DNA of 64,000 nucleotides from Polynucleobacter sp. es-MAR-4 (GTDB taxonomy: Bacteria; Pseudomonadota; Gammaproteobacteria; Burkholderiales; Burkholderiaceae): the NCBI RefSeq assembly GCF_018882055.1, contig NZ_JACVPF010000002.1:310001-374000 (forward strand), given 5' to 3'. Of the stretch, positions 1-64,000 are shown piece after piece. Within the stretch, counting starts at the first letter, position 1; the number at the start of each line of letters is the position of its first letter. The notes beneath the pieces are model-generated. The model saw nothing but the letters and a program-made list of their open reading frames with translations. It had not been told where the DNA came from and made no database searches. The translations under genes were made by a program, and so were the position numbers.

Positions 1-834
1 ATTGCGCAATGAGCCGCTGGTAGCAATCAAATATTTCAAGATATACGCACCTACCCGAATATTGACTTCAGGCTTAACTGCATCAGTAGCTCCGCCATAC
101 AAAGCGTATTTATCTTTATGAATCGCAGTCATCACCTGCATCAAACCTTCAGCACCAGCATGACTTTTTATCAGCGGATTGAAGTTTGACTCAACCGAAA
201 TGACAGCAAGCAAGAGAACTGGGTCAATGTTGACCTCTTTTGCAATCAAGACTGTATTGGAAACATATTCCTCAATCTTGGCACGATCGAGCTTGTACTT
301 TTTTTCAAAGAAGTCAGCAACAGCACGTTGATTCTGAATCGACACCATTAACTTTGAGTCAAGTGCTTGAGGGTCAATTTTTGAAGTTGGGATGCGATCT
401 GATAAATGAGAAATCGGCTTCACCTGGGCATGGGCCACTGAAGGCATCAAGAGGGCAACAGTTTGCTGCTTAGCGCTTGTCAGACCACTATTGGAGCTAG
501 CCGAAGCCTTGCCATAAATCACATTAGCGATTTCTTTATCAGCTAGCGCCTTAGGGGCCTCCTCTTGATACTGATCGAGTACCCCAAAACCATTCTGCCA
601 AACCATGTGGCGAGCTTCATCCGGAACCAGAATACGGGCTAAATCAAATGCACCTGCTTGAGTCCCATTACCGGAGAGCCAGAGTCCCACGATCATGAAA
701 ACAGTCACAATCAATAGGCCATTCATCACCCGATACACTGGGGATAGTGCGTGAGCTAACAACTCTTTAGCATGAGCCGTTGCTGGCTGAGCTAGTTGCA
801 GATCACTCGAGTTGGCAGAAAAACATTTAATCAT
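1..834 (-). CDS. Lytic transglycosylase (SLT domain), C-terminus cut by window edge
   Basis: This frame stays open for 278 codons from an ATG at 834 to the window edge, so the C-terminus is missing. A membrane segment lies at about residues 38-55, followed by a low-complexity linker. A goose-lysozyme-like SLT domain starts near residue 185. The catalytic-type Glu is residue 215 in the motif VISVESNFNP, followed by GAEGLMQV, the usual SLT signature. The family cleaves peptidoglycan glycan strands in the periplasm, and the N-terminal helix would anchor it to the inner membrane. A second ATG four bases upstream (838) is in another frame. Family assignment is firm; the biological role is not determined. 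Confidence 0.85.
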   Translation of the reverse strand, partial: MIKCFSANSSDLQLAQPATAHAKELLAHALSPVYRVMNGLLIVTVFMIVGLWLSGNGTQAGAFDLARILVPDEARHMVWQNGFGVLDQYQEEAPKALADKEIANVIYGKASASSNSGLTSAKQQTVALLMPSVAHAQVKPISHLSDRIPTSKIDPQALDSKLMVSIQNQRAVADFFEKKYKLDRAKIEEYVSNTVLIAKEVNIDPVLLLAVISVESNFNPLIKSHAGAEGLMQVMTAIHKDKYALYGGATDAVKPEVNIRVGAYILKYLIATSGSLRN

Positions 835-1352
835 TCATGGTCTTGCAGAACACCAAAAACCAAACTTCTGATTTATGCTGCGATGCAATAAGTAAAAAAC
901 ATGAGCCATCCTAAGAAGGTTCTTATATCAAGTCAAGAATAAAGAACTCTATTTCCATAACTTATTGGTCCTGAAATCAGGATGATCCCTAGGACGATCC
1001 CTAATTTTGATATTTACTCCTTTAATTTCAATAACTTAAAGAAGTTAGTGGGGACTTATTTCATATAATAAAAAAGTGTTGAAATTCCAACTTTTTTACT
1101 ATTTTTCAACTTCAAATGAGCTGTCCGACCCATACATCTAGTATTCCAATGGCTTGGATTTTCTACCGGTAGTGTTCTGCAGCCCCTCACTACCATCAGA
1201 CACTCCAGCGTTTTTTTACAACCCACTACCCCACAAATCCGCTCCTAAAAAACTTTTCAAGTGGTGTACACACTAGCCCTAGGGCTAACTTATCAACTTA
1301 AAAAGTTCCAAATCTTAGTCATTAGTTTCGCCACTCATTACACTGAGATGCA
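835..1352. other. 518-bp gene-free region
   Basis: This region lies between the divergent transglycosylase and nuclease genes and must hold both promoters. I see no coding frame of useful length and no RNA gene. The only clear structure is the A/T-rich hairpin at 1070-1097. A short direct repeat, gatccct at two positions around 985-1000, is probably chance. Confidence 0.5.
1070..1097. terminator. AT-rich imperfect hairpin, possible terminator
   Basis: The left arm, aaaaaagtgttg, pairs with caactttttt at 1088-1097 with one bulge across a six-base loop. The right arm ends in six T, which resembles an intrinsic terminator on the plus strand. It lies in a gene-free region with no plus-strand gene just upstream, so its function is uncertain. 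Confidence 0.35.
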
Positions 1353-2372
1353 ATGCGATCGCTAGCCAAACTCCTCTTAATTAGCGCCCTTTGGCTTCCC
1401 CTGAGCGCCTCCGCCCTCTTTGATCAATGCAGGGATCTATTTCCAGCTCAGCAAATCCCCAGTACTAGCCAGGTGGGGCGAGATCTTTGCTTTGATGATT
1501 TTGCGATCTACTACTCCCCTTTAGATAAAAAGCCGGTCTACACGGTAGAAAGATTAAATAGCGAGCAGTTTCAGACATCTCGCCCGCGTCGCACCAATCA
1601 GTTTTATGAGGAAGCTAGACTGCCCTTGAGTGAACGCGCCCTACTGGCAGACTATCGTGGCAGCGGCTATGATCGCGGGCATAACGTACCAGCAGGCGAC
1701 ATGACGCAAGACCGGGGAATGGCGCAATCCTTCTCTTTGGCAAATATGATGCCGCAAGCCCGGCAAAACAATCAGGGAATCTGGTCAAAACGGGTTGAGG
1801 AACCCACGAGAATGTATATCAAGCGCGCACAAGGTGATGTCTACGTCTTTACTGGGTCAGTTGGTCACGCCGGCAGTATTGGCAAAAGCAAGGTCACCAT
1901 TCCGAGTCATTTGTATAAGCTGGTCTATGACCCTAATAAAAAATTGGCTTGGGCTTACTGGGTTGAGAACACCAATGATGCGCAAATGAGTGCACCCATC
2001 TCGTATGCCGAGCTGATTCAAAAGACGGGAATCGACTTTCATTTACCGATAGAGGCGACTAATAGTGCAACTGGCAAGCCAGCTGAAAAGGGCGCATCAG
2101 AACCCAGACAGCGGGTCGGCGCTTGGTACCCAGTCTTTTTTGATGAATACTCACCCGATAAGGTGGCGGCAATCATTTCCAATATCAAGGCCGGAAGAGT
2201 TGCCAGCATAGAACTGCAATACGACCGCAACCTGAAGTTAGCCCAAAACCTAGCTCAAGAGATTGGATCGAAAAGTACATTGCAGGTCACACTCTCTCAA
2301 AGCAGTCCGCCAGACTCACCCAGCGTGAGTTATGAACGCAATCGCGTCATTGCGATAGTGCGCACCAAATAA
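1353..2372 (+). CDS. Secreted DNA/RNA non-specific endonuclease (NUC family)
   Basis: The 339-residue protein starts with a signal peptide (about residues 1-21, ending near LSASA), so it should act in the periplasm or outside the cell. The NUC/EndA signature is DRGH at 107-110 with His110 as the expected general base. A downstream NMMPQ...N...W segment (about 131-144) supplies the expected metal-binding Asn. Such enzymes cut DNA and RNA with a divalent metal and may serve nutrient scavenging or degrade incoming DNA. After the nuclease domain (to about residue 225) there is an extra region of roughly 110 residues that I do not recognise. The ATG at 1353 gives a proper signal peptide; another ATG at 1348 is out of frame. 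Confidence 0.88.
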   Translation: MRSLAKLLLISALWLPLSASALFDQCRDLFPAQQIPSTSQVGRDLCFDDFAIYYSPLDKKPVYTVERLNSEQFQTSRPRRTNQFYEEARLPLSERALLADYRGSGYDRGHNVPAGDMTQDRGMAQSFSLANMMPQARQNNQGIWSKRVEEPTRMYIKRAQGDVYVFTGSVGHAGSIGKSKVTIPSHLYKLVYDPNKKLAWAYWVENTNDAQMSAPISYAELIQKTGIDFHLPIEATNSATGKPAEKGASEPRQRVGAWYPVFFDEYSPDKVAAIISNIKAGRVASIELQYDRNLKLAQNLAQEIGSKSTLQVTLSQSSPPDSPSVSYERNRVIAIVRTK

Positions 2373-2376
2373 ATTA

Positions 2377-2616
2377 CTACCCCCGAGTGCGGGGAGTAAT
2401 TCCATGGGCCCGCTGAATGGGCGCCAACAAACCTCGTAATCCATTGTGATCTAGGGTGTGCATCAACTCTAGTAGCTGACCAAGCTCGCCCTTGGGAAAA
2501 CCTTCGCGAGCAAACCACGCCAAGTAATTGCCTGGCAAGTCCGCAAGTGAACGCCCAGCATGCTTACCAAAAGGCATTTTTATTGTTACCAGCTTTACGA
2601 GGGCTTCTGAATCCAT
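2377..2616 (-). CDS. DUF3820 family protein
   Basis: This small cytoplasmic protein of 79 residues carries the DUF3820 pattern: a MPFGKHAGRSLADLP segment followed by YLAWFAREGFPKGELG and a Leu-rich C-terminus. The family has been described as a putative quorum-sensing-regulated virulence factor, but its biochemical function is not established. I chose the ATG at 2616. A longer frame reaches a TTG at 2670, but its extra 18 residues do not look conserved and would extend almost to the Fur-like sites. The gene ends four bases after the converging nuclease gene. Confidence 0.75.
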   Translation of the reverse strand: MDSEALVKLVTIKMPFGKHAGRSLADLPGNYLAWFAREGFPKGELGQLLELMHTLDHNGLRGLLAPIQRAHGITPRTRG

Positions 2617-2677
2617 AGGTATGGATCTTACAAGCTCGGCAAACCTCAACACTAGATCTAATAGGGGCAATTTATCT

Positions 2678-2696
2678 ATTGAGAATCATTCTCATT
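2678..2696. promoter_or_regulatory. Fur box-like operator, copy 1
   Basis: The sequence attgagaatcattctcatt closely fits the proteobacterial Fur consensus of inverted GAGAAT/ATTCTC hexamers. It repeats almost exactly 27 bp downstream. It covers the -35 hexamer of the promoter at 2679-2707, so bound Fur-Fe(II) would be expected to block transcription of the operon starting at 2752. Fur binding is inferred, not shown. Confidence 0.75.
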
Positions 2697-2707
2697 TACT
2701 GTATATT
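2679..2707 (+). promoter_or_regulatory. Sigma70-type promoter of the iron/flavin operon
   Basis: TTGAGA at 2679-2684 and TATATT at 2702-2707 are separated by exactly 17 bp. Transcription would begin near 2714, about 38 bases before the first gene at 2752. Both hexamers overlap the two Fur-like boxes. Confidence 0.65.
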
Positions 2708-2723
2708 GCGAATCATTCTCATT
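2705..2723. promoter_or_regulatory. Fur box-like operator, copy 2
   Basis: attgcgaatcattctcatt differs from the first box at one base and covers the end of the -10 hexamer and the likely start site. Two tandem boxes 27 bp apart suggest cooperative Fur repression. Confidence 0.72.
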
Positions 2724-2751
2724 TACCTTTATTAACCAGCCCCCCATCACC

Positions 2752-3666
2752 ATGAAACTCACCATCAAACGACTGATTGCCTTCACCATCCTGTTAGCCA
2801 CCGCCTTGCACTTCTCTTTCGCCAATGCGGGTGAAGGAGCATTTGGATGGATTTACACCCTCGACCTTCAGCCTAAAGGAAAGGTCGAATTTGAACAGCG
2901 CTTACAACTCAATAAACAGCAGGCAGCCGGCACCTACGATGCCTGGACCGCTAGAACTGAATTGGAATATGGGCTTACCAATAATTTACAAATTGCTGGC
3001 TACATCAACTCCTACTACACCAGCGCAAATCAGAATTACACCAACCCGGAAGCTTGTGGTGATAGCCCAACTTGTACGGGTGGTTATGGAGTCCCCTCGG
3101 GACATGACCCTGCTACTGCATATAGAAAAAGCGGGATTGAAGGCGGATCTTTAGAGGCCATCTATCGACTGACTAATCCAGTCACATCTCCAGTTGGTGT
3201 CGGACTCTATCTGGAACCAACATGGGGGAGAAATAAAGATGAAATTGAGGCTCGCCTACTACTGCAATCCAATTTCATTGATGACCGCCTGGTCTTGGCA
3301 GGTAACGTAGTAGTGGCCAATGAACGTTTGAAGTTTATTGAGAATGGGAATGTCCCCGAATCCATGCTCGACTTCCTTGTCGGCGCCAGTTATCGATTTG
3401 CGCCCAAATGGTCCGCCGGTGTCGAGGCACGCTTCCATAACGACTACTCAGAATTAAATTTACGCAATCAAGTGCAGCGCGCAACCTTTGTTGGACCCAA
3501 TATGCACTACGCCGCAAAAGATTGGTGGGTCACTGGTGCATGGCGCTATCAGCTGAAGGGTGGAACCTGTATGGGTGGTGGTGAGGCGGAGTGTTCCAAT
3601 GCACGCGTTTGGGATAGTCACTCCGTCAATGAATTCATTGTCAAAGTCGGTTTCCCGCTGAACTAA
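2752..3666 (+). CDS. DUF6662-like predicted outer-membrane protein
   Basis: This 304-residue protein has a clear signal peptide (about residues 1-26, cleavage after FANA). The rest is made of alternating aromatic/hydrophobic beta strands with short turns and ends in KVGFPLN, so an outer-membrane beta-barrel is the most likely fold. It has two close Cys pairs, one near residues 102-108 and one near 274-282. I believe it matches the DUF6662 family, whose function is unknown. It is the first gene after the Fur-like promoter and precedes a 59-residue ORF, an FMN-binding protein and ApbE. A role in iron passage or in holding the electron-transfer partners is inference only. Confidence 0.7.
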   Translation: MKLTIKRLIAFTILLATALHFSFANAGEGAFGWIYTLDLQPKGKVEFEQRLQLNKQQAAGTYDAWTARTELEYGLTNNLQIAGYINSYYTSANQNYTNPEACGDSPTCTGGYGVPSGHDPATAYRKSGIEGGSLEAIYRLTNPVTSPVGVGLYLEPTWGRNKDEIEARLLLQSNFIDDRLVLAGNVVVANERLKFIENGNVPESMLDFLVGASYRFAPKWSAGVEARFHNDYSELNLRNQVQRATFVGPNMHYAAKDWWVTGAWRYQLKGGTCMGGGEAECSNARVWDSHSVNEFIVKVGFPLN

Positions 3667-3701
3667 ATCCAATCTCTTCAATCGTTAAGTTAAAGGTAAT
3701 T

Positions 3702-3881
3702 ATGGAAAAGCAAAATTTATTAATGGCAGCACTCATACATCTAGTTCAGTTTCAGTCTACCCACTGTGCAACTGCAAGAGAGCGGGCTTTAATGATGTTT
3801 GATGCCCTCTCTCAGTTAAACGAAAGCAATGCAGAGTTGGACAATCTCTGCCTTGAAGCGAATGCACTACTCACTAGCTAA
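3702..3881 (+). CDS. Small 59-residue protein in iron/flavin operon
   Basis: An AAAGG ribosome-binding site lies six bases before the ATG, and the frame encodes 59 residues beginning MEKQNLLMAALIHLVQFQ. It has two Cys (one after STH, one in the DNLCLE segment), a Leu-rich helical character and no signal peptide or obvious membrane helix. It sits 35 bp after the outer-membrane gene and 68 bp before the FMN-binding gene, on the same strand. I do not recognise a characterised family. Its ribosome-binding site and operon position make it a likely real gene, perhaps a small regulator or assembly factor. Confidence 0.6.
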   Translation: MEKQNLLMAALIHLVQFQSTHCATARERALMMFDALSQLNESNAELDNLCLEANALLTS

Positions 3882-3949
3882 TACATTGGCCTATTCAAAC
3901 GCCCCTCACACTCAAACAAAAACACAAACACAAACACAAAATTAACAAT

Positions 3950-4504
3950 ATGCTTTGGAAACCCAACCCCTTATTGATTGTTGGTCTAGCTGCAGTAACG
4001 CTACCAATCGTTGCACAAGCGAAGATATATGTATCTGTTGAGCAGGCGCAAAAAATACTCATCCCCAACAAAGCTTTGATCAAAAATCCCATCATCATCA
4101 CAGAAGAGCTGCAGGACAAAATGCGCTCTGCGTCGAGCATTCGTCACCCCTTTCAAGGTGATCGCATTTGGAAAGCATCTGACGGCAGCTGGTTCATCGT
4201 AGATGAGGTGGTTGGTAAGCATGAAATGATTACATATGCGGTGGCTCTCAGCCCATCTGGCACAGTCACTGGAATTGAGATATTGGACTATGTCGAATCC
4301 TATGGCTATGAGGTGGCTGAAGTGCAGTGGCGCAAGCAGTTCGTAGGCAAAACGGCAGCAGACCCTATTAAGCTGAACCAAGATATACAGAATATTGGTG
4401 GCGCCACCCTTTCCTGCAAACATCTCACCGATGGCGTCAAGCGAGTTGCAGTGTTGTATGACATTGCACTCAAAAAACAATCTGAAGCTCTCAAAGCAAA
4501 ATGA
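3950..4504 (+). CDS. Periplasmic FMN-binding domain protein
   Basis: This protein has 184 residues with an N-terminal signal peptide (about 1-24, cleavage near VAQA). The C-terminal half is an FMN-binding domain like that of NqrC/RnfG. The attachment site is GGATLS at residues 150-155, where Thr153 would receive FMN through a phosphoester bond, as in the SGAT motifs of the family. The first motif residue is Gly instead of Ser or Asp. The next gene, ApbE, is the enzyme that installs this FMN, and the two overlap by four bases (ATGA). No Shine-Dalgarno is visible; the leader has repeated acacaa units at about 3910-3943. It probably acts as a one-electron carrier in the periplasm. Confidence 0.85.
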   Translation: MLWKPNPLLIVGLAAVTLPIVAQAKIYVSVEQAQKILIPNKALIKNPIIITEELQDKMRSASSIRHPFQGDRIWKASDGSWFIVDEVVGKHEMITYAVALSPSGTVTGIEILDYVESYGYEVAEVQWRKQFVGKTAADPIKLNQDIQNIGGATLSCKHLTDGVKRVAVLYDIALKKQSEALKAK

Positions 4505-5328
4505 TTCGCTGCAAACCCCTCTTAGGTACCTTTGTTGAAATTTCAGCTGAAGATAGAAAGCACTCACTCCATGCAATAGAGATGGCATTCACAGCCATTG
4601 AGCAGGTTCAGTCCCTGATGGGATTTCATAACCCCGACAGTGAGCTTTCACAAATCAATGCTAGGTCTTATTTAGAGCCGATTCGCATTCACTCCTGGAC
4701 GGCTAAAGTGCTGACTATTGCCCAAGAAATTCAGATTGAGTCTCAAGGCATATTTAATTGCGGAGTTGGTCATCTACTAGTAGAGGTAGGTCTACTTCCA
4801 AAGTGTTTCAGCTTAGGCAATCACTCATTTGGTGGCATTGAAGATCTCCGATTTATTGAGCCCAACTTGGTTCAATCCAAGCTCCCGCTCTGCCTTGATC
4901 TTGGTGGCATTGCCAAAGGCTATGCAGTAGATAAGGCAGTAGAGGTCTTAGTTGATCACGGCATTCATTCGGGATCCGTTAATGCTGGGGGTGACATGCG
5001 CATTTTTGGGGATCTCGCTCAGGACATTCAAATACGCAGCCCTTCAAATCCCCACGAACTTATTCAGATTGGCAGCATGAGGGCGGGTGCGATTGCGACT
5101 AGCAGCCTCTACTTTTCAAAGCGCGACGCTGATGCAAAAAGTTATATGGTTAACCCAATTAATCAAGATCATGTTGAATTTTTAGAGTCTTACTCAGTGA
5201 TTGCTGATGAGTGCGTCTACGCAGATGCATTAACCAAGCTAGTCAGCGTTACTGGAGATACCCAGCACCCCTGCTTAAGTCATTTTTCTGCACAAGCAAT
5301 CAGAATTCCCAACCCACCCATCTCATGA
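4501..5328 (+). CDS. apbE: FAD:protein FMN transferase (ApbE family)
   Basis: The 275-residue protein begins MIRCKPLLGTFVEIS, a typical ApbE opening. It contains GGIAKGYAVDKAVE, SVNAGGDMRIFG and a C-terminal YADALTKLVS segment, the expected FAD- and Mg-binding motifs. The enzyme transfers FMN from FAD to Ser/Thr of target proteins, here very likely the protein encoded just upstream. Unlike most ApbE proteins it has no lipoprotein or other signal peptide, and its start is fixed by the ATGA overlap. It may therefore modify its target before export or be exported another way. It also overlaps the next gene by four bases, showing translational coupling. Confidence 0.88.
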   Translation: MIRCKPLLGTFVEISAEDRKHSLHAIEMAFTAIEQVQSLMGFHNPDSELSQINARSYLEPIRIHSWTAKVLTIAQEIQIESQGIFNCGVGHLLVEVGLLPKCFSLGNHSFGGIEDLRFIEPNLVQSKLPLCLDLGGIAKGYAVDKAVEVLVDHGIHSGSVNAGGDMRIFGDLAQDIQIRSPSNPHELIQIGSMRAGAIATSSLYFSKRDADAKSYMVNPINQDHVEFLESYSVIADECVYADALTKLVSVTGDTQHPCLSHFSAQAIRIPNPPIS

Positions 5329-5750
5329 AAAATACCAGTCGCCTTGGCAAGATGCCAGCCTGGCAAAGAAATTTTGTCCTCATTGGCATGTTGAGCTGCT
5401 CCCTTACCGGCTCAGCCTATTTACTTGGCCATGAGTTTCATATTGAACGCGCCATATTAGGGGCTCATTCCGTTTTAATGTGGCATGGCATTGCCGCGAT
5501 GATAGCCACGCTGGCATTGGGCTCAGTCTTACCTTTTCACCTAAAGGCAGGCCTAAAGTCTAAGAGAAAGCTGTATAGCGGATTAAGCCAATTGGTTTTT
5601 TTAGCTACTTTATTGATATCAGGCGCTTTGTTGTACTACGGTCCTGAAGAAATTCGAGAGAATGTCATCACTACACATTGGCTAGTTGGTCTCGCATTCT
5701 TCGCTATTTTTCTGCTGCATGGCATTTATGCCAAAAAGTTGGCGCCCTAA
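5325..5750 (+). CDS. Four-helix His-rich membrane protein, putative cytochrome b
   Basis: The start is the ATG overlapping the ApbE stop, giving 141 residues. Four hydrophobic helices are visible (about 16-36, 45-70, 84-106, 115-135). Histidines lie in or near them at positions 36, 39, 48, 54, 72, 118 and 132. His118 and His132 in the last helix are 14 residues apart, the spacing used for stacked hemes in cytochromes b. By its place after an FMN-binding protein and ApbE it could pass electrons from quinol to the periplasmic flavoprotein, as DUF4405-like membrane cytochromes are proposed to do. Family membership and heme binding are inferred. Confidence 0.6.
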   Translation: MKNTSRLGKMPAWQRNFVLIGMLSCSLTGSAYLLGHEFHIERAILGAHSVLMWHGIAAMIATLALGSVLPFHLKAGLKSKRKLYSGLSQLVFLATLLISGALLYYGPEEIRENVITTHWLVGLAFFAIFLLHGIYAKKLAP

Positions 5751-5758
5751 ATGCAATT

Positions 5759-5792
5759 AAGGCGCATTGAGCGGTGTTTCTCAATACGCCTT
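5759..5792. terminator. Strong hairpin between convergent genes
   Basis: aaggcgcattgag and ctcaatacgcctt pair at 12 of 13 positions over an eight-base loop. It lies just after the plus-strand iron/flavin operon and before the converging DUF2892 gene. No long T-run follows on either strand, so it may act with Rho or as an RNA-stabilising end. Confidence 0.6.
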
Positions 5793-5810
5793 CATCAAAC
5801 TAAAGAAGAT

Positions 5811-6023
5811 TTACTTACAGCAAGAGTCTTTGCCGCAAGATGTTCCACAAGAATTGATTCCCAATAATGGGTACGCTGGGCAGAAACGGAAAATACCAGT
5901 TGCCAAAGGAATCAGTCCAAGCCAGCCCCACCAGCCTACGATACCGTTGGCTGCAAGCGCAACCAGCACAATACCTACTGAGATTCTTAAAATACGATCG
6001 ATACCACCGACGTTACATTTCAT
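5811..6023 (-). CDS. DUF2892 (YgaP-like) membrane protein
   Basis: This 70-residue protein opens MKCNVGGIDRILRI, the usual DUF2892 start, with two hydrophobic helices (about 13-28 and 30-48). The tail is Cys-rich and carries five Cys, in FRFCPAYP and NSCGTSCGKDSCCK. A GGGAG ribosome-binding site precedes the ATG. DUF2892 proteins often accompany rhodanese, MBL-fold dioxygenase and BigR genes in sulfur metabolism, as here. The Cys-rich tail may carry sulfane sulfur, but this is inference. The gene is last in the minus-strand run dioxygenase, sensor, DUF2892. Confidence 0.8.
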   Translation of the reverse strand: MKCNVGGIDRILRISVGIVLVALAANGIVGWWGWLGLIPLATGIFRFCPAYPLLGINSCGTSCGKDSCCK

Positions 6024-6063
6024 ATTGAACTCCCTTTAAAAACGATTAAATAATTCCTTGCTG

Positions 6064-6387
6064 CTATTTTTTGCAGTAATGCTTGTATAGCAAACTCATC
6101 ACGGATACAGCCACCTGACTTGATAGGGAATAGTAAATTTGCTTACCTTCTCTACGTGTTTTAACAAGCTTCTCCTTACGCAATACCGTGAGCTGCTGTG
6201 AAAGAGTTGGTTGATGTAAATCTAGCGCGGCCTCTAGCTCACCCACACATTTTTCAGCCTGACCAATTTCGCATAAGAGCATCATGCGATCCCGATTAGA
6301 TAAGACCTTCATCAGTTTGCAAGCATCATCTGCCGATGATTGCATCTTCTTTAACTCTGCCTTAGTAATGGGCATATTCATCATCAT
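6064..6387 (-). CDS. ArsR-type repressor, BigR/SqrR-like persulfide sensor
   Basis: A 107-residue winged-helix regulator with an ArsR fold; the recognition helix region is HQPTLSQQLTVLRKEKLV, followed by a beta wing (RREGKQIYYSL). Cys39 and Cys105 are 66 residues apart, the same spacing as the two redox-active Cys of BigR and SqrR, which form a sulfur-linked bridge with persulfide and release DNA. The neighbouring MBL-fold dioxygenase, DUF2892 and TauE genes match a BigR regulon. Three in-frame ATG codons occur at the start (6387, 6384, 6381); AAGGA directly abuts the first, so initiation at the second or third is also possible. Confidence 0.82.
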   Translation of the reverse strand: MMMNMPITKAELKKMQSSADDACKLMKVLSNRDRMMLLCEIGQAEKCVGELEAALDLHQPTLSQQLTVLRKEKLVKTRREGKQIYYSLSSQVAVSVMSLLYKHYCKK

Positions 6388-6394
6388 TCCTTGA

Positions 6395-7267
6395 TCAGAG
6401 TGCGTTTAATGGGATTTTTAAATATGCGACGCCATTGGCATCTGGCTCAGGAAAGTGTCCAGCACGTATATTGACCTGGATCGACGGCAGGATCAGCACT
6501 GGCATCTCCAAAGTTTTGTCTCGTGCAGTCCGCATCTGCACAAACTGCTCTTCAGTCACGCCATCATGCACATGAATATTGTTTGCCTTCTCATCAGCAA
6601 CCGTAGTCATGCAATTCGCAGGACGGCCATTGGGTGGATAGTCATGGCACATATAGAGCTTGGTCTGACCAGGGTAAGACAAGATCTTCTGAATCGAACG
6701 ATAGAGCGTCTTCGCATCACCACCCGGAAAATCACAGCGCGCTGTGCCAACATCCGGCATGAATAAGGTATCACCTACAAAAATTACATCGCCGATTTCA
6801 TAAGCCATGCAAGCAGGAGTATGGCCGGGCACAAAGAGCGCTTTTAAGGAAAGATTTCCGAAGGTAAGTGACTCACCCTCTTTCAGCAGTTGATCAAATT
6901 GCCCACCATCTGCCTTAAAGCTATCGCCCAGATTGAAGACGCCTTTAAATACGGTTTGGACATTAGTGATGTGATCCCCAATCACTAATTTGCCACCCAA
7001 GTGGCTTTGCAGGTAAGGGGCAGCAGTTAAATGATCTGCATGGGCGTGGGTTTCCAATATCCAACTTACCTTGAGTTGATGAGCTGCAACGAAGGCAATG
7101 ACCTCATCAGCTGATTTAGTGCTAGTTCTGCCTGATTTAGGGTCATAGTTCAGCACAGAGTCAATGATCACGCAGGGGCTACCATCACCCTCATAGACTA
7201 CATAGGTGAAGGTCCAGGTTTCTGGATCAAAAAAGTCTTTAATCAGAGGGGTGTGCTTTGTAGTCAA
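6395..7267 (-). CDS. MBL-fold persulfide dioxygenase-like hydrolase
   Basis: This is a 290-residue metallo-beta-lactamase-fold protein with HAHADH at 74-79, His149 (PGHT), Asp166 (FVGDT) and His208 (MCHDY) as metal ligands. This pattern fits the ETHE1/Blh persulfide dioxygenase group, which oxidises glutathione persulfide to sulfite in the cytoplasm. It lacks the extra N-terminal DUF442 domain found in BigR-operon Blh proteins. The likely start is TTG at 7267 with GAGAG upstream; no ATG lies near. It is seven bases before the BigR/SqrR-like gene, so both are probably co-transcribed and derepressed by sulfide. Glyoxalase II is a less likely alternative. Confidence 0.82.
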   Translation of the reverse strand: MTTKHTPLIKDFFDPETWTFTYVVYEGDGSPCVIIDSVLNYDPKSGRTSTKSADEVIAFVAAHQLKVSWILETHAHADHLTAAPYLQSHLGGKLVIGDHITNVQTVFKGVFNLGDSFKADGGQFDQLLKEGESLTFGNLSLKALFVPGHTPACMAYEIGDVIFVGDTLFMPDVGTARCDFPGGDAKTLYRSIQKILSYPGQTKLYMCHDYPPNGRPANCMTTVADEKANNIHVHDGVTEEQFVQMRTARDKTLEMPVLILPSIQVNIRAGHFPEPDANGVAYLKIPLNAL

Positions 7268-7270
7268 GAT

Positions 7271-7286
7271 ATTCTCTCAGTTGAAT
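7271..7286. promoter_or_regulatory. ATTC-N8-GAAT site, probable SqrR/BigR operator
   Basis: ATTC and GAAT are separated by exactly eight bases in the divergent promoter region. This matches, from memory, the core reported for SqrR binding. The site starts four bases upstream of the dioxygenase start codon and overlaps the -35 hexamer of the TauE promoter, so it could control both directions. Confidence 0.6.
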
Positions 7287-7310
7287 AAATATAATATATA
7301 TTTATATACT
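7281..7310 (+). promoter_or_regulatory. Predicted promoter of the TauE/SafE gene
   Basis: TTGAAT (7281-7286) and TATACT (7305-7310) are 18 bp apart, placing the start about 15-20 bases before the ATG at 7334. An eight-base perfect inverted repeat, ataaatat/atatttat with a five-base spacer (7285-7305), fills the spacer and could be a second operator. Confidence 0.5.
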
Positions 7311-7333
7311 ATATTAATCTAAAATAAATTGCA

Positions 7334-8158
7334 ATGGACTACTCAACCCTCATCAGCCCAGCACTAGGCATCCTAGTGGGCGTCCTTATGGGCCTCACTG
7401 GTGCCGGGGGTGGGATTTTGTCAGTGCCCCTGCTGGTCTTCTTTCTAGGACTACCGATTGCAGAAGCAGCCCCAATTGCACTGTGTGCTGTTGCCCTTGC
7501 TTCTAGCGTTGGGGCCATCCTAGGCCTCAGGAACAAGATTTTGCGCTACAAGGCAGCAGGTTTTATGGCGATCTTTGGCTTGGCGCTATCACCCTTAGGA
7601 CTATGGATCGCACCGCAGATTCCGAATGCGCCCTTGCAGATCGTATTTAGCTTAATCCTCTTGTATGTTGCTATTCGCTTGTTGACCCAGGCTCGCAATC
7701 AGATCAACGGCGTTCCTGAAGAAAGCCGAAAACCCCCTCCATGTCTTATCAACCCCGCTATTGGAAAACTCCAATGGACCCTACCCTGTGCGCGCGCCCT
7801 CATGTTCGCTGGCAGTCTGGCTGGGTTTTTATCGGGATTACTGGGTGTTGGTGGCGGATTCATCATCGTGCCAGCCCTCAAGCGCTATACCGACTTACCA
7901 GTCAAATCTATTGTGGCCACTTCGCTTGGGGTACTAGCTATCATTACTGGCGGTGGAGCAATTTTCTCGGCAGCCAGTGGCGGTTTAAATATTGCAGTTG
8001 CTGCACCATTCGCACTTGCTGCATTGGGCGGACTATTACTTGGGATGCTATTAGGTAAAAAATTAAGTGGCCCGCATACTCAGCTCATTTTCTCGATCTT
8101 TACATTAGCAGTTGCTATCAGCCTACTAATTAAAGGCGTTCTCATTTTGAATTCGTGA
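7334..8158 (+). CDS. TauE/SafE family sulfite exporter-like permease
   Basis: This 274-residue membrane protein has about eight hydrophobic helices. Two internal repeats each carry a Gly-rich motif: GLTGAGGGILSVPLLV near residue 20 and GLLGVGGGFIIVPAL near residue 171. These define the TauE/SafE family of sulfur-compound exporters. It is divergent from the dioxygenase/BigR operon and shares its regulatory region. Dioxygenase action yields sulfite, so this protein most likely exports sulfite from the cytoplasm. Substrate is inferred from context. It overlaps the next gene by four bases (GTGA). Confidence 0.85.
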   Translation: MDYSTLISPALGILVGVLMGLTGAGGGILSVPLLVFFLGLPIAEAAPIALCAVALASSVGAILGLRNKILRYKAAGFMAIFGLALSPLGLWIAPQIPNAPLQIVFSLILLYVAIRLLTQARNQINGVPEESRKPPPCLINPAIGKLQWTLPCARALMFAGSLAGFLSGLLGVGGGFIIVPALKRYTDLPVKSIVATSLGVLAIITGGGAIFSAASGGLNIAVAAPFALAALGGLLLGMLLGKKLSGPHTQLIFSIFTLAVAISLLIKGVLILNS

Positions 8159-8715
8159 AACGCCCTCTCACATCCCTTCTTTTGGTTCTTTCTCTCGCAC
8201 TATTGGGAGCTCTACTCATGTCTCTAAAACCCAGTTCTTTTTTAACCAGCTCGGTGAGCGCCATTTCTGGAACCGTGAGCAATCTCAATAATGAGCGCTT
8301 GGAATACGTGAACCCAGAAAAACCTACTCACGATCACTCATCCGTTTCTTACCAACGCTTTTTTATCTCTCAATTCAATTTAGGTGATCGCGCGATTGAA
8401 GCCAAATTCTCAACGCCGATGGTAGTAAGTAATGGCGATGCGATAACAGTCTCCGGCTATCAAAAGGGCAATGGCTTTCAGGTGCTTGCTTATGCCAATC
8501 AGACTCAGCAAGTCAGTAAGCATGAGAATTGGATTGTTCTAGGCTTTGGTGCCCTCTTCTTTTTGGCAGTTGCCCTTGGGCTCCTCAACTCAGAGTTAGT
8601 AGCTGATGGCGCCCTAGTGCCCAAGCTATTTCTAATTGGCTTTGTAGGCGTCGCTTTTTATATGGGATATCGCGCCCTACTCATTCGTGAGGCAATCTCA
8701 CTACTAAAGGGCTAG
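8155..8715 (+). CDS. Uncharacterised membrane protein of the sulfur module
   Basis: The GTG start overlaps the TauE stop, giving 186 residues. There is one N-terminal helix (about 5-25), a beta-rich periplasmic-type domain (about 35-120), then two helices near 126-145 and 157-175. The middle domain contains ISGTVS and GDAITVSGYQKGNGFQV, which resembles an OB-like barrel. I do not recognise a family. Translational coupling to TauE suggests a partner of the exporter. A terminator follows. Confidence 0.65.
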   Translation: MKRPLTSLLLVLSLALLGALLMSLKPSSFLTSSVSAISGTVSNLNNERLEYVNPEKPTHDHSSVSYQRFFISQFNLGDRAIEAKFSTPMVVSNGDAITVSGYQKGNGFQVLAYANQTQQVSKHENWIVLGFGALFFLAVALGLLNSELVADGALVPKLFLIGFVGVAFYMGYRALLIREAISLLKG

Positions 8716-8746
8716 ATACCCGACTAGATTTATTCCAACTCAATAG

Positions 8747-8772
8747 AAAAAGCCCTCTTTCGAGGGCTTTTT
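8747..8772. terminator. Bidirectional Rho-independent terminator
   Basis: An 11-bp perfect stem (aaaaagccctc / gagggcttttt) with a tttc loop and flanking A/T runs. It serves the TauE operon on the plus strand and the converging liv operon on the minus strand. Confidence 0.9.
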
Positions 8773-8794
8773 AAATACAGGGCGCTGCTAGATC

Positions 8795-9523
8795 TTAGTG
8801 ACCACCAGCTCCACCTAAATAAGCTGCTTTTACAGCTGGATCATGCATCAATTTATCCGCTGGGCCATGAGTTGCGATCTTACCGTTCTCAAGCACGTAA
8901 CCGTAATCAGCAACGTTGAGGGCTGCAGCAGCAAACTGCTCAACCAATAACATCGTTACACCTTGAGATTTGAGATTAGAAATAATCTTAAATACTTCCT
9001 CAACCAAAATTGGTGCAAGACCCATTGATGGTTCATCCAAGAGAATGATCTCTGGATTCAACATCACGGCACGAGCCATCGCTAACATCTGCTGCTCACC
9101 ACCTGACAATGTTCCGGCCAATTGGTTGCGACGCTCTTTTAAGCGAGGGAACATTTCTAGAGCTCGCTCAAGATCGCTCTTAATATCGCCTTTTGGACGG
9201 CTACCTGTAAAGCGTGGGAATGCACCTAACAAAAGGTTGTCATTGACTGACATCGTCGTAAAGACACGACGGCCTTCTGGGCTGTGAGCTAAACCTAAAC
9301 GGGCGATTTTATGAGAGTCGTAACCATCAATTTTTTCGCCACCCAAGGTTACTTCACCCGCTGTAGGCTTGATCATGCCAGTAATAGCACGCATGGTAGT
9401 TGTTTTACCAGCGCCGTTTGAGCCGATCAAAGTAATCACTTGCCCCTTAGGAACATCAATGTTGATGCCGTGCAGAACTTTTACTTTGCCGTAGCCTGCT
9501 TCAAGATTCTTAATAGATAACAT
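8795..9523 (-). CDS. livF: Branched-chain amino-acid ABC transporter ATPase LivF
   Basis: A 242-residue ATPase with Walker A GSNGAGKT at 34-41, the ABC signature LSGGEQQ at 139-145 and Walker B IILLDEP at 159-165, followed by the switch His region. Length and the C-terminal VAD.GYVLENGKI segment fit LivF rather than LivG. It is the last gene of the operon after the LivMG fusion and LivH, and would drive uptake of branched-chain amino acids or related amides at the inner membrane. The exact substrate cannot be told from sequence. Confidence 0.9.
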   Translation of the reverse strand: MLSIKNLEAGYGKVKVLHGINIDVPKGQVITLIGSNGAGKTTTMRAITGMIKPTAGEVTLGGEKIDGYDSHKIARLGLAHSPEGRRVFTTMSVNDNLLLGAFPRFTGSRPKGDIKSDLERALEMFPRLKERRNQLAGTLSGGEQQMLAMARAVMLNPEIILLDEPSMGLAPILVEEVFKIISNLKSQGVTMLLVEQFAAAALNVADYGYVLENGKIATHGPADKLMHDPAVKAAYLGGAGGH

Positions 9524-9554
9524 GGTATTTACCGATTCAATATAGTTCTAGTGA

Positions 9555-11483
9555 TTAAGTACCCAAGTAGGCATGAATCACCTTCTCGTCTGCCTGAACT
9601 TCAGCTGGTTTACCTTCTGCAATCTTCTGACCGAAGTCCAATACAGAAACGGTATCGCAAACTGACATCACCACGTCCATGTGATGTTCAATCAGGATGA
9701 ATGTAATACCGCTATCGCGGATCTTACGAATAATGCGCAAGAGCTCTTTAATATCAGGCGCTGTCAAACCAGCAGCCGGCTCATCCAACAAGAGCAACTC
9801 TGGATCCAATGCCAAGGCACGGGCGATTTCCAGGAGGCGCTGCTTACCGTATGGCAAGTTACGTGCCTCTTCATTTGCCAGGTCATCTAAGCCAACAAAC
9901 TTCAAGAGAGCCATTGCGCGAGCATGGGCTTCAGCCTCTTCTTTCTTGTAACGTGGCAGATTTAAGGCAATCTCCACCATGTTCGATTTAAAGGTGTGGT
10001 GCAAGCCAACCAAAATATTTTGGATCGCTGTCATTTCACCGAAGAGCTGAACGTTTTGGAAGGTACGTGCAATACCTGACAAAGCAATGTCAGATGACGT
10101 CTTACCAACAACGCTCTCGCCAGCATAGAGAACGTTACCGGCGGTAGGCACATAAATACCAGTCAACACGTTCATCATGGTGCTCTTACCAGAGCCGTTA
10201 GGACCGATCAAACCATGAATCGTACCGCGCTTGATGCTCAGATCAACATTGTTCAATGCCTTCAAGCCACCGAACTGCATCAATACAGAGTCAACCTTCA
10301 AGAGCTCAGCGCCGGTATTTTGATCGCTGACTTTGCTAATAAAGCTGATGGAATCATCAACCACCTCAATATCACCACCACGAGTGGTTTTTGCCTTACC
10401 AAGAATCGATTGGTAGAAGCTCTTCGCAAAACCAACAATACCGTTTTGCAAGTAGTACACCACCAACAAAATCATGAAGCCGAAAATACTAAGGCGCCAG
10501 TCAGAAATCGTATTGAGCCAGAATGAGAATCCTGCCAGACCAACAACACCAGCGATAGGAACGGCTACACGTCTTACTGTTGTGACCTTCTTGGATAGCG
10601 CCATTGCCGCACCAATTACTACAACGACTGCAATGATCGAAGCAACAATACGGAATAAGTTAATGTCATCCAAAAGCTTTGGCAACAACACAATGATGGC
10701 TGCACCAATCACTGCACCAAGGCGTGACTTACGACCACCCATGATGATGCCCAGCAAGAACAACACAGCGAGTTCGTTGTTATAAGTGTTTGGTGAAATA
10801 TATTGCTCTGAATAAGCATATAAGCAACCAGCCAAACCAGCAAAGCCAGCGCTAATCACAAACGCGATCACTTTAAAGCGATATACGGAGACACCCATAC
10901 AGTCACAAGCAATTGGACTATCGCGCAAAGCTTCGAAAGCGCGGCCAATTTGTGATTTCACAAAACGATCCACGATGATCATGGAGATAATCAAGATAAT
11001 GCCAACCATCCAGAAGTACTCTGCCTTGGTCATCGGCACGCCCATTAAGTCAGGCTTAGGAATCTTGATGCCCAATGGGCCTTCAGTCAACCAAGTCATC
11101 TCGTTAATGAGAATCTGAGCAATGGTTCCGAAAGCCAAGGTCACCATCGCCAAATAAGGTCCGATTACCTTTAACGCAGGCAATGCCAAGATGCCACCAA
11201 AGATGGAAGTCACGACGATAGACGCAGGTAGTGTTCCCCAAATAGTCCAACCAAAGTGGAAGTACAGCACACCAGCAGTATATGAACCGATACCAAATAG
11301 TGCTGCGTGACCTAAAGAAACCTGACCCACATAACCCACCACAATATCCAAACCAAATAACAAAATGGTGTAGATCAGAATGGTTTCAACTAAGTGAATG
11401 TAATAAGGGTTGTGAATAAATAACGGCAGGGTAAAGAGTGCCGCGATCGCAATTAATAGAGGTATTAGGGACTTCTTCATCAT
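9555..11483 (-). CDS. Fused LivM permease - LivG ATPase
   Basis: A 642-residue fusion. Residues 1-300 form the LivM permease, with the conserved DIVVGYVGQVSLGHAALFG near 46-64. Two or three further helices (about 305-355) and a linker lead to a LivG ATPase from about 394: Walker A GPNGSGKS at 427-434, signature LPYGKQRLLE at 543-552 and Walker B LLLLDEP at 563-569. Such fusions are known in Burkholderiales. It fixes permease and ATPase one-to-one, pairing with LivH and LivF. Its ATG overlaps the LivH stop by one base. Confidence 0.9.
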   Translation of the reverse strand: MMKKSLIPLLIAIAALFTLPLFIHNPYYIHLVETILIYTILLFGLDIVVGYVGQVSLGHAALFGIGSYTAGVLYFHFGWTIWGTLPASIVVTSIFGGILALPALKVIGPYLAMVTLAFGTIAQILINEMTWLTEGPLGIKIPKPDLMGVPMTKAEYFWMVGIILIISMIIVDRFVKSQIGRAFEALRDSPIACDCMGVSVYRFKVIAFVISAGFAGLAGCLYAYSEQYISPNTYNNELAVLFLLGIIMGGRKSRLGAVIGAAIIVLLPKLLDDINLFRIVASIIAVVVVIGAAMALSKKVTTVRRVAVPIAGVVGLAGFSFWLNTISDWRLSIFGFMILLVVYYLQNGIVGFAKSFYQSILGKAKTTRGGDIEVVDDSISFISKVSDQNTGAELLKVDSVLMQFGGLKALNNVDLSIKRGTIHGLIGPNGSGKSTMMNVLTGIYVPTAGNVLYAGESVVGKTSSDIALSGIARTFQNVQLFGEMTAIQNILVGLHHTFKSNMVEIALNLPRYKKEEAEAHARAMALLKFVGLDDLANEEARNLPYGKQRLLEIARALALDPELLLLDEPAAGLTAPDIKELLRIIRKIRDSGITFILIEHHMDVVMSVCDTVSVLDFGQKIAEGKPAEVQADEKVIHAYLGT

Positions 11484-12361
11484 TAAACTTTCTTAATTGC
11501 AGATTTACCAAAGAGGCCGGATGGTTTGTATGCAAGCACTAGCAAGAGCAAGATCAAACCTGGCACATCTTTATAGCCAGTAGAAATATAGAAACCGGTT
11601 GCAGTCTCAACGATACCCAGAATCAAACCACCCACAATGATTCCCATACCGCTTGAGAGGCCGCCAATAATCGCTACCGCAAAAGCCTTTAAGCCCAAGG
11701 CTCCGCCCATACTTGCACCAGTCAAAGTGAGAGGCGCAATCAATACACCAGCAAACGCTGCAGTCAAAGAAGATAGCGCATAAGAGAAGGTAATTACCAC
11801 GCTAGTGTTGATACCCATTAAGCCTGCTGCATCGCGATCGTTTGCAGTTGCAACCACCGCTTTGCCGTAAATTGTTTTACGGTTAAAAAACTCTACCAAC
11901 ATCATCATTACTAAAGCACCAACTACTACCAAAATTTCCATCGGCAAAATATTTGCTCCAAGGAATTCCATTGGCTCCATTGGCAATGGTGATGGGAATG
12001 GCAATGCATCACGACCCCAGATATTTTCAGCGACGTTCTTGAAAATAATACCGAGTGCGATAGTGGACATAATCCAACCAAACTCAGATTTAATCTTGAT
12101 AGCTGGACGCACACCGATGAGCTCAACAAAGCCACCCTGCAACATTCCAAATAAGCAAACTACGGGGATCATGACCCAATAGTTCATACCGAAAGTGTCT
12201 ACGCAGGTTAAACCTACTAGAGCACCCAACATCAGCGCTTCACCTTGACCGAAGTTCAAAGTGCCTGATGTGGCAAAAGTTAGCTGGAAACCGAAAGCGA
12301 TTACCGCATAGATCATCCCCACCGCGATACCGCTTGAGAGGATTTGTGCAAGCATGTCCAT
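11483..12361 (-). CDS. livH: Branched-chain amino-acid ABC transporter permease LivH
   Basis: This 292-residue permease has about eight helices and the LivH signature: an N-terminal GMIYAVIAFGFQLTFATSGTL segment followed by NFGQGEALMLGA, and a cytoplasmic EAA-like loop near residue 190 (DRDAAGLMGIN). It forms the transmembrane channel with the LivM part of the next gene. A hairpin between the binding-protein gene and this gene probably lowers permease expression relative to the binding protein. Confidence 0.9.
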   Translation of the reverse strand: MDMLAQILSSGIAVGMIYAVIAFGFQLTFATSGTLNFGQGEALMLGALVGLTCVDTFGMNYWVMIPVVCLFGMLQGGFVELIGVRPAIKIKSEFGWIMSTIALGIIFKNVAENIWGRDALPFPSPLPMEPMEFLGANILPMEILVVVGALVMMMLVEFFNRKTIYGKAVVATANDRDAAGLMGINTSVVITFSYALSSLTAAFAGVLIAPLTLTGASMGGALGLKAFAVAIIGGLSSGMGIIVGGLILGIVETATGFYISTGYKDVPGLILLLLVLAYKPSGLFGKSAIKKV

Positions 12362-12417
12362 TTTTTTGGCCTAAAAGATACTTAAAACAGTTTTATTAAC
12401 GAATCCGACATTGTAAG

Positions 12418-12446
12418 CAAAACGCCGCTTTTTGGGCGGCGTTTTG
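12418..12446. terminator. Hairpin between binding-protein and permease genes
   Basis: An 11-bp perfect GC-rich stem (caaaacgccgc / gcggcgttttg) with a seven-base loop. It lies just after the LivK-like gene on the minus strand. It probably acts as a partial terminator, giving more binding protein than membrane components. Confidence 0.8.
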
Positions 12447-12502
12447 TTTTTCTAATGTTGCAGTGCAATAAAGATAAAAGCTTGCCTGCTAGTAACTCTG
12501 AA

Positions 12503-13687
12503 TTACTTCTTCTTCGGAGTTGCGTCCTCAGCATTCAAGAACTCAACGCGACCATTTTCAACTACGCCCATCACTACGTCTTTCATCTTGATAGCGTCGT
12601 GATCAGTTGCTGAGAATGGCTTGTTGTAAGTAATCACAACACCATCAACTGGAGTCTTCAGATCTTGCAATGCTGCAACAATCTTTGGTCCCTCTGTGCT
12701 GTTTGCTTGCTTGATCGCTGCGGCCAAGAGGTAAACAGAGTCATATCCTTGTGCTGCAGAAACTGGAGATGCAATGTTGTTGTTCTTAGGCTTGAACTCG
12801 GCCAAGTAAGCTGCTTGGAAAGCTTTACGCTTAGCAGTTGTAGATGGAGTTTGAATGTAAGTTTGTGGCATTGTTGCGCCGTTACCATTCTTACCAGCTG
12901 TATCAATGAAGCTAGCCATAGACAATGTCCATGAACCGATCATTGGCTTCTTCCAACCCAACTTCGCCATACCGTTAGCAATTTGTGCCAACTCAGGTCC
13001 AATTGCGTAAGTCAAAATCACATCAGCACCAGCATTTTTTGCTTTGAGCAATTGTGAAGTCATATCAACGTCACCAATGTTGAATTTCTCAACTGCCACT
13101 GGTGTTACGCCATAGCCCTTCAATGCCTTCTCTAAGTCTTCACGACCCAACTGACCGTAGTTTGTAGAGTCAGCCAAGATTGCCACCTTCTTCAAGCCAC
13201 GCTTCTCAACCGCTTCTTTAGCAATCAATGGTGCTTGGATATTGTCAGGGGCAGCATTACGGAAAACATAGTTTTCAGGTGCGTTAGGGAATTGCTTAGT
13301 CAAGATTGAACCAGTAGCAACGTTGTTCATTACTGGAATCTTCGCATCTTGATAGAAGCGCTGTGAAGCCAAGGCAACACCAGTGTTGATATAACCGAGA
13401 GTAGCAACCACTTTTTCGTTGTTAATCAATTCTTGAGCGATTTGTACACCGCGCTCGTTTTTAGCTTCGTCATCGCGCTCAACCAAAACAATTTTGTTGC
13501 CGTTGATACCACCAGCAGCATTGATTTCTTTTGCAGCTAAGCGCACACCATCACGCATACTCACACCCATAGAGGCAGAGCCGCCAGTGAACGGGCCTGA
13601 AACACCTAATTTGATATCGGCAGCGTAAGCGCCAGTTGTTAACATTGCCGCAGCAGCTACAGCAAAAATGTGATGACGAATATTCAT
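12503..13687 (-). CDS. Periplasmic branched-chain amino-acid binding protein
   Basis: This 394-residue protein has a signal peptide (residues 1-22, cleavage after AYA) and the type I periplasmic fold of the LivK/LivJ family: IKLGVSGPFTGGSASMG at the mature N-terminus, and AKEINAAGGINGNKIVLVERDD. A GGAG ribosome-binding site is well placed before the ATG. It delivers ligand to the LivH/LivMG/LivF complex encoded downstream. There is no lipobox, so it should be soluble. Ligand may be leucine-type amino acids or short amides; sequence alone does not decide. Confidence 0.88.
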   Translation of the reverse strand: MNIRHHIFAVAAAAMLTTGAYAADIKLGVSGPFTGGSASMGVSMRDGVRLAAKEINAAGGINGNKIVLVERDDEAKNERGVQIAQELINNEKVVATLGYINTGVALASQRFYQDAKIPVMNNVATGSILTKQFPNAPENYVFRNAAPDNIQAPLIAKEAVEKRGLKKVAILADSTNYGQLGREDLEKALKGYGVTPVAVEKFNIGDVDMTSQLLKAKNAGADVILTYAIGPELAQIANGMAKLGWKKPMIGSWTLSMASFIDTAGKNGNGATMPQTYIQTPSTTAKRKAFQAAYLAEFKPKNNNIASPVSAAQGYDSVYLLAAAIKQANSTEGPKIVAALQDLKTPVDGVVITYNKPFSATDHDAIKMKDVVMGVVENGRVEFLNAEDATPKKK

Positions 13688-13832
13688 AAAGTCTCCATGA
13701 CTAAAAATGCTAATTAAATAAATTCTTTTTTAGGTACGACTTGAAACGAACAATCATCTTACAGTCAATGTAGGGGCAAAAAAAGAGCTTTGTATTAGGG
13801 TTTTACATTAGCCCTGAAAGATATAAGTCGTT

Positions 13833-14762
13833 TTAAAAAAACTTACGAACTTGAGCTTGTAGGCTGGGCCAGAAGAGATTGATGATGAGGCCGGCAATCA
13901 CCAAGCTGGCAGCCTCGACTTTCCAGGGTGGTAAAGCCTCGCCCAAAAAGTAGGCGGATGCCCCCATTCCAAAGATGGGCACCAGTAAAGGTGCTGGCGC
14001 TACCAGCGCGGCGGGATGTTTTGACAGCAACCAGCCCCATGCGGCATAGCCAAATAAGGTATTCGCCCAAGACTGCCACAGGACGCCAACCCACGCCCCC
14101 AGAGGAGCGGCTAGGGTCACCTGCCATAAATGGGCAGTACCACCCTCAAAGATCAACGCAATCAGCGCTAATGGCGGAATGGAGAATGCGCTGGCCCACA
14201 CCACGTAAGACAACATATTGATTGAGCCCGCCTGGCGACTCACTGTATTGGCAATCCCCCAGGAGAGGCCCGCAAAGACCACGAGTGCTAAACCCAAGAA
14301 AGTGGTCGTGGAGTCTGTGTGCAGCGCAATAATTACAAGGCCAAGCAAAGCAATGCCGACTGCGACTGCCTGATAGCGCTTGAGACCCTCTTTGGCAAAT
14401 AGCATGGCAAAGCCAATCGTAAAAAATACTTGGGTCTGAACTACCAATGAGGCTAGCCCCGGAGAAATCTGACTATTCACAGCGTAGTACATGACGCCGA
14501 ATTGCCCCACTCCGGTAGCTAATCCGTAAATACAGAGATTGCCCCAAGCTACCTTTGGCTTAGGCATAAAAAACACCAAGGGCAATAAAACGAAGATGTA
14601 GCGCAATGCCGCAAAGTAAAACGGCGGAAAGGATGACAGACTATTTTTGATGACGACAAAGTTCGTACCCCATACCGCCACAATTCCCAGGGCTAGCAGC
14701 AAATGACTTGCTGGCAACTGCTGGTGCAACTCACCACCTTGAGAACTTTCCAATCTACTCAC
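13833..14762 (-). CDS. EamA/DMT family transporter
   Basis: A ten-helix inner-membrane protein of the drug/metabolite transporter superfamily, with two EamA repeats (about 30-150 and 165-300). The first helix contains LGIVAVWGTNFVVIKNSL, typical for EamA exporters. The open frame begins at a TTG at 14792, inside the upstream oxidoreductase gene. I placed the start at the GTG at 14762, overlapping that gene's stop by eight bases; a TTG at 14729 with AAGG upstream is also possible. It is probably an amino-acid or metabolite exporter; substrate unknown. Confidence 0.75.
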   Translation of the reverse strand: MSRLESSQGGELHQQLPASHLLLALGIVAVWGTNFVVIKNSLSSFPPFYFAALRYIFVLLPLVFFMPKPKVAWGNLCIYGLATGVGQFGVMYYAVNSQISPGLASLVVQTQVFFTIGFAMLFAKEGLKRYQAVAVGIALLGLVIIALHTDSTTTFLGLALVVFAGLSWGIANTVSRQAGSINMLSYVVWASAFSIPPLALIALIFEGGTAHLWQVTLAAPLGAWVGVLWQSWANTLFGYAAWGWLLSKHPAALVAPAPLLVPIFGMGASAYFLGEALPPWKVEAASLVIAGLIINLFWPSLQAQVRKFF

Positions 14763-16398
14763 TGGTGAGCAATTCAGCGGCGCGTTGCGCAATCATCATG
14801 GTGGGAGCTGCAGTGTTACCAGAGGTAATCGTTGGCATTGCAGATGCATCTACTACGCGCAGATGATGAACACCTCTCACGCGCAATTGAGAATCGAGCA
14901 CTGCCATTGGGTCATCATCGCGCCCCATCTTGCAGGTACCCACCGGATGAAAGATCGTAGTGCCAATATCGCCAGCGGCTTTAATAAGCTCTTCATCAGT
15001 TTGAAATTGCTTACCTGGCTTGTACTCATCAGGGCTGTAGGGCTTGAGTGCAGGACTCTCCACGATCTTGCGCGTGAGACGCAATGAGTCAGCAGCTACT
15101 TTGCGATCTTCATCGGTCGATAAATAATTTGGCGCAATCACTGGCGGCGCCTCTGGATCGATCGAGTTGATGTGCACACTACCGCGGGATGTAGGACGTA
15201 AATTACAAACGCTGGCTGTAATCGCATTAAAAGAATGTAAATCTTCGCCAAACTTTTCTAGCGATAGCGGTTGCACGTGATATTCCACATTGGCAGACTT
15301 TTGATCAGGCGAACTATAGGCAAAAGCACCTAATTGCGATGGGGCCATCGACATCGGGCCAGAGCGTTTAAATACATACTCCATGCCAATGAATAGCTTA
15401 CCCAGCAAAGAGTTTGCCTTGGTATTAAGAGTCTTAATACCATTGACCTTATAAATCATGCGCAATTGCAAATGGTCTTGCAAGTTCTCGCCCACGCCTG
15501 GTAAATCGGCAATAACGGGGATGCCTAGCTTATTTAAATGCGAGGCCGAACCAATGCCTGAGCGCTCCAAGACCTGCACACTACCAATAGCGCCTGCACT
15601 CAAAATAACTTCGCCATGAGTGCCGGCATTGTTATTACTTAAATGCACATCAACTGTTTTGCCATCTTTGCTGTATTGAACGCCGTAGCAATTTTTAGTC
15701 ACATCATCAATTAATAATTTATTTACCATGGCCTCAGTAACTACAGTGAGGTTGGATCGCTTGGCAGCATCACGCAAAAATGCTTTGGAGGTATTAAGGC
15801 GCCAACCTTTGCGCTGACTCACATCAAAGTAACCTACTCCGAAGTTATCGCCTTGGTTAAAGTCATCTGATGCAGGAATGCCAGCTTGTACTGCGGCCTC
15901 CCTAAAGATATCCATGATGGGCCAACGCAAACGTTGCTTAGACACAGTCCATTCGCCACCCTTGCTATGCCATTGGTTTGCATCACCGTGATAGTCCTCA
16001 AAGGATTTATAGCGACGTAATGCGTTTTGCCATGACCAGGAGTCATCGCCAGTTGCGGCTACCCAGGAGTCGTAGTCACCAACCTGACCGCGCATATAAA
16101 TCATGCCGTTAATTGAAGAGCACCCGCCCAATACCCTGCCACGCGGATACAGCAATGAGCGACCATTTAAGCCTTTTTCTGCAGCAGTCTTAAAACGCCA
16201 ATCGGCCCTTGGGTTATCAATGCAATACAAGTAACCCACTGGCACATGTATCCAGATGTAATTATCGTTTTTGCCGGCCTCAATCAGGAGTACGCGTTTA
16301 GCGGGATTCTCGGTCAAACGCTTGGCCAACATGCAGCCAGCACTACCAGCGCCGATGATGATGTAGTCGTAGGTGTTTGGATGACTTGTTGTGCTCAT
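14755..16398 (-). CDS. GMC family FAD-dependent oxidoreductase (choline dehydrogenase-like)
   Basis: This 547-residue flavoprotein has the N-terminal FAD-binding motif IIIGAGSAGCMLAKRL (about 13-28), the GMC signature near 80-100 (GRVLGGCSSINGMIYMRG) and the C-terminal catalytic region with HPVGTCKMG (about residue 485) and SGNTAAPTMMIAQRAAEL. The family oxidises alcohols such as choline, aliphatic alcohols or polyethylene glycol. No betaine aldehyde dehydrogenase or BetI gene is nearby, so choline is only one option. It overlaps the EamA gene downstream, suggesting co-expression and export or import of a related metabolite. Confidence 0.85.
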   Translation of the reverse strand: MSTTSHPNTYDYIIIGAGSAGCMLAKRLTENPAKRVLLIEAGKNDNYIWIHVPVGYLYCIDNPRADWRFKTAAEKGLNGRSLLYPRGRVLGGCSSINGMIYMRGQVGDYDSWVAATGDDSWSWQNALRRYKSFEDYHGDANQWHSKGGEWTVSKQRLRWPIMDIFREAAVQAGIPASDDFNQGDNFGVGYFDVSQRKGWRLNTSKAFLRDAAKRSNLTVVTEAMVNKLLIDDVTKNCYGVQYSKDGKTVDVHLSNNNAGTHGEVILSAGAIGSVQVLERSGIGSASHLNKLGIPVIADLPGVGENLQDHLQLRMIYKVNGIKTLNTKANSLLGKLFIGMEYVFKRSGPMSMAPSQLGAFAYSSPDQKSANVEYHVQPLSLEKFGEDLHSFNAITASVCNLRPTSRGSVHINSIDPEAPPVIAPNYLSTDEDRKVAADSLRLTRKIVESPALKPYSPDEYKPGKQFQTDEELIKAAGDIGTTIFHPVGTCKMGRDDDPMAVLDSQLRVRGVHHLRVVDASAMPTITSGNTAAPTMMIAQRAAELLTSE

Positions 16399-16510
16399 GT
16401 CTCTAATTTATAGATGTCTATTTTTAAACTCTATTATTTACCAAATCTTCTGATAGTAAGAAATTAGGTAATTAAGCTAGAAACAGCAAATACCCGTCTA
16501 AAATAGCCAC

Positions 16511-17038
16511 ATGCACGTCAATGAAAAGAACCGCACCCCCAAGAAAGAAGATTTGGATGAGGGGCCAAGCAAATCCGAGCTAAAGCGTCAGATGACTGAG
16601 CGCCAAAAGCTGGCCGAGGTTCTGGCAGCATTGAGTAGTGATGCTTTAAAGACTATTCCCCTGGATGAGGCTATTAAGGCTGCTATTGCAGAAACGAACA
16701 AGATTAAGAGTTTTGAGGCAATTCGTCGACACAAGCAATACCTTGGCAAACTCATGCGTTTCTTGGATGAAGAAGAGCTTGATGCTATTCAAAAGCGTTT
16801 GGATGCAATTCAGGGTGTTAGCAAAGCAGAGACTGCAAAGCTCCACCATTTAGAGTCTTACCGTGATCGCTTAATTGCGAATGATGAAACCTTTACCAAG
16901 ATGATTGAGCAATATCCCGATATGGATATTCAGAACATGCGCACCCTCATCCGTAACGCCCGCAAAGAAAAAGAAAGTAATAAACCTCCTAAGGCTTATC
17001 GAGAAATCTTTCGCGTCTTAAAAGATATGGGTATTTAA
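16511..17038 (+). CDS. darP: Ribosome-associated protein DarP (YjgA, DUF615)
   Basis: This 175-residue, highly charged, all-helical protein contains the DUF615 features: PSKSELKRQMTERQKL near residue 20, FEAIRRHKQYLGKLMR near 74-89 and a C-terminal YREIFRVLKDMG. The E. coli homologue DarP binds the 50S subunit and helps late peptidyl-transferase-centre maturation. It stands alone, divergent from the GMC gene and convergent with the PIN toxin. The assignment rests on overall similarity and size. Confidence 0.85.
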   Translation: MHVNEKNRTPKKEDLDEGPSKSELKRQMTERQKLAEVLAALSSDALKTIPLDEAIKAAIAETNKIKSFEAIRRHKQYLGKLMRFLDEEELDAIQKRLDAIQGVSKAETAKLHHLESYRDRLIANDETFTKMIEQYPDMDIQNMRTLIRNARKEKESNKPPKAYREIFRVLKDMGI

Positions 17039-17040
17039 AA

Positions 17041-17625
17041 TTAGATTAACTCTACCGCGTCTTTTAACTTATCAGCAAAACCTACTAAACCAACTCGTTC
17101 TAATAACGCTATAAATTCTTGCGCCGTCTTAGGTGGATTTTTAAATCTCGCGCGTATATGTTTTATAGATGTTAGCGCCAGAACCGGTTCCAGAGTGAGT
17201 TGTAAAGAAATAAAATCATCTGGATGCAAAACCTCTATCCCCCTCTTTTCCATTTCTAAAAACGGAAAATCTTTTGTATTAAACGTAACAATGCAGTCTG
17301 CATGCCCCGCTATTGCAGCGGCCAAAACGTGGCGATCCTTTGGGTCAGGTAGATCCAATATCTCTATTAAATCTAGATAGCGTTCTTCTTCAATTTCCCA
17401 GTCGGGAATCGCAGCGTGCAAGGCATCCAATCTTCTGGATGCTTGCTCTTGAGAAAAGTTTTGATAGTTTTTCAGAAGGGCGCCTACCCACTCCACATCT
17501 ATTCGCCTAGTCCATTTAGCAGTGTACAAACCATCAACTGCCAGCTGGGCCAGAACGTTAGTAACTGTAATTGGGTACATCACGCAAGCATCGAGCACGG
17601 CGATATATCTTGATGACCCTGCCAT
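17041..17625 (-). CDS. PIN-domain toxin of a type II toxin-antitoxin pair
   Basis: A 194-residue PIN-domain protein. The acidic active-site residues visible are Asp12 (AVLDACVMYP), the DLPDPKDRHVLAAAI segment (Asp94/Asp97) and IVTFNTKDF (about 112-119). Such proteins are Mg-dependent ribonucleases, usually cleaving tRNA or mRNA. The C-terminus (about 140-194) is longer than in small VapC toxins. The upstream gene ends two bases before this ATG and encodes a DNA-binding partner, the usual antitoxin-first order. Confidence 0.8.
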   Translation of the reverse strand: MAGSSRYIAVLDACVMYPITVTNVLAQLAVDGLYTAKWTRRIDVEWVGALLKNYQNFSQEQASRRLDALHAAIPDWEIEEERYLDLIEILDLPDPKDRHVLAAAIAGHADCIVTFNTKDFPFLEMEKRGIEVLHPDDFISLQLTLEPVLALTSIKHIRARFKNPPKTAQEFIALLERVGLVGFADKLKDAVELI

Positions 17626-17627
17626 TC

Positions 17628-18104
17628 TTACTCAATACCCAACTCTTGGGATTGATTGGTTAGGTCCTGCATGGCAAGCTCTTGAGCTTCTCGCATTTTG
17701 TCTTTGTAAGCCATTAAATCTTCATGACTCACCCTTCGATGAGAGCCAACCATACGAAAAGGGATCTTTCCCTCTTTAAGTAACTTCGATAAGAATGGTC
17801 TTGAGACCTGCAATAAATGCGCTGCTTGCACTGTTGTTAGCTCGTGGTCTTTAGGCATCAACAAAATTGTTTTACCCTCAGCCATAGCACCTAAGGTTTT
17901 GGCAATAAAACGCAATACCTTTGGTGGAAGCTCGAGTACTGGCGTGTCTTTATCTATGACAGCTTTTGCATCCGATAAGAGTGCAATTTTTCCCGCTCTT
18001 GAATGATCGAGGGCAGCCATAATGCAACGCTGAGCTGAGCGGACCAATACCGATTCCCTCTCACTCAAAACTGGCTCTTCAACGCTTTTATCTAAAACTG
18101 TCAT
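17628..18104 (-). CDS. Excisionase-type HTH antitoxin
   Basis: This protein has 158 residues from the ATG at 18104, which has GAGG five bases upstream; a GTG two codons earlier is less likely. The C-terminal part holds an excisionase/MerR-like helix-turn-helix (ELTTVQAAHLLQVSRPFLSKLL, about residues 88-110), with a wing KIPFRMVGSHRRVSHEDL. It would bind its own promoter and neutralise the PIN toxin encoded two bases downstream. The N-terminal 85 residues are helical and not recognised. Confidence 0.75.
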   Translation of the reverse strand: MTVLDKSVEEPVLSERESVLVRSAQRCIMAALDHSRAGKIALLSDAKAVIDKDTPVLELPPKVLRFIAKTLGAMAEGKTILLMPKDHELTTVQAAHLLQVSRPFLSKLLKEGKIPFRMVGSHRRVSHEDLMAYKDKMREAQELAMQDLTNQSQELGIE

Positions 18105-18190
18105 TTGCACCTCGTCACCCAGAACTTATTTAATACAGCTAACACGTAGCGCTATTTTAAACCATTAAGTGAAATAAAAGAAATAACTGA

Positions 18191-18391
18191 AATATCTGTA
18201 ATGACGATAGGGTTACACGAACCATCCATTTCTCAAAAGACAAAACCACCCGAAGGTGGTCTGTCGCCCAAAAAGCAATCGGTTCTAACGAGTGGTTATT
18301 GGGTGAGTTGTGCGTGAATTATGCGCCTTTTGAAGATCAAGAAATTCACCTAAATATTGAATGGTTTTCAACCGGTAAATATAAAAAATAA
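18191..18391 (+). pseudogene. Open frame without start codon, possible gene remnant
   Basis: A frame of 66 codons runs from just after a TGA at 18188 to a TAA at 18389. It has no usable ATG, GTG or TTG near its beginning. The composition looks protein-like: it includes SVAQKAIGSNEWLLGELC, NYAPFEDQEIHLNIEWF and STGKYKK. It may be the 3' end of a gene whose beginning was deleted. It lies between the antitoxin promoter and the acyltransferase gene. I do not recognise the family, and it could still be chance. Confidence 0.3.
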
Positions 18392-18395
18392 TCTT

Positions 18396-19472
18396 CTAAA
18401 TTTTTAACTTCGTCGAAGGAAGCTCTACCCAGTGATACATGTAGCTAGCAGCAATCGTGCTACACACCACAACTCCCAGCATGAGACTGATTGCAATCAA
18501 CCCACTCTCATGAGCGTGCATCCCAGTGGCAATGTAGAGCGTATTCGCTAGCAAGATAAAGGCAAAGTGAATTAAGAAGGCGCAGTATGAGCGGGGGCTG
18601 GCCCAAGCAATTGCGCGCAATATTGATGCCTTCAATCTAGACGCTGCGAGCCCGATATCAGGATAGGTCGTATTGCCCCATACAAACAATAGTAAGGCTA
18701 CAAACCAAGCTAAGAAGTTACGCAACCACACTTGCTGCAATGTGGAAACCGCAATGAGCACCCCGATAGCAATCAGCGCAAACTTGGCTAAGCCTTGAAT
18801 CTTCTTGTCTGAAAAGTTCTTGGCAAGATAAGCTAATACGCCTAAACCATAAGAGCCAATAAAGTAGATGAAGTAAGCCTCATACTGGGCAGAGCGATTG
18901 AAGTACAACAAAGAACTCACCGCAACGATGCTGATCAGCCAAATCAAGGCTTGATACGAGGAGAAGGTAAATAGTAGTATTGCCAATACTGAATATAGTT
19001 GCCAATCTATCGCTACGTACCAAGCGCCAGCTGAAATTGAATCAAGACCTAGGATGCCCTGCAGAAAAAAGAGATGAGCTAGAAATTGGCTCAGCGTCTC
19101 TTGCTCACCAACAAATTCATCATTCACCCAATGGCGTGCAATCCAAGCGCAGAGAATAGTAAAAACTAAAGCAGCAATATAAGGTGCAAACAGGCGAAGA
19201 TAGCGATTGATAATGACTCGCAGCAAATTCTGGCTACTGAATTTTGCATTAGCAAATCGCGTGAGTGACTGAGCTGCCAAGTATCCCGCCATCACCAAAA
19301 AGATTTGCACGGCATATCGACCGTACTCAAACAAGAAAGTCATTACTCCCGGCAATACTGAGCGCGCATCTATCGCTATTTGGCCATAACTAGACAGGTG
19401 ATGCAGGATGATGGTTAAAGCAGCGAAGACCTTCAGCAGGTCTATCAACAATAGTGATGAAGTTTGCTTCAA
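18396..19472 (-). CDS. Acyltransferase 3 family membrane O-acyltransferase
   Basis: This 358-residue protein with about ten helices opens with LLIDLLKVFAALTIILHHLSSYG, the acyltransferase-3 signature with its conserved His pair near residue 24. Later helices contain LFAPYIAALVFTI and SYCAFLIHFAFILLAN, also typical. Such enzymes transfer acetyl or other acyl groups to surface polysaccharides or lipids. The first codon is TTG at 19472; no nearby ATG keeps the first helix. It is not in the main polysaccharide block, so its acceptor is unknown. Confidence 0.82.
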   Translation of the reverse strand: MKQTSSLLLIDLLKVFAALTIILHHLSSYGQIAIDARSVLPGVMTFLFEYGRYAVQIFLVMAGYLAAQSLTRFANAKFSSQNLLRVIINRYLRLFAPYIAALVFTILCAWIARHWVNDEFVGEQETLSQFLAHLFFLQGILGLDSISAGAWYVAIDWQLYSVLAILLFTFSSYQALIWLISIVAVSSLLYFNRSAQYEAYFIYFIGSYGLGVLAYLAKNFSDKKIQGLAKFALIAIGVLIAVSTLQQVWLRNFLAWFVALLLFVWGNTTYPDIGLAASRLKASILRAIAWASPRSYCAFLIHFAFILLANTLYIATGMHAHESGLIAISLMLGVVVCSTIAASYMYHWVELPSTKLKI

Positions 19473-19484
19473 AAGGAGTTGTGA

Positions 19485-19664
19485 CTATTTAGATTTAGAT
19501 TTACCCATCAAAGAGGCAAGCATGGGATTACTGCTAGCCAGCTCTTTTTTGGTCTTAGCCACACTCTCAGCTGCCCCAGGTTTGGGTATTTTCTTGGAAT
19601 TCTTCAAACGCTGAGCGGTCGTCAGGGCCAGGTTTTTGTAGAGATCCGTTTTTTTCATGGTCAT
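19485..19664 (-). CDS. Small basic 59-residue protein
   Basis: An ATG at 19664 (or a second at 19658) starts a 59-residue, Lys-rich, Ala/Ser-rich protein. It opens MTMKKTDLYKNLALTTAQ and ends with ASLMGKSKSK. No membrane helix, Cys or signal peptide is seen. It is 30 bases after the HdeD-like gene and 12 bases before the acyltransferase on the same strand. I do not recognise a characterised family; a nucleic-acid or ribosome-associated role would fit the charge but is a guess. Confidence 0.55.
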   Translation of the reverse strand: MTMKKTDLYKNLALTTAQRLKNSKKIPKPGAAESVAKTKKELASSNPMLASLMGKSKSK

Positions 19665-19694
19665 GGTGATGAAATTCCTAAATAGATCTCAGGA

Positions 19695-20273
19695 TTACTT
19701 AGTCAATGAGCGTGCTGCTAGACCCAAGAACAATAATGACCAACCTTGCAAGAGCAATTCGATTGCAATTAACAAGCCCGGCAACCACAAGCTGCTTTCT
19801 GGATAACCGTTCATGATGAGCACGCCCATCAAGATAGAAATCGCAGATGACAATACCAACCAGAACCATTCACGGAAATGACGGTGCTGAAATGCAGAGA
19901 TCAAGCGTAAGAAACCGGTCACAAAAAAGATGGCGGCGAGCCATAAGGTGATTGCCTCTAGAGCCGGGATTGGGAAGGCCCAAGTGTAGATGCCAGCAGC
20001 GATATACAAAACAGCCAACACCATCTGAATTCCGACACTCTTCCAGCCAGATGACTTCAGCGCATGGGCAAACTGCACAGCACCACCAAAGATTAAGAAT
20101 GCGCCCAGCACATTAATTGTCACAAATGAAAATAGTGTTTGGCCAGCGATACCAATCATTCCCAACGCAATAAATAACACTCCCATACCAATGAGAGCGC
20201 CAGGCACTTTAGCAGCGGCGCCCAATACGGCAGCACGGATTTCTTTCACTTGAGTCATGGATAAATCAGTCAT
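19695..20273 (-). CDS. HdeD-like DUF308 membrane protein
   Basis: A 192-residue inner-membrane protein with six helices in three pairs, including ALIGMGVLFIALGMIGIAG (about 26-44), VLAVLYIAAGIYTWAFP and SSAISILMGVLIMNGYP. This matches the HdeD/DUF308 family. In E. coli HdeD belongs to acid resistance; the molecular role is unclear. It is probably co-transcribed with the small basic protein gene. Confidence 0.8.
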   Translation of the reverse strand: MTDLSMTQVKEIRAAVLGAAAKVPGALIGMGVLFIALGMIGIAGQTLFSFVTINVLGAFLIFGGAVQFAHALKSSGWKSVGIQMVLAVLYIAAGIYTWAFPIPALEAITLWLAAIFFVTGFLRLISAFQHRHFREWFWLVLSSAISILMGVLIMNGYPESSLWLPGLLIAIELLLQGWSLLFLGLAARSLTK

Positions 20274-20458
20274 TTGCAGGCTTTCGAAGAAGAATTGGTT
20301 ATGAAAAACTCTATTACCCCTATTATCTCAGGGTTTTAGAGCATAAATCAGGCTAAACAACACCTAAAGCCCAATAGTTGTCCAAGAAAAACGGGTATTC
20401 TTACTTCTTTTATATGGTCAGGCGACTGGCCGCAAGCATAAGAAAGTATTGAGTTGAG

Positions 20459-20686
20459 ATGGATACCACGCTAACTGTTGTTCTTGGCATTGTTGCCATG
20501 TTGCTACCCCTCGTTGTAGGCCGCTTGGTATGGAAGCGCTTTGATCAGTATTTTGGTCGTAATGACGAGGCCTACATGGATAGCCTGGAATATTTCCTGA
20601 AGAAAATTGGCTTCACTATTCTGGTTGCTTTTATCCTTTTGTGGATTGGCATCAGCCTGGTATTTAGCGGCAGCCCAAATTACTAA
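20459..20686 (+). CDS. Small two-helix membrane protein
   Basis: This protein has 75 residues with hydrophobic helices at about 5-22 and 50-68, separated by a charged loop (VWKRFDQYFGRNDEAYMDSL). I do not recognise the family. The next gene, 33 bp on, is also a small membrane protein on the same strand, and a strong terminator follows both. They may form a small operon. Confidence 0.6.
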   Translation: MDTTLTVVLGIVAMLLPLVVGRLVWKRFDQYFGRNDEAYMDSLEYFLKKIGFTILVAFILLWIGISLVFSGSPNY

Positions 20687-20719
20687 TCCGAACCAATCTC
20701 ATTCCCTTCAAGCCAAAGC

Positions 20720-21091
20720 ATGAACGATCAACTCAAATCGATTTTCAATAAAGCCAAGCTGAATTTTGCAGTGCTCGCTAGCATCCTGGTGCTTGCAGTA
20801 TTGGGTAAGCTAACTAACCCCGAGTTCACAAACAGCATCTTTCAAACTGCCGATCAATTAGTTTCAGATCTCATTTTGTTATTTGTGGCAATCACTCTGG
20901 GCGCCTTTATCCCGAACTTCAAATTAGTGGTCTTTGGTGCTATTACCGCCTTTATTGCAGCAGCTGTTGCAATACAGTCGGGAGTCTTTACCTACCTCAC
21001 TATTGATTACTTGTTCGCTGTGCTGATTGTTGTTTTAGGATTTGCTTCTATTGCTAACCTCTATAGGCACTATCGAGAATTTAGCTTCTAG
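20720..21091 (+). CDS. Hypothetical four-helix membrane protein
   Basis: This 123-residue protein has hydrophobic helices at about 15-28, 45-63, 67-88 and 92-112, and a short charged end (YRHYREFSF). No catalytic motif is visible. It follows a 75-residue membrane protein and is followed by a strong terminator. Function unknown. Confidence 0.6.
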   Translation: MNDQLKSIFNKAKLNFAVLASILVLAVLGKLTNPEFTNSIFQTADQLVSDLILLFVAITLGAFIPNFKLVVFGAITAFIAAAVAIQSGVFTYLTIDYLFAVLIVVLGFASIANLYRHYREFSF

Positions 21092-21109
21092 CTATTTTCC
21101 AAGCTAAAA

Positions 21110-21147
21110 AATGAATAAAGCCCCAGTTAATTGGGGCTTTATTCATT
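21110..21147 (+). terminator. Rho-independent terminator
   Basis: A 15-bp perfect stem (aatgaataaagcccc / ggggctttattcatt) with an eight-base loop, 18 bases after the stop of the small membrane protein gene. Confidence 0.88.
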
Positions 21148-21329
21148 TGAGGCGGGCGCTATGATGAACCAGAATCTATCTTTCATATAGGACCTCATGG
21201 GGCCAAAAACAAGCCACTTTAAATAATCCCTAGTCAAATCGCCTTAAAATAGCCCTGTAAAGTAAGTGACTCACTAGCACTCCATATTCAGCAGTCATTG
21301 CCACCCCATTCAAAAAGAATTCCTCACTT

Positions 21330-22358
21330 ATGCAATCTTTAGCCCCCTTACTTAGCCAGACTTGGTTTATCACCTTAATGGCTGTCGCATTAATTGGGGC
21401 GGTCTTATCTGCAGTCCATCATGCAGAGGTCATTGCCCATAAGACCGGTGAGCCATATGGCACCTTAGTGCTCGCTATCAGCGTCACCATTATTGAGGTG
21501 TCACTCATTATTGCCATGATGTTTGCTGGCCATGAAGGCTCACAATTTATCGCTCGTGACGCCGTCTTTGCTACGGTCATGATTGTGGTTAATGGCGTCA
21601 TTGGTATGTGTATTTTTATGGGCGGCTTTAAGCATCATGAAATGACTTTCCGCAACGAGGGGACAAATTCTGCGCTAGCAGTCCTCACAGCATTAGCAAC
21701 TTTTATTCTGGTGATGCCCATAGTCACTATCAGCACTCCAGGGCCAGACTTCACGAAGAGTCAACTTGCATTTGCGGGTATCGCCTCTTTTGCTTTGTAC
21801 GGCGCATTTATATTCTTTCAAACAGTGAGTCATCGCGACTACTACCTGCCAAAAGCCCAGGATCAAAAAACTGATAGCGATGCTCATGCAGACAAGCCCA
21901 GCAATCTCAAGACTGGTGTCAGCGTCTTTCTGCTGCTGCTTTCTCTTGCGATAGTGGTCGGCTTAGCTGAAGCACTCAACCCATCAATTGAGGCGGGTGT
22001 TAAAGCAGTTGGTGCACCTAAAACAGTAGTGGGTATTGCCATTGCAATGCTGGTTCTAATGCCTGAGGGATATGCAGCAATCCGAGCAGCTAGAGCCAAT
22101 CGATTACAAAGCAGTCTAAATTTAGCACTGGGATCAGCTCTAGCCAGTATTGGCTTAACTATTCCCACGGTAGCTGCATTTGCGATCTTCTTTGATTTAC
22201 CAATCAGTCTTGGCATTAGCAGCTTAAATATGACACTAATGTACTTGTCATTCTTTATTGGCGCACTCACACTGGCCATTGGAAGAACCACCCTGCTGCA
22301 GGGTGTGGTGCATTTGATTATTTTCTTTGAGTATCTTTTCTTGAGTTTGGTGCCCTAA
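21330..22358 (+). CDS. chaA: Calcium/sodium:proton antiporter (ChaA-like)
   Basis: This 342-residue protein has about eleven helices. It contains the two alpha repeats of the CaCA superfamily: SVTIIEVSLIIAMMFAG near residue 51 and VLMPEGYAAIRAARANRLQ near 242, each with the conserved acidic residue. Its overall length and the GEP.GTLVLAISVT start fit ChaA, which exports Ca, Na or K ions in exchange for protons. It stands alone, and ion preference is not decided by sequence. Confidence 0.85.
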   Translation: MQSLAPLLSQTWFITLMAVALIGAVLSAVHHAEVIAHKTGEPYGTLVLAISVTIIEVSLIIAMMFAGHEGSQFIARDAVFATVMIVVNGVIGMCIFMGGFKHHEMTFRNEGTNSALAVLTALATFILVMPIVTISTPGPDFTKSQLAFAGIASFALYGAFIFFQTVSHRDYYLPKAQDQKTDSDAHADKPSNLKTGVSVFLLLLSLAIVVGLAEALNPSIEAGVKAVGAPKTVVGIAIAMLVLMPEGYAAIRAARANRLQSSLNLALGSALASIGLTIPTVAAFAIFFDLPISLGISSLNMTLMYLSFFIGALTLAIGRTTLLQGVVHLIIFFEYLFLSLVP

Positions 22359-22430
22359 AGAGGCGCACAAGTGATTCAATAAGGAGCGTTAAAGCCATGA
22401 AATACTGACAATGAAAACAGTATTACTATT

Positions 22431-22436
22431 TATAAT
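22431..22436 (+). promoter_or_regulatory. -10 hexamer close to the start codon of the WecA-like gene
   Basis: TATAAT ends six bases before the ATG at 22443, and no Shine-Dalgarno is present. If used, transcription would start at or next to the ATG and give a leaderless mRNA. No good -35 hexamer lies at the ideal distance (ctgaca at 22405 is 20 bp away). Confidence 0.3.
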
Positions 22437-22442
22437 CAAATC

Positions 22443-23522
22443 ATGATCAGTTTATTGCTCGCCTTTTTTACCTCTTTTATCTCCACGATACTCATTATTC
22501 GCACCCAAAAACTACATGGGGCAATCAGCGGCGACAAGGATTTTGATGGGCCACAAAAATTTCATACTAAAACTGTTCCCCGAATCGGTGGTTTAGCAAT
22601 TGGTTTAGGTATTTTTGCATCCATTGCCATTAACCATCAAATCACCCCCCAAGGTTATGAAAAATTCCTAACATTGTTTTGTGCGCTGCCTGCTTTCGGC
22701 ATTGGTTTAACAGAAGATCTCACCAAAAAAGTTAGTGTTCGCATTCGCCTTATTTTTACTGCCTTTGGCGCGTTGCTTGCCTCCCTCTTTTTGAATGCAC
22801 TAATCACTAGGCTAGATATTCCTGGTATTGATTTGGCGCTCACCGTGCCAGTCATCGCAATGATTTTTACTATCTTTGCCGTCACCGGGCTTGCTAATGC
22901 TTACAACATCATTGATGGGTTTAACGGGCTGTCTAGCATGGTGGGCATCATCACCTTATTAGCACTCGGATATATGGGCATCAAGTTTGGGGATACAACC
23001 ATTATCTTCTTGAGCTTTGCTATGGCCAGCGCAATTCTGGGATTCTTTGTGCTTAACTATCCTAGAGGGCTCATATTCTTGGGGGATGGTGGCGCCTATC
23101 TGATTGGATTTTGGGTAGCGATACTAAGCGTGCTATTGGTAAGTCGTCATCCAGAAATTTCTCCATGGTTTGCATTAATGGTCAATGCATACCCAATCAT
23201 GGAAACCTTATTCACTATATACCGCAGAAAATTTCATCAAGGAAAAAGTCCGGGCCACCCAGATGGAATTCATTTTCACTCACTCATTTTTAGACGTATT
23301 CTGAATAGAACACGCATCAATACCGAATTGGATTGGTTTAATGCTAACTCAAGAACATCACCATATTTATGGATACTGAGCAGTCTTGCAACAATTCCAG
23401 CGATATTATTTTGGCAATCAACCCAGACATTGATTGGATTCTTTATATTATTTACAATTTCTTACATGTGGCTATACAAAAAAATGGTGACTTTCAAAAC
23501 GCCAAATTGGCTGCGCATCTAA
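22443..23522 (+). CDS. MraY/WecA-type polyprenyl-phosphate sugar-1-P transferase
   Basis: This 359-residue, ten-to-eleven-helix protein has the family motifs FHTKTVPRIGGLAIGLG (about 41-57), NAYNIIDGFNGLSS (about 153) and FLGDGGAYLIGFW (about 205), and a cytoplasmic loop HxxxxxH-type segment GHPDGIHFHSLIFRR. It transfers a sugar-1-phosphate, usually GlcNAc or a related N-acetyl sugar, to undecaprenyl phosphate and so starts a glycan. It marks the left border of the polysaccharide region and points away from the large minus-strand block. WbpL-like enzymes are the closest alternative. Confidence 0.85.
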   Translation: MISLLLAFFTSFISTILIIRTQKLHGAISGDKDFDGPQKFHTKTVPRIGGLAIGLGIFASIAINHQITPQGYEKFLTLFCALPAFGIGLTEDLTKKVSVRIRLIFTAFGALLASLFLNALITRLDIPGIDLALTVPVIAMIFTIFAVTGLANAYNIIDGFNGLSSMVGIITLLALGYMGIKFGDTTIIFLSFAMASAILGFFVLNYPRGLIFLGDGGAYLIGFWVAILSVLLVSRHPEISPWFALMVNAYPIMETLFTIYRRKFHQGKSPGHPDGIHFHSLIFRRILNRTRINTELDWFNANSRTSPYLWILSSLATIPAILFWQSTQTLIGFFILFTISYMWLYKKMVTFKTPNWLRI

Positions 23523-23552
23523 AAAATGTCTATGAAATTAGGCATCAAAAAA

Positions 23553-24287
23553 TCAATGACCGCCGCCTTTAGCGATTACTAAAATACCTTTCCAAATCAC
23601 CCAAAGATCCAGGCAAAGCAAGCTAAAAGAAGATCTCTTAAGATATTGGTCTACGTATTCATATTCATAAACCGGGTTACCCATTTCAGATGTGCCCTTA
23701 TTGATATGCCCCAACCCTAAGAGGCCACCGCGAAGTAAAAATCTCGTTACATTTCCTTGTGACCGATCGCGCTCATAATGAAGAACGGATAATGGTCTAG
23801 GTCCCACGATACTCATGTCGCCCTTTAGCACACTCCAAAATTGTGGTAACTCATCCAAATAAAATTTTTTAACGAATTGTCCAACATAAGTACGGCTGTC
23901 GGGGGTCCACTCGGCTGAGTAGGCGATCCAATCATGGCACTTTGCTCCCTCTGGATCGATATACTTTTCTTTAATCAAGCGAATTTTATATTTTGGAATT
24001 ATCTTTCCTGCACTGACCCCGTTGTAGTAAAAAAACATTGGGCCTTTATTCTCGGGAAATATCCAACCCTCAATTACAAATGCAAGCTTAAGAATCAAAA
24101 AGATTGGTAATGATGCTAGCAATAAAAATAGCGCTACCAATTTATCAAAAAAAACTTTAAAAAAACGGGTCGGGAGTGGATCACTTAGCTCAAATAAATG
24201 TGGATATTTAAGAAGAATTTCTTCTGTTGGAGGTTTATATGGAAAAGCTTCCGATGGTTCAGCAATATTTCCAGTTAACTTACTCAT
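23553..24287 (-). CDS. Phosphoglycosyl transferase (bacterial sugar transferase family)
   Basis: This 244-residue protein has one hydrophobic segment (about 44-70), followed by the PF02397 catalytic domain with LDELPQFWSVLKGDMSIVGP at about 143-162. The family attaches a hexose-1-phosphate to undecaprenyl phosphate at the inner membrane. It is shorter than the WcaJ-type enzyme at 51867 and lacks its N-terminal helices. A loop (about 96-130) is longer than in PglC-like enzymes. It is the last gene of the minus-strand polysaccharide block. Confidence 0.82.
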   Translation of the reverse strand: MSKLTGNIAEPSEAFPYKPPTEEILLKYPHLFELSDPLPTRFFKVFFDKLVALFLLLASLPIFLILKLAFVIEGWIFPENKGPMFFYYNGVSAGKIIPKYKIRLIKEKYIDPEGAKCHDWIAYSAEWTPDSRTYVGQFVKKFYLDELPQFWSVLKGDMSIVGPRPLSVLHYERDRSQGNVTRFLLRGGLLGLGHINKGTSEMGNPVYEYEYVDQYLKRSSFSLLCLDLWVIWKGILVIAKGGGH

Positions 24288-24353
24288 TTATCAAATTAAT
24301 TCTATTCATGTTAATTTAAAATAACTTCAGGGCAATAAAGGGAATGATCTGTA

Positions 24354-25613
24354 TTATGAAATAATCGTCTTTAGCTTCGATTCAAAGCTTAGTAATATAC
24401 GATCCCGATCTAAATTATTGATAGCATATTTAAATCCCGATACCCCAAGTCTATTCCTTAAATCCTTGTCAGAAATCAAACTCAACAAGGCATCGTAGAA
24501 AGATTGGGGATTCTCTGGTGGAACAACCAACCCGCAACACTGAACTACATTGGCTAACTCAGTTCCATTGTGTGCGCTAGCTAGTATAGGTCTTGCACTT
24601 GCCATCATCCCCGTTAACTTACTGGGCATTACCAAATCAGAGGCATCAGCACGCTGAGGCAGTAGATGAATATCAGCCATCGCTAAGAAACAAGCTAAAT
24701 TTTCTGCTGGCTGCAAATCTAGAAAATGAACAAAATTTAAACCCTTGCATTGCTCAATCAACTTTTCGCGACCAATGCCATCACCGCAAAAAACAAAATG
24801 TACTAAAGGTAAATTTTCATCGGCGTACTGAAATTTTCTAGCAACCTGGCCCAATATTTCAAGCCCCTGCTTTGCACCCATGTTTCCTGAATACATGGCT
24901 ATAACTCCGTCTGGAGGAAGATTTAAGTGTTTTCGATAAGAAAATTCTGGTGTAGCCTTGATTACATAATCCTGATGAGAAGTTTTAAATTCAGTCCGAG
25001 CATCTACCCAGTTTGGAAATAAAAAAATATTCTCAGCAACTAAGCCTTTACTGATAACCCTTTCCACCATTCGACCAGAAATTGTGCAGACTAAATCAAA
25101 TCGTCTTAATATAAATTTCTCAATGCCGAGAACTAATTTTTTAAGTCGTACACCCTTTAACAATCCCAAATCAAATGCTGCATCAACCTCAAAGTCTTGA
25201 ATATGTAATATAGATCTAGCACCACTGATGCGAGAGGCCACCAGCGCAGCTGGTGCTGCAAATAATGGTGGTTCAATAGTAAAAATGATATTTGAACGCC
25301 AAAATATTTGCCACAACATAATTGGAAGACTGCTAAGAGAAAAACTAGCTAGATGGAATATTCTTGTAAGCCCATTTGGCTTTAATGGAACCCAAACTGG
25401 ACAGCGGTAAACTTTAACGCCGCACCATACCTCACTACTCCAGAAATATTTTTTATACCCCGGGCTTATTTTCCATTTTGGATAATAAGGGGGGGCAGTA
25501 ATTACGCGAACTTCGTGACCCTTTGACGTAAGCCAGCGAGCCATTTCGCCAGCATACTTACCAATCCCAGTAAGCTCAGGATGAAAATTAATAGATTGAA
25601 TAACTATTTTCAT
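24354..25613 (-). CDS. WcaI-like GT4 glycosyltransferase
   Basis: This 419-residue protein starts MKIVIQSINFHPELTGIGKYA, the characteristic WcaI opening, followed by ITAPPYYPKW. The C-terminal Rossmann domain carries the GT4 pattern with MYSGNMGAKQGLE and a PSKLTGMMASARPILASA loop. WcaI-type enzymes add sugars, often fucose, to exopolysaccharide repeat units in the cytoplasm. Donor and acceptor are unknown here. Confidence 0.85.
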   Translation of the reverse strand: MKIVIQSINFHPELTGIGKYAGEMARWLTSKGHEVRVITAPPYYPKWKISPGYKKYFWSSEVWCGVKVYRCPVWVPLKPNGLTRIFHLASFSLSSLPIMLWQIFWRSNIIFTIEPPLFAAPAALVASRISGARSILHIQDFEVDAAFDLGLLKGVRLKKLVLGIEKFILRRFDLVCTISGRMVERVISKGLVAENIFLFPNWVDARTEFKTSHQDYVIKATPEFSYRKHLNLPPDGVIAMYSGNMGAKQGLEILGQVARKFQYADENLPLVHFVFCGDGIGREKLIEQCKGLNFVHFLDLQPAENLACFLAMADIHLLPQRADASDLVMPSKLTGMMASARPILASAHNGTELANVVQCCGLVVPPENPQSFYDALLSLISDKDLRNRLGVSGFKYAINNLDRDRILLSFESKLKTIIS

Positions 25614-25643
25614 TTATAAAAATATTAAAGTATCAGCTGCTGG

Positions 25644-26378
25644 CTAGATAACTTCTTGCTTAAATAAGAAATCTGCTTGAATGGCTTGGCCTGAAGGGGC
25701 ATAACTTGTATTGAATATTCCAACAAAAATGAATTTCCGCTTATGTAGCCACTCAATAACCTCATAAGCTATTTTTTGCCCTGAATACAATTCAATGAAT
25801 GAACATTCACAATAAATAAAATCAAATTTTTCGATTAATGACTCACAGCCTTTTAGGGCCTCCATTTCGTATCCCTGCACATCTAACTTTAACATTGCTG
25901 GAGATTTAATTTCCTCTGACATCAAACATGAGGACAATGGAGCAACATCAACTTCAGCCATGCCTTTTTCTATAGTGCCAGGAAAGAGCGCAATCTGATT
26001 TGGGCCAATAGGCAACAAGGATGAAGAATCTTCATGCTCAGATATATGAATAACTGAACGTTGAATTTGTGGACCGATCGCCACTTCATATAAAGAGACT
26101 TTAGCATCACCGTCAAATAAAGTCTTAAATATCTTTGCGGGAATTTTTAAAGGCTCAAAGGAAATAATCCGCGCATTGGGAGCCCACACTCGACATGCTA
26201 GTGCGAACTGCCCCTTGTTGGCCCCTACATCTACAATAGTCTTAAACTCAGAACTTAAAACAGGGTAATGCTCAGCGCCAGCAAAGACTCCATGTCTAAA
26301 AAATGCTAGCACTAGCTTAGGATATATCAGAATCCGGACAGCCTTTTTGATGCGAGTGATATATAAATCGAAGCTCAT
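25644..26378 (-). CDS. FkbM family methyltransferase
   Basis: The 244-residue SAM-dependent methyltransferase shows IVDVGANKGQFAL at about 49-61 as motif I, then ISFEPLKIPAKIF, SSLLPIG and MLKLDVQGYEMEALKG, the FkbM pattern. Such enzymes O-methylate sugars in surface glycans. It lies between the transaldolase and WcaI genes. A long perfect hairpin separates it from the transaldolase. Confidence 0.85.
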   Translation of the reverse strand: MSFDLYITRIKKAVRILIYPKLVLAFFRHGVFAGAEHYPVLSSEFKTIVDVGANKGQFALACRVWAPNARIISFEPLKIPAKIFKTLFDGDAKVSLYEVAIGPQIQRSVIHISEHEDSSSLLPIGPNQIALFPGTIEKGMAEVDVAPLSSCLMSEEIKSPAMLKLDVQGYEMEALKGCESLIEKFDFIYCECSFIELYSGQKIAYEVIEWLHKRKFIFVGIFNTSYAPSGQAIQADFLFKQEVI

Positions 26379-26400
26379 TTTTTTTGATTAATCCCAGATA

Positions 26401-26434
26401 AACCTAAAAAAATCTATTCAGATTTTTTTAGGTT
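26401..26434. terminator. Perfect 15-bp inverted repeat, terminator-like
   Basis: aacctaaaaaaatct and agatttttttaggtt are perfect inverted copies around a four-base loop. It lies between the FkbM start and the transaldolase stop. The stem is AT-rich with internal T runs and no following U-tract on the minus strand, so it could be an attenuator or stabiliser rather than a full terminator. Confidence 0.5.
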
Positions 26435-26474
26435 GCTATTGATTCTAGATTTACCCCACAAAAATCAGAATCAA

Positions 26475-27191
26475 TCAAAGCTTAAAACCAGCAGCTACCG
26501 CATCAGCATAAAACATCTTGACGGTATCCAAGGAATATTCATTTAAATCGTAACCAACAAGAGATAATTTCTTTAGAATATCATTGGTGACCGTAATAAC
26601 GTGACAACCAATTTCATCCGCTTGGAATATATTTAATAACTCTCGAGGGCTTGCCCAAATTAACTCAGCCGCAGGTGCAGCTTTCAATATTTCTACAGCA
26701 GTTGTCATAAGGGGCACTGGATCATAGCCAGTATCAGCAATGCGGCCAGCAAAGACTGAAACATAACTAGGAATACTTGGATTAAGAGCTGCCACCACAT
26801 TACGCACCTGATCAAGGGTCATCAGCGCTGTAACGTTTAATTTAACTTTTTGATTTACAAGTTTTTCTACTAGCGAATAACAAGTTTCTTGCTTAGTATT
26901 AGTAATAGGGATTTTCACATAAACGTTATCACCCCAACTAGCTATCTCAAGCGCTTGACGCTCCATTTCTGCAAAATCGTCAGAGAACACCTCAAACGAG
27001 AGTGGCTTGTCATTTATAGATGAGAGAATATCTTTACAAAATGCTCGATAATCTGTAACGCCCGCCTTTTTCATTAATGTGGGGTTGGTGGTTAAGCCTT
27101 TCACAAAAGACTTTTTGTACATCTCAAGCATCCCCACCTTATCAGCGCCGTCAGCAAAAATCTTTACCTTTAATTCTTCTACTTTTTTCAT
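26475..27191 (-). CDS. Transaldolase family protein in heptose operon
   Basis: This 238-residue class I aldolase-fold protein has TTNPTLM at 34-40 and the Schiff-base Lys93 in YVKIPIT, plus SVFAGRIADTGYDP. It belongs to the short transaldolase/fructose-6-phosphate-aldolase group. Its ATG directly follows the GmhB stop. Sedoheptulose-7-phosphate, the transaldolase product, is the starting substrate of the heptose pathway encoded just upstream. I infer a dedicated supply role; a fructose-6-phosphate aldolase activity is the alternative. Confidence 0.85.
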   Translation of the reverse strand: MKKVEELKVKIFADGADKVGMLEMYKKSFVKGLTTNPTLMKKAGVTDYRAFCKDILSSINDKPLSFEVFSDDFAEMERQALEIASWGDNVYVKIPITNTKQETCYSLVEKLVNQKVKLNVTALMTLDQVRNVVAALNPSIPSYVSVFAGRIADTGYDPVPLMTTAVEILKAAPAAELIWASPRELLNIFQADEIGCHVITVTNDILKKLSLVGYDLNEYSLDTVKMFYADAVAAGFKL

Positions 27192-27734
27192 TTAAAACTC
27201 TCCAAGGATTATTTTTTTTACTTCCAATAAAGAAGTCACAATAAAATCTGGCGTATCTGGCTTTTGCTCCTCATAACCATAGTTGATGAAAAAAGTTTTG
27301 CATCCAGCAGAAGCTCCTGCCTCGACATCACGCCAACGATCCCCAACCATAAAGCTTTTAGACAAATCAATATTGTGCTCTTGGGCTGCCTCAAGTAATG
27401 CACCGGGAAATGGTTTCCTGCAACTGCATTTATCACCGCTATCGTGATAGCAGGTCTTAAAATCATCTATTGGCAATTGAGACGATAAAAAAGCATTTAT
27501 CAGCTCGACATCTTCCCTCTTAACGGTGCCTCTCGCTACATCGGGTTGATTAGTTACCACTACCAATAAGTAATTTGCATGATGAAGTTTTTGGAGGGCC
27601 TCGTGAACCCCCGGCAAAATTTCTAACTCTACTAAAGAGGCTGGAGGATAGGGCTTGCCATCGCGCACAATTGCCCGATTAATTACACCATCCCGATCTA
27701 AGAAAACTGCGCGCTTCAATGAATTTATATCCAC
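27192..27734 (-). CDS. gmhB: D-glycero-D-manno-heptose 1,7-bisphosphate 7-phosphatase (GmhB-like)
   Basis: This 180-residue HAD phosphatase has FLDRDGVINR with the catalytic Asp13/Asp15, VVTNQPDVARG as motif II and FMVGDRWRDVEAG as the last motif. The zinc-binding loop CYHDSGDKCSC, with Cys-X-His and Cys-X-Cys, is typical of GmhB. It removes the 7-phosphate from heptose bisphosphate. It sits between the isomerase and transaldolase genes with almost no gap. Confidence 0.88.
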   Translation of the reverse strand: MDINSLKRAVFLDRDGVINRAIVRDGKPYPPASLVELEILPGVHEALQKLHHANYLLVVVTNQPDVARGTVKREDVELINAFLSSQLPIDDFKTCYHDSGDKCSCRKPFPGALLEAAQEHNIDLSKSFMVGDRWRDVEAGASAGCKTFFINYGYEEQKPDTPDFIVTSLLEVKKIILGEF

Positions 27735-27737
27735 AGC

Positions 27738-28337
27738 TTATTTAGCCGTAGACTCCCATTTAGTTTGATTTGCTTTTAACCTGGGGTGTGAAACCAAGAG
27801 GTGCCAAACCACTGCCTGAAAGGCTTCTGAATGTGGGGTCACATTGTCGGCATTCACCGTTGGAACAATCAGGCAAGCATCAGCAACTTGGGCGGTATAC
27901 CCCCCATCACGACCCACCACCCCGATTACTTTAGAACTTACAGATTTGGCATACTTCAAAGCTTCAACTAAATTAGGGCTAATATTCTTTTCTAGATTGC
28001 CGCCACCAACAGAAAAAATGAACAGCATATCTTTAGAGGTAAGTTTGCTAACTTTGAGCCATTCAAAAAAAATTGAAGCCCATCCCTCATCATTTGTGCG
28101 CGCTGTCAACTCTGATACGTTATCTGTGGGGGCATAAGATTCAATACCAACAATTTTCCGAAAATCATTTACAGCATGCGAACAATTTCCCGCGCTACCC
28201 CCTACGCCTAAAAAAAAGATTCGGCCACCTTCTGTTTTAACTTGAGCTAAAAGATCTGCCATTTTTTCAATTACGTCCACATCCATCTTTTCGATGATCT
28301 CAACTGCTTCATTCAAATGTTGTTTTGCGTAACTCAT
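27738..28337 (-). CDS. SIS-domain phosphoheptose isomerase-like protein
   Basis: This 199-residue SIS protein carries GVGGSAGNCSHAVNDFR at about 44-60 as the sugar-phosphate loop and FSVGGGNLEKN near 108. By position it should convert sedoheptulose-7-phosphate to D-glycero-D-manno-heptose-7-phosphate, the GmhA step. It differs from standard GmhA, which has GNGGSAADAQH and a longer insert, so it is a divergent branch. It overlaps the nucleotidyltransferase gene by four bases. Confidence 0.8.
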   Translation of the reverse strand: MSYAKQHLNEAVEIIEKMDVDVIEKMADLLAQVKTEGGRIFFLGVGGSAGNCSHAVNDFRKIVGIESYAPTDNVSELTARTNDEGWASIFFEWLKVSKLTSKDMLFIFSVGGGNLEKNISPNLVEALKYAKSVSSKVIGVVGRDGGYTAQVADACLIVPTVNADNVTPHSEAFQAVVWHLLVSHPRLKANQTKWESTAK

Positions 28338-29047
28338 AAAATACCCCTTGCTGTTTTTTCTAATAAATAGGCTTGAGTATCCGCAATTCCTTGGCGAGAC
28401 CCAATTTCATAAAATCTCTCAAAAACTTCGTAGCCAGCTAACTCGCCAGATAGAGATAGATCATTATAAACTTTTGAAAGATCAAATGACTGTCTAGCAG
28501 GATAAGCTTGTAGTGCGGCACTTTGTAGTAAACCCAAACCATAATCGATGTAATGCATTTGAGGTCGAATTACAGTCTTGTTATATTCAGCAATCTGACC
28601 GACATCAAATTCCACATTACTTTTATCCCAGCGATTCTGATTCTTCAGTACGGTCATTAGCCCCTTTTTGCCGCTAGCTGCATAGGTTTTTTCCACATCA
28701 GAAAAATCAATGGGTAGATAAGAGTCACCGTATAGAACAAAAAAATGCTCCCCCAGCAATGGCAAAGCCTGTCTGAGTGCGCCTCCCGTCCCCAGGAGGG
28801 TTGAACCATCTTGTGAATAGCTAACGTGCATATCCCATCGAGAGCCATCACCCACAACTTCTTGAATCATTTCACCTAAAAATCCAATGCATAAAACAAC
28901 CGAGTTAATACCCTGTTTACGAAGGTATTCCAGTTGATGGCAAATAAAAGGTTTTCCAACTACCTCAATGAGTGACTTGGGGATTTCTTCAGTTATAGGG
29001 CGTAGGCGGGTAGCCAAACCACCCGCTAATATTGCAACCGAGAACAT
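28334..29047 (-). CDS. hddC: Heptose-1-phosphate guanylyltransferase (HddC-like)
   Basis: This 237-residue nucleotidyltransferase opens with AILAGGLATRLRPITEEIPK, the pyrophosphorylase loop, followed by SLIEVVGKPFI. YGDSYLP near 105 supplies the metal-binding Asp. It matches HddC/GmhD, which forms GDP-D-glycero-D-manno-heptose from heptose-1-phosphate and GTP. Adjacent kinase, isomerase and phosphatase genes support this. A different nucleotide or sugar cannot be excluded from sequence alone. Confidence 0.82.
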   Translation of the reverse strand: MFSVAILAGGLATRLRPITEEIPKSLIEVVGKPFICHQLEYLRKQGINSVVLCIGFLGEMIQEVVGDGSRWDMHVSYSQDGSTLLGTGGALRQALPLLGEHFFVLYGDSYLPIDFSDVEKTYAASGKKGLMTVLKNQNRWDKSNVEFDVGQIAEYNKTVIRPQMHYIDYGLGLLQSAALQAYPARQSFDLSKVYNDLSLSGELAGYEVFERFYEIGSRQGIADTQAYLLEKTARGIL

Positions 29048-30030
29048 TAGGAAGACATCATGACTTTGGCGCCTTCAAAATCGAATTTAAAACGCACCTC
29101 TTCTAAGCCAGCGTTAGCCATCGCTTTACGCAACTGAGTACGGTCTTGTGCCATAAACATCAAAAAACCACCTCCGCCTGCACCAACCAGCTTACCGCCA
29201 ATCGCGCCATTATTCATGGCTAATTGATACCACTCATCAATCTTGGGATTGCTCATGCCGCCTGAGCGACGCTTCTTATGCTCCCAATGCTCATGCATAA
29301 GTTCACCAAATAACTTGGTATCCCCCTCTTCCAATGCCGCTTTACTTTTATAACCTAAATTCTTTACATAATGTAAATTTGCGATCATATCAGTATCATT
29401 TTGTTGCGACTTGACCTTTTGATCTTTTAAAATGCCACTGGCGCTTCTTGAAAAACCAGTAAAAAAGAGAAGTAAGTTATCTTCAAGATCAAACATGGTT
29501 TCCATGCTAACTTTTAATGGAGTAGCGATTACCCTCCCATCCCGATGAAAAGCAAAACAAGTTAGACCGCCTACTGCCGCAATATACTGATCTTGTTTGC
29601 CAATGGGCTCACCAAGGCGATCAATCTCAATGTGGCATGCCAGTTCAGCCAACTCCTCCTGATGGATATGGCGTTTACGATGGGTATAAAGTGCCTTTAG
29701 TAATGCAACAGTAAAGCTCCCCGATGACCCAAGACCAGTGCCAGATGGTATGTCGGCAAGACTGGTAATTTCTACCTGAGGGGTATGAAACCCAAGTAAA
29801 TTCAGCGCCTCCCTGATAATTGGATGGCGCACCTCAGAAATACTCTTTGCACACTCCAGCTGGCTATATTTAAGGTAGATTCCCTCGGTAAATGGTCGCA
29901 TAACATTAATATAAACATACTTATCAATTGCCCCAGCAATCAAAAACCCTTCGTGGGCCTCATAATAGGATGGTAAATCAGTGCCTCCACCGCCCAGGCT
30001 AATGCGTAACGGCGCTCTAGTAATTATCAT
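29047..30030 (-). CDS. hddA: D-glycero-D-manno-heptose 7-phosphate kinase (HddA-like)
   Basis: This 327-residue GHMP kinase has APLRISLGGGGTDLPSYY at about 5-22, the ATP loop PSGTGLGSSGSFTVAL near 92-107, and a C-terminal KLVGAGGGGFLMFMA. It would phosphorylate heptose-7-phosphate at C1 with alpha configuration, the branch leading to GDP-heptose. Its stop overlaps the HddC start by one base. Members of this family also include fucose and L-glycero kinases, but the neighbours favour heptose. Confidence 0.85.
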   Translation of the reverse strand: MIITRAPLRISLGGGGTDLPSYYEAHEGFLIAGAIDKYVYINVMRPFTEGIYLKYSQLECAKSISEVRHPIIREALNLLGFHTPQVEITSLADIPSGTGLGSSGSFTVALLKALYTHRKRHIHQEELAELACHIEIDRLGEPIGKQDQYIAAVGGLTCFAFHRDGRVIATPLKVSMETMFDLEDNLLLFFTGFSRSASGILKDQKVKSQQNDTDMIANLHYVKNLGYKSKAALEEGDTKLFGELMHEHWEHKKRRSGGMSNPKIDEWYQLAMNNGAIGGKLVGAGGGGFLMFMAQDRTQLRKAMANAGLEEVRFKFDFEGAKVMMSS

Positions 30031-30045
30031 ATTTTTGCATTAAAG

Positions 30046-31191
30046 CTATTTAGCAATAGCATTTATCAAATTTTTAACAGCTAAGGTTATTTCAAAATTT
30101 TTAGTAAAGCATTCTTTACTACGTTTAATCATTTCATCTTTTTCATTATTTTTTAATGAAAGCCATTTATTGAGCAATCTACCGGTTCCCTCAAGATCGT
30201 CACTCTCAACAAATCCTGCTTCTGAATTTTTTATTTCTCTCCAAATATTGACTTTATTTGAAATTAATACTGGAGTTGAGCAGCTCAAAGCTTCGACAAC
30301 AGAAGCCCCAAAGTTTTCCGAGTGGGAGGGAAGAATAAAAACATCTGCAGCTAATAGAGCCCCCCATTTTAATTGCTCATCAACCATGCCAAGCCAAGAA
30401 ACATAGGAGTTAATACCCAGTTGCTCTACTTTTGATTCCAACTTACTTCGCCAACCATCTTGGTCATTGCCGATAAAAACTAAATGCAAATTTTTATCGG
30501 CAAGAACAATTTTAGAAAATGCATCAATTAATAGGTCGCACCCTTTTTTTAAGTGTAGTCTACCTAAATATAAAATCACTCTTTTATCTTGCAAGTGGGG
30601 GTACGACTTATAAAAAAAATTTATGTGCTCAGAACTATCAGAGACAAATCCTTTGATACCAAAATTAACAACCATTTCGTTACAACGATATAGCCAAAAA
30701 GAGCTCCGAGCTAGCAATCGCTCCTCCTCGCTTGTAAATAATACTGCCCTTGCGTTCTTTAGCACTACATACTCAGCCCAAGGCCAATAAAGCCACTTCT
30801 TAAGATGTTTTATAGGGTAAGCCAATCTAAACCATGGGTCTAACATTCCGTGTGTATAGACAAAATAGGGGGTGGCAGTACCCTTCAGCGCCCTACAAAC
30901 AGCATAACTATGGAACTGCCAAATGCCATTAACAATTACGACATCAAATAATTTTGCATTATTTTTAAGCCAGCTTATAAGCTTAAAATTTAATCCATAC
31001 TTGAAATAACTAGGGCCAACAGCTATAACTGAGGCGGGAAAACCTTCAAACCAAGTCTCTCCTGGATCATCAAGCGTCAAAACAGATACTTCATGACCCT
31101 CCTCAGCAATCGCTTGAACCATTTGTTTTAGGCCCTCCACTGGGCCACCAAAGGCTGGATTAAGAGTGCTTATTACCTGAAGAATTTTCAT
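30046..31191 (-). CDS. GT4 family glycosyltransferase
   Basis: A 381-residue GT-B enzyme starting MKILQVISTLNPAFGGPVEG. The C-terminal half has LYLGRLHLKKGCDLLIDAF and FILPSHSENFGASVVEALSC, the GT4 donor-binding signature with its conserved Glu. I took the ATG at 31191, one base after the upstream acyltransferase stop; a TTG four codons earlier is less likely. It adds a sugar to a lipid-linked repeat unit in the cytoplasm. Given the neighbours, a GDP-heptose donor is possible but not shown. Confidence 0.8.
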   Translation of the reverse strand: MKILQVISTLNPAFGGPVEGLKQMVQAIAEEGHEVSVLTLDDPGETWFEGFPASVIAVGPSYFKYGLNFKLISWLKNNAKLFDVVIVNGIWQFHSYAVCRALKGTATPYFVYTHGMLDPWFRLAYPIKHLKKWLYWPWAEYVVLKNARAVLFTSEEERLLARSSFWLYRCNEMVVNFGIKGFVSDSSEHINFFYKSYPHLQDKRVILYLGRLHLKKGCDLLIDAFSKIVLADKNLHLVFIGNDQDGWRSKLESKVEQLGINSYVSWLGMVDEQLKWGALLAADVFILPSHSENFGASVVEALSCSTPVLISNKVNIWREIKNSEAGFVESDDLEGTGRLLNKWLSLKNNEKDEMIKRSKECFTKNFEITLAVKNLINAIAK

Positions 31192-31192
31192 G

Positions 31193-31852
31193 CTAATTAA
31201 CAAACCCTATATTTCGTTTAAAAAATAGAGTTTCGGCGTCAATTAATTTAATCCTTCTCGCAGGAATACCTCCATATATGCAGCCAACATCCTCCAATTT
31301 AGAATTTAGCAAAGACTTGGCAGATAAGAATGAGCGATCTGGTAAAGCGGCACCCGACAGCAAACAGCAATCCGTACCCACAAAGCAATAAGAACCAATT
31401 ACAACTGGGGACGAAGCCTGCTTGTTGCGCTTGAGATCTATGGAATGAGTCAGAATTTGAGTGCCATAACCCGCAAGAATAGTGAACTCACCTATGGATA
31501 CTGTATTTGTGCAGTCAATAATGTGTCTATTTGTAATGGCGGAATGTGGGGCTAGGATAAATTCTGATCTACGACTCACCTCATTTGAATAGTGACGATC
31601 ACCCAAGTACCCACTAATCCAGTTACCTTGACCAATAGTTGCACTCTCCCCCATAACTAGGGACTCTAAATTTTTAATGACATTAAAATTACCTATCATC
31701 GCCCCCTCCCCCATTGATAAGTTGGATGTCAAAATAAATGAAAGACCTATCCGTGCTGAGGGCGCAATATTAAAGCCAAAAAAAATACGCAAAAGCCTTC
31801 TTCTCAAAAACCAAGGAAAAAGCATCGTAGAAAGATATAGTGCGATCCGCAA
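31193..31852 (-). CDS. Left-handed beta-helix acyltransferase
   Basis: A 219-residue protein with a basic hydrophobic N-terminus (LFPWFLRRRLLRIFFGF) and hexapeptide repeats from about residue 30 to 190. These include APSARIG, IGSYCFVGTDCCLLSG and GGIPARRI. It is related to the WcaF/maltose O-acetyltransferase group, though the middle hexapeptides are irregular. It would acetylate a polysaccharide sugar. The frame begins at TTG 31852; an internal ATG at 31825 is the other option, and neither has a good ribosome-binding site. Confidence 0.7.
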   Translation of the reverse strand: MRIALYLSTMLFPWFLRRRLLRIFFGFNIAPSARIGLSFILTSNLSMGEGAMIGNFNVIKNLESLVMGESATIGQGNWISGYLGDRHYSNEVSRRSEFILAPHSAITNRHIIDCTNTVSIGEFTILAGYGTQILTHSIDLKRNKQASSPVVIGSYCFVGTDCCLLSGAALPDRSFLSAKSLLNSKLEDVGCIYGGIPARRIKLIDAETLFFKRNIGFVN

Positions 31853-31877
31853 TTAAATAACCATAATTTCAAATAAT

Positions 31878-32678
31878 CTAACTACGACCATAAATTGGCC
31901 CCTTAATTATTCTTTCAAGAAGGCCTCTTGGACTTCTTACGTGCTTATAGAGTCTCAAGAAAACGCCTACCGGCACATCATAAAGCTTGCGATCTCGGCC
32001 CATAATTTTTCTAAACAGCTTTTTTTGATAATCCTTCATTCCACTATGCAATTTCATAGAAGAAGTTATGCTGGAAGGATGAAGCCTATAACCACTTAAA
32101 AAAGAATCAATCAATGCAAATCTAGCACCCGCCAATGCTAATTCAGCAAAAAACTCTCCATCCCAATTTGTTCGATTTAGGACATTAAAACCCGGTGATA
32201 GTCTAAAGGCTCTAGAGCGAAAAAAAGTTGATGGCTGCATAAGAATGCAAGAATTGTGCGCAAACATAGGCAGCGAAAATGTCTCCGAGAAACACCTACG
32301 CAAAATACGGCCTTCGCCGTTGATAATAAAAGAGTGCCCAGAAACAACATCAATCTCAGGGTTGCGCTCGAAAAATCCTGCAATCTGCTCTAAGGAGCCG
32401 GGCATCAAGATATCGTCTGAGTTTAAAAACCCAAAAATTTCTCCCGTTGCTAAGGCAAATCCTTTATTTAGACCGTCAGCCGGGCCCTTATCGGCAGAAA
32501 AAATTTTTTTTGTTAGTAGATTTTGATATTCATCAATTAATTCACGGCTACCATCAATAGAGCCAGGGTCAACTAATATGTATTCTAAATCTCCATAATT
32601 TTGACTAACAACTGAATCAATGCAATACCTTAAGTAATCAACCTGATTAAATGAAATTGATACCAATGAAATCTTCAT
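31878..32678 (-). CDS. GT2 family glycosyltransferase
   Basis: A 266-residue GT-A enzyme with SLVSISFNQVDYLRYCIDSV at the N-terminus, LEYILVDPGSIDGSREL for the nucleotide region and GFLNSDDILMPG for the metal-binding DD motif. It resembles WcaA/EpsE-type enzymes that extend repeat units. It ends just before the acyltransferase and follows the Wzy gene by six bases. Donor sugar unknown. Confidence 0.82.
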   Translation of the reverse strand: MKISLVSISFNQVDYLRYCIDSVVSQNYGDLEYILVDPGSIDGSRELIDEYQNLLTKKIFSADKGPADGLNKGFALATGEIFGFLNSDDILMPGSLEQIAGFFERNPEIDVVSGHSFIINGEGRILRRCFSETFSLPMFAHNSCILMQPSTFFRSRAFRLSPGFNVLNRTNWDGEFFAELALAGARFALIDSFLSGYRLHPSSITSSMKLHSGMKDYQKKLFRKIMGRDRKLYDVPVGVFLRLYKHVRSPRGLLERIIKGPIYGRS

Positions 32679-32684
32679 AACTAT

Positions 32685-33890
32685 TTATTTTAATTTATAC
32701 AATTTAGGATATAGGATCAATAAAGCAATAGATAGGCTAGCATATATTCTCGCCTCTGCACCAAAAGGTGAAAATAATATGTTCCATAATAGCCAAGTTG
32801 CTAGAAATGGATAAAGACTGCAGTAAGAATCAGGGGCGAATCTATTGATACGAAATCCTCGGAATATCAAAAATACGATGTATAACCAAAATATTGCACC
32901 CATAACACCAGATTCAACCCACGCACCAAAAAGATAGGAGTGAGATGGAATTAAATCATCTTCTGTAATTCCGTGATCCCCATATCCGGCAGTGACAACC
33001 TCCTCTTTTAATAGTTCCTTATATTTTACATTTCTTGCCCAGGAACCATGACCCAAAACTGGCTCATCAAGAATTGCATGAATAGAGCCCAATAACTCGG
33101 GACGAGCTCCTATAAGCGGGCCATATTTTCCAGTGGTTTGAAATTGATATTTAAATTGCTGTTCAAACCCAAGGTAACCACTCGATGCAAGATAATTATA
33201 AGAGGCAGCTGAAATAAAAATACTAATCAGCAAAAATACTAGCTTTATAATATTTTTAATATTAAACTGAAATTTTATAAAATTATATTTTAATGATATT
33301 TGATAGACTGAGCATGCTAAACAAACCAGAGCAAGTGATCTATAGCCTAAATAAATATTTACAAAAGCTAAAATAATATAGATAAGAGAGGTGTATGGAA
33401 ATTTATATACACTTATAAACAAAAATATTGCTAGTGTTGAAGCATAACCAACTCCAAATTTCCAGTAGTCGCCATTAATAGCAAATTGATTTGGTGAGAA
33501 CAGAAAAGAAAGAAAAAGACCGAATATAAGTCCACATAACAAAATTATTGAATTAATTTTATCCGCAACGATAAGAAAATAGAAAACAATAAAATAAAAT
33601 ATAAATAATATTATTTTAAAATTTCCCCTTAATAAATCATTAACATTAGATAAATTTATTAAGTCAGATAATGCCTGACATATTAACCATAAACAGGAAA
33701 AAAGAAGTACTTTTAAAAAAATTTTATTTAAAGGATAATTACGAAAACTCCATAAAATAAAAGGGAAAACTGCAATCACTAAGATATCAGATATAAATAC
33801 CCTTCCTATATATTCTATTTCTAAGAAAATGAAAGCGGGAATACAAAATGAGGTAATTTTATAAAACATTAATATTACTAATCTTAGCAT
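32685..33890 (-). CDS. O-antigen polymerase/ligase-like membrane protein (Wzy)
   Basis: A 401-residue, very hydrophobic protein with about ten to twelve helices and one large periplasmic loop (about 240-320). That loop contains GARPELLGSIHAILDEPVLGHGSWAR, interrupted in this family by the DDLIPSHSYLFGAWVESG motif with its conserved His. This is typical of Wzy/WaaL proteins. It lies in a full Wzx/Wzy cluster, so polymerase is the likelier role. Codon use is strongly A/T-biased. The start overlaps the upstream gene by 32 bases; an ATG at 33869 would reduce the overlap to 11. Confidence 0.75.
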   Translation of the reverse strand: MLRLVILMFYKITSFCIPAFIFLEIEYIGRVFISDILVIAVFPFILWSFRNYPLNKIFLKVLLFSCLWLICQALSDLINLSNVNDLLRGNFKIILFIFYFIVFYFLIVADKINSIILLCGLIFGLFLSFLFSPNQFAINGDYWKFGVGYASTLAIFLFISVYKFPYTSLIYIILAFVNIYLGYRSLALVCLACSVYQISLKYNFIKFQFNIKNIIKLVFLLISIFISAASYNYLASSGYLGFEQQFKYQFQTTGKYGPLIGARPELLGSIHAILDEPVLGHGSWARNVKYKELLKEEVVTAGYGDHGITEDDLIPSHSYLFGAWVESGVMGAIFWLYIVFLIFRGFRINRFAPDSYCSLYPFLATWLLWNILFSPFGAEARIYASLSIALLILYPKLYKLK

Positions 33891-35124
33891 AAATCTTCAA
33901 AAGACTTAATCGATAGTTTTCAATAGAATAGTTATTTTTTATATATTTATAATTATTTTCTTGGACTGAATTTAGATAAGATTGACTCAATTGCATTGAG
34001 TCATGTATCGCCAAATTCAACTCCATAACATTTCCAGCCTCAATAACTTTGCCATGAATATTGTCGACAACCACAGATCCAGAATTTTTCGTGGTGATAA
34101 CATAGCAACCGCACGCGAGCGCCATAAATATCACTCGAGCAGAACCCTCTGCAAGGCTTGGAAATACAAAGAAGTTGGAGGATGACATTACCGTAATTAA
34201 CTCCATTCGCGGAACTAAGCCAAGAACCCTTACTCTCAAATCCCTAAAAAATTTTGGGTACTCATCATAAAAACTTCTGTCAATGTTACCAACCAATGTA
34301 AGCGTCCAATCTTGACACTTTAATTCTGTAAATGCCCTTAAAAGCTGATGACCGCCCTTTCGCTCATTCAAATCGCCTGCAAATAGATAGGTTTTAGTGT
34401 TTTTGGCGAAGGTAAGAGCAGTTCTTTTATTTATAGCGTCAAGGAATTTATCATCAATGCCATGATATAAAACAAATATTTTGGATGGCTCAAACCCAAC
34501 CTTAATAAAAGTCTCCTTGACAAAATCAGAGTTTACAATTACATAATCAGAATTATTAATGTCAGATAGGATTAAATTCCAAAACTTATCTAGCCGTACA
34601 TGATTATTATTGGAAAAATCATTAATTTCACCCATATTTTCCAATAGATAATTATATAGGTAAGGGTGGACTATAGAATGATCACAGACCACCATCATAC
34701 CTCTTTTACGAGCCTCTGCAATTGAATCGCCACCATAGCCAGATCGAAAGTGATAAATACTCGCCTTTGATTTATTGATTATTGATTTAGAAAAATTGAT
34801 ATAAACCCTCATGGCAATATATTCAATGTATTTACAAGCCCGCTTATTCAATTGGAATTTATTCAAAAGCATTGCGATTTGCATTATCACCTCTGAAATC
34901 CAAATGGGGTGTACATATTTATCAGGCAAATTCTCCCTGCGATCTAAAAGTCGAGCTATGCTTTTAAATTTATTTAATTGCAAGAATTTAATCATTAGCA
35001 CCAATGACTTCTTTGGATACCCAGCAGTTATATAGGCATCAAGAATATATGATTTACCTGCGGCAACAGCAGTAGCGCCTAAGATAAACTTGAAGTGGCC
35101 GTTAGATATTAGTACTTTTTTCAA
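33859..35124 (-). CDS. GT4 family glycosyltransferase
   Basis: A 421-residue GT-B enzyme. The N-terminal half is unusual (ILGATAVAAGKSYILDAYITAGYP). The C-terminal half has LFAGDLNERKGGHQLLRAF, VRVLGLVPRMELITVM and FVFPSLAEGSARVIFMALACG, the GT4 pattern. AT-rich, like the neighbouring Wzy gene. Substrate unknown; probably one of the repeat-unit transferases. Confidence 0.75.
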   Translation of the reverse strand: MKKVLISNGHFKFILGATAVAAGKSYILDAYITAGYPKKSLVLMIKFLQLNKFKSIARLLDRRENLPDKYVHPIWISEVIMQIAMLLNKFQLNKRACKYIEYIAMRVYINFSKSIINKSKASIYHFRSGYGGDSIAEARKRGMMVVCDHSIVHPYLYNYLLENMGEINDFSNNNHVRLDKFWNLILSDINNSDYVIVNSDFVKETFIKVGFEPSKIFVLYHGIDDKFLDAINKRTALTFAKNTKTYLFAGDLNERKGGHQLLRAFTELKCQDWTLTLVGNIDRSFYDEYPKFFRDLRVRVLGLVPRMELITVMSSSNFFVFPSLAEGSARVIFMALACGCYVITTKNSGSVVVDNIHGKVIEAGNVMELNLAIHDSMQLSQSYLNSVQENNYKYIKNNYSIENYRLSLLKIYAKISNINVL

Positions 35125-35198
35125 ACTTAAGATTTCAAATAATTTTCATACGACTTTAAAAGAAAGACTTTCAGTGATGCATGTGGGGCCCAATTTAA

Positions 35199-36128
35199 TC
35201 AATTAAAATTCATTTGTAGAGCCTGAAAAGTTTTTGCTATACCTTGATAAAGTGGAATTTTAGGCACCCACAAAAGTTCATTTCTTGCTCTATCTATATT
35301 AAGGTAACTTACAGCAACATCAAACTTTCTAGATTCAGAATAATTTACCTTAACATTTCTTCCCAGATGCTGATTTATGAGTGACACAACTTCATTAAGT
35401 GAATAAGCTCTACCGGCACCGATGTTATAGATCTTCGACAGAGGCGTGGTTTCAATCACACTTATAAAAGCAGAAATCAGATCGCTTATGTATAAATAAT
35501 CTCGAGCTACCTCGCCATCCCCCCAAATAGTAATGGGTTGATCATTTAAAGCTTTCCATATAAAAGTGGTAACAGCCCCGAGCCCACCGCCTAGATTTTG
35601 CCTTGCACCATAAGGATTGGAAATACGTAGAATCGTATAATCCAAACCATAATGATAATGAGAAAGATATAGGTGTTTTTCAATGGCCAGCTTTGTAATC
35701 CCATATGAGCAGATTGGATCATTGGGATCTGTTTCTAAGGTAGGGATCTGGGTTGGATTTCCGTATACAGTTCCCCCAGATGATGCAAAGACAATTTTTC
35801 TTACGCCAGCCTTCTTGGCCAGCTCAAGCATTTTAATGGTGCCCACTAAATTAGCATCGATGTCAAAAGTAAAATTTCGATTTGAGGACATAGGGGTGGT
35901 TAAACTAACGAGGTGAATAACAACTTCAATCCCAGCAAGAGATTTTTTAACATCATCTTCATTTAGGAAGTCCCCTCGATGGAAATTGATACGAGAAATG
36001 GCGCCCGAAAGATTTGACATGTCAGCTGATGGCATATCAAATACACTAACCTTATGCCCATTTAAGAGAAGCGCATCAACTAGATGCGATCCTATAAAGC
36101 CAGCTCCACCCATTATTAAGCAATTCAT
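35199..36128 (-). CDS. NAD-dependent sugar epimerase/dehydratase (GalE-like SDR)
   Basis: A 309-residue extended SDR with MGGAGFIGSHLVDALLLNG at the start, FASSGGTVYGNP with the catalytic Ser/Thr region, and YGITKLAIEKHL with the Tyr-X3-Lys pair. It resembles UDP-glucose/UDP-GlcNAc 4-epimerases. It is coupled by a four-base overlap to the Wzx gene. It could make UDP-galactose or UDP-GalNAc for this glycan; the exact substrate is not determined. Confidence 0.82.
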   Translation of the reverse strand: MNCLIMGGAGFIGSHLVDALLLNGHKVSVFDMPSADMSNLSGAISRINFHRGDFLNEDDVKKSLAGIEVVIHLVSLTTPMSSNRNFTFDIDANLVGTIKMLELAKKAGVRKIVFASSGGTVYGNPTQIPTLETDPNDPICSYGITKLAIEKHLYLSHYHYGLDYTILRISNPYGARQNLGGGLGAVTTFIWKALNDQPITIWGDGEVARDYLYISDLISAFISVIETTPLSKIYNIGAGRAYSLNEVVSLINQHLGRNVKVNYSESRKFDVAVSYLNIDRARNELLWVPKIPLYQGIAKTFQALQMNFN

Positions 36129-37471
36129 AATATAATTTTTTTAATTTTCTCAATAAAAAATAGCTGCAATATAAAATCATATAATCTAACATTAAGCATA
36201 TTAAGTGATTCATATAAAACACAAATCAGCATAAAAAAATCAAGTAAAAATAATGCTAATCCGATTCCAAAAATTCCAAATTTAATACAAAAAAAATAGG
36301 CGAGTGGAAGAAGCAATATGGATAATAAAAAATACATTTTACCAATCAAAAAATGTGAATTGGTGGAGGCAAGTATCACAGAGCTCGATAACCATAGCGC
36401 ACTAAAAGGAAGAGAAAAAAGTATTGTAAAGAAGAAATGTCGATCTACTTCCAAGTTAGCTTTAGTCCAATATTGAATAATATATATGCCAAAAAAGAAT
36501 AAGAGGATACCTACAAATCCGGACCCAAAAAAAGAAAATCTACAGCAATTTAAATTTAATTTTTTTAGTAATTTGATATTATTAGACGAAAAAGCTATAG
36601 ACATCTGCGGAGAAACTGCGTTATTTACAATATTCACACCTTGAAGAGCGGACCTAGTAACTGTACGAACAGTATTAAAAACTACCACGCCGCTTGGACC
36701 TATTAAAATGTTTATTATGTATGTTAGACCAAAGTTATTTAACCCGTTTCCGATAGGAAATCCCATAAATGCTAAGGAAGGTTTAACTAAATTATTTATA
36801 GTAGCCATCTTAAAGCTCTTAAATCCATAATTAATTACACTTTTATCAATTAAAAATACACACAAATATAATATAAAGCCAAACAATCTTCCTAGTAAAT
36901 ACCCAAAAGCTATATACTCAGGATTTAGCTTATTACACAACATAATTATGATGCACCCAAACTCTGAGAGTCGAGTTAGATTTTCAATATAAACCCCAGT
37001 ATGATACATATCTTTAGCCCTAAGGTATGCATTTATTAAATTACACTGGAATATTATTACTATATAAATTGAGAAAATTGTAACTATTTTTATAAAATTT
37101 ACATAACTTATGTAATTTAAAATAATCAATTCATTATTGTACAAAATTGATGATAATGTTGGCGTTAATAATAATATCCCGAAACTAAATACTACGAGCA
37201 ATACAAAAGTACTTTGAAATATTTCATTAACAAAATAATAATTTTTTTTTCTATACTCCATAGTCATGACATTAGATGCGGCACTTGTGAAACCTAAGTC
37301 ACTAAGAATTAATAGTGATGGAATGGAGTACAACACTAACCACTCCCCATATAAGTTAACTCCCCAAGCAGATATAAATACTGGAATACATATCAATTGA
37401 ATTAATAATGTGACAAGCTGCGCAAACAAGTTAGCGCCGACTCCTTTTTTAATGCTCTTAAAAATTGTCAT
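36125..37471 (-). CDS. Wzx-type polysaccharide flippase
   Basis: A 448-residue protein with about twelve to fourteen helices of the MOP/Wzx superfamily. It begins FKSIKKGVGANLFAQLVTL and includes VNLYGEWLVLYSIPSLLILS and GLTYIINILIGPSGVVVFNT, features of O-antigen flippases. It moves the undecaprenyl-linked repeat unit across the inner membrane. Strongly A/T-rich. Overlaps both neighbours by four bases, so it is in the same operon. Confidence 0.82.
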   Translation of the reverse strand: MTIFKSIKKGVGANLFAQLVTLLIQLICIPVFISAWGVNLYGEWLVLYSIPSLLILSDLGFTSAASNVMTMEYRKKNYYFVNEIFQSTFVLLVVFSFGILLLTPTLSSILYNNELIILNYISYVNFIKIVTIFSIYIVIIFQCNLINAYLRAKDMYHTGVYIENLTRLSEFGCIIIMLCNKLNPEYIAFGYLLGRLFGFILYLCVFLIDKSVINYGFKSFKMATINNLVKPSLAFMGFPIGNGLNNFGLTYIINILIGPSGVVVFNTVRTVTRSALQGVNIVNNAVSPQMSIAFSSNNIKLLKKLNLNCCRFSFFGSGFVGILLFFFGIYIIQYWTKANLEVDRHFFFTILFSLPFSALWLSSSVILASTNSHFLIGKMYFLLSILLLPLAYFFCIKFGIFGIGLALFLLDFFMLICVLYESLNMLNVRLYDFILQLFFIEKIKKIIL

Positions 37472-38451
37472 CGATATAAAAAAGCAACTACAGTTCTCAG
37501 GATTTTGTTTTTAAATATTAAATTATATTTTTTAGCTATCTTTATAATGCTTACTCTCTTTCCATTCCTAAAATCTAAAAACTCTTTTAGTCCATTACAG
37601 TATTTAGCCCAATCTTCTAATTTATCGACCACCTCAGGCAAAAGAAAATAGTTATTTTCAAATAGAGTATCTAGTGATTGACAGAACCTTTTTCTTGAAT
37701 ATTTTTTTAAATAGTCTGCTTCAATTCCCTGAAAACTACTAGCTATTTTAGGAATAATCTTGGAAGAAATGGTAAACTCATCTTGCAACCATTCAAATAG
37801 GCGCGATTGTTCTATTCCGGGCCTGTAATTTACCCTATACTGACTTATAATTTCATGCTGATATACAAAATCTCCATGCGGAGAAATTAATATCCAAAAT
37901 CCCCAGTCTGAAATTAAAGAGCACTCCTTGGGAAATCCGCCTACTTTTTGCCATATATTTTTTTTACAAGCAAATGCAGCAAATGAAATTTTTGGGCCAA
38001 GTAAATTTTCATGAAATGTGTTTGGTGGACTAGTCACCCTATCGACACTTAGCAAATATCTCTTTGAAATTACCTTACCATTTTGATCAATATTTTCCCA
38101 GCCACCCCGAACAAGAATACTATTTTTAGATAATTCTGCCCCCTCGATAAGTCTAGCAATATAGTTTTCTTTTGCAATATCATCGCTACTCAATAAACAA
38201 AACCAATCTCCCGATAACTGAGATACCACAAAGTTGTAATGGTCAGTCATTTCCATATGCTTATCAGGCATAACTACGGTAATTAAATCCTTGAACTCGG
38301 CTAATATATCTACTGTTTCATCTGTGCTATGGTTATTAGAAACTATAATTTCATATGGCTTTATTTTCTGCTCAAGGAGCGACTCAATAGTTTTTTTTAA
38401 AAAACGCCCCTGATTATATGTGGGTATTCCTACGGATAATTTAATAGGCAT
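37468..38451 (-). CDS. GT2 family glycosyltransferase
   Basis: A 327-residue GT-A enzyme starting LSVGIPTYNQGRFLKKTIES, with YEIIVSNNHSTDETVDIL and FCLLSSDDIAKENYI as the donor and metal motifs. It is related to WfgS/Wbb-type transferases. The C-terminal 100 residues are helical and basic. Coupled to Wzx by a four-base overlap. Donor unknown. Confidence 0.8.
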   Translation of the reverse strand: MPIKLSVGIPTYNQGRFLKKTIESLLEQKIKPYEIIVSNNHSTDETVDILAEFKDLITVVMPDKHMEMTDHYNFVVSQLSGDWFCLLSSDDIAKENYIARLIEGAELSKNSILVRGGWENIDQNGKVISKRYLLSVDRVTSPPNTFHENLLGPKISFAAFACKKNIWQKVGGFPKECSLISDWGFWILISPHGDFVYQHEIISQYRVNYRPGIEQSRLFEWLQDEFTISSKIIPKIASSFQGIEADYLKKYSRKRFCQSLDTLFENNYFLLPEVVDKLEDWAKYCNGLKEFLDFRNGKRVSIIKIAKKYNLIFKNKILRTVVAFLYR

Positions 38452-38460
38452 AAGAAATTT

Positions 38461-39066
38461 TTAACATTTAATCCATTTATTTAAGTCAAAGTCATATTTT
38501 TTTATTACCCGCGCAGGAATCCCAACCGCAACTGAGTTTTCCGGGATAAACCCAGTTACAACGCTATTTGCACCAATAATGCTATTGCTTCCAATCTCAG
38601 ACCCAGCGAGCACTGCAACATTTTCTCCAAGCCATACATTTTCTCCAATATGCGTTTCTTTGACCTCTAATGGCTGCGTTCTATACGGACCTGAAATAGG
38701 GCTCATACCATGATTATTATCAGTAATCATGCAGCCACTTCCGACCAAACAGTCTCTATCGATAGTTAATTTACCCGCACTATAAATATGCACTCCATGC
38801 TGAATTGATGCGCCTTCGCTGATTATTAAAGATGGATTCTTCAAGCTGTAGCTGTTATATGCCTCAATACGGCAACCAGGGCCTATTGTTACGTTATCGC
38901 CTAGTTGTATACTGGCCGAATTATAGATATATCTAGGAGACCTAACGATAACTTTTTTTCCTATTTTATAAAACTGAAACCTTAAAAAAATAAGAGTCCA
39001 GAATTTATCAAATTTCGTTATTATCTTATTGGATAAACTATTTTTATTGTCAAAGTTTATTATCAT
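38461..39066 (-). CDS. Hexapeptide-repeat acetyltransferase (WbbJ/maltose-O-acetyltransferase-like)
   Basis: A 201-residue left-handed beta-helix protein. It has GSGCMITDNNHGMSPISG with the catalytic His, then THIGENVWLGENVAVLAGSE, IIGANSVVTGFIPENSVAVG and IPARVIKKYD. These are typical of CoA-dependent sugar O-acetyltransferases. Its start lies 17 bases inside the upstream reductase gene. It probably acetylates a sugar of this glycan. Confidence 0.82.
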   Translation of the reverse strand: MIINFDNKNSLSNKIITKFDKFWTLIFLRFQFYKIGKKVIVRSPRYIYNSASIQLGDNVTIGPGCRIEAYNSYSLKNPSLIISEGASIQHGVHIYSAGKLTIDRDCLVGSGCMITDNNHGMSPISGPYRTQPLEVKETHIGENVWLGENVAVLAGSEIGSNSIIGANSVVTGFIPENSVAVGIPARVIKKYDFDLNKWIKC

Positions 39067-39958
39067 TCAAAACCATGGATTCTATAAAATTTTTATATTG
39101 AAATTCCGCTACAGTTATTTCCTCATTAAATATCTCTACCTCACTGATAAAACTATAATTTGAAGAGGCATTATTTTCGCTTTTTTTAACGATTACTGGA
39201 ATTTCTTTATTCAAATAATATTGACATAATTTTGACGTCTTCAATGCTAGGTCTTTTATGCTAATAGTCATGCCACCTCCAATATGCGTAAGGATTGGCA
39301 AATTACCCCCAAGAATTAAATTCATGATTGAGTTTGCTAAAAATTGCAATGAAACGAAAGATCTTTTACCGCTACCATCTGTCTTTAATTCAATTCTAAA
39401 ATTTTTTGCTGCCTGTTTATAAAAGTCATAAGGGGCCAGCGTCCACCGTTTAAATAAATTAAGATTGGCTGGAAAGCCGAATAAATTCCCGACCCTTATG
39501 ATCCCCACCTTTAGACTACCCTCTCTAGCAACCAATCTAAGTAATTGCTCTGCCATAAGATGACTTTGACCATATGTATTCACTGGGTTTGGCTCAACTG
39601 ACTCAGTAATAGTATCGCAGCACATGCCAAATACCTGTGCTGTTGATATATAAATTAGAGTGTTTATTTTGTTGAGTTTACAAAATTCTATTACGGCTCT
39701 GGTTCCAGCCACGTTAATTGCATAACTTAGCGCAGGATGTGCCAAGCAATCAACTTCATTCGCTGCAGCAACATGAATAACGATGTCGTAATTTTTATTA
39801 GATTTCTGATTTGAAATTTTTTCAAAATTCAGCATATCCCATGTCAACCCATGATCATCGTGCCTACTGACACCATCCACCTCAAAACCGCTTTCCCTCA
39901 AGTGATTACATAGATATCCGCCAACTAATCCCGAACTTCCAGTGATTAGCGCTTTCAT
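39050..39958 (-). CDS. RfbD/AscF-like sugar-nucleotide reductase (SDR)
   Basis: The 302-residue SDR opens MKALITGSSGLVGGYLCNHL and contains VIHVAAANEVDCL, LIYISTAQVFG and YGQSHLMAEQLL. The Tyr-X3-His pattern (Tyr-Gly-Gln-Ser-His) replaces the usual Tyr-X3-Lys, which is unusual. By context, after RfbH and a 3,5-epimerase-like protein, it would reduce the 4-keto group of a CDP-3,6-dideoxyhexulose. The ATG at 39958 has GAGGG upstream; a GTG at 39970 is the other option. Confidence 0.75.
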   Translation of the reverse strand: MKALITGSSGLVGGYLCNHLRESGFEVDGVSRHDDHGLTWDMLNFEKISNQKSNKNYDIVIHVAAANEVDCLAHPALSYAINVAGTRAVIEFCKLNKINTLIYISTAQVFGMCCDTITESVEPNPVNTYGQSHLMAEQLLRLVAREGSLKVGIIRVGNLFGFPANLNLFKRWTLAPYDFYKQAAKNFRIELKTDGSGKRSFVSLQFLANSIMNLILGGNLPILTHIGGGMTISIKDLALKTSKLCQYYLNKEIPVIVKKSENNASSNYSFISEVEIFNEEITVAEFQYKNFIESMVLNDNKL

Positions 39959-39959
39959 A

Positions 39960-40517
39960 TTAGCCCTCACTCCAGGCTTTGTTGAATGGGCTTATAAAGT
40001 TTTCAAAGCACGGAAACTCAGCATCTCTCGTTGATAGTATGGCATTTTTTGAGGGCCACGGTATACCAACTGAATTCCATTTAATTCCTAAATCGTGCTC
40101 TTCTGAATACACATGACTCACCAAGTAGGATACCACTGCAATTTCACTCTTAACATAAAAACCATGCGCCATTCCTTTTGGAATATAGATACTATTTGCT
40201 TTTTTTGAACTGACTATAAACGTGGCATATTTTCCATAAGTTGGGGACTCCATTCTTAAATCCACTACTACATCAAATATTTCTCCATAGGGGCAATAAA
40301 CTAACTTTACCTGATCATAGGGTGGGGATTGAAAATGCAGTCCCCTTACGACTTTATTAATTGAAGTTGAGTAAAATTCTTCAGAAAATATTGTTTCTAG
40401 GTGATTTTCTTCAAATACATTTTGATTAAATACTTTTATAAAGCGTCCGCGAGCGTCATCAAAAATCTTCGGTTGCAACTCAAAGCAACCATTAATTTGA
40501 GTTTTTATTGCATCCAT
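39960..40517 (-). CDS. RfbC/AscE-like 4-keto sugar epimerase (cupin)
   Basis: A 185-residue protein of the dTDP-4-dehydrorhamnose 3,5-epimerase family. It has VVRGLHFQSPPYDQVKLV with the catalytic His, DVVVDLRMESPTYGKY and GMAHGFYVKSEIAVVSYLV with the conserved Tyr. No RmlA, RmlB or RmlD is in the window, while RfbF, RfbG and RfbH are. I therefore infer that it acts on a CDP-4-keto-3,6-dideoxyhexose at C5, as AscE does in ascarylose synthesis. A dTDP-sugar role is possible. Confidence 0.82.
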   Translation of the reverse strand: MDAIKTQINGCFELQPKIFDDARGRFIKVFNQNVFEENHLETIFSEEFYSTSINKVVRGLHFQSPPYDQVKLVYCPYGEIFDVVVDLRMESPTYGKYATFIVSSKKANSIYIPKGMAHGFYVKSEIAVVSYLVSHVYSEEHDLGIKWNSVGIPWPSKNAILSTRDAEFPCFENFISPFNKAWSEG

Positions 40518-40520
40518 TAT

Positions 40521-41867
40521 TTAAAAATTGACGCCTAAGTAGGTTTCAATTTTTGAAGCAACGAACTCTAACATTTCCTTTGTCAATGCTGGCTGCACAC
40601 CAATCCAAAATGTATTGTTCATTACATTATCTGAATTTGCCAAATCCCCGCTAATTCGATAGGCAACATTTTCCATATAAGGCTGTCTTGTTATATTTCC
40701 GGCAAACAAAAGTCGTGTACCAACCTTATTTTGATCAAGGTAGGCGGTCAACTCATCACGGGAGACCGGGCTTCCCTCCTTCACGGTAATAGGAAAACCA
40801 AACCAAGAAGGATCAGAGTGCTCAATTGCTTCCGGCAATTGCAAAAACTCCTCACAAAAACTAAGACGCTCTTTTAAAAATTTAAAATTATCCTTACGCG
40901 CCTGAATAAATGCCGGTGCTTTTTCTAGCTGAGCCAAAGCACAAGCCGCTTGCATATCCGTAATTTTAAGATTGTAGCCCACGTGACTATAAGTATATTT
41001 ATGGTCATACCCTTCCGGCAATGCACCCAACTTCCAACAAAAACGTTTACCGCAAGTATTGTCTTTTCCAGGAGGGCAGTAGCAATCACGACCCCAATCC
41101 CTGAAGCTTTCGGCAATCTGCTTTAACTCGAAATTATTAGTAAATACTGCGCCGCCCTCACCCATCGTAATGTGATGTGCAGGATAGAAGCTCAGCGTTC
41201 CAATGTCGCCAAAGGTACCCACCATTTGACCTTTATAAGTACTGCCGAGTGCATCACAGCAATCTTCCACCAACCATAAGTTGTACTTCTTGCAAAGTGC
41301 AGTAACTACATCCAAATTAAATGGATTTCCCAAGGAATGGGCGAGCATGATTGCTTTGGTTTTGGGGCTAATCGCCGCTTCAATTTTTGAGGAGTCAATG
41401 TTATGCGTATATTTATCCACATCCACAAACACTGGAATCGCACCAAATTGAATAATCGGATTGACCGTTGTAGGAAATCCGGCAGCCACGCCGATCACTT
41501 CGTCGCCCCGCCTTATTGCGCGATCGCCTAATTTGGTAGAAGTTAGCGTAGAAAATGCTACCAAATTAGCGGATGAGCCCGAGTTAACTGTAAGCGCATG
41601 ATTTACACCGATAAATTCAGCCAACTTCTTTTCGAACTCCTCATTAAAACGACCGGTAGTTAACCAGCCATCTAAAGAGGCGCTAATCATATTTTTTAAC
41701 TCTTCAGCACCTATTAATTTACCGGAGGGTGGCACTATAGTCTCACCTGGGGAAAAAATTTTCGGCGAAAACTCAATAGCTGCGTATTGATCTACCAGCG
41801 CAGCAATCTGCTTACGCAATTTTTCCTGCTCCACCTTATTGGCGTCTATTATTTTTATGTTTATCAC
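40521..41867 (-). CDS. rfbH: CDP-4-dehydro-6-deoxyglucose 3-dehydrase (RfbH/E1)
   Basis: A 448-residue PMP-dependent enzyme of the aminotransferase fold. The usual PLP-binding Lys is replaced by His in [14 protein letters not shown] (His231/232), as in E1 of ascarylose synthesis. The [2Fe-2S] ligands Cys262, Cys264, Cys272 and Cys277 (C-X-C-X7-C-X4-C) are present. It removes the C3 hydroxyl of CDP-4-keto-6-deoxyglucose on the way to 3,6-dideoxyhexoses. The start is GTG with GGAG six bases upstream. Its normal partner, the E3 iron-sulfur flavoprotein reductase, is not in this window. Confidence 0.9.
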
Positions 41868-41891
41868 TCTGAGCTCCGAATTAATGAATAT

Positions 41892-41935
41892 AAATTTCTT
41901 ATTTAAATTTTACGAACAATTTAAATAAGAAATTT
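41892..41935. repeat. Perfect 18-bp inverted repeat
   Basis: aaatttcttatttaaatt and its exact reverse complement flank an eight-base centre (41910-41917). It lies in the 179-bp gap between the GT2/membrane gene and rfbH. It is all A/T apart from one pair. It could be a terminator or cruciform, an operator, or the scar of a recombination junction. Confidence 0.6.
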
Positions 41936-42046
41936 GTTACTGAATGCAACATTTTCCTAAGAGTAGTTTTGATTTATCTGAAAAAAACTACGCTTGACTG
42001 GTTATGGAATTGATATAGCTTTATCAAGCATTAATGCCTGCACCAA

Positions 42047-43222
42047 TCAATCGCCTCCACTTGAATTTCTTGTCATAGGGTGGGATAAAAAACCTAACAA
42101 CAGCGAACCTAGCAGAGTTATAAATCCCCCTGTGATAAAACTTGTGGAGAGACTTACTAGGCTTAATAATTCATAGCTTGTCAATTCACCAAATAACGAA
42201 TGAGCCCACGACTTTACTGCGATAATTCCTATGTAGATTCCAGTGAAAATAAGCGCAATGCTAAACAAACCTCCAGTTTCAAGTATTGATTTTTTTTGAA
42301 TTTTGTTTAACAGCGTTTTATTGGGTAGAATTCCTTCTCGAGCAGCAAATACTCTGACAATGAAGCCAAAAAGTAATGTGAGATACCCCATCAAAAAAAG
42401 TGTCTGCATATAGAATAAAGTATGTATACCAAGTTTTATGCTATGTGTTAAATCTACGTTCCCCCTAAATAAGATAAGCACGTAGCAAAAAAAACCTGTG
42501 AGGAACATAACGGCCCCAGGAATAATAAATAACCATCTTGGGCAAAATAGGAACATGAAGCGAAGGTGTCTCCAACCATCTCTCCACGGCCGTAGATGAG
42601 GTGCCCTATCTCTACCATCCTTATCTAAAGTCACTGGGATCTCTGTCATCCTCAACCCAGCCAATTTAGCTTTTATTACCATTTCAGTTGCGAACTCCAT
42701 ACCGGTTGTTCGCAAATCAAGCCTGTTGAAAGCACTTTTTTTTATAGCCCTCATACCACAATGAAAGTCGTTAATTGGGACTTTAAATAAAATTTTTCCA
42801 ATCAAAGTTAATGCCGGATTTCCTATGTACCTATTCTTCCAGGGCATTGCACCAGCTGATATGCCCCCAAGAAATCTATTTCCAATAACAAAATCATATC
42901 CCTGATTGAAGCTATCGACGAACTTCTCTAGCCTAGAAAAATCATAGGACTGATCTGAATCGGCCATTATTATCAGATCGCCCTTGGCAGATAAGCACCC
43001 AAAATATAAAGCGCTACCATAACCCCTTTCGGGCACTTTTATAACCCTAGCTCCCAAATCTACTGCAATCTTTTGCGATCCATCGGTACTACCATTATCT
43101 GCAATTAAAATTTCAGCATCAATTCCAGATGACAATATGCCAATGTTAGCTGCCTCAATACACTTACCCAATGTTAAGGCTTCATTAAGACAGGGCATCA
43201 ATATAGTATATTTTTTATTCAT
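42047..43222 (-). CDS. DPM1-like GT2 glycosyltransferase with membrane tail
   Basis: A 391-residue protein. The N-terminal GT-A domain (YTILMPCLNEALTLGKCIEA, IMADSDQSYDFSRLE with the DXD motif) resembles polyprenyl-phosphate mannose/glucose synthases. Four hydrophobic helices follow (about 235-385). It would load a sugar onto undecaprenyl phosphate for use by a periplasmic transferase. The adjoining PMT-like gene overlaps it by eight bases, a pairing typical of such systems. Confidence 0.8.
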   Translation of the reverse strand: MNKKYTILMPCLNEALTLGKCIEAANIGILSSGIDAEILIADNGSTDGSQKIAVDLGARVIKVPERGYGSALYFGCLSAKGDLIIMADSDQSYDFSRLEKFVDSFNQGYDFVIGNRFLGGISAGAMPWKNRYIGNPALTLIGKILFKVPINDFHCGMRAIKKSAFNRLDLRTTGMEFATEMVIKAKLAGLRMTEIPVTLDKDGRDRAPHLRPWRDGWRHLRFMFLFCPRWLFIIPGAVMFLTGFFCYVLILFRGNVDLTHSIKLGIHTLFYMQTLFLMGYLTLLFGFIVRVFAAREGILPNKTLLNKIQKKSILETGGLFSIALIFTGIYIGIIAVKSWAHSLFGELTSYELLSLVSLSTSFITGGFITLLGSLLLGFLSHPMTRNSSGGD

Positions 43223-44957
43223 TTTTATTCTGACATTTAAATTTATAAATCTGTATATTGTTTATTTTTTTAATTAATGATAATTGATTATTTTTTATCA
43301 GTTCAGGAATTGCAAGCTTAAAAATATTTCTACAAAATTTATTTATTATTGGGGTATTAATATTATCAGGTCTTATTATAGGCCAATCATCAAATACTAT
43401 GTAATTAACCTGCTGCTTACATAATAATGCTTCAAATTCCTTGCCATTTTTTATAGATAGCAAATCACCCTTCTCCATTAATGGGTGGATATGATAATAG
43501 CTAAAACCGCTTAAATAATAAAAAGGTTGAACAGAAGCAATCGCTATTTTTTTATTTTTGTCAATATTATTATTAATATATTCAGTCGCCTCCCACCATG
43601 GGATATATTTTATCATAAATTCATCCCTCTTCATAACAATATATTCATACGACATTTTGTAATATATATTATAAAAATTTATTACTCCGATTATAATTAC
43701 GGTTGTCAAAATAAATTTTGACATATTTTTTCTGTATTTGTAATTGCCAATAACTTTATTAACCAAAAAAGTTGAATTTATGCACATTAAAAATAGTAGG
43801 CTTAGATTATATCTTGGCTCCCAGAAAGAAAATAATAAGGTTATGAGTGTAAGTAGTAAGGTAAAGTTTGCGAATAATTTAACTGAGATTTTATTGCTGG
43901 TAAAAGAGGCCAAAATTCCACCAATTAAACCAGCGCTGAAGACGATATATCCGAACTCTTTAGAAAATTTTATACAAAAACCTTTTATTGTTCCCGCACT
44001 CCATGAAAAATCTGCTATGTCATGAAAAAATAGCTCCCTGAACATTCTTACGTAATTTATATTAAAACTATTATGCAATAGAAAATACTCGTTAAAGGCT
44101 GGGTATAATGGATTTCCGAATAATAATAAATTATTAATATACCACGGGCTTGCAGAAATAATTAATACAAAAAAATATATGGCTAAATTTTTAGATTTCT
44201 TTTCATATTTATTTCCTAAAAATGTAAGGTAATAAAGGACGAATATTGTTAATATAGAAATAAAAAATAGACTATTTAGCTTTGTTCCTAGGGATAATCC
44301 CGCAAAAAAGGCGCATAAAATAATATTTATTAATTTTTTATTATAGTTATATTGATATATAAAATATAAAGATAAAATTTGAAAAAATCCATTTGCAATA
44401 TCATTTTTTGCTATTGGACTATATGTAATTACAACAGATGATGTTAGAAAAAATAATGGTGTTAATGTTGAAATTATTTTATTGCATCCCTGCCTTCTTG
44501 AAATATCCCATCCAATACATGAGATACTTAGCACCATTATTAGATTAATTATTTTAGATAATATTGGACTATCAAATACTATAAAAGATAGCGTAGTCAG
44601 TGCTTCATAGTTCTGAGGAAATGCTGAATATGGACCATAGTCTGATACATAAAATATTCTTTTTGCATCAGCATATAACTTAGGTAAGGCAACGCTGTAA
44701 GCTATTTCATCGCCCGTGAATACTGGCATTGCGCTCACTAGAAAAAGCGCTAAAAAAGGTATCGCTACTGCTAGAGTAATCCAAATAATTTCAGGTTTAG
44801 TAAAATATCTATTATCTAATTTTTTATTAATTATGTATGCTAATAATGTAGTAATTGAAAAAATTATAAATAGGTATTTATTGGTTAAATCTAAATATAA
44901 TGAAAAAATTGATAATAAATATACTAATATACTTATATATACTGAAAAAAATATCAT
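43215..44957 (-). CDS. PMT/ArnT-like periplasmic glycosyltransferase
   Basis: A 580-residue protein with about twelve helices. The first periplasmic loop, VSAMPVFTGDEIAYSVALPKL near residues 73-93, split here by the conserved Asp-Glu pair, resembles GT39/GT83-type enzymes that use polyprenyl-phosphate sugars. The C-terminal periplasmic domain (about 450-580) is soluble. Very A/T-rich codon use. It is likely the partner of the DPM1-like synthase next to it and would decorate a glycan on the outer face of the inner membrane. Confidence 0.7.
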   Translation of the reverse strand: MIFFSVYISILVYLLSIFSLYLDLTNKYLFIIFSITTLLAYIINKKLDNRYFTKPEIIWITLAVAIPFLALFLVSAMPVFTGDEIAYSVALPKLYADAKRIFYVSDYGPYSAFPQNYEALTTLSFIVFDSPILSKIINLIMVLSISCIGWDISRRQGCNKIISTLTPLFFLTSSVVITYSPIAKNDIANGFFQILSLYFIYQYNYNKKLINIILCAFFAGLSLGTKLNSLFFISILTIFVLYYLTFLGNKYEKKSKNLAIYFFVLIISASPWYINNLLLFGNPLYPAFNEYFLLHNSFNINYVRMFRELFFHDIADFSWSAGTIKGFCIKFSKEFGYIVFSAGLIGGILASFTSNKISVKLFANFTLLLTLITLLFSFWEPRYNLSLLFLMCINSTFLVNKVIGNYKYRKNMSKFILTTVIIIGVINFYNIYYKMSYEYIVMKRDEFMIKYIPWWEATEYINNNIDKNKKIAIASVQPFYYLSGFSYYHIHPLMEKGDLLSIKNGKEFEALLCKQQVNYIVFDDWPIIRPDNINTPIINKFCRNIFKLAIPELIKNNQLSLIKKINNIQIYKFKCQNKNE

Positions 44958-45002
44958 TTTAATATTTTAGATTTTATTATTTATAGCAATCGGAGTGATT
45001 GC

Positions 45003-46088
45003 TCAAGACTGACTATATTCACGAATTTGGTTCAGACTGATTGACTTCATATCTCGCTTATTTTGATAAGCTTTTTGCCAGTGAGCGATTTTTTCAATGG
45101 CGGTCTCTAAAGTCCACTTTGGCACCCAACCAAGATTTTCGCGAGCCTTAGTGATGTTAAGTTTAAGTGATTTCGCCTCGTGAGGATGCTCGGACCCATC
45201 ATGCACCCATGAGGCTGGTGATCCCCATGCTGAAATTAACAACTCTACAACCTCTTGTACTGGACGGGCATCGCTATCCTTGGGTCCAAAGTTCCAACCC
45301 TGTGCAAATGCAGTTCCTTCTTCATAGAGCGCCTGGGCTAAAACCAAATAACCTGAAAGGGGTTCAAGTACATGTTGCCAAGGTCGCGTTGCTAGAGTAT
45401 TTCTAATTATCAATGGTTTATTAGCTTCGAAAGCTTTGATGGCATCAGGAATAAGGCGATCCTCAGACCAATCGCCACCACCAATTACATTACCCGCCCT
45501 GGCAGAGGCAATAGCATTGTGATGCTCTAAATATTGATCGGCCGAAAAAAAGGACCGGCGATATGCAGCGGTAACTAATTCAGCACAGCCCTTGCTATTA
45601 CTGTATGGGTCATGCCCGCCCATCGGCTCATGTTCTTGATAGCCAGCTAAGCGCTCGTTATTTTCGTAGCACTTATCAGTCGTCACTACCACTGTAGCTC
45701 TCGCCGAATCAATAGAGCGCAAGCTCTCAAGCAAATTTAAGGTGCCCATCACATTAGTTGCATAAGTTTCTACTGGATGCGTATAAGAGTAGCGCACTAA
45801 CGGTTGAGCCGCCATGTGAATCACGATATCTGGCTGGGCTTTAATCACTGCTTTTTGCAAAGCATCTAAATCACGAATGTCTGCAATCTGAGAATACTTT
45901 AATGAATCTTGCAGATTCAATACCGTAAAAAGATTGGGCGTAGTACTGGGTGCCAAGGCATATCCGCAGACTTTTGCACCCAAAGAACTCAACCATAAGG
46001 AGAGCCAGCTTCCTTTGAAGCCGGTATGTCCAGTCAAAAAAACCGTCTTACCCTGCCAAAAATTAGCATCCACCCCTCTTGAAATCAT
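45003..46088 (-). CDS. rfbG: CDP-glucose 4,6-dehydratase (RfbG)
   Basis: A 361-residue extended SDR. It has FLTGHTGFKGSWLSLWL for NAD binding, VVVTTDKCYEN as the active-site Thr-Asp-Lys, and DPYSNSKGCAELV with Tyr-X3-Lys. This is diagnostic of RfbG, which makes CDP-4-keto-6-deoxyglucose. The ATG at 46088 overlaps the RfbF stop by one base (TGATG) and gives the normal family length; longer versions would extend into rfbF. Confidence 0.9.
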   Translation of the reverse strand: MISRGVDANFWQGKTVFLTGHTGFKGSWLSLWLSSLGAKVCGYALAPSTTPNLFTVLNLQDSLKYSQIADIRDLDALQKAVIKAQPDIVIHMAAQPLVRYSYTHPVETYATNVMGTLNLLESLRSIDSARATVVVTTDKCYENNERLAGYQEHEPMGGHDPYSNSKGCAELVTAAYRRSFFSADQYLEHHNAIASARAGNVIGGGDWSEDRLIPDAIKAFEANKPLIIRNTLATRPWQHVLEPLSGYLVLAQALYEEGTAFAQGWNFGPKDSDARPVQEVVELLISAWGSPASWVHDGSEHPHEAKSLKLNITKARENLGWVPKWTLETAIEKIAHWQKAYQNKRDMKSISLNQIREYSQS

Positions 46089-46858
46089 CACCATGCCTTC
46101 CAAGGGGCCTGACCACTCGCCCAAAGCTCTTCCAAGTAATTTTTATCGCGCAAAGTATCCATTGGCTGCCAAAAACCGGTGTGAGCGAATGCCGCCAACT
46201 GACCATCACTCGCTAGAGTCTCCAATGGTTCTTTTTCCCACACGGTTGCATCATCCTTAATCAGACTTAATACTGAAGGCGACAGCACAAAAAAACCGCC
46301 ATTAATCAAGCCACCATCACCCTTAGGTTTTTCTTTAAAAGCCATGACTTTATCGCCAATAAGGTCTATGGCTCCGAAGCGGCCTGGAGGATGGACTGCA
46401 GCAAGCGTTGCTTTGACTTTTTGAGCAAGATGAAAATTGATCAATTCGCCAATATTGATATTGGAAACGCCATCACCATATGTAAAGCAAAAAGCTTCTT
46501 CATCTTTGACGTACTGACCAATGCGCTTTAAGCGGCCACCAGTCATGGTATTTTCACCAGTATCAACTAAAGTTACTTTCCATGGTTCGGCATACCCTTG
46601 GTGCACTTGCATGCTATTGTTTTGCATATCGATGGTGACATCAGACATATGCAAAAAGTAGTTGGCAAAGTACTCCTTGATCATGTACCCCTTGTAGCCG
46701 CAGCAAATAACAAAATCATGAATGCCATAAAAGGAATATATTTTCATGATGTGCCACAAAATAGGCTTGCCGCCGATCTCAATCATCGGCTTGGGACGGG
46801 AAGCGCTTTCTTCAGAGATTCGGGTGCCTAAGCCACCAGCCAAAATGACCGCTTTCAT
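46088..46858 (-). CDS. rfbF: Glucose-1-phosphate cytidylyltransferase (RfbF)
   Basis: A 256-residue nucleotidyltransferase beginning [20 protein letters not shown], followed by [16 protein letters not shown] and [12 protein letters not shown] with the metal-binding Asp. The [19 protein letters not shown] and [14 protein letters not shown] segments are specific to RfbF. It makes CDP-glucose from glucose-1-phosphate and CTP, the first step toward 3,6-dideoxyhexoses. Coupled to rfbG by a one-base overlap. Confidence 0.92.
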
Positions 46859-46907
46859 TGTTTAATCTTTGCGCTTAATTTATTATCTTCTGAATACATT
46901 TTGAAAT

Positions 46908-47999
46908 TTAAATATGATCAGGGCTTAGCTTTCGAACAGCATCTTGAATAATATCATTGGATATTGGCCCAGGCTCCTTTTGATCGACAAATGCCATTCC
47001 AATACCAATTAATCCGGCGCCAATAGATTGCAAATACTGATTAGCATTTATTGCATTTATCTCTAAATTGCAGTAATGGATTGAACTCCCATATGCAGGA
47101 CTTAATAAAGAATCTAAATTAAGGTCAGAGGGTAAATCTATCAAATTCCCATTAATAACCTGCAACATATATTTAGATCTACCTTTTAAAAAAATTTGAT
47201 CAACATAAATTGGAATATATCGAGTTAAATTGGATAGCCATAATTTTTTTTGAATTCCCAAAAAATGGCAAATTGCTCGAACTATATCAAACCGAACTAT
47301 AGCCTTATTTCCCGTGATTTTAAATTTCTCCAAATGAAATGTTGGGGTTATGGAAATTTGATGTCCAAACTCACATAAAGTCAGCTTATCCCCCTCATTT
47401 ATAAATCCAGATCGATATAGAAGATCAATGGTTTGGACAACACCAGTACAAATAATTAACTGCTTTGTATAAATTGTTTTACGTAATGCATGATCTCCAG
47501 TTTGGACAATCCTTAAGCCTATCCGATCGCCATCCATAAAGAATGATTCGAGAAAATGATTTGTGCGCCCTTGAAAATATTTACTAACATCCAATATTCT
47601 GCCGGAAGAATCCAATAACTGAGCGAACTGCGACTTACTAGAAATGCTACCTGTTTTTTTAAATGAGAGCGGCTGTAATGTAACTCCACTTTTATTAAGG
47701 GCCTCTATAATAGGTCTAGGCAGGTCACTAGCATCTATAACTCCACCCCAAATATTTGAATTTCCACCATTAATAAGGCGATCATGCAACTTAAGCTTCT
47801 TAATTGACGGCTTTAATTTAGTTGCTGAATAGCTTTTTTTTCCAAATAATTTATTTACCTCAAAGACTCTACGTCTTTGTATTTGATTTGGCCCTAGATT
47901 AATAAAATCTGTCCCACATAGTATTGTTACCCTTTCGCCAAGCAAGAGCTTAGCTAGATAAGCAGAAAACCCTCCTCCAACAATAGTGACTTCACCCAC
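46908..47999 (-). CDS. Divergent FAD-dependent oxidoreductase (GMC-like)
   Basis: A 363-residue flavoprotein. GEVTIVGGGFSAYLAKLLLG gives the N-terminal dinucleotide motif, and GGNSNIWGGVIDASDLP near 78-94 looks like the GMC/cholesterol-oxidase FAD loop. The C-terminus has SIGAGLIGIGMAFVDQK. It is much shorter than usual GMC proteins, and I do not recognise the exact family. Start is GTG, overlapping the upstream short reductase gene by eight bases. The two probably act together on a sugar. Confidence 0.6.
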   Translation of the reverse strand: MGEVTIVGGGFSAYLAKLLLGERVTILCGTDFINLGPNQIQRRRVFEVNKLFGKKSYSATKLKPSIKKLKLHDRLINGGNSNIWGGVIDASDLPRPIIEALNKSGVTLQPLSFKKTGSISSKSQFAQLLDSSGRILDVSKYFQGRTNHFLESFFMDGDRIGLRIVQTGDHALRKTIYTKQLIICTGVVQTIDLLYRSGFINEGDKLTLCEFGHQISITPTFHLEKFKITGNKAIVRFDIVRAICHFLGIQKKLWLSNLTRYIPIYVDQIFLKGRSKYMLQVINGNLIDLPSDLNLDSLLSPAYGSSIHYCNLEINAINANQYLQSIGAGLIGIGMAFVDQKEPGPISNDIIQDAVRKLSPDHI

Positions 48000-48654
48000 A
48001 AATAAACCTCAATACTCGGTCTAAAAAAACTGATCTTTTAATATCCAGATATCTTGGCATTAACACCCCTGGATCGGGTATAAGGTCGGAATTTAATGAT
48101 TGGTTGATGAGGCTCATTAATGCATTTGGATTGGTGGTTTGCACAAAGCCGAGCTTAATTAATAAGTTAAATATCACTTTTGTAACTTTGCCACCATAAA
48201 TACTGGCCAACCCATTGCTGTCAATTAATACTGGAAGCGTAACTCGTTTATATTGCTTTCCATATCTTCTTAACTCTAATGCCAAACTATTTTTGGCAAA
48301 ACGGTAGCGAGAATAGGTTACTGTTTTCAAATCATCTCCCGTATCAATATACAGAATACATGTATTTTTTCCTGTTAACTTGTCGATCAATCTTAGGGGA
48401 GCCGCAATATTAGCCTCAAGATAATCCCTATAGCTGTACCACCCACTTCTATAATCGTAGCCACACACCACAATTAAGTCAGGACTCTGATTGTGGTTTA
48501 TTAGATCACTCATAATTACTTGGCCACAGTGCCTCCACGAAACGATGGCGATGGACGCATTGCCAAATAATTTGCCAAAGAGAAATGAAAACTTCTCGCT
48601 ATTACCAAGCAAAATTATCTTATTGCATTCTTGGTAAAAATTTAATTTATTCAT
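47992..48654 (-). CDS. Divergent SDR-like protein paired with flavoprotein
   Basis: A 220-residue protein with a Rossmann-like start (KIILLGNSEKFSFLFGKLFG) and YSRYRFAKNSLALELRRYG, which resembles a Tyr-X3-Lys active site. The usual glycine-rich loop is poor. The ATG at 48654 overlaps the GalE-like stop (TGATG), and the gene overlaps the flavoprotein gene by eight bases. Family not recognised with certainty; it may be a keto-sugar reductase. Confidence 0.55.
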   Translation of the reverse strand: MNKLNFYQECNKIILLGNSEKFSFLFGKLFGNASIAIVSWRHCGQVIMSDLINHNQSPDLIVVCGYDYRSGWYSYRDYLEANIAAPLRLIDKLTGKNTCILYIDTGDDLKTVTYSRYRFAKNSLALELRRYGKQYKRVTLPVLIDSNGLASIYGGKVTKVIFNLLIKLGFVQTTNPNALMSLINQSLNSDLIPDPGVLMPRYLDIKRSVFLDRVLRFICG

Positions 48655-49622
48655 CAATCTATTAGGCTATTTAATCGCCAACTCCAGGCACCCTCAAGCA
48701 TCTCTTTTGGGCGCCACCTAAGCAGTTCATTTGCAAGATGGGAATTTGCGCAATAAACTGGAAGATCACCTTTTCGACGTGAAGCTGTTTCACTCTCAAT
48801 TTTTTGACCAGTTGCCAATTCAAATATTTTGATTAATTCAATGACACTCCTTGCTATGCCTGTACACAAATTGATACAACCAAATCCGATGCAATTTTTC
48901 AAGCATGAAAGCGATGCCACATACCCCTCTGCCAAATCAATTACATGGATATAGTCGCGCTCGCCGGTGCCATAAATATTCAACCTTGACAGGTTTCCAG
49001 ATGCTACCTGCATTAAGAAAGACAAAAGGTTATCAGGACCCCCGTGTGGGTCCTCCCCTATAAAACCAGAGTTATGAGCCCCTACAGGATTAAAGTACCG
49101 CAGACAAACAATTCGCAATCGTCGATCGGCACTAGCCACACCTTTTAATATTTCCTCAGCCTGAAGCTTAGTTCGCCCATAAATATTCGTAGGCTCAGTA
49201 GGGTGATTCTCATCGTAAGGGAGGTATTGGGGGTCACCATAAACAGTTGCACCTGCACTAAAAACCAATGTTTTTATACTGCATAACTTAATAACCTCAA
49301 GGAGGCTAAGGGCGCCTTGTACATTATTAGCGTAATACTCAATCGGCTTCTCAGCAGACTCACCTACCGCTTTTAATCCCGCAAAGTGAATCACGGGATC
49401 AATTTTGTATTCGCGCAAAACCCTCTCAACAATATCGGCATCTCGCACACCCCCTTCAATACAGGGCAAGGCTTTACCTAAAATTTTCTGGAGTCGATCT
49501 AGAGCGCTTGGATTGCTATTACAAAAGTTATCTGATAGCACCACTTCATGACCGGCTTGCGATAGCACTTCTGCGGTATAAGCACCAATATACACAGATC
49601 CACCATTCAATAGAATATTCAT
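48654..49622 (-). CDS. Degenerate GalE-like epimerase paralogue
   Basis: A 322-residue protein clearly homologous to GalE, but key positions differ from the intact GalE at 59926. The NAD loop is GGSVYIGAYT instead of GG-G-YIGSHT, the catalytic Ser (E. coli Ser124) is Gly in FSAGATVYGDP, and about eight residues before GERDYIHV are missing. Tyr-X3-Lys (YGRTKLQAEE) is kept. The start is ATG 49622. The frame is open throughout, so it may have a changed activity or be decaying. Confidence 0.78.
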   Translation of the reverse strand: MNILLNGGSVYIGAYTAEVLSQAGHEVVLSDNFCNSNPSALDRLQKILGKALPCIEGGVRDADIVERVLREYKIDPVIHFAGLKAVGESAEKPIEYYANNVQGALSLLEVIKLCSIKTLVFSAGATVYGDPQYLPYDENHPTEPTNIYGRTKLQAEEILKGVASADRRLRIVCLRYFNPVGAHNSGFIGEDPHGGPDNLLSFLMQVASGNLSRLNIYGTGERDYIHVIDLAEGYVASLSCLKNCIGFGCINLCTGIARSVIELIKIFELATGQKIESETASRRKGDLPVYCANSHLANELLRWRPKEMLEGAWSWRLNSLID

Positions 49623-49700
49623 GCTCAACTTTTCTACTTTAGATGAGATTCAAACCCACTAATGCCCGATCCCGGTCGCCCGCTTCCTTTTGCCACGCCA

Positions 49701-50573
49701 TTAGACCCTCTTTAGCAGCCTTAAAACTGCCTGGCGAACCAATGCGATCAGAATACCTAAGCAGAGCCCACCGAAAATTCCAGCGGCAAGTACCATGACT
49801 TTCTTAGGAGCAATAGGCGTATTGTTGGCATAAATCGGAGCAACTAGCCGAGTAGCCCTATTCTGGCTCGAGATAACCACGTTTCTCAACATTGCAATCT
49901 CATTAAGCAAGTCGCGGATTTCATCGCGGGTTGAGAGGTAGGCTGCCCCAATAGCAGAACCGGACTTATCAGCCCTACTCACTAACTCCCTAGCCTTTGC
50001 TAGGCGCTCAATATCGTCATCTAAGATTACTTTTACATCAGTAATATAAGGAGCCACGATTTGGGACTGAGTGGTTTTGATGAGCTCGAACACCCCTAAA
50101 TTGCACTCCTGGGCACTCTGGGAGGTGGGCCCGAAAGTCGTCAACTCAACCAAGTTGGCAATTCCTTTGGGGGCGGTCAATTTGATGGATTTGCTGAGGG
50201 CCAGTGCAGCATTTGCTTGATCCTGGAAGCCGCAAGCCTCTATCACCTGTGGCGTAAAGCTGGTAGGCAAAGATAAGCGAGCGATCAAGAGGGCTGGCTC
50301 CTCAATATTAACAAACAGAAAGTTGGGCTTGTTGTTGGTGTTGTTGTTAGCAGCGCTAACTTGCGCCATCGCGATTTGGGCAACGGCTTCGTACTGCTTT
50401 GGGATAACAGTTAAATATCCTACTGAGATAACTAACCCAGCAACACCAGCAATGGCAATGATTTTATAGACACTCTTTAGAAAGCACAGGATATCAATAA
50501 ACGAGATATCACCCTCTTTTGAGCCCAAGAGTAGTTTATCTTGATTACCTGAATACGGGCGAGAATCATTCAC
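49701..50573 (-). CDS. Wzz-like chain-length determinant
   Basis: A 290-residue protein with two membrane helices (about 35-56 and 258-280) flanking a periplasmic coiled region. It has ISFIDILCFLKSVYKIIAI before the first helix and PIAPKKVMVLAAGIFGGLCL at the second, the Wzz pattern with its Pro-rich C-terminal motif. Wzz proteins set the length of O-antigen or capsule chains. No kinase domain is present. Confidence 0.8.
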   Translation of the reverse strand: MNDSRPYSGNQDKLLLGSKEGDISFIDILCFLKSVYKIIAIAGVAGLVISVGYLTVIPKQYEAVAQIAMAQVSAANNNTNNKPNFLFVNIEEPALLIARLSLPTSFTPQVIEACGFQDQANAALALSKSIKLTAPKGIANLVELTTFGPTSQSAQECNLGVFELIKTTQSQIVAPYITDVKVILDDDIERLAKARELVSRADKSGSAIGAAYLSTRDEIRDLLNEIAMLRNVVISSQNRATRLVAPIYANNTPIAPKKVMVLAAGIFGGLCLGILIALVRQAVLRLLKRV

Positions 50574-50704
50574 AAATAAATCGCTTTAATTATTAGCATT
50601 AGTAAGTCGTAATTATCCCATACACCCAGGACTAGAAATCCCTTTCATTGACTTATAATCGATACTGCCTAAAACACATCAGCGCTTTTCATACCAATAT
50701 CCGC

Positions 50705-51802
50705 ATGAGTCAATTTCTGCCTGATTTAATTAACTTTAGTGGCCATACGGGCGGAATTTACTCATGGGGATTTATATATTTTTTTAGCCTCTTAACTGCC
50801 CTAAGCTTCTTATTCACCGTAAGAGCAAATACTCAGCTGGAAAAGTATCTATTTTGGGTGTTTTCATGCATATTAGTTATATTTAGCGCCCTACGCCCCA
50901 TGGGCATTGCTCGAGATGATTTAGCGGCTTATAGATGGTGGGCATCTGAGATTTGTCCACTCACAGAGTGCTTCCGCCCTATGCAATACTCAAGAGACTG
51001 GGCCTGGTATTTCTTGGTGAGCATCCTTAAGTCGTTTATGCCAGGTGAGCGCGCAGTCCTGGCTCTTAGTAGTATTGGCGTTTTTATTCAGCTGCTGATT
51101 GTTTATCGATTATGTCGTCAAAAATTACTAGCTCTTACTCTATTTATCCCCCTTATTTATCTTTATTACGACTTTACCCTACTTAGGGGCGGAGTAGCTC
51201 TCACAGCCTTTTTTGTGGGCTTCTATTTTCTGACGCGCTCTCAAAAAATTATGGGGGCAAGCGTTTTGCTTGGAAACTACTTATTTCATTCGCAGGGCAT
51301 TTTTTCAATTGGCATTATCCCATTTCATCGGATAGTCAAAAATAAGTATCTTGCAATTACAGCAATCATTATCTTTACCATCTTTATCTACCTCCAATGG
51401 ACCCCTTCGTTTGAACAGCTATCAATTTTAAGTAAAAATGAGTCAGCGGCATATTGGGAACAGTATCAATTGGGGTTATTTTCCAGCGAAAGAATTTTTC
51501 CTCTAGCGCATTTGCTAACCATAGGGTATGTAATTTTTATTTTATTCTTTGATCAACTTCATCTGGAGAATGGCACCACTGAGAAATACGCCATTGCGAG
51601 CATTTGTTTAGCAGTTTTTCTAGCATGGTTTTTTGCGCCAATTCATGCGGCGCAAACACGTCTATTTGATTTTTATGTTGCCCCCTTAGTTTTCCTAGCT
51701 GGCAATTTAAAGTTAAATAAAATTAATCTATTCGCAACCTTAGGTTTAGCTGTCCTGCTCTATGCCCGCATGGAATTGATTCATAATTGGATACTTGGTT
51801 AA
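50705..51802 (+). CDS. EpsG/Wzy-like polysaccharide polymerase
   Basis: A 365-residue protein with about ten helices. The conserved block ALRPMGIARDDLAAYRWW near residues 70-90 and YDFTLLRGGVALTAFFVGFYF near 165 match the EpsG family of repeat-unit polymerases. I took the ATG at 50705; a longer frame begins at a TTG at 50648. It is divergent from the Wzz-like gene and precedes the WcaJ-type transferase, so the three may make one glycan. Confidence 0.75.
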   Translation: MSQFLPDLINFSGHTGGIYSWGFIYFFSLLTALSFLFTVRANTQLEKYLFWVFSCILVIFSALRPMGIARDDLAAYRWWASEICPLTECFRPMQYSRDWAWYFLVSILKSFMPGERAVLALSSIGVFIQLLIVYRLCRQKLLALTLFIPLIYLYYDFTLLRGGVALTAFFVGFYFLTRSQKIMGASVLLGNYLFHSQGIFSIGIIPFHRIVKNKYLAITAIIIFTIFIYLQWTPSFEQLSILSKNESAAYWEQYQLGLFSSERIFPLAHLLTIGYVIFILFFDQLHLENGTTEKYAIASICLAVFLAWFFAPIHAAQTRLFDFYVAPLVFLAGNLKLNKINLFATLGLAVLLYARMELIHNWILG

Positions 51803-51866
51803 ACTGTCGTATTACGTGCATTACTAGTGCTCCATCCCTACCACCCTTTTCATTACGAAAAGAAAT

Positions 51867-53201
51867 ATGCGAATACCCGCTTCCTTAACTTCTTATATCT
51901 ATCGATTGCTTGATAGTGGGATTATTTTCGCAACGGGTTTCTTGGCTCTACACATTCGCTTTTGGGAAGTAGCAATACCAAATGATGCTTACAACAACTT
52001 TATAGTTGGTGCATGCTTAATTTATTTACTTAGCTCATCACAATCATCATTTCAGACAAGCCTGTCTTCCTTTACTCAAATGATGAGTAGGGTTAGCAAG
52101 ATTTGGGCGCTTACGTTTTTAGTAATTTCACTTGCAATTATTTTTACCCAAAGTGGCAATCTTCTATCCAGGATTTGGTTGATTCTATGGGCAGGACTTG
52201 CCTGGTTACTCTTACTAATTGGTAATTTTTCTATTGAACAAATAACTTGGCGACTCTATGGATTTAGGCTCAACAAAAAGAGAGTTGCGATTATTGGCAC
52301 CGGAGTTATTGCCGAGCAACTAATTGATCAGATTCAGCGACAAGCTCACGCTGAATTTGAATTAGCCCACACCATTTTTGAGATTGGCGATGAAGATGCG
52401 ATAGAAGAGCTATCGAATCATTTATTGGATGAGATATGGATTGCTTTACCCATCCATGAAGCCGGCAAGCTCCCAGGAATCATTCACCAACTACGATTTA
52501 GCTCAGCAAGCATTAAATACGCTCCAGATCTCTTTACCCTCAGACTGATCAATCATGGATCGACTGAAGTAATGGGCATCGATATGCTAAACCTCAATGC
52601 CTCCCCATTTTCCGGCGAGGCATTGCTCATCAAAAATATTGAGGACTTTGTAATTTCACTCTTTATCCTGATCTGCTTAAGCCCCTTACTGCTGGTGTTG
52701 GCCGTTGCTGTAAAAATCACATCGCCAGGCCCAATACTGTATAGACAAGAGCGAGTAGGTCTTAATGGGCGGCCATTCATGATGCTGAAGTTTCGCTCTA
52801 TGCCAGCGGATGTTGAAAAGAACGGGGCGCAATGGGGTAATTCAGAGTCAAAGATAGCGCACCCGTTTTCCAGGTGGATGCGTCGCATGAACTTAGATGA
52901 GCTACCCCAGTTCATTAATGTCTTGCGAGGTGAAATGTCCATTGTTGGCCCACGCCCTGAACGGGTGCAGTTCATCGAGCAGTTCTCTAGAGAGATCCCC
53001 AACTACGCTAAAAAGCATTTGGTAAAGGCCGGCATCACTGGCTGGGCGCAAATACATGGATTACGCGGTGATACAGACCTTAATAAGCGCATTGAGTACG
53101 ATCTTTTCTATATTGAGAACTGGTCGCTGCTGCTTGATCTTAAAATTATCCTCCTAACTGCAATAGAGCCATTCTTGTCCAAGAATCACTCTACCCGTTA
53201 A
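51867..53201 (+). CDS. WcaJ-type undecaprenyl-phosphate sugar-1-phosphate transferase
   Basis: A 444-residue protein with the full WcaJ layout: four N-terminal helices, a Rossmann-like domain (RVAIIGTGVIAEQLIDQI, about 137), a fifth helix near 260, and a C-terminal catalytic domain with MMLKFRSMPADVE, NLDELPQFINVLRGEMSIVG and AGITGWAQIHGLRGDTDL. It transfers glucose- or galactose-1-phosphate to undecaprenyl phosphate and starts an exopolysaccharide or capsule unit. Confidence 0.88.
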   Translation: MRIPASLTSYIYRLLDSGIIFATGFLALHIRFWEVAIPNDAYNNFIVGACLIYLLSSSQSSFQTSLSSFTQMMSRVSKIWALTFLVISLAIIFTQSGNLLSRIWLILWAGLAWLLLLIGNFSIEQITWRLYGFRLNKKRVAIIGTGVIAEQLIDQIQRQAHAEFELAHTIFEIGDEDAIEELSNHLLDEIWIALPIHEAGKLPGIIHQLRFSSASIKYAPDLFTLRLINHGSTEVMGIDMLNLNASPFSGEALLIKNIEDFVISLFILICLSPLLLVLAVAVKITSPGPILYRQERVGLNGRPFMMLKFRSMPADVEKNGAQWGNSESKIAHPFSRWMRRMNLDELPQFINVLRGEMSIVGPRPERVQFIEQFSREIPNYAKKHLVKAGITGWAQIHGLRGDTDLNKRIEYDLFYIENWSLLLDLKIILLTAIEPFLSKNHSTR

Positions 53202-53231
53202 TCCAACTTAATTACCTACAAATCCATTGGC

Positions 53232-54062
53232 ATGTCTACTCAACTAATTAATCAGCTTAAAAAATCCATTAGAAGGGCTCAGCTGGTATTAGAGAGGCCC
53301 TATCAATTATTGGATGACCAAGTTGCTACTGAGAAATTTGAGCATGCTCACATTCCGCCTCATGTTTATCAAACATGGGTTAATCGTCAATTTGGCAAAA
53401 CGCTGTTTAATAACATCGCGGGCTTTAGAAGGCTAAATCCTGATCTTAATTTCCATCTTTTTGATAATCAGAAGATTGAAGCTTATATGGAAGAATTTTG
53501 GGGTAAGCATCCCATTTTTCAAATCTATCAAAAATCACAATTTGGACCATCGAAGGCGGATATTTTTAGAGTTTGCATTCTGAACGAACGCGGCGGATTC
53601 TATTTCGATATTAATAAGGGATGTTCAGTACCACTCAGAATGCTATTAAAACCGGATTCTGATTGCCTTATTTCTTATGAGAAAAATAATTGCATCATCT
53701 TGCCTGAGCAAGCGATCATGGATAGAGTGCAACAACCAACCAAATTAGCAATGCAATGGTCATTTGGTTTTGCAAAAAATCATCCCGTTACCAACATGAT
53801 GATTGAAGAAATTTGCAACTTCTACCCTTACTTCAAAGATAAGGTCTTTGAAAATCCGAAGGATGCCATTTTGAGTTTCACTGCAACCGGAATGCTAACT
53901 AGAGTGATTCGTAAAGTTCTCCTGGAAAATCCTGGGCTACACCTAAATCAAGCAGGCATCGATTACAACGGACACGCCATCCCAGAAATGCCTGGGTCAT
54001 GGTCTCGCTATTTCACATCACCAGCCTATAGCAAGTTTCAAAATAGGCCGATTGCCTTATAA
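53232..54062 (+). CDS. GT32-like glycosyltransferase (DXD variant)
   Basis: A 276-residue protein with IPPHVYQTWVNRQFGK, FGPSKADIFRVCILNERGG and FYFDINKGCSVPL, the GT32 pattern of mannosyl/galactosyl transferases. The usual metal motif DXD reads Asp-Ile-Asn, so the second Asp is missing. It follows the WcaJ gene by 30 bases on the same strand and would add a sugar to that glycan. Confidence 0.7.
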   Translation: MSTQLINQLKKSIRRAQLVLERPYQLLDDQVATEKFEHAHIPPHVYQTWVNRQFGKTLFNNIAGFRRLNPDLNFHLFDNQKIEAYMEEFWGKHPIFQIYQKSQFGPSKADIFRVCILNERGGFYFDINKGCSVPLRMLLKPDSDCLISYEKNNCIILPEQAIMDRVQQPTKLAMQWSFGFAKNHPVTNMMIEEICNFYPYFKDKVFENPKDAILSFTATGMLTRVIRKVLLENPGLHLNQAGIDYNGHAIPEMPGSWSRYFTSPAYSKFQNRPIAL

Positions 54063-54063
54063 G

Positions 54064-55203
54064 CTAGTTGCTAGCAGCTAGAAGCTGCTTCAGTAAATGC
54101 TCAACCTCTTGTACGGAGATTAGATTCATGCTGTATTTAGGGTTGCTGGGATACTCGAATCCTAGATTCAAAAAAGCTCCACCACTATTTTTGGGAACAT
54201 CAATGTTTCTAGAGGCAGAATTGACCACTCCCCATCTAGCTGAATTAGTAGGTCCATTGAGCGCTACAGTAGGAACATGCAGATGATCAGCTAAGTGAGC
54301 AATTCCTGTATTGACACTCACCACAGCCCTGGCACCTAAAATTAGTTTGCCGGTCTCTAAAAGCGAAGCCTTTCCCGCGGCAACATAAATCCCCTCGCCT
54401 GCCGACCCATTCGCCATTAAGTCTGCTAGCTCTAGGGCATCAGCTTGATTTTGGGATGATCCGGTAATCAGGATATTGAAGTTCTGAGCCAACACAAATT
54501 TGGCCAATTCAATCCAAGAGCTACTAGGCCACTGACGCAACTCTGATCTAGTCCCGCTGGCCCAGGGATGAAAAACAATATAAGGCCTTAGGTGTTGCAG
54601 TTCCCCTGAAGTCAAATCCTGACTTTTAATTCTCTCCGCATTCAGCTGGGGTGATTCAGTGGATGTTATGCCTAGCGGATTAAGTAGCTTCTGAAAGTTT
54701 TCCAATTCATGAATTGAGTTGGAATGAATTACCTTTGAGTCATACCCAACATGACGGTATTGACCCGAAGTGCTATATCCAATCTTGAACTTGGCTTTAA
54801 TAAAATAACTATAGAGAGCGCTCAACTTAGTCCATTGAGAAGTGTCAATCAATATATCCAAGGAGTAGGCCCTCAGGATCTTGAACGCATTAATAGGCTT
54901 AGTAATTGGCAGAACTACCAACTCATCATATCCAGTCAAAATCGGATAAATAGCTGCATTAGCTGGCGAGGCAAATACAATCACTTTTGCCTTTGGGTAT
55001 TGTTTTCTTAATGCAGGGAAAAGACTGGAAGATAGAATGGAGTCGCCAATTGCAGCAAAAGCGAAAATCCCAATCGATTGAATTTCTGTTGGCCTAGTTG
55101 CTGATTTTCCCTTGAATAAAGAGAGGCAATATAGCAATGGAATGCCCACCCAGAAATCTAATTTCTTCAGCAGTTGATTATTACGCTCCAAAACTGTCCT
55201 CAC
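54064..55203 (-). CDS. GT9 heptosyltransferase-like protein
   Basis: A 379-residue GT-B enzyme of family 9. The N-terminal domain has SIGIFAFAAIGDSILSSSLF and LFPALRKQYPKAKVIVFASP. The C-terminal domain has VVSVNTGIAHLADHLHVPTV and GPTNSARWG, the nucleotide-heptose site. It is the third of three adjacent GT9 genes, all minus strand. Its start is GTG 55203, or TTG 55191 with GAGG upstream. It probably builds the LPS inner or outer core. Confidence 0.8.
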   Translation of the reverse strand: MRTVLERNNQLLKKLDFWVGIPLLYCLSLFKGKSATRPTEIQSIGIFAFAAIGDSILSSSLFPALRKQYPKAKVIVFASPANAAIYPILTGYDELVVLPITKPINAFKILRAYSLDILIDTSQWTKLSALYSYFIKAKFKIGYSTSGQYRHVGYDSKVIHSNSIHELENFQKLLNPLGITSTESPQLNAERIKSQDLTSGELQHLRPYIVFHPWASGTRSELRQWPSSSWIELAKFVLAQNFNILITGSSQNQADALELADLMANGSAGEGIYVAAGKASLLETGKLILGARAVVSVNTGIAHLADHLHVPTVALNGPTNSARWGVVNSASRNIDVPKNSGGAFLNLGFEYPSNPKYSMNLISVQEVEHLLKQLLAASN

Positions 55204-56227
55204 TCAGGAGTGCCATTGCCTTTTCGTACACCATGTCAACAGTGGTGGATTTCATGCAAATAGGGTGTTTACAAGGAGCATAGTTCACTCCGTCATAACA
55301 AGGCGCACATGCGACATTAGCTCCCGCCCTCAATACGGCCAAAGATTTTCTTCCAATAGGCACAACTGCAGAGGCAGGTGTTGGACCAAAAATTGCCACC
55401 AAGGGGGTTGCAGTCATAGTGGCTAAATGCAGTGGTCCCGTATCGTGACTAACTACCAAATTCACTTTAGAAAAAATATTAACCACATCATTAATACTTG
55501 TCTCGCCAATGAAATCCCTCGCTTGAATACCTGAGAAATAAGGTTTAACCCAAGCATCACCTTTACCGCCAACTAAAACCACATCATATCCATCAGCAAT
55601 CAATCGACGAGACAATTCCAGATAGTTATCTATTGGCCAGCGACGCAGAAAATCATCTCGCATCATATTTTTACTACCACCCGGCACTAATGCCACACAT
55701 TTTTTTGATGGATCGGCTATGAATTGAAATCCCGAGTCTGTACTGATAATATTTTTTCCAATACTTTGAAGCGAAGAATCACTCCGTTCCACACTAATAG
55801 CCTCTTCTGATAGAAAGTGAAAATATTCGCTAACTCGATACTCTTTTACTATAGGAAAGAATCTTTTAATGCCTCCAAATAACAGGGTTGGATTCCTCAG
55901 AAGTAAGGGAATCGCAAAGACGCTGTATTGCCAATTCGAATGGGCAATATAAAGCTCATCGCAATTTTTTATCTGGATAAAAATTTGATAAAAAGACTTC
56001 AATAGAGAGTTAACCCCCTCAATCAGTGATCCATGTAGAATCCGTTGATCATTGATGGCGATAATGCGGTCTGCGACCCTCATGCTGGATAAGAATGGCT
56101 CTAAGGGCTTCCCAACTATCCAATTTACTTTTACGTCTGAATGCAATTGCTTATATTCATTTACTGCAGCAGCAGCCTGAATCACATCCCCAATAGCGCC
56201 TAATTTAACGATCGAAATGTTTTTCAT
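55181..56227 (-). CDS. GT9 heptosyltransferase-like protein
   Basis: A 348-residue GT9 enzyme starting KNISIVKLGAIGDVIQAAAA, the standard WaaF/WaaC opening. It has CVALVPGGSKNMMRDDFLRR, then RWPIDNYLELSRRLIADGY, and VSHDTGPLHLATMTATPLVA. A Cys cluster (VACAPCYDGVNYAPCKHPIC) near 300-320 occurs in many such enzymes. It overlaps its two neighbours by 23 and 4 bases. GDP- or ADP-heptose is the likely donor. Confidence 0.85.
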   Translation of the reverse strand: MKNISIVKLGAIGDVIQAAAAVNEYKQLHSDVKVNWIVGKPLEPFLSSMRVADRIIAINDQRILHGSLIEGVNSLLKSFYQIFIQIKNCDELYIAHSNWQYSVFAIPLLLRNPTLLFGGIKRFFPIVKEYRVSEYFHFLSEEAISVERSDSSLQSIGKNIISTDSGFQFIADPSKKCVALVPGGSKNMMRDDFLRRWPIDNYLELSRRLIADGYDVVLVGGKGDAWVKPYFSGIQARDFIGETSINDVVNIFSKVNLVVSHDTGPLHLATMTATPLVAIFGPTPASAVVPIGRKSLAVLRAGANVACAPCYDGVNYAPCKHPICMKSTTVDMVYEKAMALLSEDSFGA

Positions 56228-57384
56228 TGGCCATCCAATACTGCAGGCAATCGATCAATCAACATTTTTGGGGTAATGCCTGTCACGCAAGCTCTTTCCT
56301 TGCAGGGGTGACTATGGCAAGGTGAGCAAGGCATCATTTTTACTAGTAGTTGACTCTTTTTTCCCAGGGGATGCCAGCGCTCAATTTTGCTTAAGCCATT
56401 GCCGATGATGATGGCATTCAAATCGTAGGCACCCGCGATATGTCCAGCTAACGAGTCTACGCAGAAAACAGCCGAAGCCCCCTCTACGACACCAGTAAAT
56501 TGGTCAAAATTAAGCTTGTTGACCAAGTTGATTATTTGATCGCTTGTGAGAAGTTCAGCTTGGTTTTTCTCACGCTCGCCATGGCCCGTAATAACAATAT
56601 CCAAATCATATTGCGCTAGAGCACTAATTACTTCAGCCCAATTCCTAATAGGCCATTCTTTTGCAGGATTGCCCGATCCCGGATGAATAACAACATAGGT
56701 TTTATTAAGACCTAACTCAGTCCTCAATCTATCTGAGGCTACGGAGGCTTTGAGCCAAGGCTGATAGTAATCCGCACTTTTCACCTCTCCAAGCCATGGC
56801 TTAAATATGCTTGCCTGAATTTGCACTTCATGAGTCGCAGACCCATCCCCGCTAAAGCTCAGTAACGGCCCGCCACCGGCACTTACCATACCAATCAATG
56901 GGCACCGAAAGCCTTTAAATAAGGAAATAAATGAAGGCTCATATGAGTTCAGAAAGAAAATGGCATCGTATGCGCCCTGCTTCAATTCCGATACCACGCG
57001 ATTGACCTGCCGCTGATAGTGTTGTTTTTTCTGAATTCGCGACTCGTCGCCACGATTTGCCTGCCAATGACTAATAAAGAAAGATTGATTGAGTCCAGGA
57101 TGACCTTTAACAACAGGTGCCGCCCAATCACCAACCAAAAAATCAACGCTGCAGTCTGGTAGCTTAAGCTTTAAATCTCTCAAGATTGCCGTACTAATCA
57201 CAACATCGCCCAAATGCGCTGGATTTACCAGCAACACTCGGCCCAAGGTCTCAGGTAAATCTATATTTCGTCTAAATACTTTTGCATAAAACCAGTAATA
57301 CAAATCACTGAATAATAATTTAGTAATCGCCCATGGATTGCGACGGAGGTATGGGATAGAGGAGGAAATGAACCGCTTCATCAA
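56224..57384 (-). CDS. GT9 heptosyltransferase-like protein
   Basis: A 386-residue GT9 enzyme with GRVLLVNPAHLGDVVISTAI and YVVIHPGSGNPAKEWPIRNW and AVFCVDSLAGHIAGAYDLNA. A C-terminal Cys-rich motif (MMPCSPCHSHPCKERACVTG) matches core heptosyltransferases. Overlaps the GT4 gene upstream by four bases. First of the three GT9 enzymes in transcription order. Confidence 0.85.
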   Translation of the reverse strand: MMKRFISSSIPYLRRNPWAITKLLFSDLYYWFYAKVFRRNIDLPETLGRVLLVNPAHLGDVVISTAILRDLKLKLPDCSVDFLVGDWAAPVVKGHPGLNQSFFISHWQANRGDESRIQKKQHYQRQVNRVVSELKQGAYDAIFFLNSYEPSFISLFKGFRCPLIGMVSAGGGPLLSFSGDGSATHEVQIQASIFKPWLGEVKSADYYQPWLKASVASDRLRTELGLNKTYVVIHPGSGNPAKEWPIRNWAEVISALAQYDLDIVITGHGEREKNQAELLTSDQIINLVNKLNFDQFTGVVEGASAVFCVDSLAGHIAGAYDLNAIIIGNGLSKIERWHPLGKKSQLLVKMMPCSPCHSHPCKERACVTGITPKMLIDRLPAVLDGQ

Positions 57385-58595
57385 TTGGTCGCCCGTTTAT
57401 TGCCACTCAATTCAAGGTGCAGCTCGATAAAGCTTTTCACAAAATGATCTATATCACCTAATTGCGAGCGCTCAACTAATGGATTTCGTACGCTCCGAGG
57501 ACTGCCAAGCTCTGATGAGGTAATGGCGTCCTGAATAATCTTTGCCATCTGCGCAACATTACCCTCAGGAAAGCAGCGCGCTGGGTCACCAATTACCACA
57601 GGGATTGCACCAGACTGACTGCCCACCACTGGCGTGCCACAAGCCATAGCTTCAACTAGCACCCTGCCATACTGCTCTTTCCAAAAGTAATCTGTTCTAG
57701 AGGGCAAAATTAATAAGTCAAAGCTTGCATAGAGCCCCGCAAGCTCATCACGAGATTTTGGTGGGATGAATTGCACCCGATCTTGCAGCCCAAGCTGGCG
57801 CGTTTTTTGTTTCAGCTGCTCATCCAATGGCCCGCCGCCTACTAGGACTAGACGATACTCCTGACCTAGTAAGGACATGGAGGCCAGAAGATCCAAAATA
57901 CCTTTTTCCTCAATAAAACGACCAACATATCCAATTGTCTTAAAAGGCTTTTGATGTTGAGCTGAGGGTTCGCTGCTTAATCTTAAAAATGGCTTTAGGT
58001 CCAGACCCCACCACTGGATTTGCACTTTTGGATTCCAACCAAATTGATGAACTACATCCACGCTTTCTTGATAACAAGCTAGGCCGCCACTCACTAAACG
58101 AGAACGCACCGGCTGCAATAAAGCATCTGCAATCCAATAACGAATTGTTTTACGTATAAATACCCAAGTATTTTTCAGGGAGAAATTTTCCACAAGAAAT
58201 CGAAATGGGGGTGTTTGCTTGATATTCTCAAAGCCATAAAACAGCACAGTTGCTTGATTATTAGCCCAATGGTTAGCAATAGCAGCATTCAAAACATTCA
58301 CCGAGAATGCTTCATCTAAAACAATGATGCAATCAGGCTTAAATTCTTGAATACATTTTTTAAATTCAGAAATCGGCCCCCACTTTTTTCTAAACGAATA
58401 TGTTTTTATTTTTTTGAAAAAAACCTTCTCTGAAAAAGACTGGTGATTTTCGGATCCAGAGTAAATGGCATCAGCCTCATACTCATCCGGACCAACAACA
58501 CACAACTGTGTGATGCCAGGATTAGCGGCAAATCCTCTTATCAAATAATCTGAGTAGGGCAAATAAATATCATGCCAATACAGGAGAATTTTCAT
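57381..58595 (-). CDS. GT4 family glycosyltransferase
   Basis: A 404-residue GT-B protein. The C-terminal half shows TIGYVGRFIEEKGILDLLAS, YRLVLVGGGPLDEQLKQ and EQYGRVLVEAMACGTPVVGS, the GT4 donor site. It lies between the second flippase and the GT9 genes with four-base overlaps on both sides. It is likely part of LPS core or a linked glycan. Confidence 0.83.
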   Translation of the reverse strand: MKILLYWHDIYLPYSDYLIRGFAANPGITQLCVVGPDEYEADAIYSGSENHQSFSEKVFFKKIKTYSFRKKWGPISEFKKCIQEFKPDCIIVLDEAFSVNVLNAAIANHWANNQATVLFYGFENIKQTPPFRFLVENFSLKNTWVFIRKTIRYWIADALLQPVRSRLVSGGLACYQESVDVVHQFGWNPKVQIQWWGLDLKPFLRLSSEPSAQHQKPFKTIGYVGRFIEEKGILDLLASMSLLGQEYRLVLVGGGPLDEQLKQKTRQLGLQDRVQFIPPKSRDELAGLYASFDLLILPSRTDYFWKEQYGRVLVEAMACGTPVVGSQSGAIPVVIGDPARCFPEGNVAQMAKIIQDAITSSELGSPRSVRNPLVERSQLGDIDHFVKSFIELHLELSGNKRATN

Positions 58596-59884
58596 ACCTT
58601 CCTCCGAATACTTCCCTGAATGAGGCTCTTAAAATAAGGCCATTCATAAAAACAGGTAAATACAGCAATGGAGTTCTTTCTGTAAAACACCAAATCGGTC
58701 AGGATGGTCAGTGTAAGTAAGCCCAACATACTAGAGGCAATTGCACCATATAAGCCATACTGAGGGATCAAACTATAGCCAGCCAAAATGCTCACCATCA
58801 GGCTACAAAGCGAAGATAAGGCTGGATACCAATAATTATCTGCGAGCACGATAAACATGTTGCGAATGGAGCCTAGCATCCCAAAAAGCGGTCTCAACAA
58901 TAGCCAAGGCAAGATGGCTGCCGCCTCAGCATATTGAACGCCATATACGTAGGGGAACACAACCACCAAAAGAATCATGACTGGTATCAGCAGAAAATAA
59001 ATTGCAAAACCAATTAAATAGGTTCGCCTGCCATAAAGTCTTGCATTTTCAGAGTTAACAATGGAGGCCAGCTTTGGCATCAGAACCGATACCAAAATAA
59101 CGCATACTACATCGATAATTTCAAAGATCTTGAGGGCTGCAGAGTATTGGCCCACTTCTTGCCAACCTAAAAACTTTTCAATCAAGAAATATTCAACCCT
59201 AGCTTGAAAAGTAATTAATAACCCAGCAAAAATAATCTTCCATGAGCGCGCCAACAAGTCTTTCGCGTAATCCAGCTGAAATACACCAGGCATAAAACCT
59301 TTTTTCTTCAAACATAATTTGAAGAAAGTCGACGTCATCGCAAACTCACTGGTCATGGCTGTTGCTATATATCCAATTGGAAGAGCAAATATCAATACAA
59401 GCGCCTTGAGCACATTTGCCAAAAATGCAGCCAAGCTTCTACTGAAGGCAATCTTGGAAAATTCATCCTCAACCCTCAAGCGATACTCATAAATATCGCC
59501 AGCCTGAATAGGGAGATATAAAGCCAATAAACACGCGATCAGAAATAAGCGCGATGCTCCTGATTCATAAAACGTCAGCATCAATACCAATATATATGCA
59601 GCTGTGCCACCAATAAGTCTCAGTATGAAGGCGGTTTTCTGAATATCATCCCGAGATAATCCTGCTTGATTTAGCGCTGCCATATCCCGAGGGACAATGT
59701 CATCAAGACCTAATGAGGACAGACTGCCAAATACGCTCGCAGTAGCTAAAACATAATTAAGCTGTCCAAATTCTGCAGGGCCATAAAACCGAGCGATCAG
59801 AACACCCAATACAAAACTAATCGCCAATCGAAATCCGCGATCGACCAATAAGAAAAATGAACTTTTAATAATTCGTTTATGCAT
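58592..59884 (-). CDS. Second polysaccharide flippase (Wzx/MATE-like)
   Basis: A 430-residue protein with about twelve to fourteen helices. It has IKSSFFLLVDRGFRLAISFV at the start and YGPAEFGQLNYVLATASVFG and QVGQYSAALKIFEIIDVVC-like segments of the MOP/Wzx superfamily. It differs from the flippase at 36125 in GC content and sequence, so it probably serves another glycan. Four-base overlap with the downstream GT4 gene. Confidence 0.82.
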   Translation of the reverse strand: MHKRIIKSSFFLLVDRGFRLAISFVLGVLIARFYGPAEFGQLNYVLATASVFGSLSSLGLDDIVPRDMAALNQAGLSRDDIQKTAFILRLIGGTAAYILVLMLTFYESGASRLFLIACLLALYLPIQAGDIYEYRLRVEDEFSKIAFSRSLAAFLANVLKALVLIFALPIGYIATAMTSEFAMTSTFFKLCLKKKGFMPGVFQLDYAKDLLARSWKIIFAGLLITFQARVEYFLIEKFLGWQEVGQYSAALKIFEIIDVVCVILVSVLMPKLASIVNSENARLYGRRTYLIGFAIYFLLIPVMILLVVVFPYVYGVQYAEAAAILPWLLLRPLFGMLGSIRNMFIVLADNYWYPALSSLCSLMVSILAGYSLIPQYGLYGAIASSMLGLLTLTILTDLVFYRKNSIAVFTCFYEWPYFKSLIQGSIRRKV

Positions 59885-59925
59885 GCTATTGATAGTGTGC
59901 CGTATTAGCGATCAATCGAGCAAAG

Positions 59926-60936
59926 TCACTTGGGAACCCGAGTGAGTTGATCTTGGTAATTCCAAGAGCTATCGCACATCGATTGCAAGTCACGCTTGCC
60001 TTGCCAATTGAGTAAATTCTTTGCTTTGTCCGCTTTGGCATAGTAAATCGGTAAATCACCACTTCTACGCTCTTTTACCACCTTAGGTATCGACTGTTTG
60101 GCTGACTTCTCAAAAGCACTAATAAGGTCGTATACGCTATATGGAAAGCCCGTGCCAAGGTTAATCGCTTCCCAGCCCTGATGATGATTGGTAAATGCTA
60201 ACGCTGCAGCATGACCTTCTGCCAGATCCATCACATGAATATAATCACGCTCACCAGTACCATCTTTAGTATCGTAATCATCGCCAAACACATTCAGATG
60301 TGGCAATTTTCCTGATACAACTTGGCAAATATAGGGCATTAAATTATTCGGAATGCCTTGAGGTAATTCGCCAATAAGACCCGATTCATGAGCGCCAATA
60401 GGATTGAAATAACGCAGACAAACAATTGACCAATCAGGATCTGATTTAGAGAGATCTTGCAAAATCTCCTCAACCTGAAGCTTGGTTCTGCCATAGACAT
60501 TCATAGGGGCCAAAGGATGCTCTTCATCGTAAGGCAAATACTGCGGCACTCCATAGACAGTCGCGCTAGAACTAAAGATGAGTTTCTTGACCCCTTCAGC
60601 CTGCATAGCCTCAATCAAGACGATCGAGCCACTTACATTGTTATCAAAGTATTTGAGGGGATCAGCGCCTGACTCAGCCACTGACTTCAGGCCCGCAAAA
60701 TGAATTACGCACTCAATTTGATGGTCACGCAAAATCTTCTTAAGCAAATCAACATCCCGAACATCGCCCTCGTAGAAAGGCAATTTTTTTCCGGTGATAA
60801 GCTCTAGATTGCCCAAAGTCTGCTGCTGACTATTGCAAAGATTATCTACAATCACTACAGAATGACCTTCTGAAGCAAGCACTACTGCGGTATGACTACC
60901 AATAAATCCAAGGCCACCTGTCAGAAGGATATTCAT
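59926..60936 (-). CDS. galE: UDP-glucose 4-epimerase (GalE)
   Basis: A 336-residue epimerase with TGGLGFIGSHTAVVL for NAD, FSSSATVYGVPQ with the catalytic Ser, NVYGRTKLQVEEIL with Tyr-X3-Lys, and FGDDYDTKDGTGERDYIHVM. All GalE motifs are intact. It interconverts UDP-glucose and UDP-galactose. It is the intact counterpart of the degenerate copy at 48654, to which it is closely similar. Confidence 0.92.
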   Translation of the reverse strand: MNILLTGGLGFIGSHTAVVLASEGHSVVIVDNLCNSQQQTLGNLELITGKKLPFYEGDVRDVDLLKKILRDHQIECVIHFAGLKSVAESGADPLKYFDNNVSGSIVLIEAMQAEGVKKLIFSSSATVYGVPQYLPYDEEHPLAPMNVYGRTKLQVEEILQDLSKSDPDWSIVCLRYFNPIGAHESGLIGELPQGIPNNLMPYICQVVSGKLPHLNVFGDDYDTKDGTGERDYIHVMDLAEGHAAALAFTNHHQGWEAINLGTGFPYSVYDLISAFEKSAKQSIPKVVKERRSGDLPIYYAKADKAKNLLNWQGKRDLQSMCDSSWNYQDQLTRVPK

Positions 60937-60939
60937 CTC

Positions 60940-62346
60940 TTAAATCTTCTTTACTTGCTGAGACAAAATCGGAAATAAAAGACCAGCCATCAATGTGATC
61001 AAGAAATAAAGCATCTCTGCGCCATGCTGTGAGCTCACCTCTCCCACGGTATACAAGGCAATGACACCAAAAGCCAGAGTGGCTACAAGGTAGTTAAACG
61101 GGTGTTGATCATCTTGATGCGCTTTCGACAATCCTGAAAATGAAAGCGCTAAGATCATCACTAAAGCGCCTAGCGTTAGCAATATTCCAGGATATCCAAA
61201 TGCTAGAGTAAATTCGACCCAGGCACTATGTGAGGACATGATGCCTTTAGCACTGTCGGGGTATTTCTCATTCAGCAGTACCCCAAAAGGCCTCACCAAT
61301 ATTCCTACACCCAATGGATTTTCAGGAGCCAAGATAGTCATACCTGCAACTGCCCAGGAAACCCGCTCGTAAGTATTGCCCCTAACCTCTTTTCCTAAGG
61401 CATTGTTCGGAAAACCCAAATTGGCTGGATTTTGCCAATTCGGATATTTGTCTACCTGCATCGCAACCTGCACATCTTCAAACATGGTAGCCCAACCTGG
61501 GTTGAGTTTGAATTGACTCCAACCAAACCAACCGCCAATGCCAAGTAAACAGACCAAAAAAAGCACGTTCACTAAAATCTTTTGAATACTTGGCTTGGAA
61601 AAAAATGTCATGATCAGGCGCACGAAGAGACCGGTCGCCACAACACCAAAAAGCAAAAGAGCCAAGCCAACGCCATTGCGAGTATCAAAAATAAATACGG
61701 AGGCATACAACGCAACGCTAGTACCAAACAACCAAAATGCTAGTAATGCCCACTTTGCTTTTGAACAAAGAAAGGTAAATCGAGATAAAACCGTTCCGAG
61801 TAAACCGCAAATTAATATTGTTCCGGATAGAACGGCACTAATCTTTCCGTAGAAGATATATCCATCGTAATCCGGCGCAAAAAGACTGTGTGCGGCTAAT
61901 GCTTTGGGTACGTATTGATAAAAGAGATAAGCAAAGCTCAGGAGAATACCGAGCCAAAGGAAATTAATAGCATTTGGCCTTCTTAAAATAGCCAATCCCG
62001 TACCGAGGCCCAGAATCGATGCCATGAGCGCCCTGAGCCAGGTAGACCTTAATTCAGACCATTGAATCTCTGGAAAACGAGACAAGAAAAGATAATGAAA
62101 TAGCACCCAAGCAAACATTAGTAACACCAATAGGATTGGCAAATAATATTTAATTGGAATCTTGATTTGCTTTAAACGAATTTCTTGATATTGCCAATAG
62201 CAATAGAGCGCCGCTAGAGGGGCGCCCACAAATAAGAGAATATTTCGGAGGGCAATCGTATTTTTAACCGCCCAGACCCCCAGGAGCACACTGCTCATCA
62301 GAATGAGCACCAAACCCAAGACATTGCTGTTCTTGCGAACTATCAT
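60940..62346 (-). CDS. O-antigen ligase/polymerase family protein (WaaL-like)
   Basis: A 468-residue protein with about twelve helices. A long periplasmic loop (about 275-370) ends in MSSHSAWVEFTLAFGYPGILL, the His motif of WaaL/Wzy proteins, and has NPLGVGILVRPFG before it. Next to GalE and the GT9 genes, a ligase that joins O-antigen to lipid A-core is likely, though a polymerase is possible. Confidence 0.78.
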   Translation of the reverse strand: MIVRKNSNVLGLVLILMSSVLLGVWAVKNTIALRNILLFVGAPLAALYCYWQYQEIRLKQIKIPIKYYLPILLVLLMFAWVLFHYLFLSRFPEIQWSELRSTWLRALMASILGLGTGLAILRRPNAINFLWLGILLSFAYLFYQYVPKALAAHSLFAPDYDGYIFYGKISAVLSGTILICGLLGTVLSRFTFLCSKAKWALLAFWLFGTSVALYASVFIFDTRNGVGLALLLFGVVATGLFVRLIMTFFSKPSIQKILVNVLFLVCLLGIGGWFGWSQFKLNPGWATMFEDVQVAMQVDKYPNWQNPANLGFPNNALGKEVRGNTYERVSWAVAGMTILAPENPLGVGILVRPFGVLLNEKYPDSAKGIMSSHSAWVEFTLAFGYPGILLTLGALVMILALSFSGLSKAHQDDQHPFNYLVATLAFGVIALYTVGEVSSQHGAEMLYFLITLMAGLLFPILSQQVKKI

Positions 62347-62358
62347 CGTTTAAACACC

Positions 62359-63369
62359 CTATTCAACTGACAAGAACTTCTCGATGACTACATTCGGGAT
62401 TTGCATCAAACGGGTTACCCTGTCACCTACTGCATACGAAATGAGCACCCCATCTTGCTGCACCACAATACCCGCTGCAAATTCAACACCATGATGCTCA
62501 ATGAAAAATGGTCTACCAATCTCAGCAAGCTGAAGATCTTTATTAAATAGAACGAAGTGATGCGTATATAAGCGAGCGCCCCGGTACTCCATGGGAGCTG
62601 AGTGAACTAAAGCAATATAGCCAGTGCCATAAGAAACTAGAGGCGTGCCGCCACGGAAGGGATGATCGCTATCATCCGCTTGAATATTGCTAGCCTGAAG
62701 CTTGCCCATTGGCGCATCCATACTCATCACTTGAAATGGATCAAAGCTGTAAATCAACTTCAACTTGCCATTGACTGGAACCGGAATCCAGTTCTTTTCA
62801 ATAGTTAATCCTACTGGTGATGTCAGTACCTGATATTGAACAATCGCATCACCCTGTATTTTGCAAATAGCTTGCTCAATCTTGCGAGCACCTCGATCAT
62901 GAATGGCGCCGATCGCCCAAACATCATCACCCCAAGTAAAAAGCCGAATATCTTCTAATGGCGGGGTCCAAGATGATTCATCACGCACCAAGATGCTTTC
63001 ATCTAAAACGACAGTTTTAGTGACTTGGTATTGCTCATTTAAATAAATGAGGTAATTCACATCCACCGGTGAGTCAGGGTTGTGAATAAAAGTCTGATCA
63101 TTAAAGCAATTCGAGGCACGGCAGCGTACCGTCATCAAATACCCATCACTGAGTTTCAGTAATCCCGGGTTAAATGGGAAATTGGGTAAATCTAAATTGA
63201 GTTTAATTCTGGTGACTGCATCAAAGTCACTAATGAACGGCGTGCCCGAGACGATAATCTGGGTATGCAGGCTTCTAACGTCTGCCTTAGATGCCCAGAC
63301 TTTATCCCTCCAGCGTCTACCAAGGAGTAGATGTAAAAAGGCATGATCAATTCGAAAGGATCGCTTCAC
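62359..63369 (-). CDS. GH130/GH43-like beta-propeller protein of unknown activity
   Basis: A 336-residue soluble protein. It has features of five-bladed beta-propeller phosphorylases and related glycosyltransferases: LLKLSDGYLMTVRCRAS, LEDIRLFTWGDDVWAIG, EKNWIPVPVNGKLKLIYSFD, FRGGTPLVSYGTGYIALVHS and a C-terminal FAAGIVVQQDGVLISYAVGD. No signal peptide. It sits in the LPS region, so it may be a mannosyl or other sugar transferase/phosphorylase. Start is GTG. Exact family not certain. Confidence 0.6.
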   Translation of the reverse strand: MKRSFRIDHAFLHLLLGRRWRDKVWASKADVRSLHTQIIVSGTPFISDFDAVTRIKLNLDLPNFPFNPGLLKLSDGYLMTVRCRASNCFNDQTFIHNPDSPVDVNYLIYLNEQYQVTKTVVLDESILVRDESSWTPPLEDIRLFTWGDDVWAIGAIHDRGARKIEQAICKIQGDAIVQYQVLTSPVGLTIEKNWIPVPVNGKLKLIYSFDPFQVMSMDAPMGKLQASNIQADDSDHPFRGGTPLVSYGTGYIALVHSAPMEYRGARLYTHHFVLFNKDLQLAEIGRPFFIEHHGVEFAAGIVVQQDGVLISYAVGDRVTRLMQIPNVVIEKFLSVE

Positions 63370-63433
63370 AATTTTCTCAGGCTAATTTTTTACTAATGCA
63401 ATGAATGTGCAATTGATCATGTATGTGCCAGGA

Positions 63434-64000
63434 TTATTCCCGAGCGTCACCTTGTAAAAATTCTTGATAAGCAACGGCCAGGCCCCGCTCTAGATTGACC
63501 TGCGGATTCCAACCCATACGATTTAAACGTAATGAGTTCATCAGCTTTCTGGGGGAGCCATCAGGCTTGCTAGGATCAAAACCAATCTTGCCTTGATAGC
63601 CAGTTGCCTTAGCAACTGCAGTAGCCAATTGTGCAATCGACACATCATCACCAAATCCTACATTGATATGGCTTTGCATCGGCTCAGTTTGCGCATCATA
63701 TTGCGCCTTATCCAACTGCATCACAAACACTGAAGCAGCTGCCATATCGTCAACAAATAAGAACTCACGCTTTGGCGTGCCTGTGCCCCAAATTAATACT
63801 TCTGGAGCATTGGCTAATTTAGCCTCATGGAATCTTCTAATGAGCGCCGGAATAACGTGACTATTTTCAGGGTGGTAGTTGTCACCAGGGCCATAAAGAT
63901 TGGTCGGCATCACTGAACGGTAGTCAATGCCGTGCGACGCGCCGTATTGACGGTTATAGCTTTCGCACATCTTAATGCCCGCGATCTTTGCAATCGCATA
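63434..64000 (-). CDS. GDP-L-fucose synthase-like reductase, N-terminus cut by window edge
   Basis: The frame is open to the window edge, giving 188 codons of a longer protein. It contains the SDR Tyr-X3-Lys pair as YAIAK, then [39 protein letters not shown] and [17 protein letters not shown]. These are hallmarks of WcaG/Fcl, which makes GDP-L-fucose from GDP-4-keto-6-deoxymannose. The C-terminus is complete. Its usual partner GMD would lie upstream, outside the window. This would fit the WcaI-like transferase at 24354. Confidence 0.88.

Follow-up and report, generated by a model that had tools for sequence, protein, structure and literature searches.

A gene for a flavin transferase that overlaps those of an FMN-binding protein and a histidine-rich membrane protein, and that stands with them behind paired Fur-like boxes, raises the question of what such a cassette would reduce. 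In the window (the whole 64,000-nt stretch of DNA that was analysed, from a freshwater Polynucleobacter), five plus-strand ORFs follow a promoter, as the original prediction had described, and the last three (FMN_bind, ApbE and membrane protein) are coupled by two ATGA overlaps of 4 nt each. The reading to which we give an even chance is that of a Fur-repressed trans-envelope electron-transfer cassette which would reduce ferric iron in the periplasm and thereby raise iron assimilation. The features concerned are the following.

2679–2707, plus strand: sigma-70-type promoter, TTGAGA-N17-TATATT, between and under both boxes
2680–2694, unstranded: Fur-type box 1, TGAGAATCATTCTCA, a perfect 7-1-7 palindrome overlapping the -35 element
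2707–2721, unstranded: Fur-type box 2, TGCGAATCATTCTCA, one mismatch to the 7-1-7 pattern, beginning on the last base of the -10 element
2752–3666, plus strand: DUF6662 outer-membrane protein, 304 aa, Pfam DUF6662 at 47.5 bits (cut-off 27), predicted 12-strand barrel
3702–3881, plus strand: optional 59-aa protein with two conserved Cys (C22 and C50) and a codon-position pattern
3950–4504, plus strand: FMN_bind protein (RnfG/NqrC type), 184 aa, Pfam FMN_bind at 40 bits, acceptor motif NIGGAT
4501–5328, plus strand: ApbE-family FAD:protein FMN transferase, 275 aa, Pfam ApbE at 131.8 bits (cut-off 25.6), no signal peptide, Lys246
5325–5750, plus strand: DUF4405/cytochrome-b561-like membrane protein, 141 aa, four helices with His54, His72, His118 and His132, predicted diheme

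The window contains exactly two copies of GAATCATTCTCATTTAC (2683–2699 and 2710–2726); with up to three mismatches 0.33 copies are expected there, and two copies were reached in 6 of 100 shuffles. No site in the window fits the classical 19-base Fur consensus, GATAATGATAATCATTATC, even when three mismatches are allowed. Read as 7-1-7 palindromes, which we take to be the Fur-type box pattern, sites with at most one mismatch number four in the whole 1.93 Mb genome, two of them the operon's own boxes, on a pattern picked post hoc when these boxes had already been seen. The third lies 63 bases upstream of an ORF reading as a ferric-binding protein and followed by TonB-, ExbB-, ExbD- and receptor-like ORFs, the fourth lies near a HiPIP-like ORF, and a two-mismatch site precedes another ferric-binding-protein-like ORF by about 60 bases; the TonB, ExbB, ExbD, receptor and HiPIP names were assigned from reading the translations. 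A profile match identifies one FUR-family protein in the genome (142 bits). The predicted promoter is present, and as a bare consensus match it is not significant (two found in the window versus 5.6 expected in shuffles).

Comparison with relatives used the best 80 of 526 confirmed candidate loci, a set biased to close kin, together with a genus set. Forty of the 80, picked by similarity and not all titled Polynucleobacter, are termed close relatives; 14 of the 80 repeat loci of the genus set, and three of the other 40 (L145, L146 and L178) are the same contigs as genomes of the same genus. A box with at most one mismatch stands within about 200 bp upstream at 38 of 39 close-relative loci, and such a box turns up in 0.05% of mononucleotide-shuffled upstream regions. 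The box-TATATT-box arrangement recurs in relatives: paired boxes 27–30 nt apart were found at 36 of 38 close-relative loci, and the most -10-like sequence between them is TATATT in 28 of the 36 paired-box loci. The expectation of conserved upstream boxes thus holds among close relatives but extends to only 13 of 39 other loci, where 18 of 39 upstream regions have no box even at two mismatches. The two near-identical boxes around the promoter, their rarity in the genome, their conserved pairing, the single FUR-family protein and the similar boxes at apparent iron-uptake genes support the proposed Fur control; judged from these sites, the operon appears to be under Fur control and is apparently induced by iron starvation.

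The gene neighbourhood is likewise non-random. All four main genes, leaving aside that of the 59-aa protein, are present at 44 of 50 other loci of the genus and at 67 of the best 80, while FMN_bind, ApbE and the membrane cytochrome occur together at all nine more distant loci. ApbE is present at 76 of the best 80 loci and so is the DUF6662 barrel, which occurs at three of the nine more distant loci. Because the barrel is missing in L081–L084, L197 and L199, the core consists of the three redox genes. The five-gene set first described therefore stands as a most constant redox trio, a usual but not universal barrel and an optional 59-aa gene, which 18 of 50 genus loci carry. Regions flanking the cassettes vary among loci, and a scan of 115 of the 199 flanking ORFs at loci outside the close relatives yielded no conserved neighbour, since no family occurred in more than three. 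Matches were also found in eight plasmid records; of two regions inspected for annotation, one carried none.

Structure prediction and fold searches covered the membrane-protein and barrel models. The 141-aa membrane protein has no Pfam match above the cut-off; 28 of 53 aligned members match DUF4405 at E<=0.1 (best 1.6e-5), the window protein itself not being among them. Across 66 of 72 sequences (complete, below 88% identity, window included), His54, His72, His118 and His132 are kept in 66, 66, 66 and 65 of the 66 proteins and lie on two helices. The model consists of four long helices, and the diheme b proteins FdnI, HyaC and CybB are among its fold matches, with Foldseek E-values above 0.1, unrelated helical bundles at similar ranks and Z-scores near 10 of a kind common for helical bundles. 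The original view of a heme-type membrane protein is supported by the near-invariant histidines and by the diheme cytochromes b that rank among the top fold matches of the model, and the protein is probably a diheme cytochrome b.

The proposed reading is built on a regulatory signature, a gene association, near-invariant histidines, predicted folds and a motif. When iron is scarce, Fur would leave both boxes and the operon would be expressed. The inner-membrane diheme cytochrome b would then draw electrons from the quinone pool; the membrane orientation and quinol as donor were inferred by eye, with helix position and charge suggesting that His72 and His132 lie near the cytoplasm and His54 and His118 near the periplasm. 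Electrons would pass to the exported FMN_bind protein, to which the partner ApbE, by family resemblance, would attach FMN at Thr153. The reduced flavoprotein may in turn reduce periplasmic ferric iron or its chelates, and the acidic DUF6662 barrel, where present, might serve as an outer-membrane entry channel or as a docking partner.

The acceptor is the step at which the most serious alternative enters. A Fur-controlled envelope electron-transfer system could instead serve as an electron sink, or as a reductase of organic compounds or oxidised proteins, when iron-rich respiratory enzymes are in short supply. In keeping with such a role, the genome contains no match to FeoB, Nramp or FTR1, the apparent HiPIP, a redox protein, carries the same type of box, and no iron theme was evident among the flanking ORFs scanned at loci outside the close relatives; the available portion of one report also describes flavinylated systems that serve many acceptors (PMC8238504). 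Against it, a cassette that apparently requires two hemes of its own would be ill suited to sparing iron, and the cassette is associated with FeoB in the genus and the order. With kinship ignored, FeoB is present in 36 of 49 cassette-bearing genomes versus 1 of 12 others within the genus (p 5e-5; the status of G054, G056, G057 and G058 obtained by subtraction), leaving 13 of the 49 without it, and in 6 of 6 versus 11 of 34 in other families of the order (p 0.003, kinship likewise ignored). At class level, where the positives are seven non-own matches above 200 bits and the other 68 places (48–77 bits) were treated as a sister family, the association is gone (2 of 7 versus 156 of 361, p 0.70, again ignoring kinship). 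FeoB as a universal partner accordingly fails at that level, as it does in this genome. The sister FMN_bind family itself adjoins feoB and a PepSY_TM protein in at least three genomes of at least two genera, and the PepSY-like VciB is reported, in the part of PMC8238504 available, to reduce iron. On this balance we consider a non-iron acceptor rather unlikely.

Reduction of ferric iron through the flavoprotein also presupposes a flavin on that protein. Its export signal is apparent, judged by eye. Thr153 is the T of GGATLS, and the accessible text of a review places the FMN acceptor at the last Thr/Ser of a D-x-x-[ST]-G-A-[ST] motif (PMC12052999), which agrees with the earlier assignment to Thr153; Ser155, also considered, was dropped on this ground. 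G-A-T is invariant in 19 aligned FMN_bind proteins, and an alignment with RnfG (7zc6) supports the GAT acceptor region; the motif Asp is kept in 1 of 77 relatives, and 33 of the 77 carry Gly where the motif calls for Ser/Thr. Thr153 is the likely attachment site, with covalent attachment suggested by family membership.

The transferase is less conventional. The genome has no other ApbE match, no in-frame start codon was found upstream of 4501, and in 61 of 65 measurable ApbEs (from the 76 of the best 80 loci that have one) no more than 22 residues precede the LLGT-type motif. By its sequence the enzyme lacks a signal peptide and does not show the export of a periplasmic-type ApbE. The equivalents of Ser241 and Asp285 are kept in 70 of 71 and 71 of 71 aligned ApbEs, the catalytic His257 position is variable (Tyr in the window protein), and the metal-ligand Thr of E. 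coli ApbE is replaced by Lys (Lys246) in 71 of 71, window included. Covalent flavinylation, given in the original prediction as established for FMN-binding plus ApbE, is therefore not automatically carried over, because the ApbE is signal-less, the His is unconserved, Lys stands for Thr and the presumed substrate is apparently exported. These departures favour an alternative, compatible with any reading of the electron acceptor, in which the FMN_bind protein is not flavinylated by ApbE: FMN would be non-covalent or the protein otherwise modified, and ApbE would act on a cytosolic protein or bind or hydrolyse FAD. This we hold to be unlikely, since the ApbE gene overlaps the FMN_bind gene by 4 nt and is co-conserved with it, no second ApbE is matched and the Ser and Asp are retained; moreover, according to the available text of PMC12052999, cytosolic ApbEs exist and H257G merely lowers activity. 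A doubtful but related proposal is that an iron-starvation conduit, running from quinol through the diheme four-helix cytochrome to the FMN protein and usually equipped with its own 12-strand barrel, is widespread and that a cytosolic ApbE of a new class, with Lys in place of the Thr/His, would load the flavin before its carrier is exported, so that export of FAD would be unneeded.

The DUF6662 barrel model reached a pLDDT of 91.4 (AF2), and its Foldseek matches are FapF, COG4313 and NanC. All 33 aligned members match DUF6662 at E<=0.01, and conservation, computed on 36 of 77 sequences, places conserved Glu, His, Arg and Lys on the more polar strand faces of the model. The barrel was rejected as a flavinylation target of the DUF3570 kind: its GAS at 211–213 has no Ser/Thr before GA and is incompletely conserved. 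An uptake system centred on this barrel, in which an iron-containing or other small substrate crosses the outer membrane and the redox genes serve it, for example in reductive release, would fit these residues and a gene usually directly upstream of that for FMN_bind, but is quite improbable given that six of nine distant loci and three of the 40 loci among the best 80 that fall outside the close relatives lack the barrel and that the folds it resembles most are those of 12-strand channels or secretion parts. The 59-aa gene has no Pfam match, and its differences by codon position (345/178/606, summed over 18 relatives) mark this optional gene as coding.

The cassette as read here, a ferric-reducing electron conduit, resembles several known systems in part. 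DUF4405-type cytochromes associated with flavinylation have been described (mSystems 2024, PMC11334425; preprint PMC10979944, each available in part). In the portion of the preprint available, apbE likewise shares its cluster with a heme-b membrane protein that is rich in His and has conserved His, and there is an iron link via FezC; unlike ours, those proteins have six TM helices and are presented above all with a flavinylated flavodoxin as partner, whereas the protein here carries its four His within a single chain of four TM helices and is accompanied by FMN_bind, a DUF6662 barrel and Fur boxes. The PepSY-like flavinylation clusters (eLife 2021, PMC8238504, available in part) share envelope electron transfer with ApbE and proposed ferric reduction, and are Fur-repressed in Shewanella and Caulobacter. 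They differ in having a PepSY membrane part and DUF2271 as a common flavin carrier instead of a DUF4405-like cytochrome and FMN_bind; Pfam gave no PepSY_TM match among the five cassette genes. RnfG/NqrC share the FMN_bind domain with its GAT acceptor region, and the motif Asp, replaced here, is also absent from both RnfG aligned; in contrast, the five genes include no Rnf/Nqr and the protein is small and secreted-looking. The cytosolic ApbE of Klebsiella pneumoniae also has no signal peptide, but the accessible text names a soluble fumarate reductase as its substrate (PMC12052999), while the presumed substrate here looks exported. DUF6662, FMN_bind, ApbE and Fur were not found described together in the titles and abstract openings searched, which mostly exclude subscription journals, and the word DUF6662 is absent from the literature searched. 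A text search of PMC4348036 gave no hit, the available part of PMC7376174 makes no mention of FMN or ApbE, and that of PMC12004947 describes another system.

If the proposed reading is true, DUF6662 would gain a function, as would the membrane protein, which is so far annotated as hypothetical in the one annotated record examined. Many bacteria would gain a predicted assimilatory ferric reductase, and it would be asked whether an unexported ApbE in which the usual His and Thr are missing can flavinylate an exported protein.

The original prediction described five plus-strand open reading frames with ATGA overlaps, and these are present as it described them. Its observation on the cassette as a whole also proved correct, beyond chance. 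The features are as follows.

2680-2694, Fur-type box (perfect)
2707-2721, Fur-type box (one mismatch)
2752-3666, plus strand, DUF6662 outer-membrane barrel
3702-3881, plus strand, 59-residue protein
3950-4504, plus strand, FMN_bind protein
4501-5328, plus strand, ApbE
5325-5750, plus strand, 141-residue membrane protein, predicted cytochrome

The cassette FMN_bind protein occurs in 49 of 61 genomes of the genus (Polynucleobacter) and in 55 of 101 relatives overall. A single-sequence search placed the barrel, FMN_bind, ApbE and cytochrome genes together at 44 of the 50 other genus loci; a profile search raised this count to 45 by adding L077, and two incomplete genus loci (L069 and L085) end at a contig edge. 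The cassette was found at further chromosomal places, with second copies in two genomes. Among the named loci (the best 80 of 526 confirmed candidates, 14 of the 80 duplicating genus loci) all four genes are present at 67, and at 33 of the 40 lying outside the close relatives. The loci with all four include Acinetobacter, Variovorax, Nitrospirillum and Verrucomicrobia records, some of these names being possibly wrong as several named loci are metagenome bins. A Sphingomonas plasmid carries all four genes, annotated as DUF6662, FMN-binding, FMN transferase and hypothetical. The FMN_bind, ApbE and cytochrome genes stay together in all nine more distant loci (L079 and L081-L084, which belong to other families of the order, and L195, L197, L199 and L200, taken from the class sample), while the DUF6662 barrel is kept in only three. 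Flanks outside the close relatives were varied and held nothing notable among the 115 of 199 flanking ORFs scanned.

Both boxes follow a 7-1-7 palindrome that we take as the Fur-type consensus, the pattern having been picked after the boxes had been seen; the classical 19-base Fur consensus has no match in the window with up to three mismatches allowed. A pattern search of the whole 1.93-Mb genome returned four 7-1-7 sites with at most one mismatch, two of them at the cassette promoter. The third occurs 63 bases ahead of an ORF that resembles a periplasmic iron-binding protein, with TonB/ExbB/ExbD and receptor-like ORFs coming next, and the fourth precedes a HiPIP-like ORF by about 110 bases (all identities read from translations). 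A second copy of the binding protein has a two-mismatch site about 60 bases upstream. Genomic sites with two mismatches barely exceed the control (33 versus 21, per strand), so the weight rests on the best sites only. Near-perfect sites are over-represented in 684 kb of relatives' neighbourhood DNA, which holds 35, 38, 26 and 99 sites with zero, one, two and three mismatches, respectively. The genome has one FUR-family match. Paired boxes spaced 27-30 nt apart precede 36 of 38 close-relative loci, and 28 of these 36 have TATATT in the gap. Outside the close relatives, 13 of 39 upstream regions carry a box that has one mismatch or none (10 of 36 once three loci of same-genus genomes are left out), and 18 of the 39 have no box even allowing two mismatches.

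The FMN_bind protein aligns to RnfG over the acceptor region, and its Thr153 falls where a review (PMC12052999) puts the acceptor residue of the motif. The acceptor-motif Asp is absent, as it is from both RnfG sequences aligned. The window ApbE leaves no space for a signal peptide, and 61 of 65 measurable ApbEs (76 named loci have the gene) carry at most 22 residues ahead of the LLGT-type motif. Alignment to 6nxi and 4xdt places Tyr at the equivalent of His257 (V. cholerae numbering, mapped through 6nxj, taken from its sequence as the H257G mutant), a position that is not conserved. In E. coli ApbE a Thr is described as binding metal 1 (D280/T284; PMC4767422); Lys replaces this Thr, four residues after the invariant Asp, in all 71 aligned ApbEs including that of the window. 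The genome has no ApbE match apart from the cassette gene. On this evidence, covalent flavinylation of the FMN_bind protein is likely by association, not secured.

The membrane protein has four histidines that are nearly invariant among relatives. Its predicted model is a four-helix bundle (pLDDT 90.5) with His54 and His72 on helix 48-79 and His118 and His132 on helix 108-139, an arrangement in which two bis-His hemes could be placed, one toward each membrane side. The best Foldseek match was E. coli FdnI (query TM 0.67, E 0.17); unrelated FAT-domain bundles separated it from cytochrome b561 and CybB at lower ranks. The VIA-align leaders (Z 9.9-11.2) were designed diheme proteins, hydrogenase-1 cytochrome b, CybB and FdnI, scores that designed non-heme bundles equal and that are ordinary for bundles. 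Sequence profiles matched weakly: of 53 members, 28 hit DUF4405 and 17 hit cytochrome b561. Heme b binding has been reported for a DUF4405 protein, and DUF4405 genes are described as clustering with apbE (PMC10979944). Because the DUF4405 proteins described there have six helices whereas ours is modelled with four, the cassette protein is DUF4405-like rather than a plain DUF4405 member. The second half of the cytochrome gene at the genus locus L063 (G011) seems out of frame, with loss of the last two conserved histidines.

The barrel model has twelve strands (pLDDT 91.4) and resembles FapF, COG4313 and NanC. Conserved E46, E70, E72, E155, E166, E225, R215, H252 and K298 occupy the more polar strand faces and are read as facing the lumen, where they could form a putative cation path or, on another reading, a structural salt-bridge network. 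At L197, where DUF6662 is missing, a different porin-like ORF (3751-5073) precedes the FMN_bind gene. By eye, this ORF and those of sister loci have an N-terminal coiled-coil-like stretch; the L192 copy has no Pfam match.

The 59-residue gene is optional, occurring at 18 of 50 genus loci and at none of the 40 named loci outside the close relatives. Differences among relatives' copies number 345, 178 and 606 at successive codon positions (a count, no formal dN/dS), and the gene appears to encode a protein. The protein has two conserved cysteines, along with a RALMMFE-like stretch that is also conserved; a Pfam scan gave no family.

Within the genus, FeoB occurs in 36 of 49 cassette genomes versus 1 of 12 cassette-less ones (p 5e-5, kinship ignored). 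In other families of the order the figures are 6/6 versus 11/34 (p 0.003), or 5/5 versus 12/35 (p 0.009) minus one weak sister-type match, and the class-wide sample has no association (2/7 versus 156/361, p 0.70), kinship again being ignored throughout. A ferric-binding protein is present in all 12 cassette-less genus genomes versus 23 of 49 with the cassette. Across the 61 genus genomes it is nearly complementary to FeoB (22 of 24 FeoB-less, 13 of 37 FeoB-positive). The window genome has no match to FeoB_C, FTR1 or Nramp; for another species, P. asymbioticus, the known systems are said to be ferrous-uptake only, such as FeoAB (PMC6629928). A sister FMN_bind family clusters with a porin-like ORF and a PepSY_TM protein, the latter matched by Pfam in all five partners scanned. 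In three genomes, drawn from two genera, this cluster sits no more than a few kb from feoB:

L192 (G237:C13), sister locus adjoining feoB
L193 (G445:C61), sister locus adjoining feoB
L194 (G391:C131), sister locus adjoining feoB

This adjacency speaks for an iron-related function in the broader FMN_bind group. At L196 the gene facing a sister-type FMN_bind gene encodes a DUF4405-like cytochrome, not PepSY_TM.

Downstream of the cassette, window 5811-8158 looks like a candidate sulfide/polysulfide-response locus, with a YgaP-like transmembrane protein and an ArsR-type regulator (Pfam), then ORFs that by eye resemble a persulfide dioxygenase of the metallo-beta-lactamase fold and a TauE/SafE-like exporter.

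The proposal that electrons run through the membrane protein to the flavoprotein is well supported by its parts; ferric reduction, its suggested outcome, is the best candidate acceptor reaction and is unproven. The combination of FMN_bind, a signal-less Lys-type ApbE, a four-helix DUF4405-like cytochrome, in most loci a DUF6662 barrel, and Fur boxes did not appear among the papers searched, judged mostly by title and abstract. We class the cassette as a variant of flavin-based envelope electron transfer, in an apparently undescribed combination.
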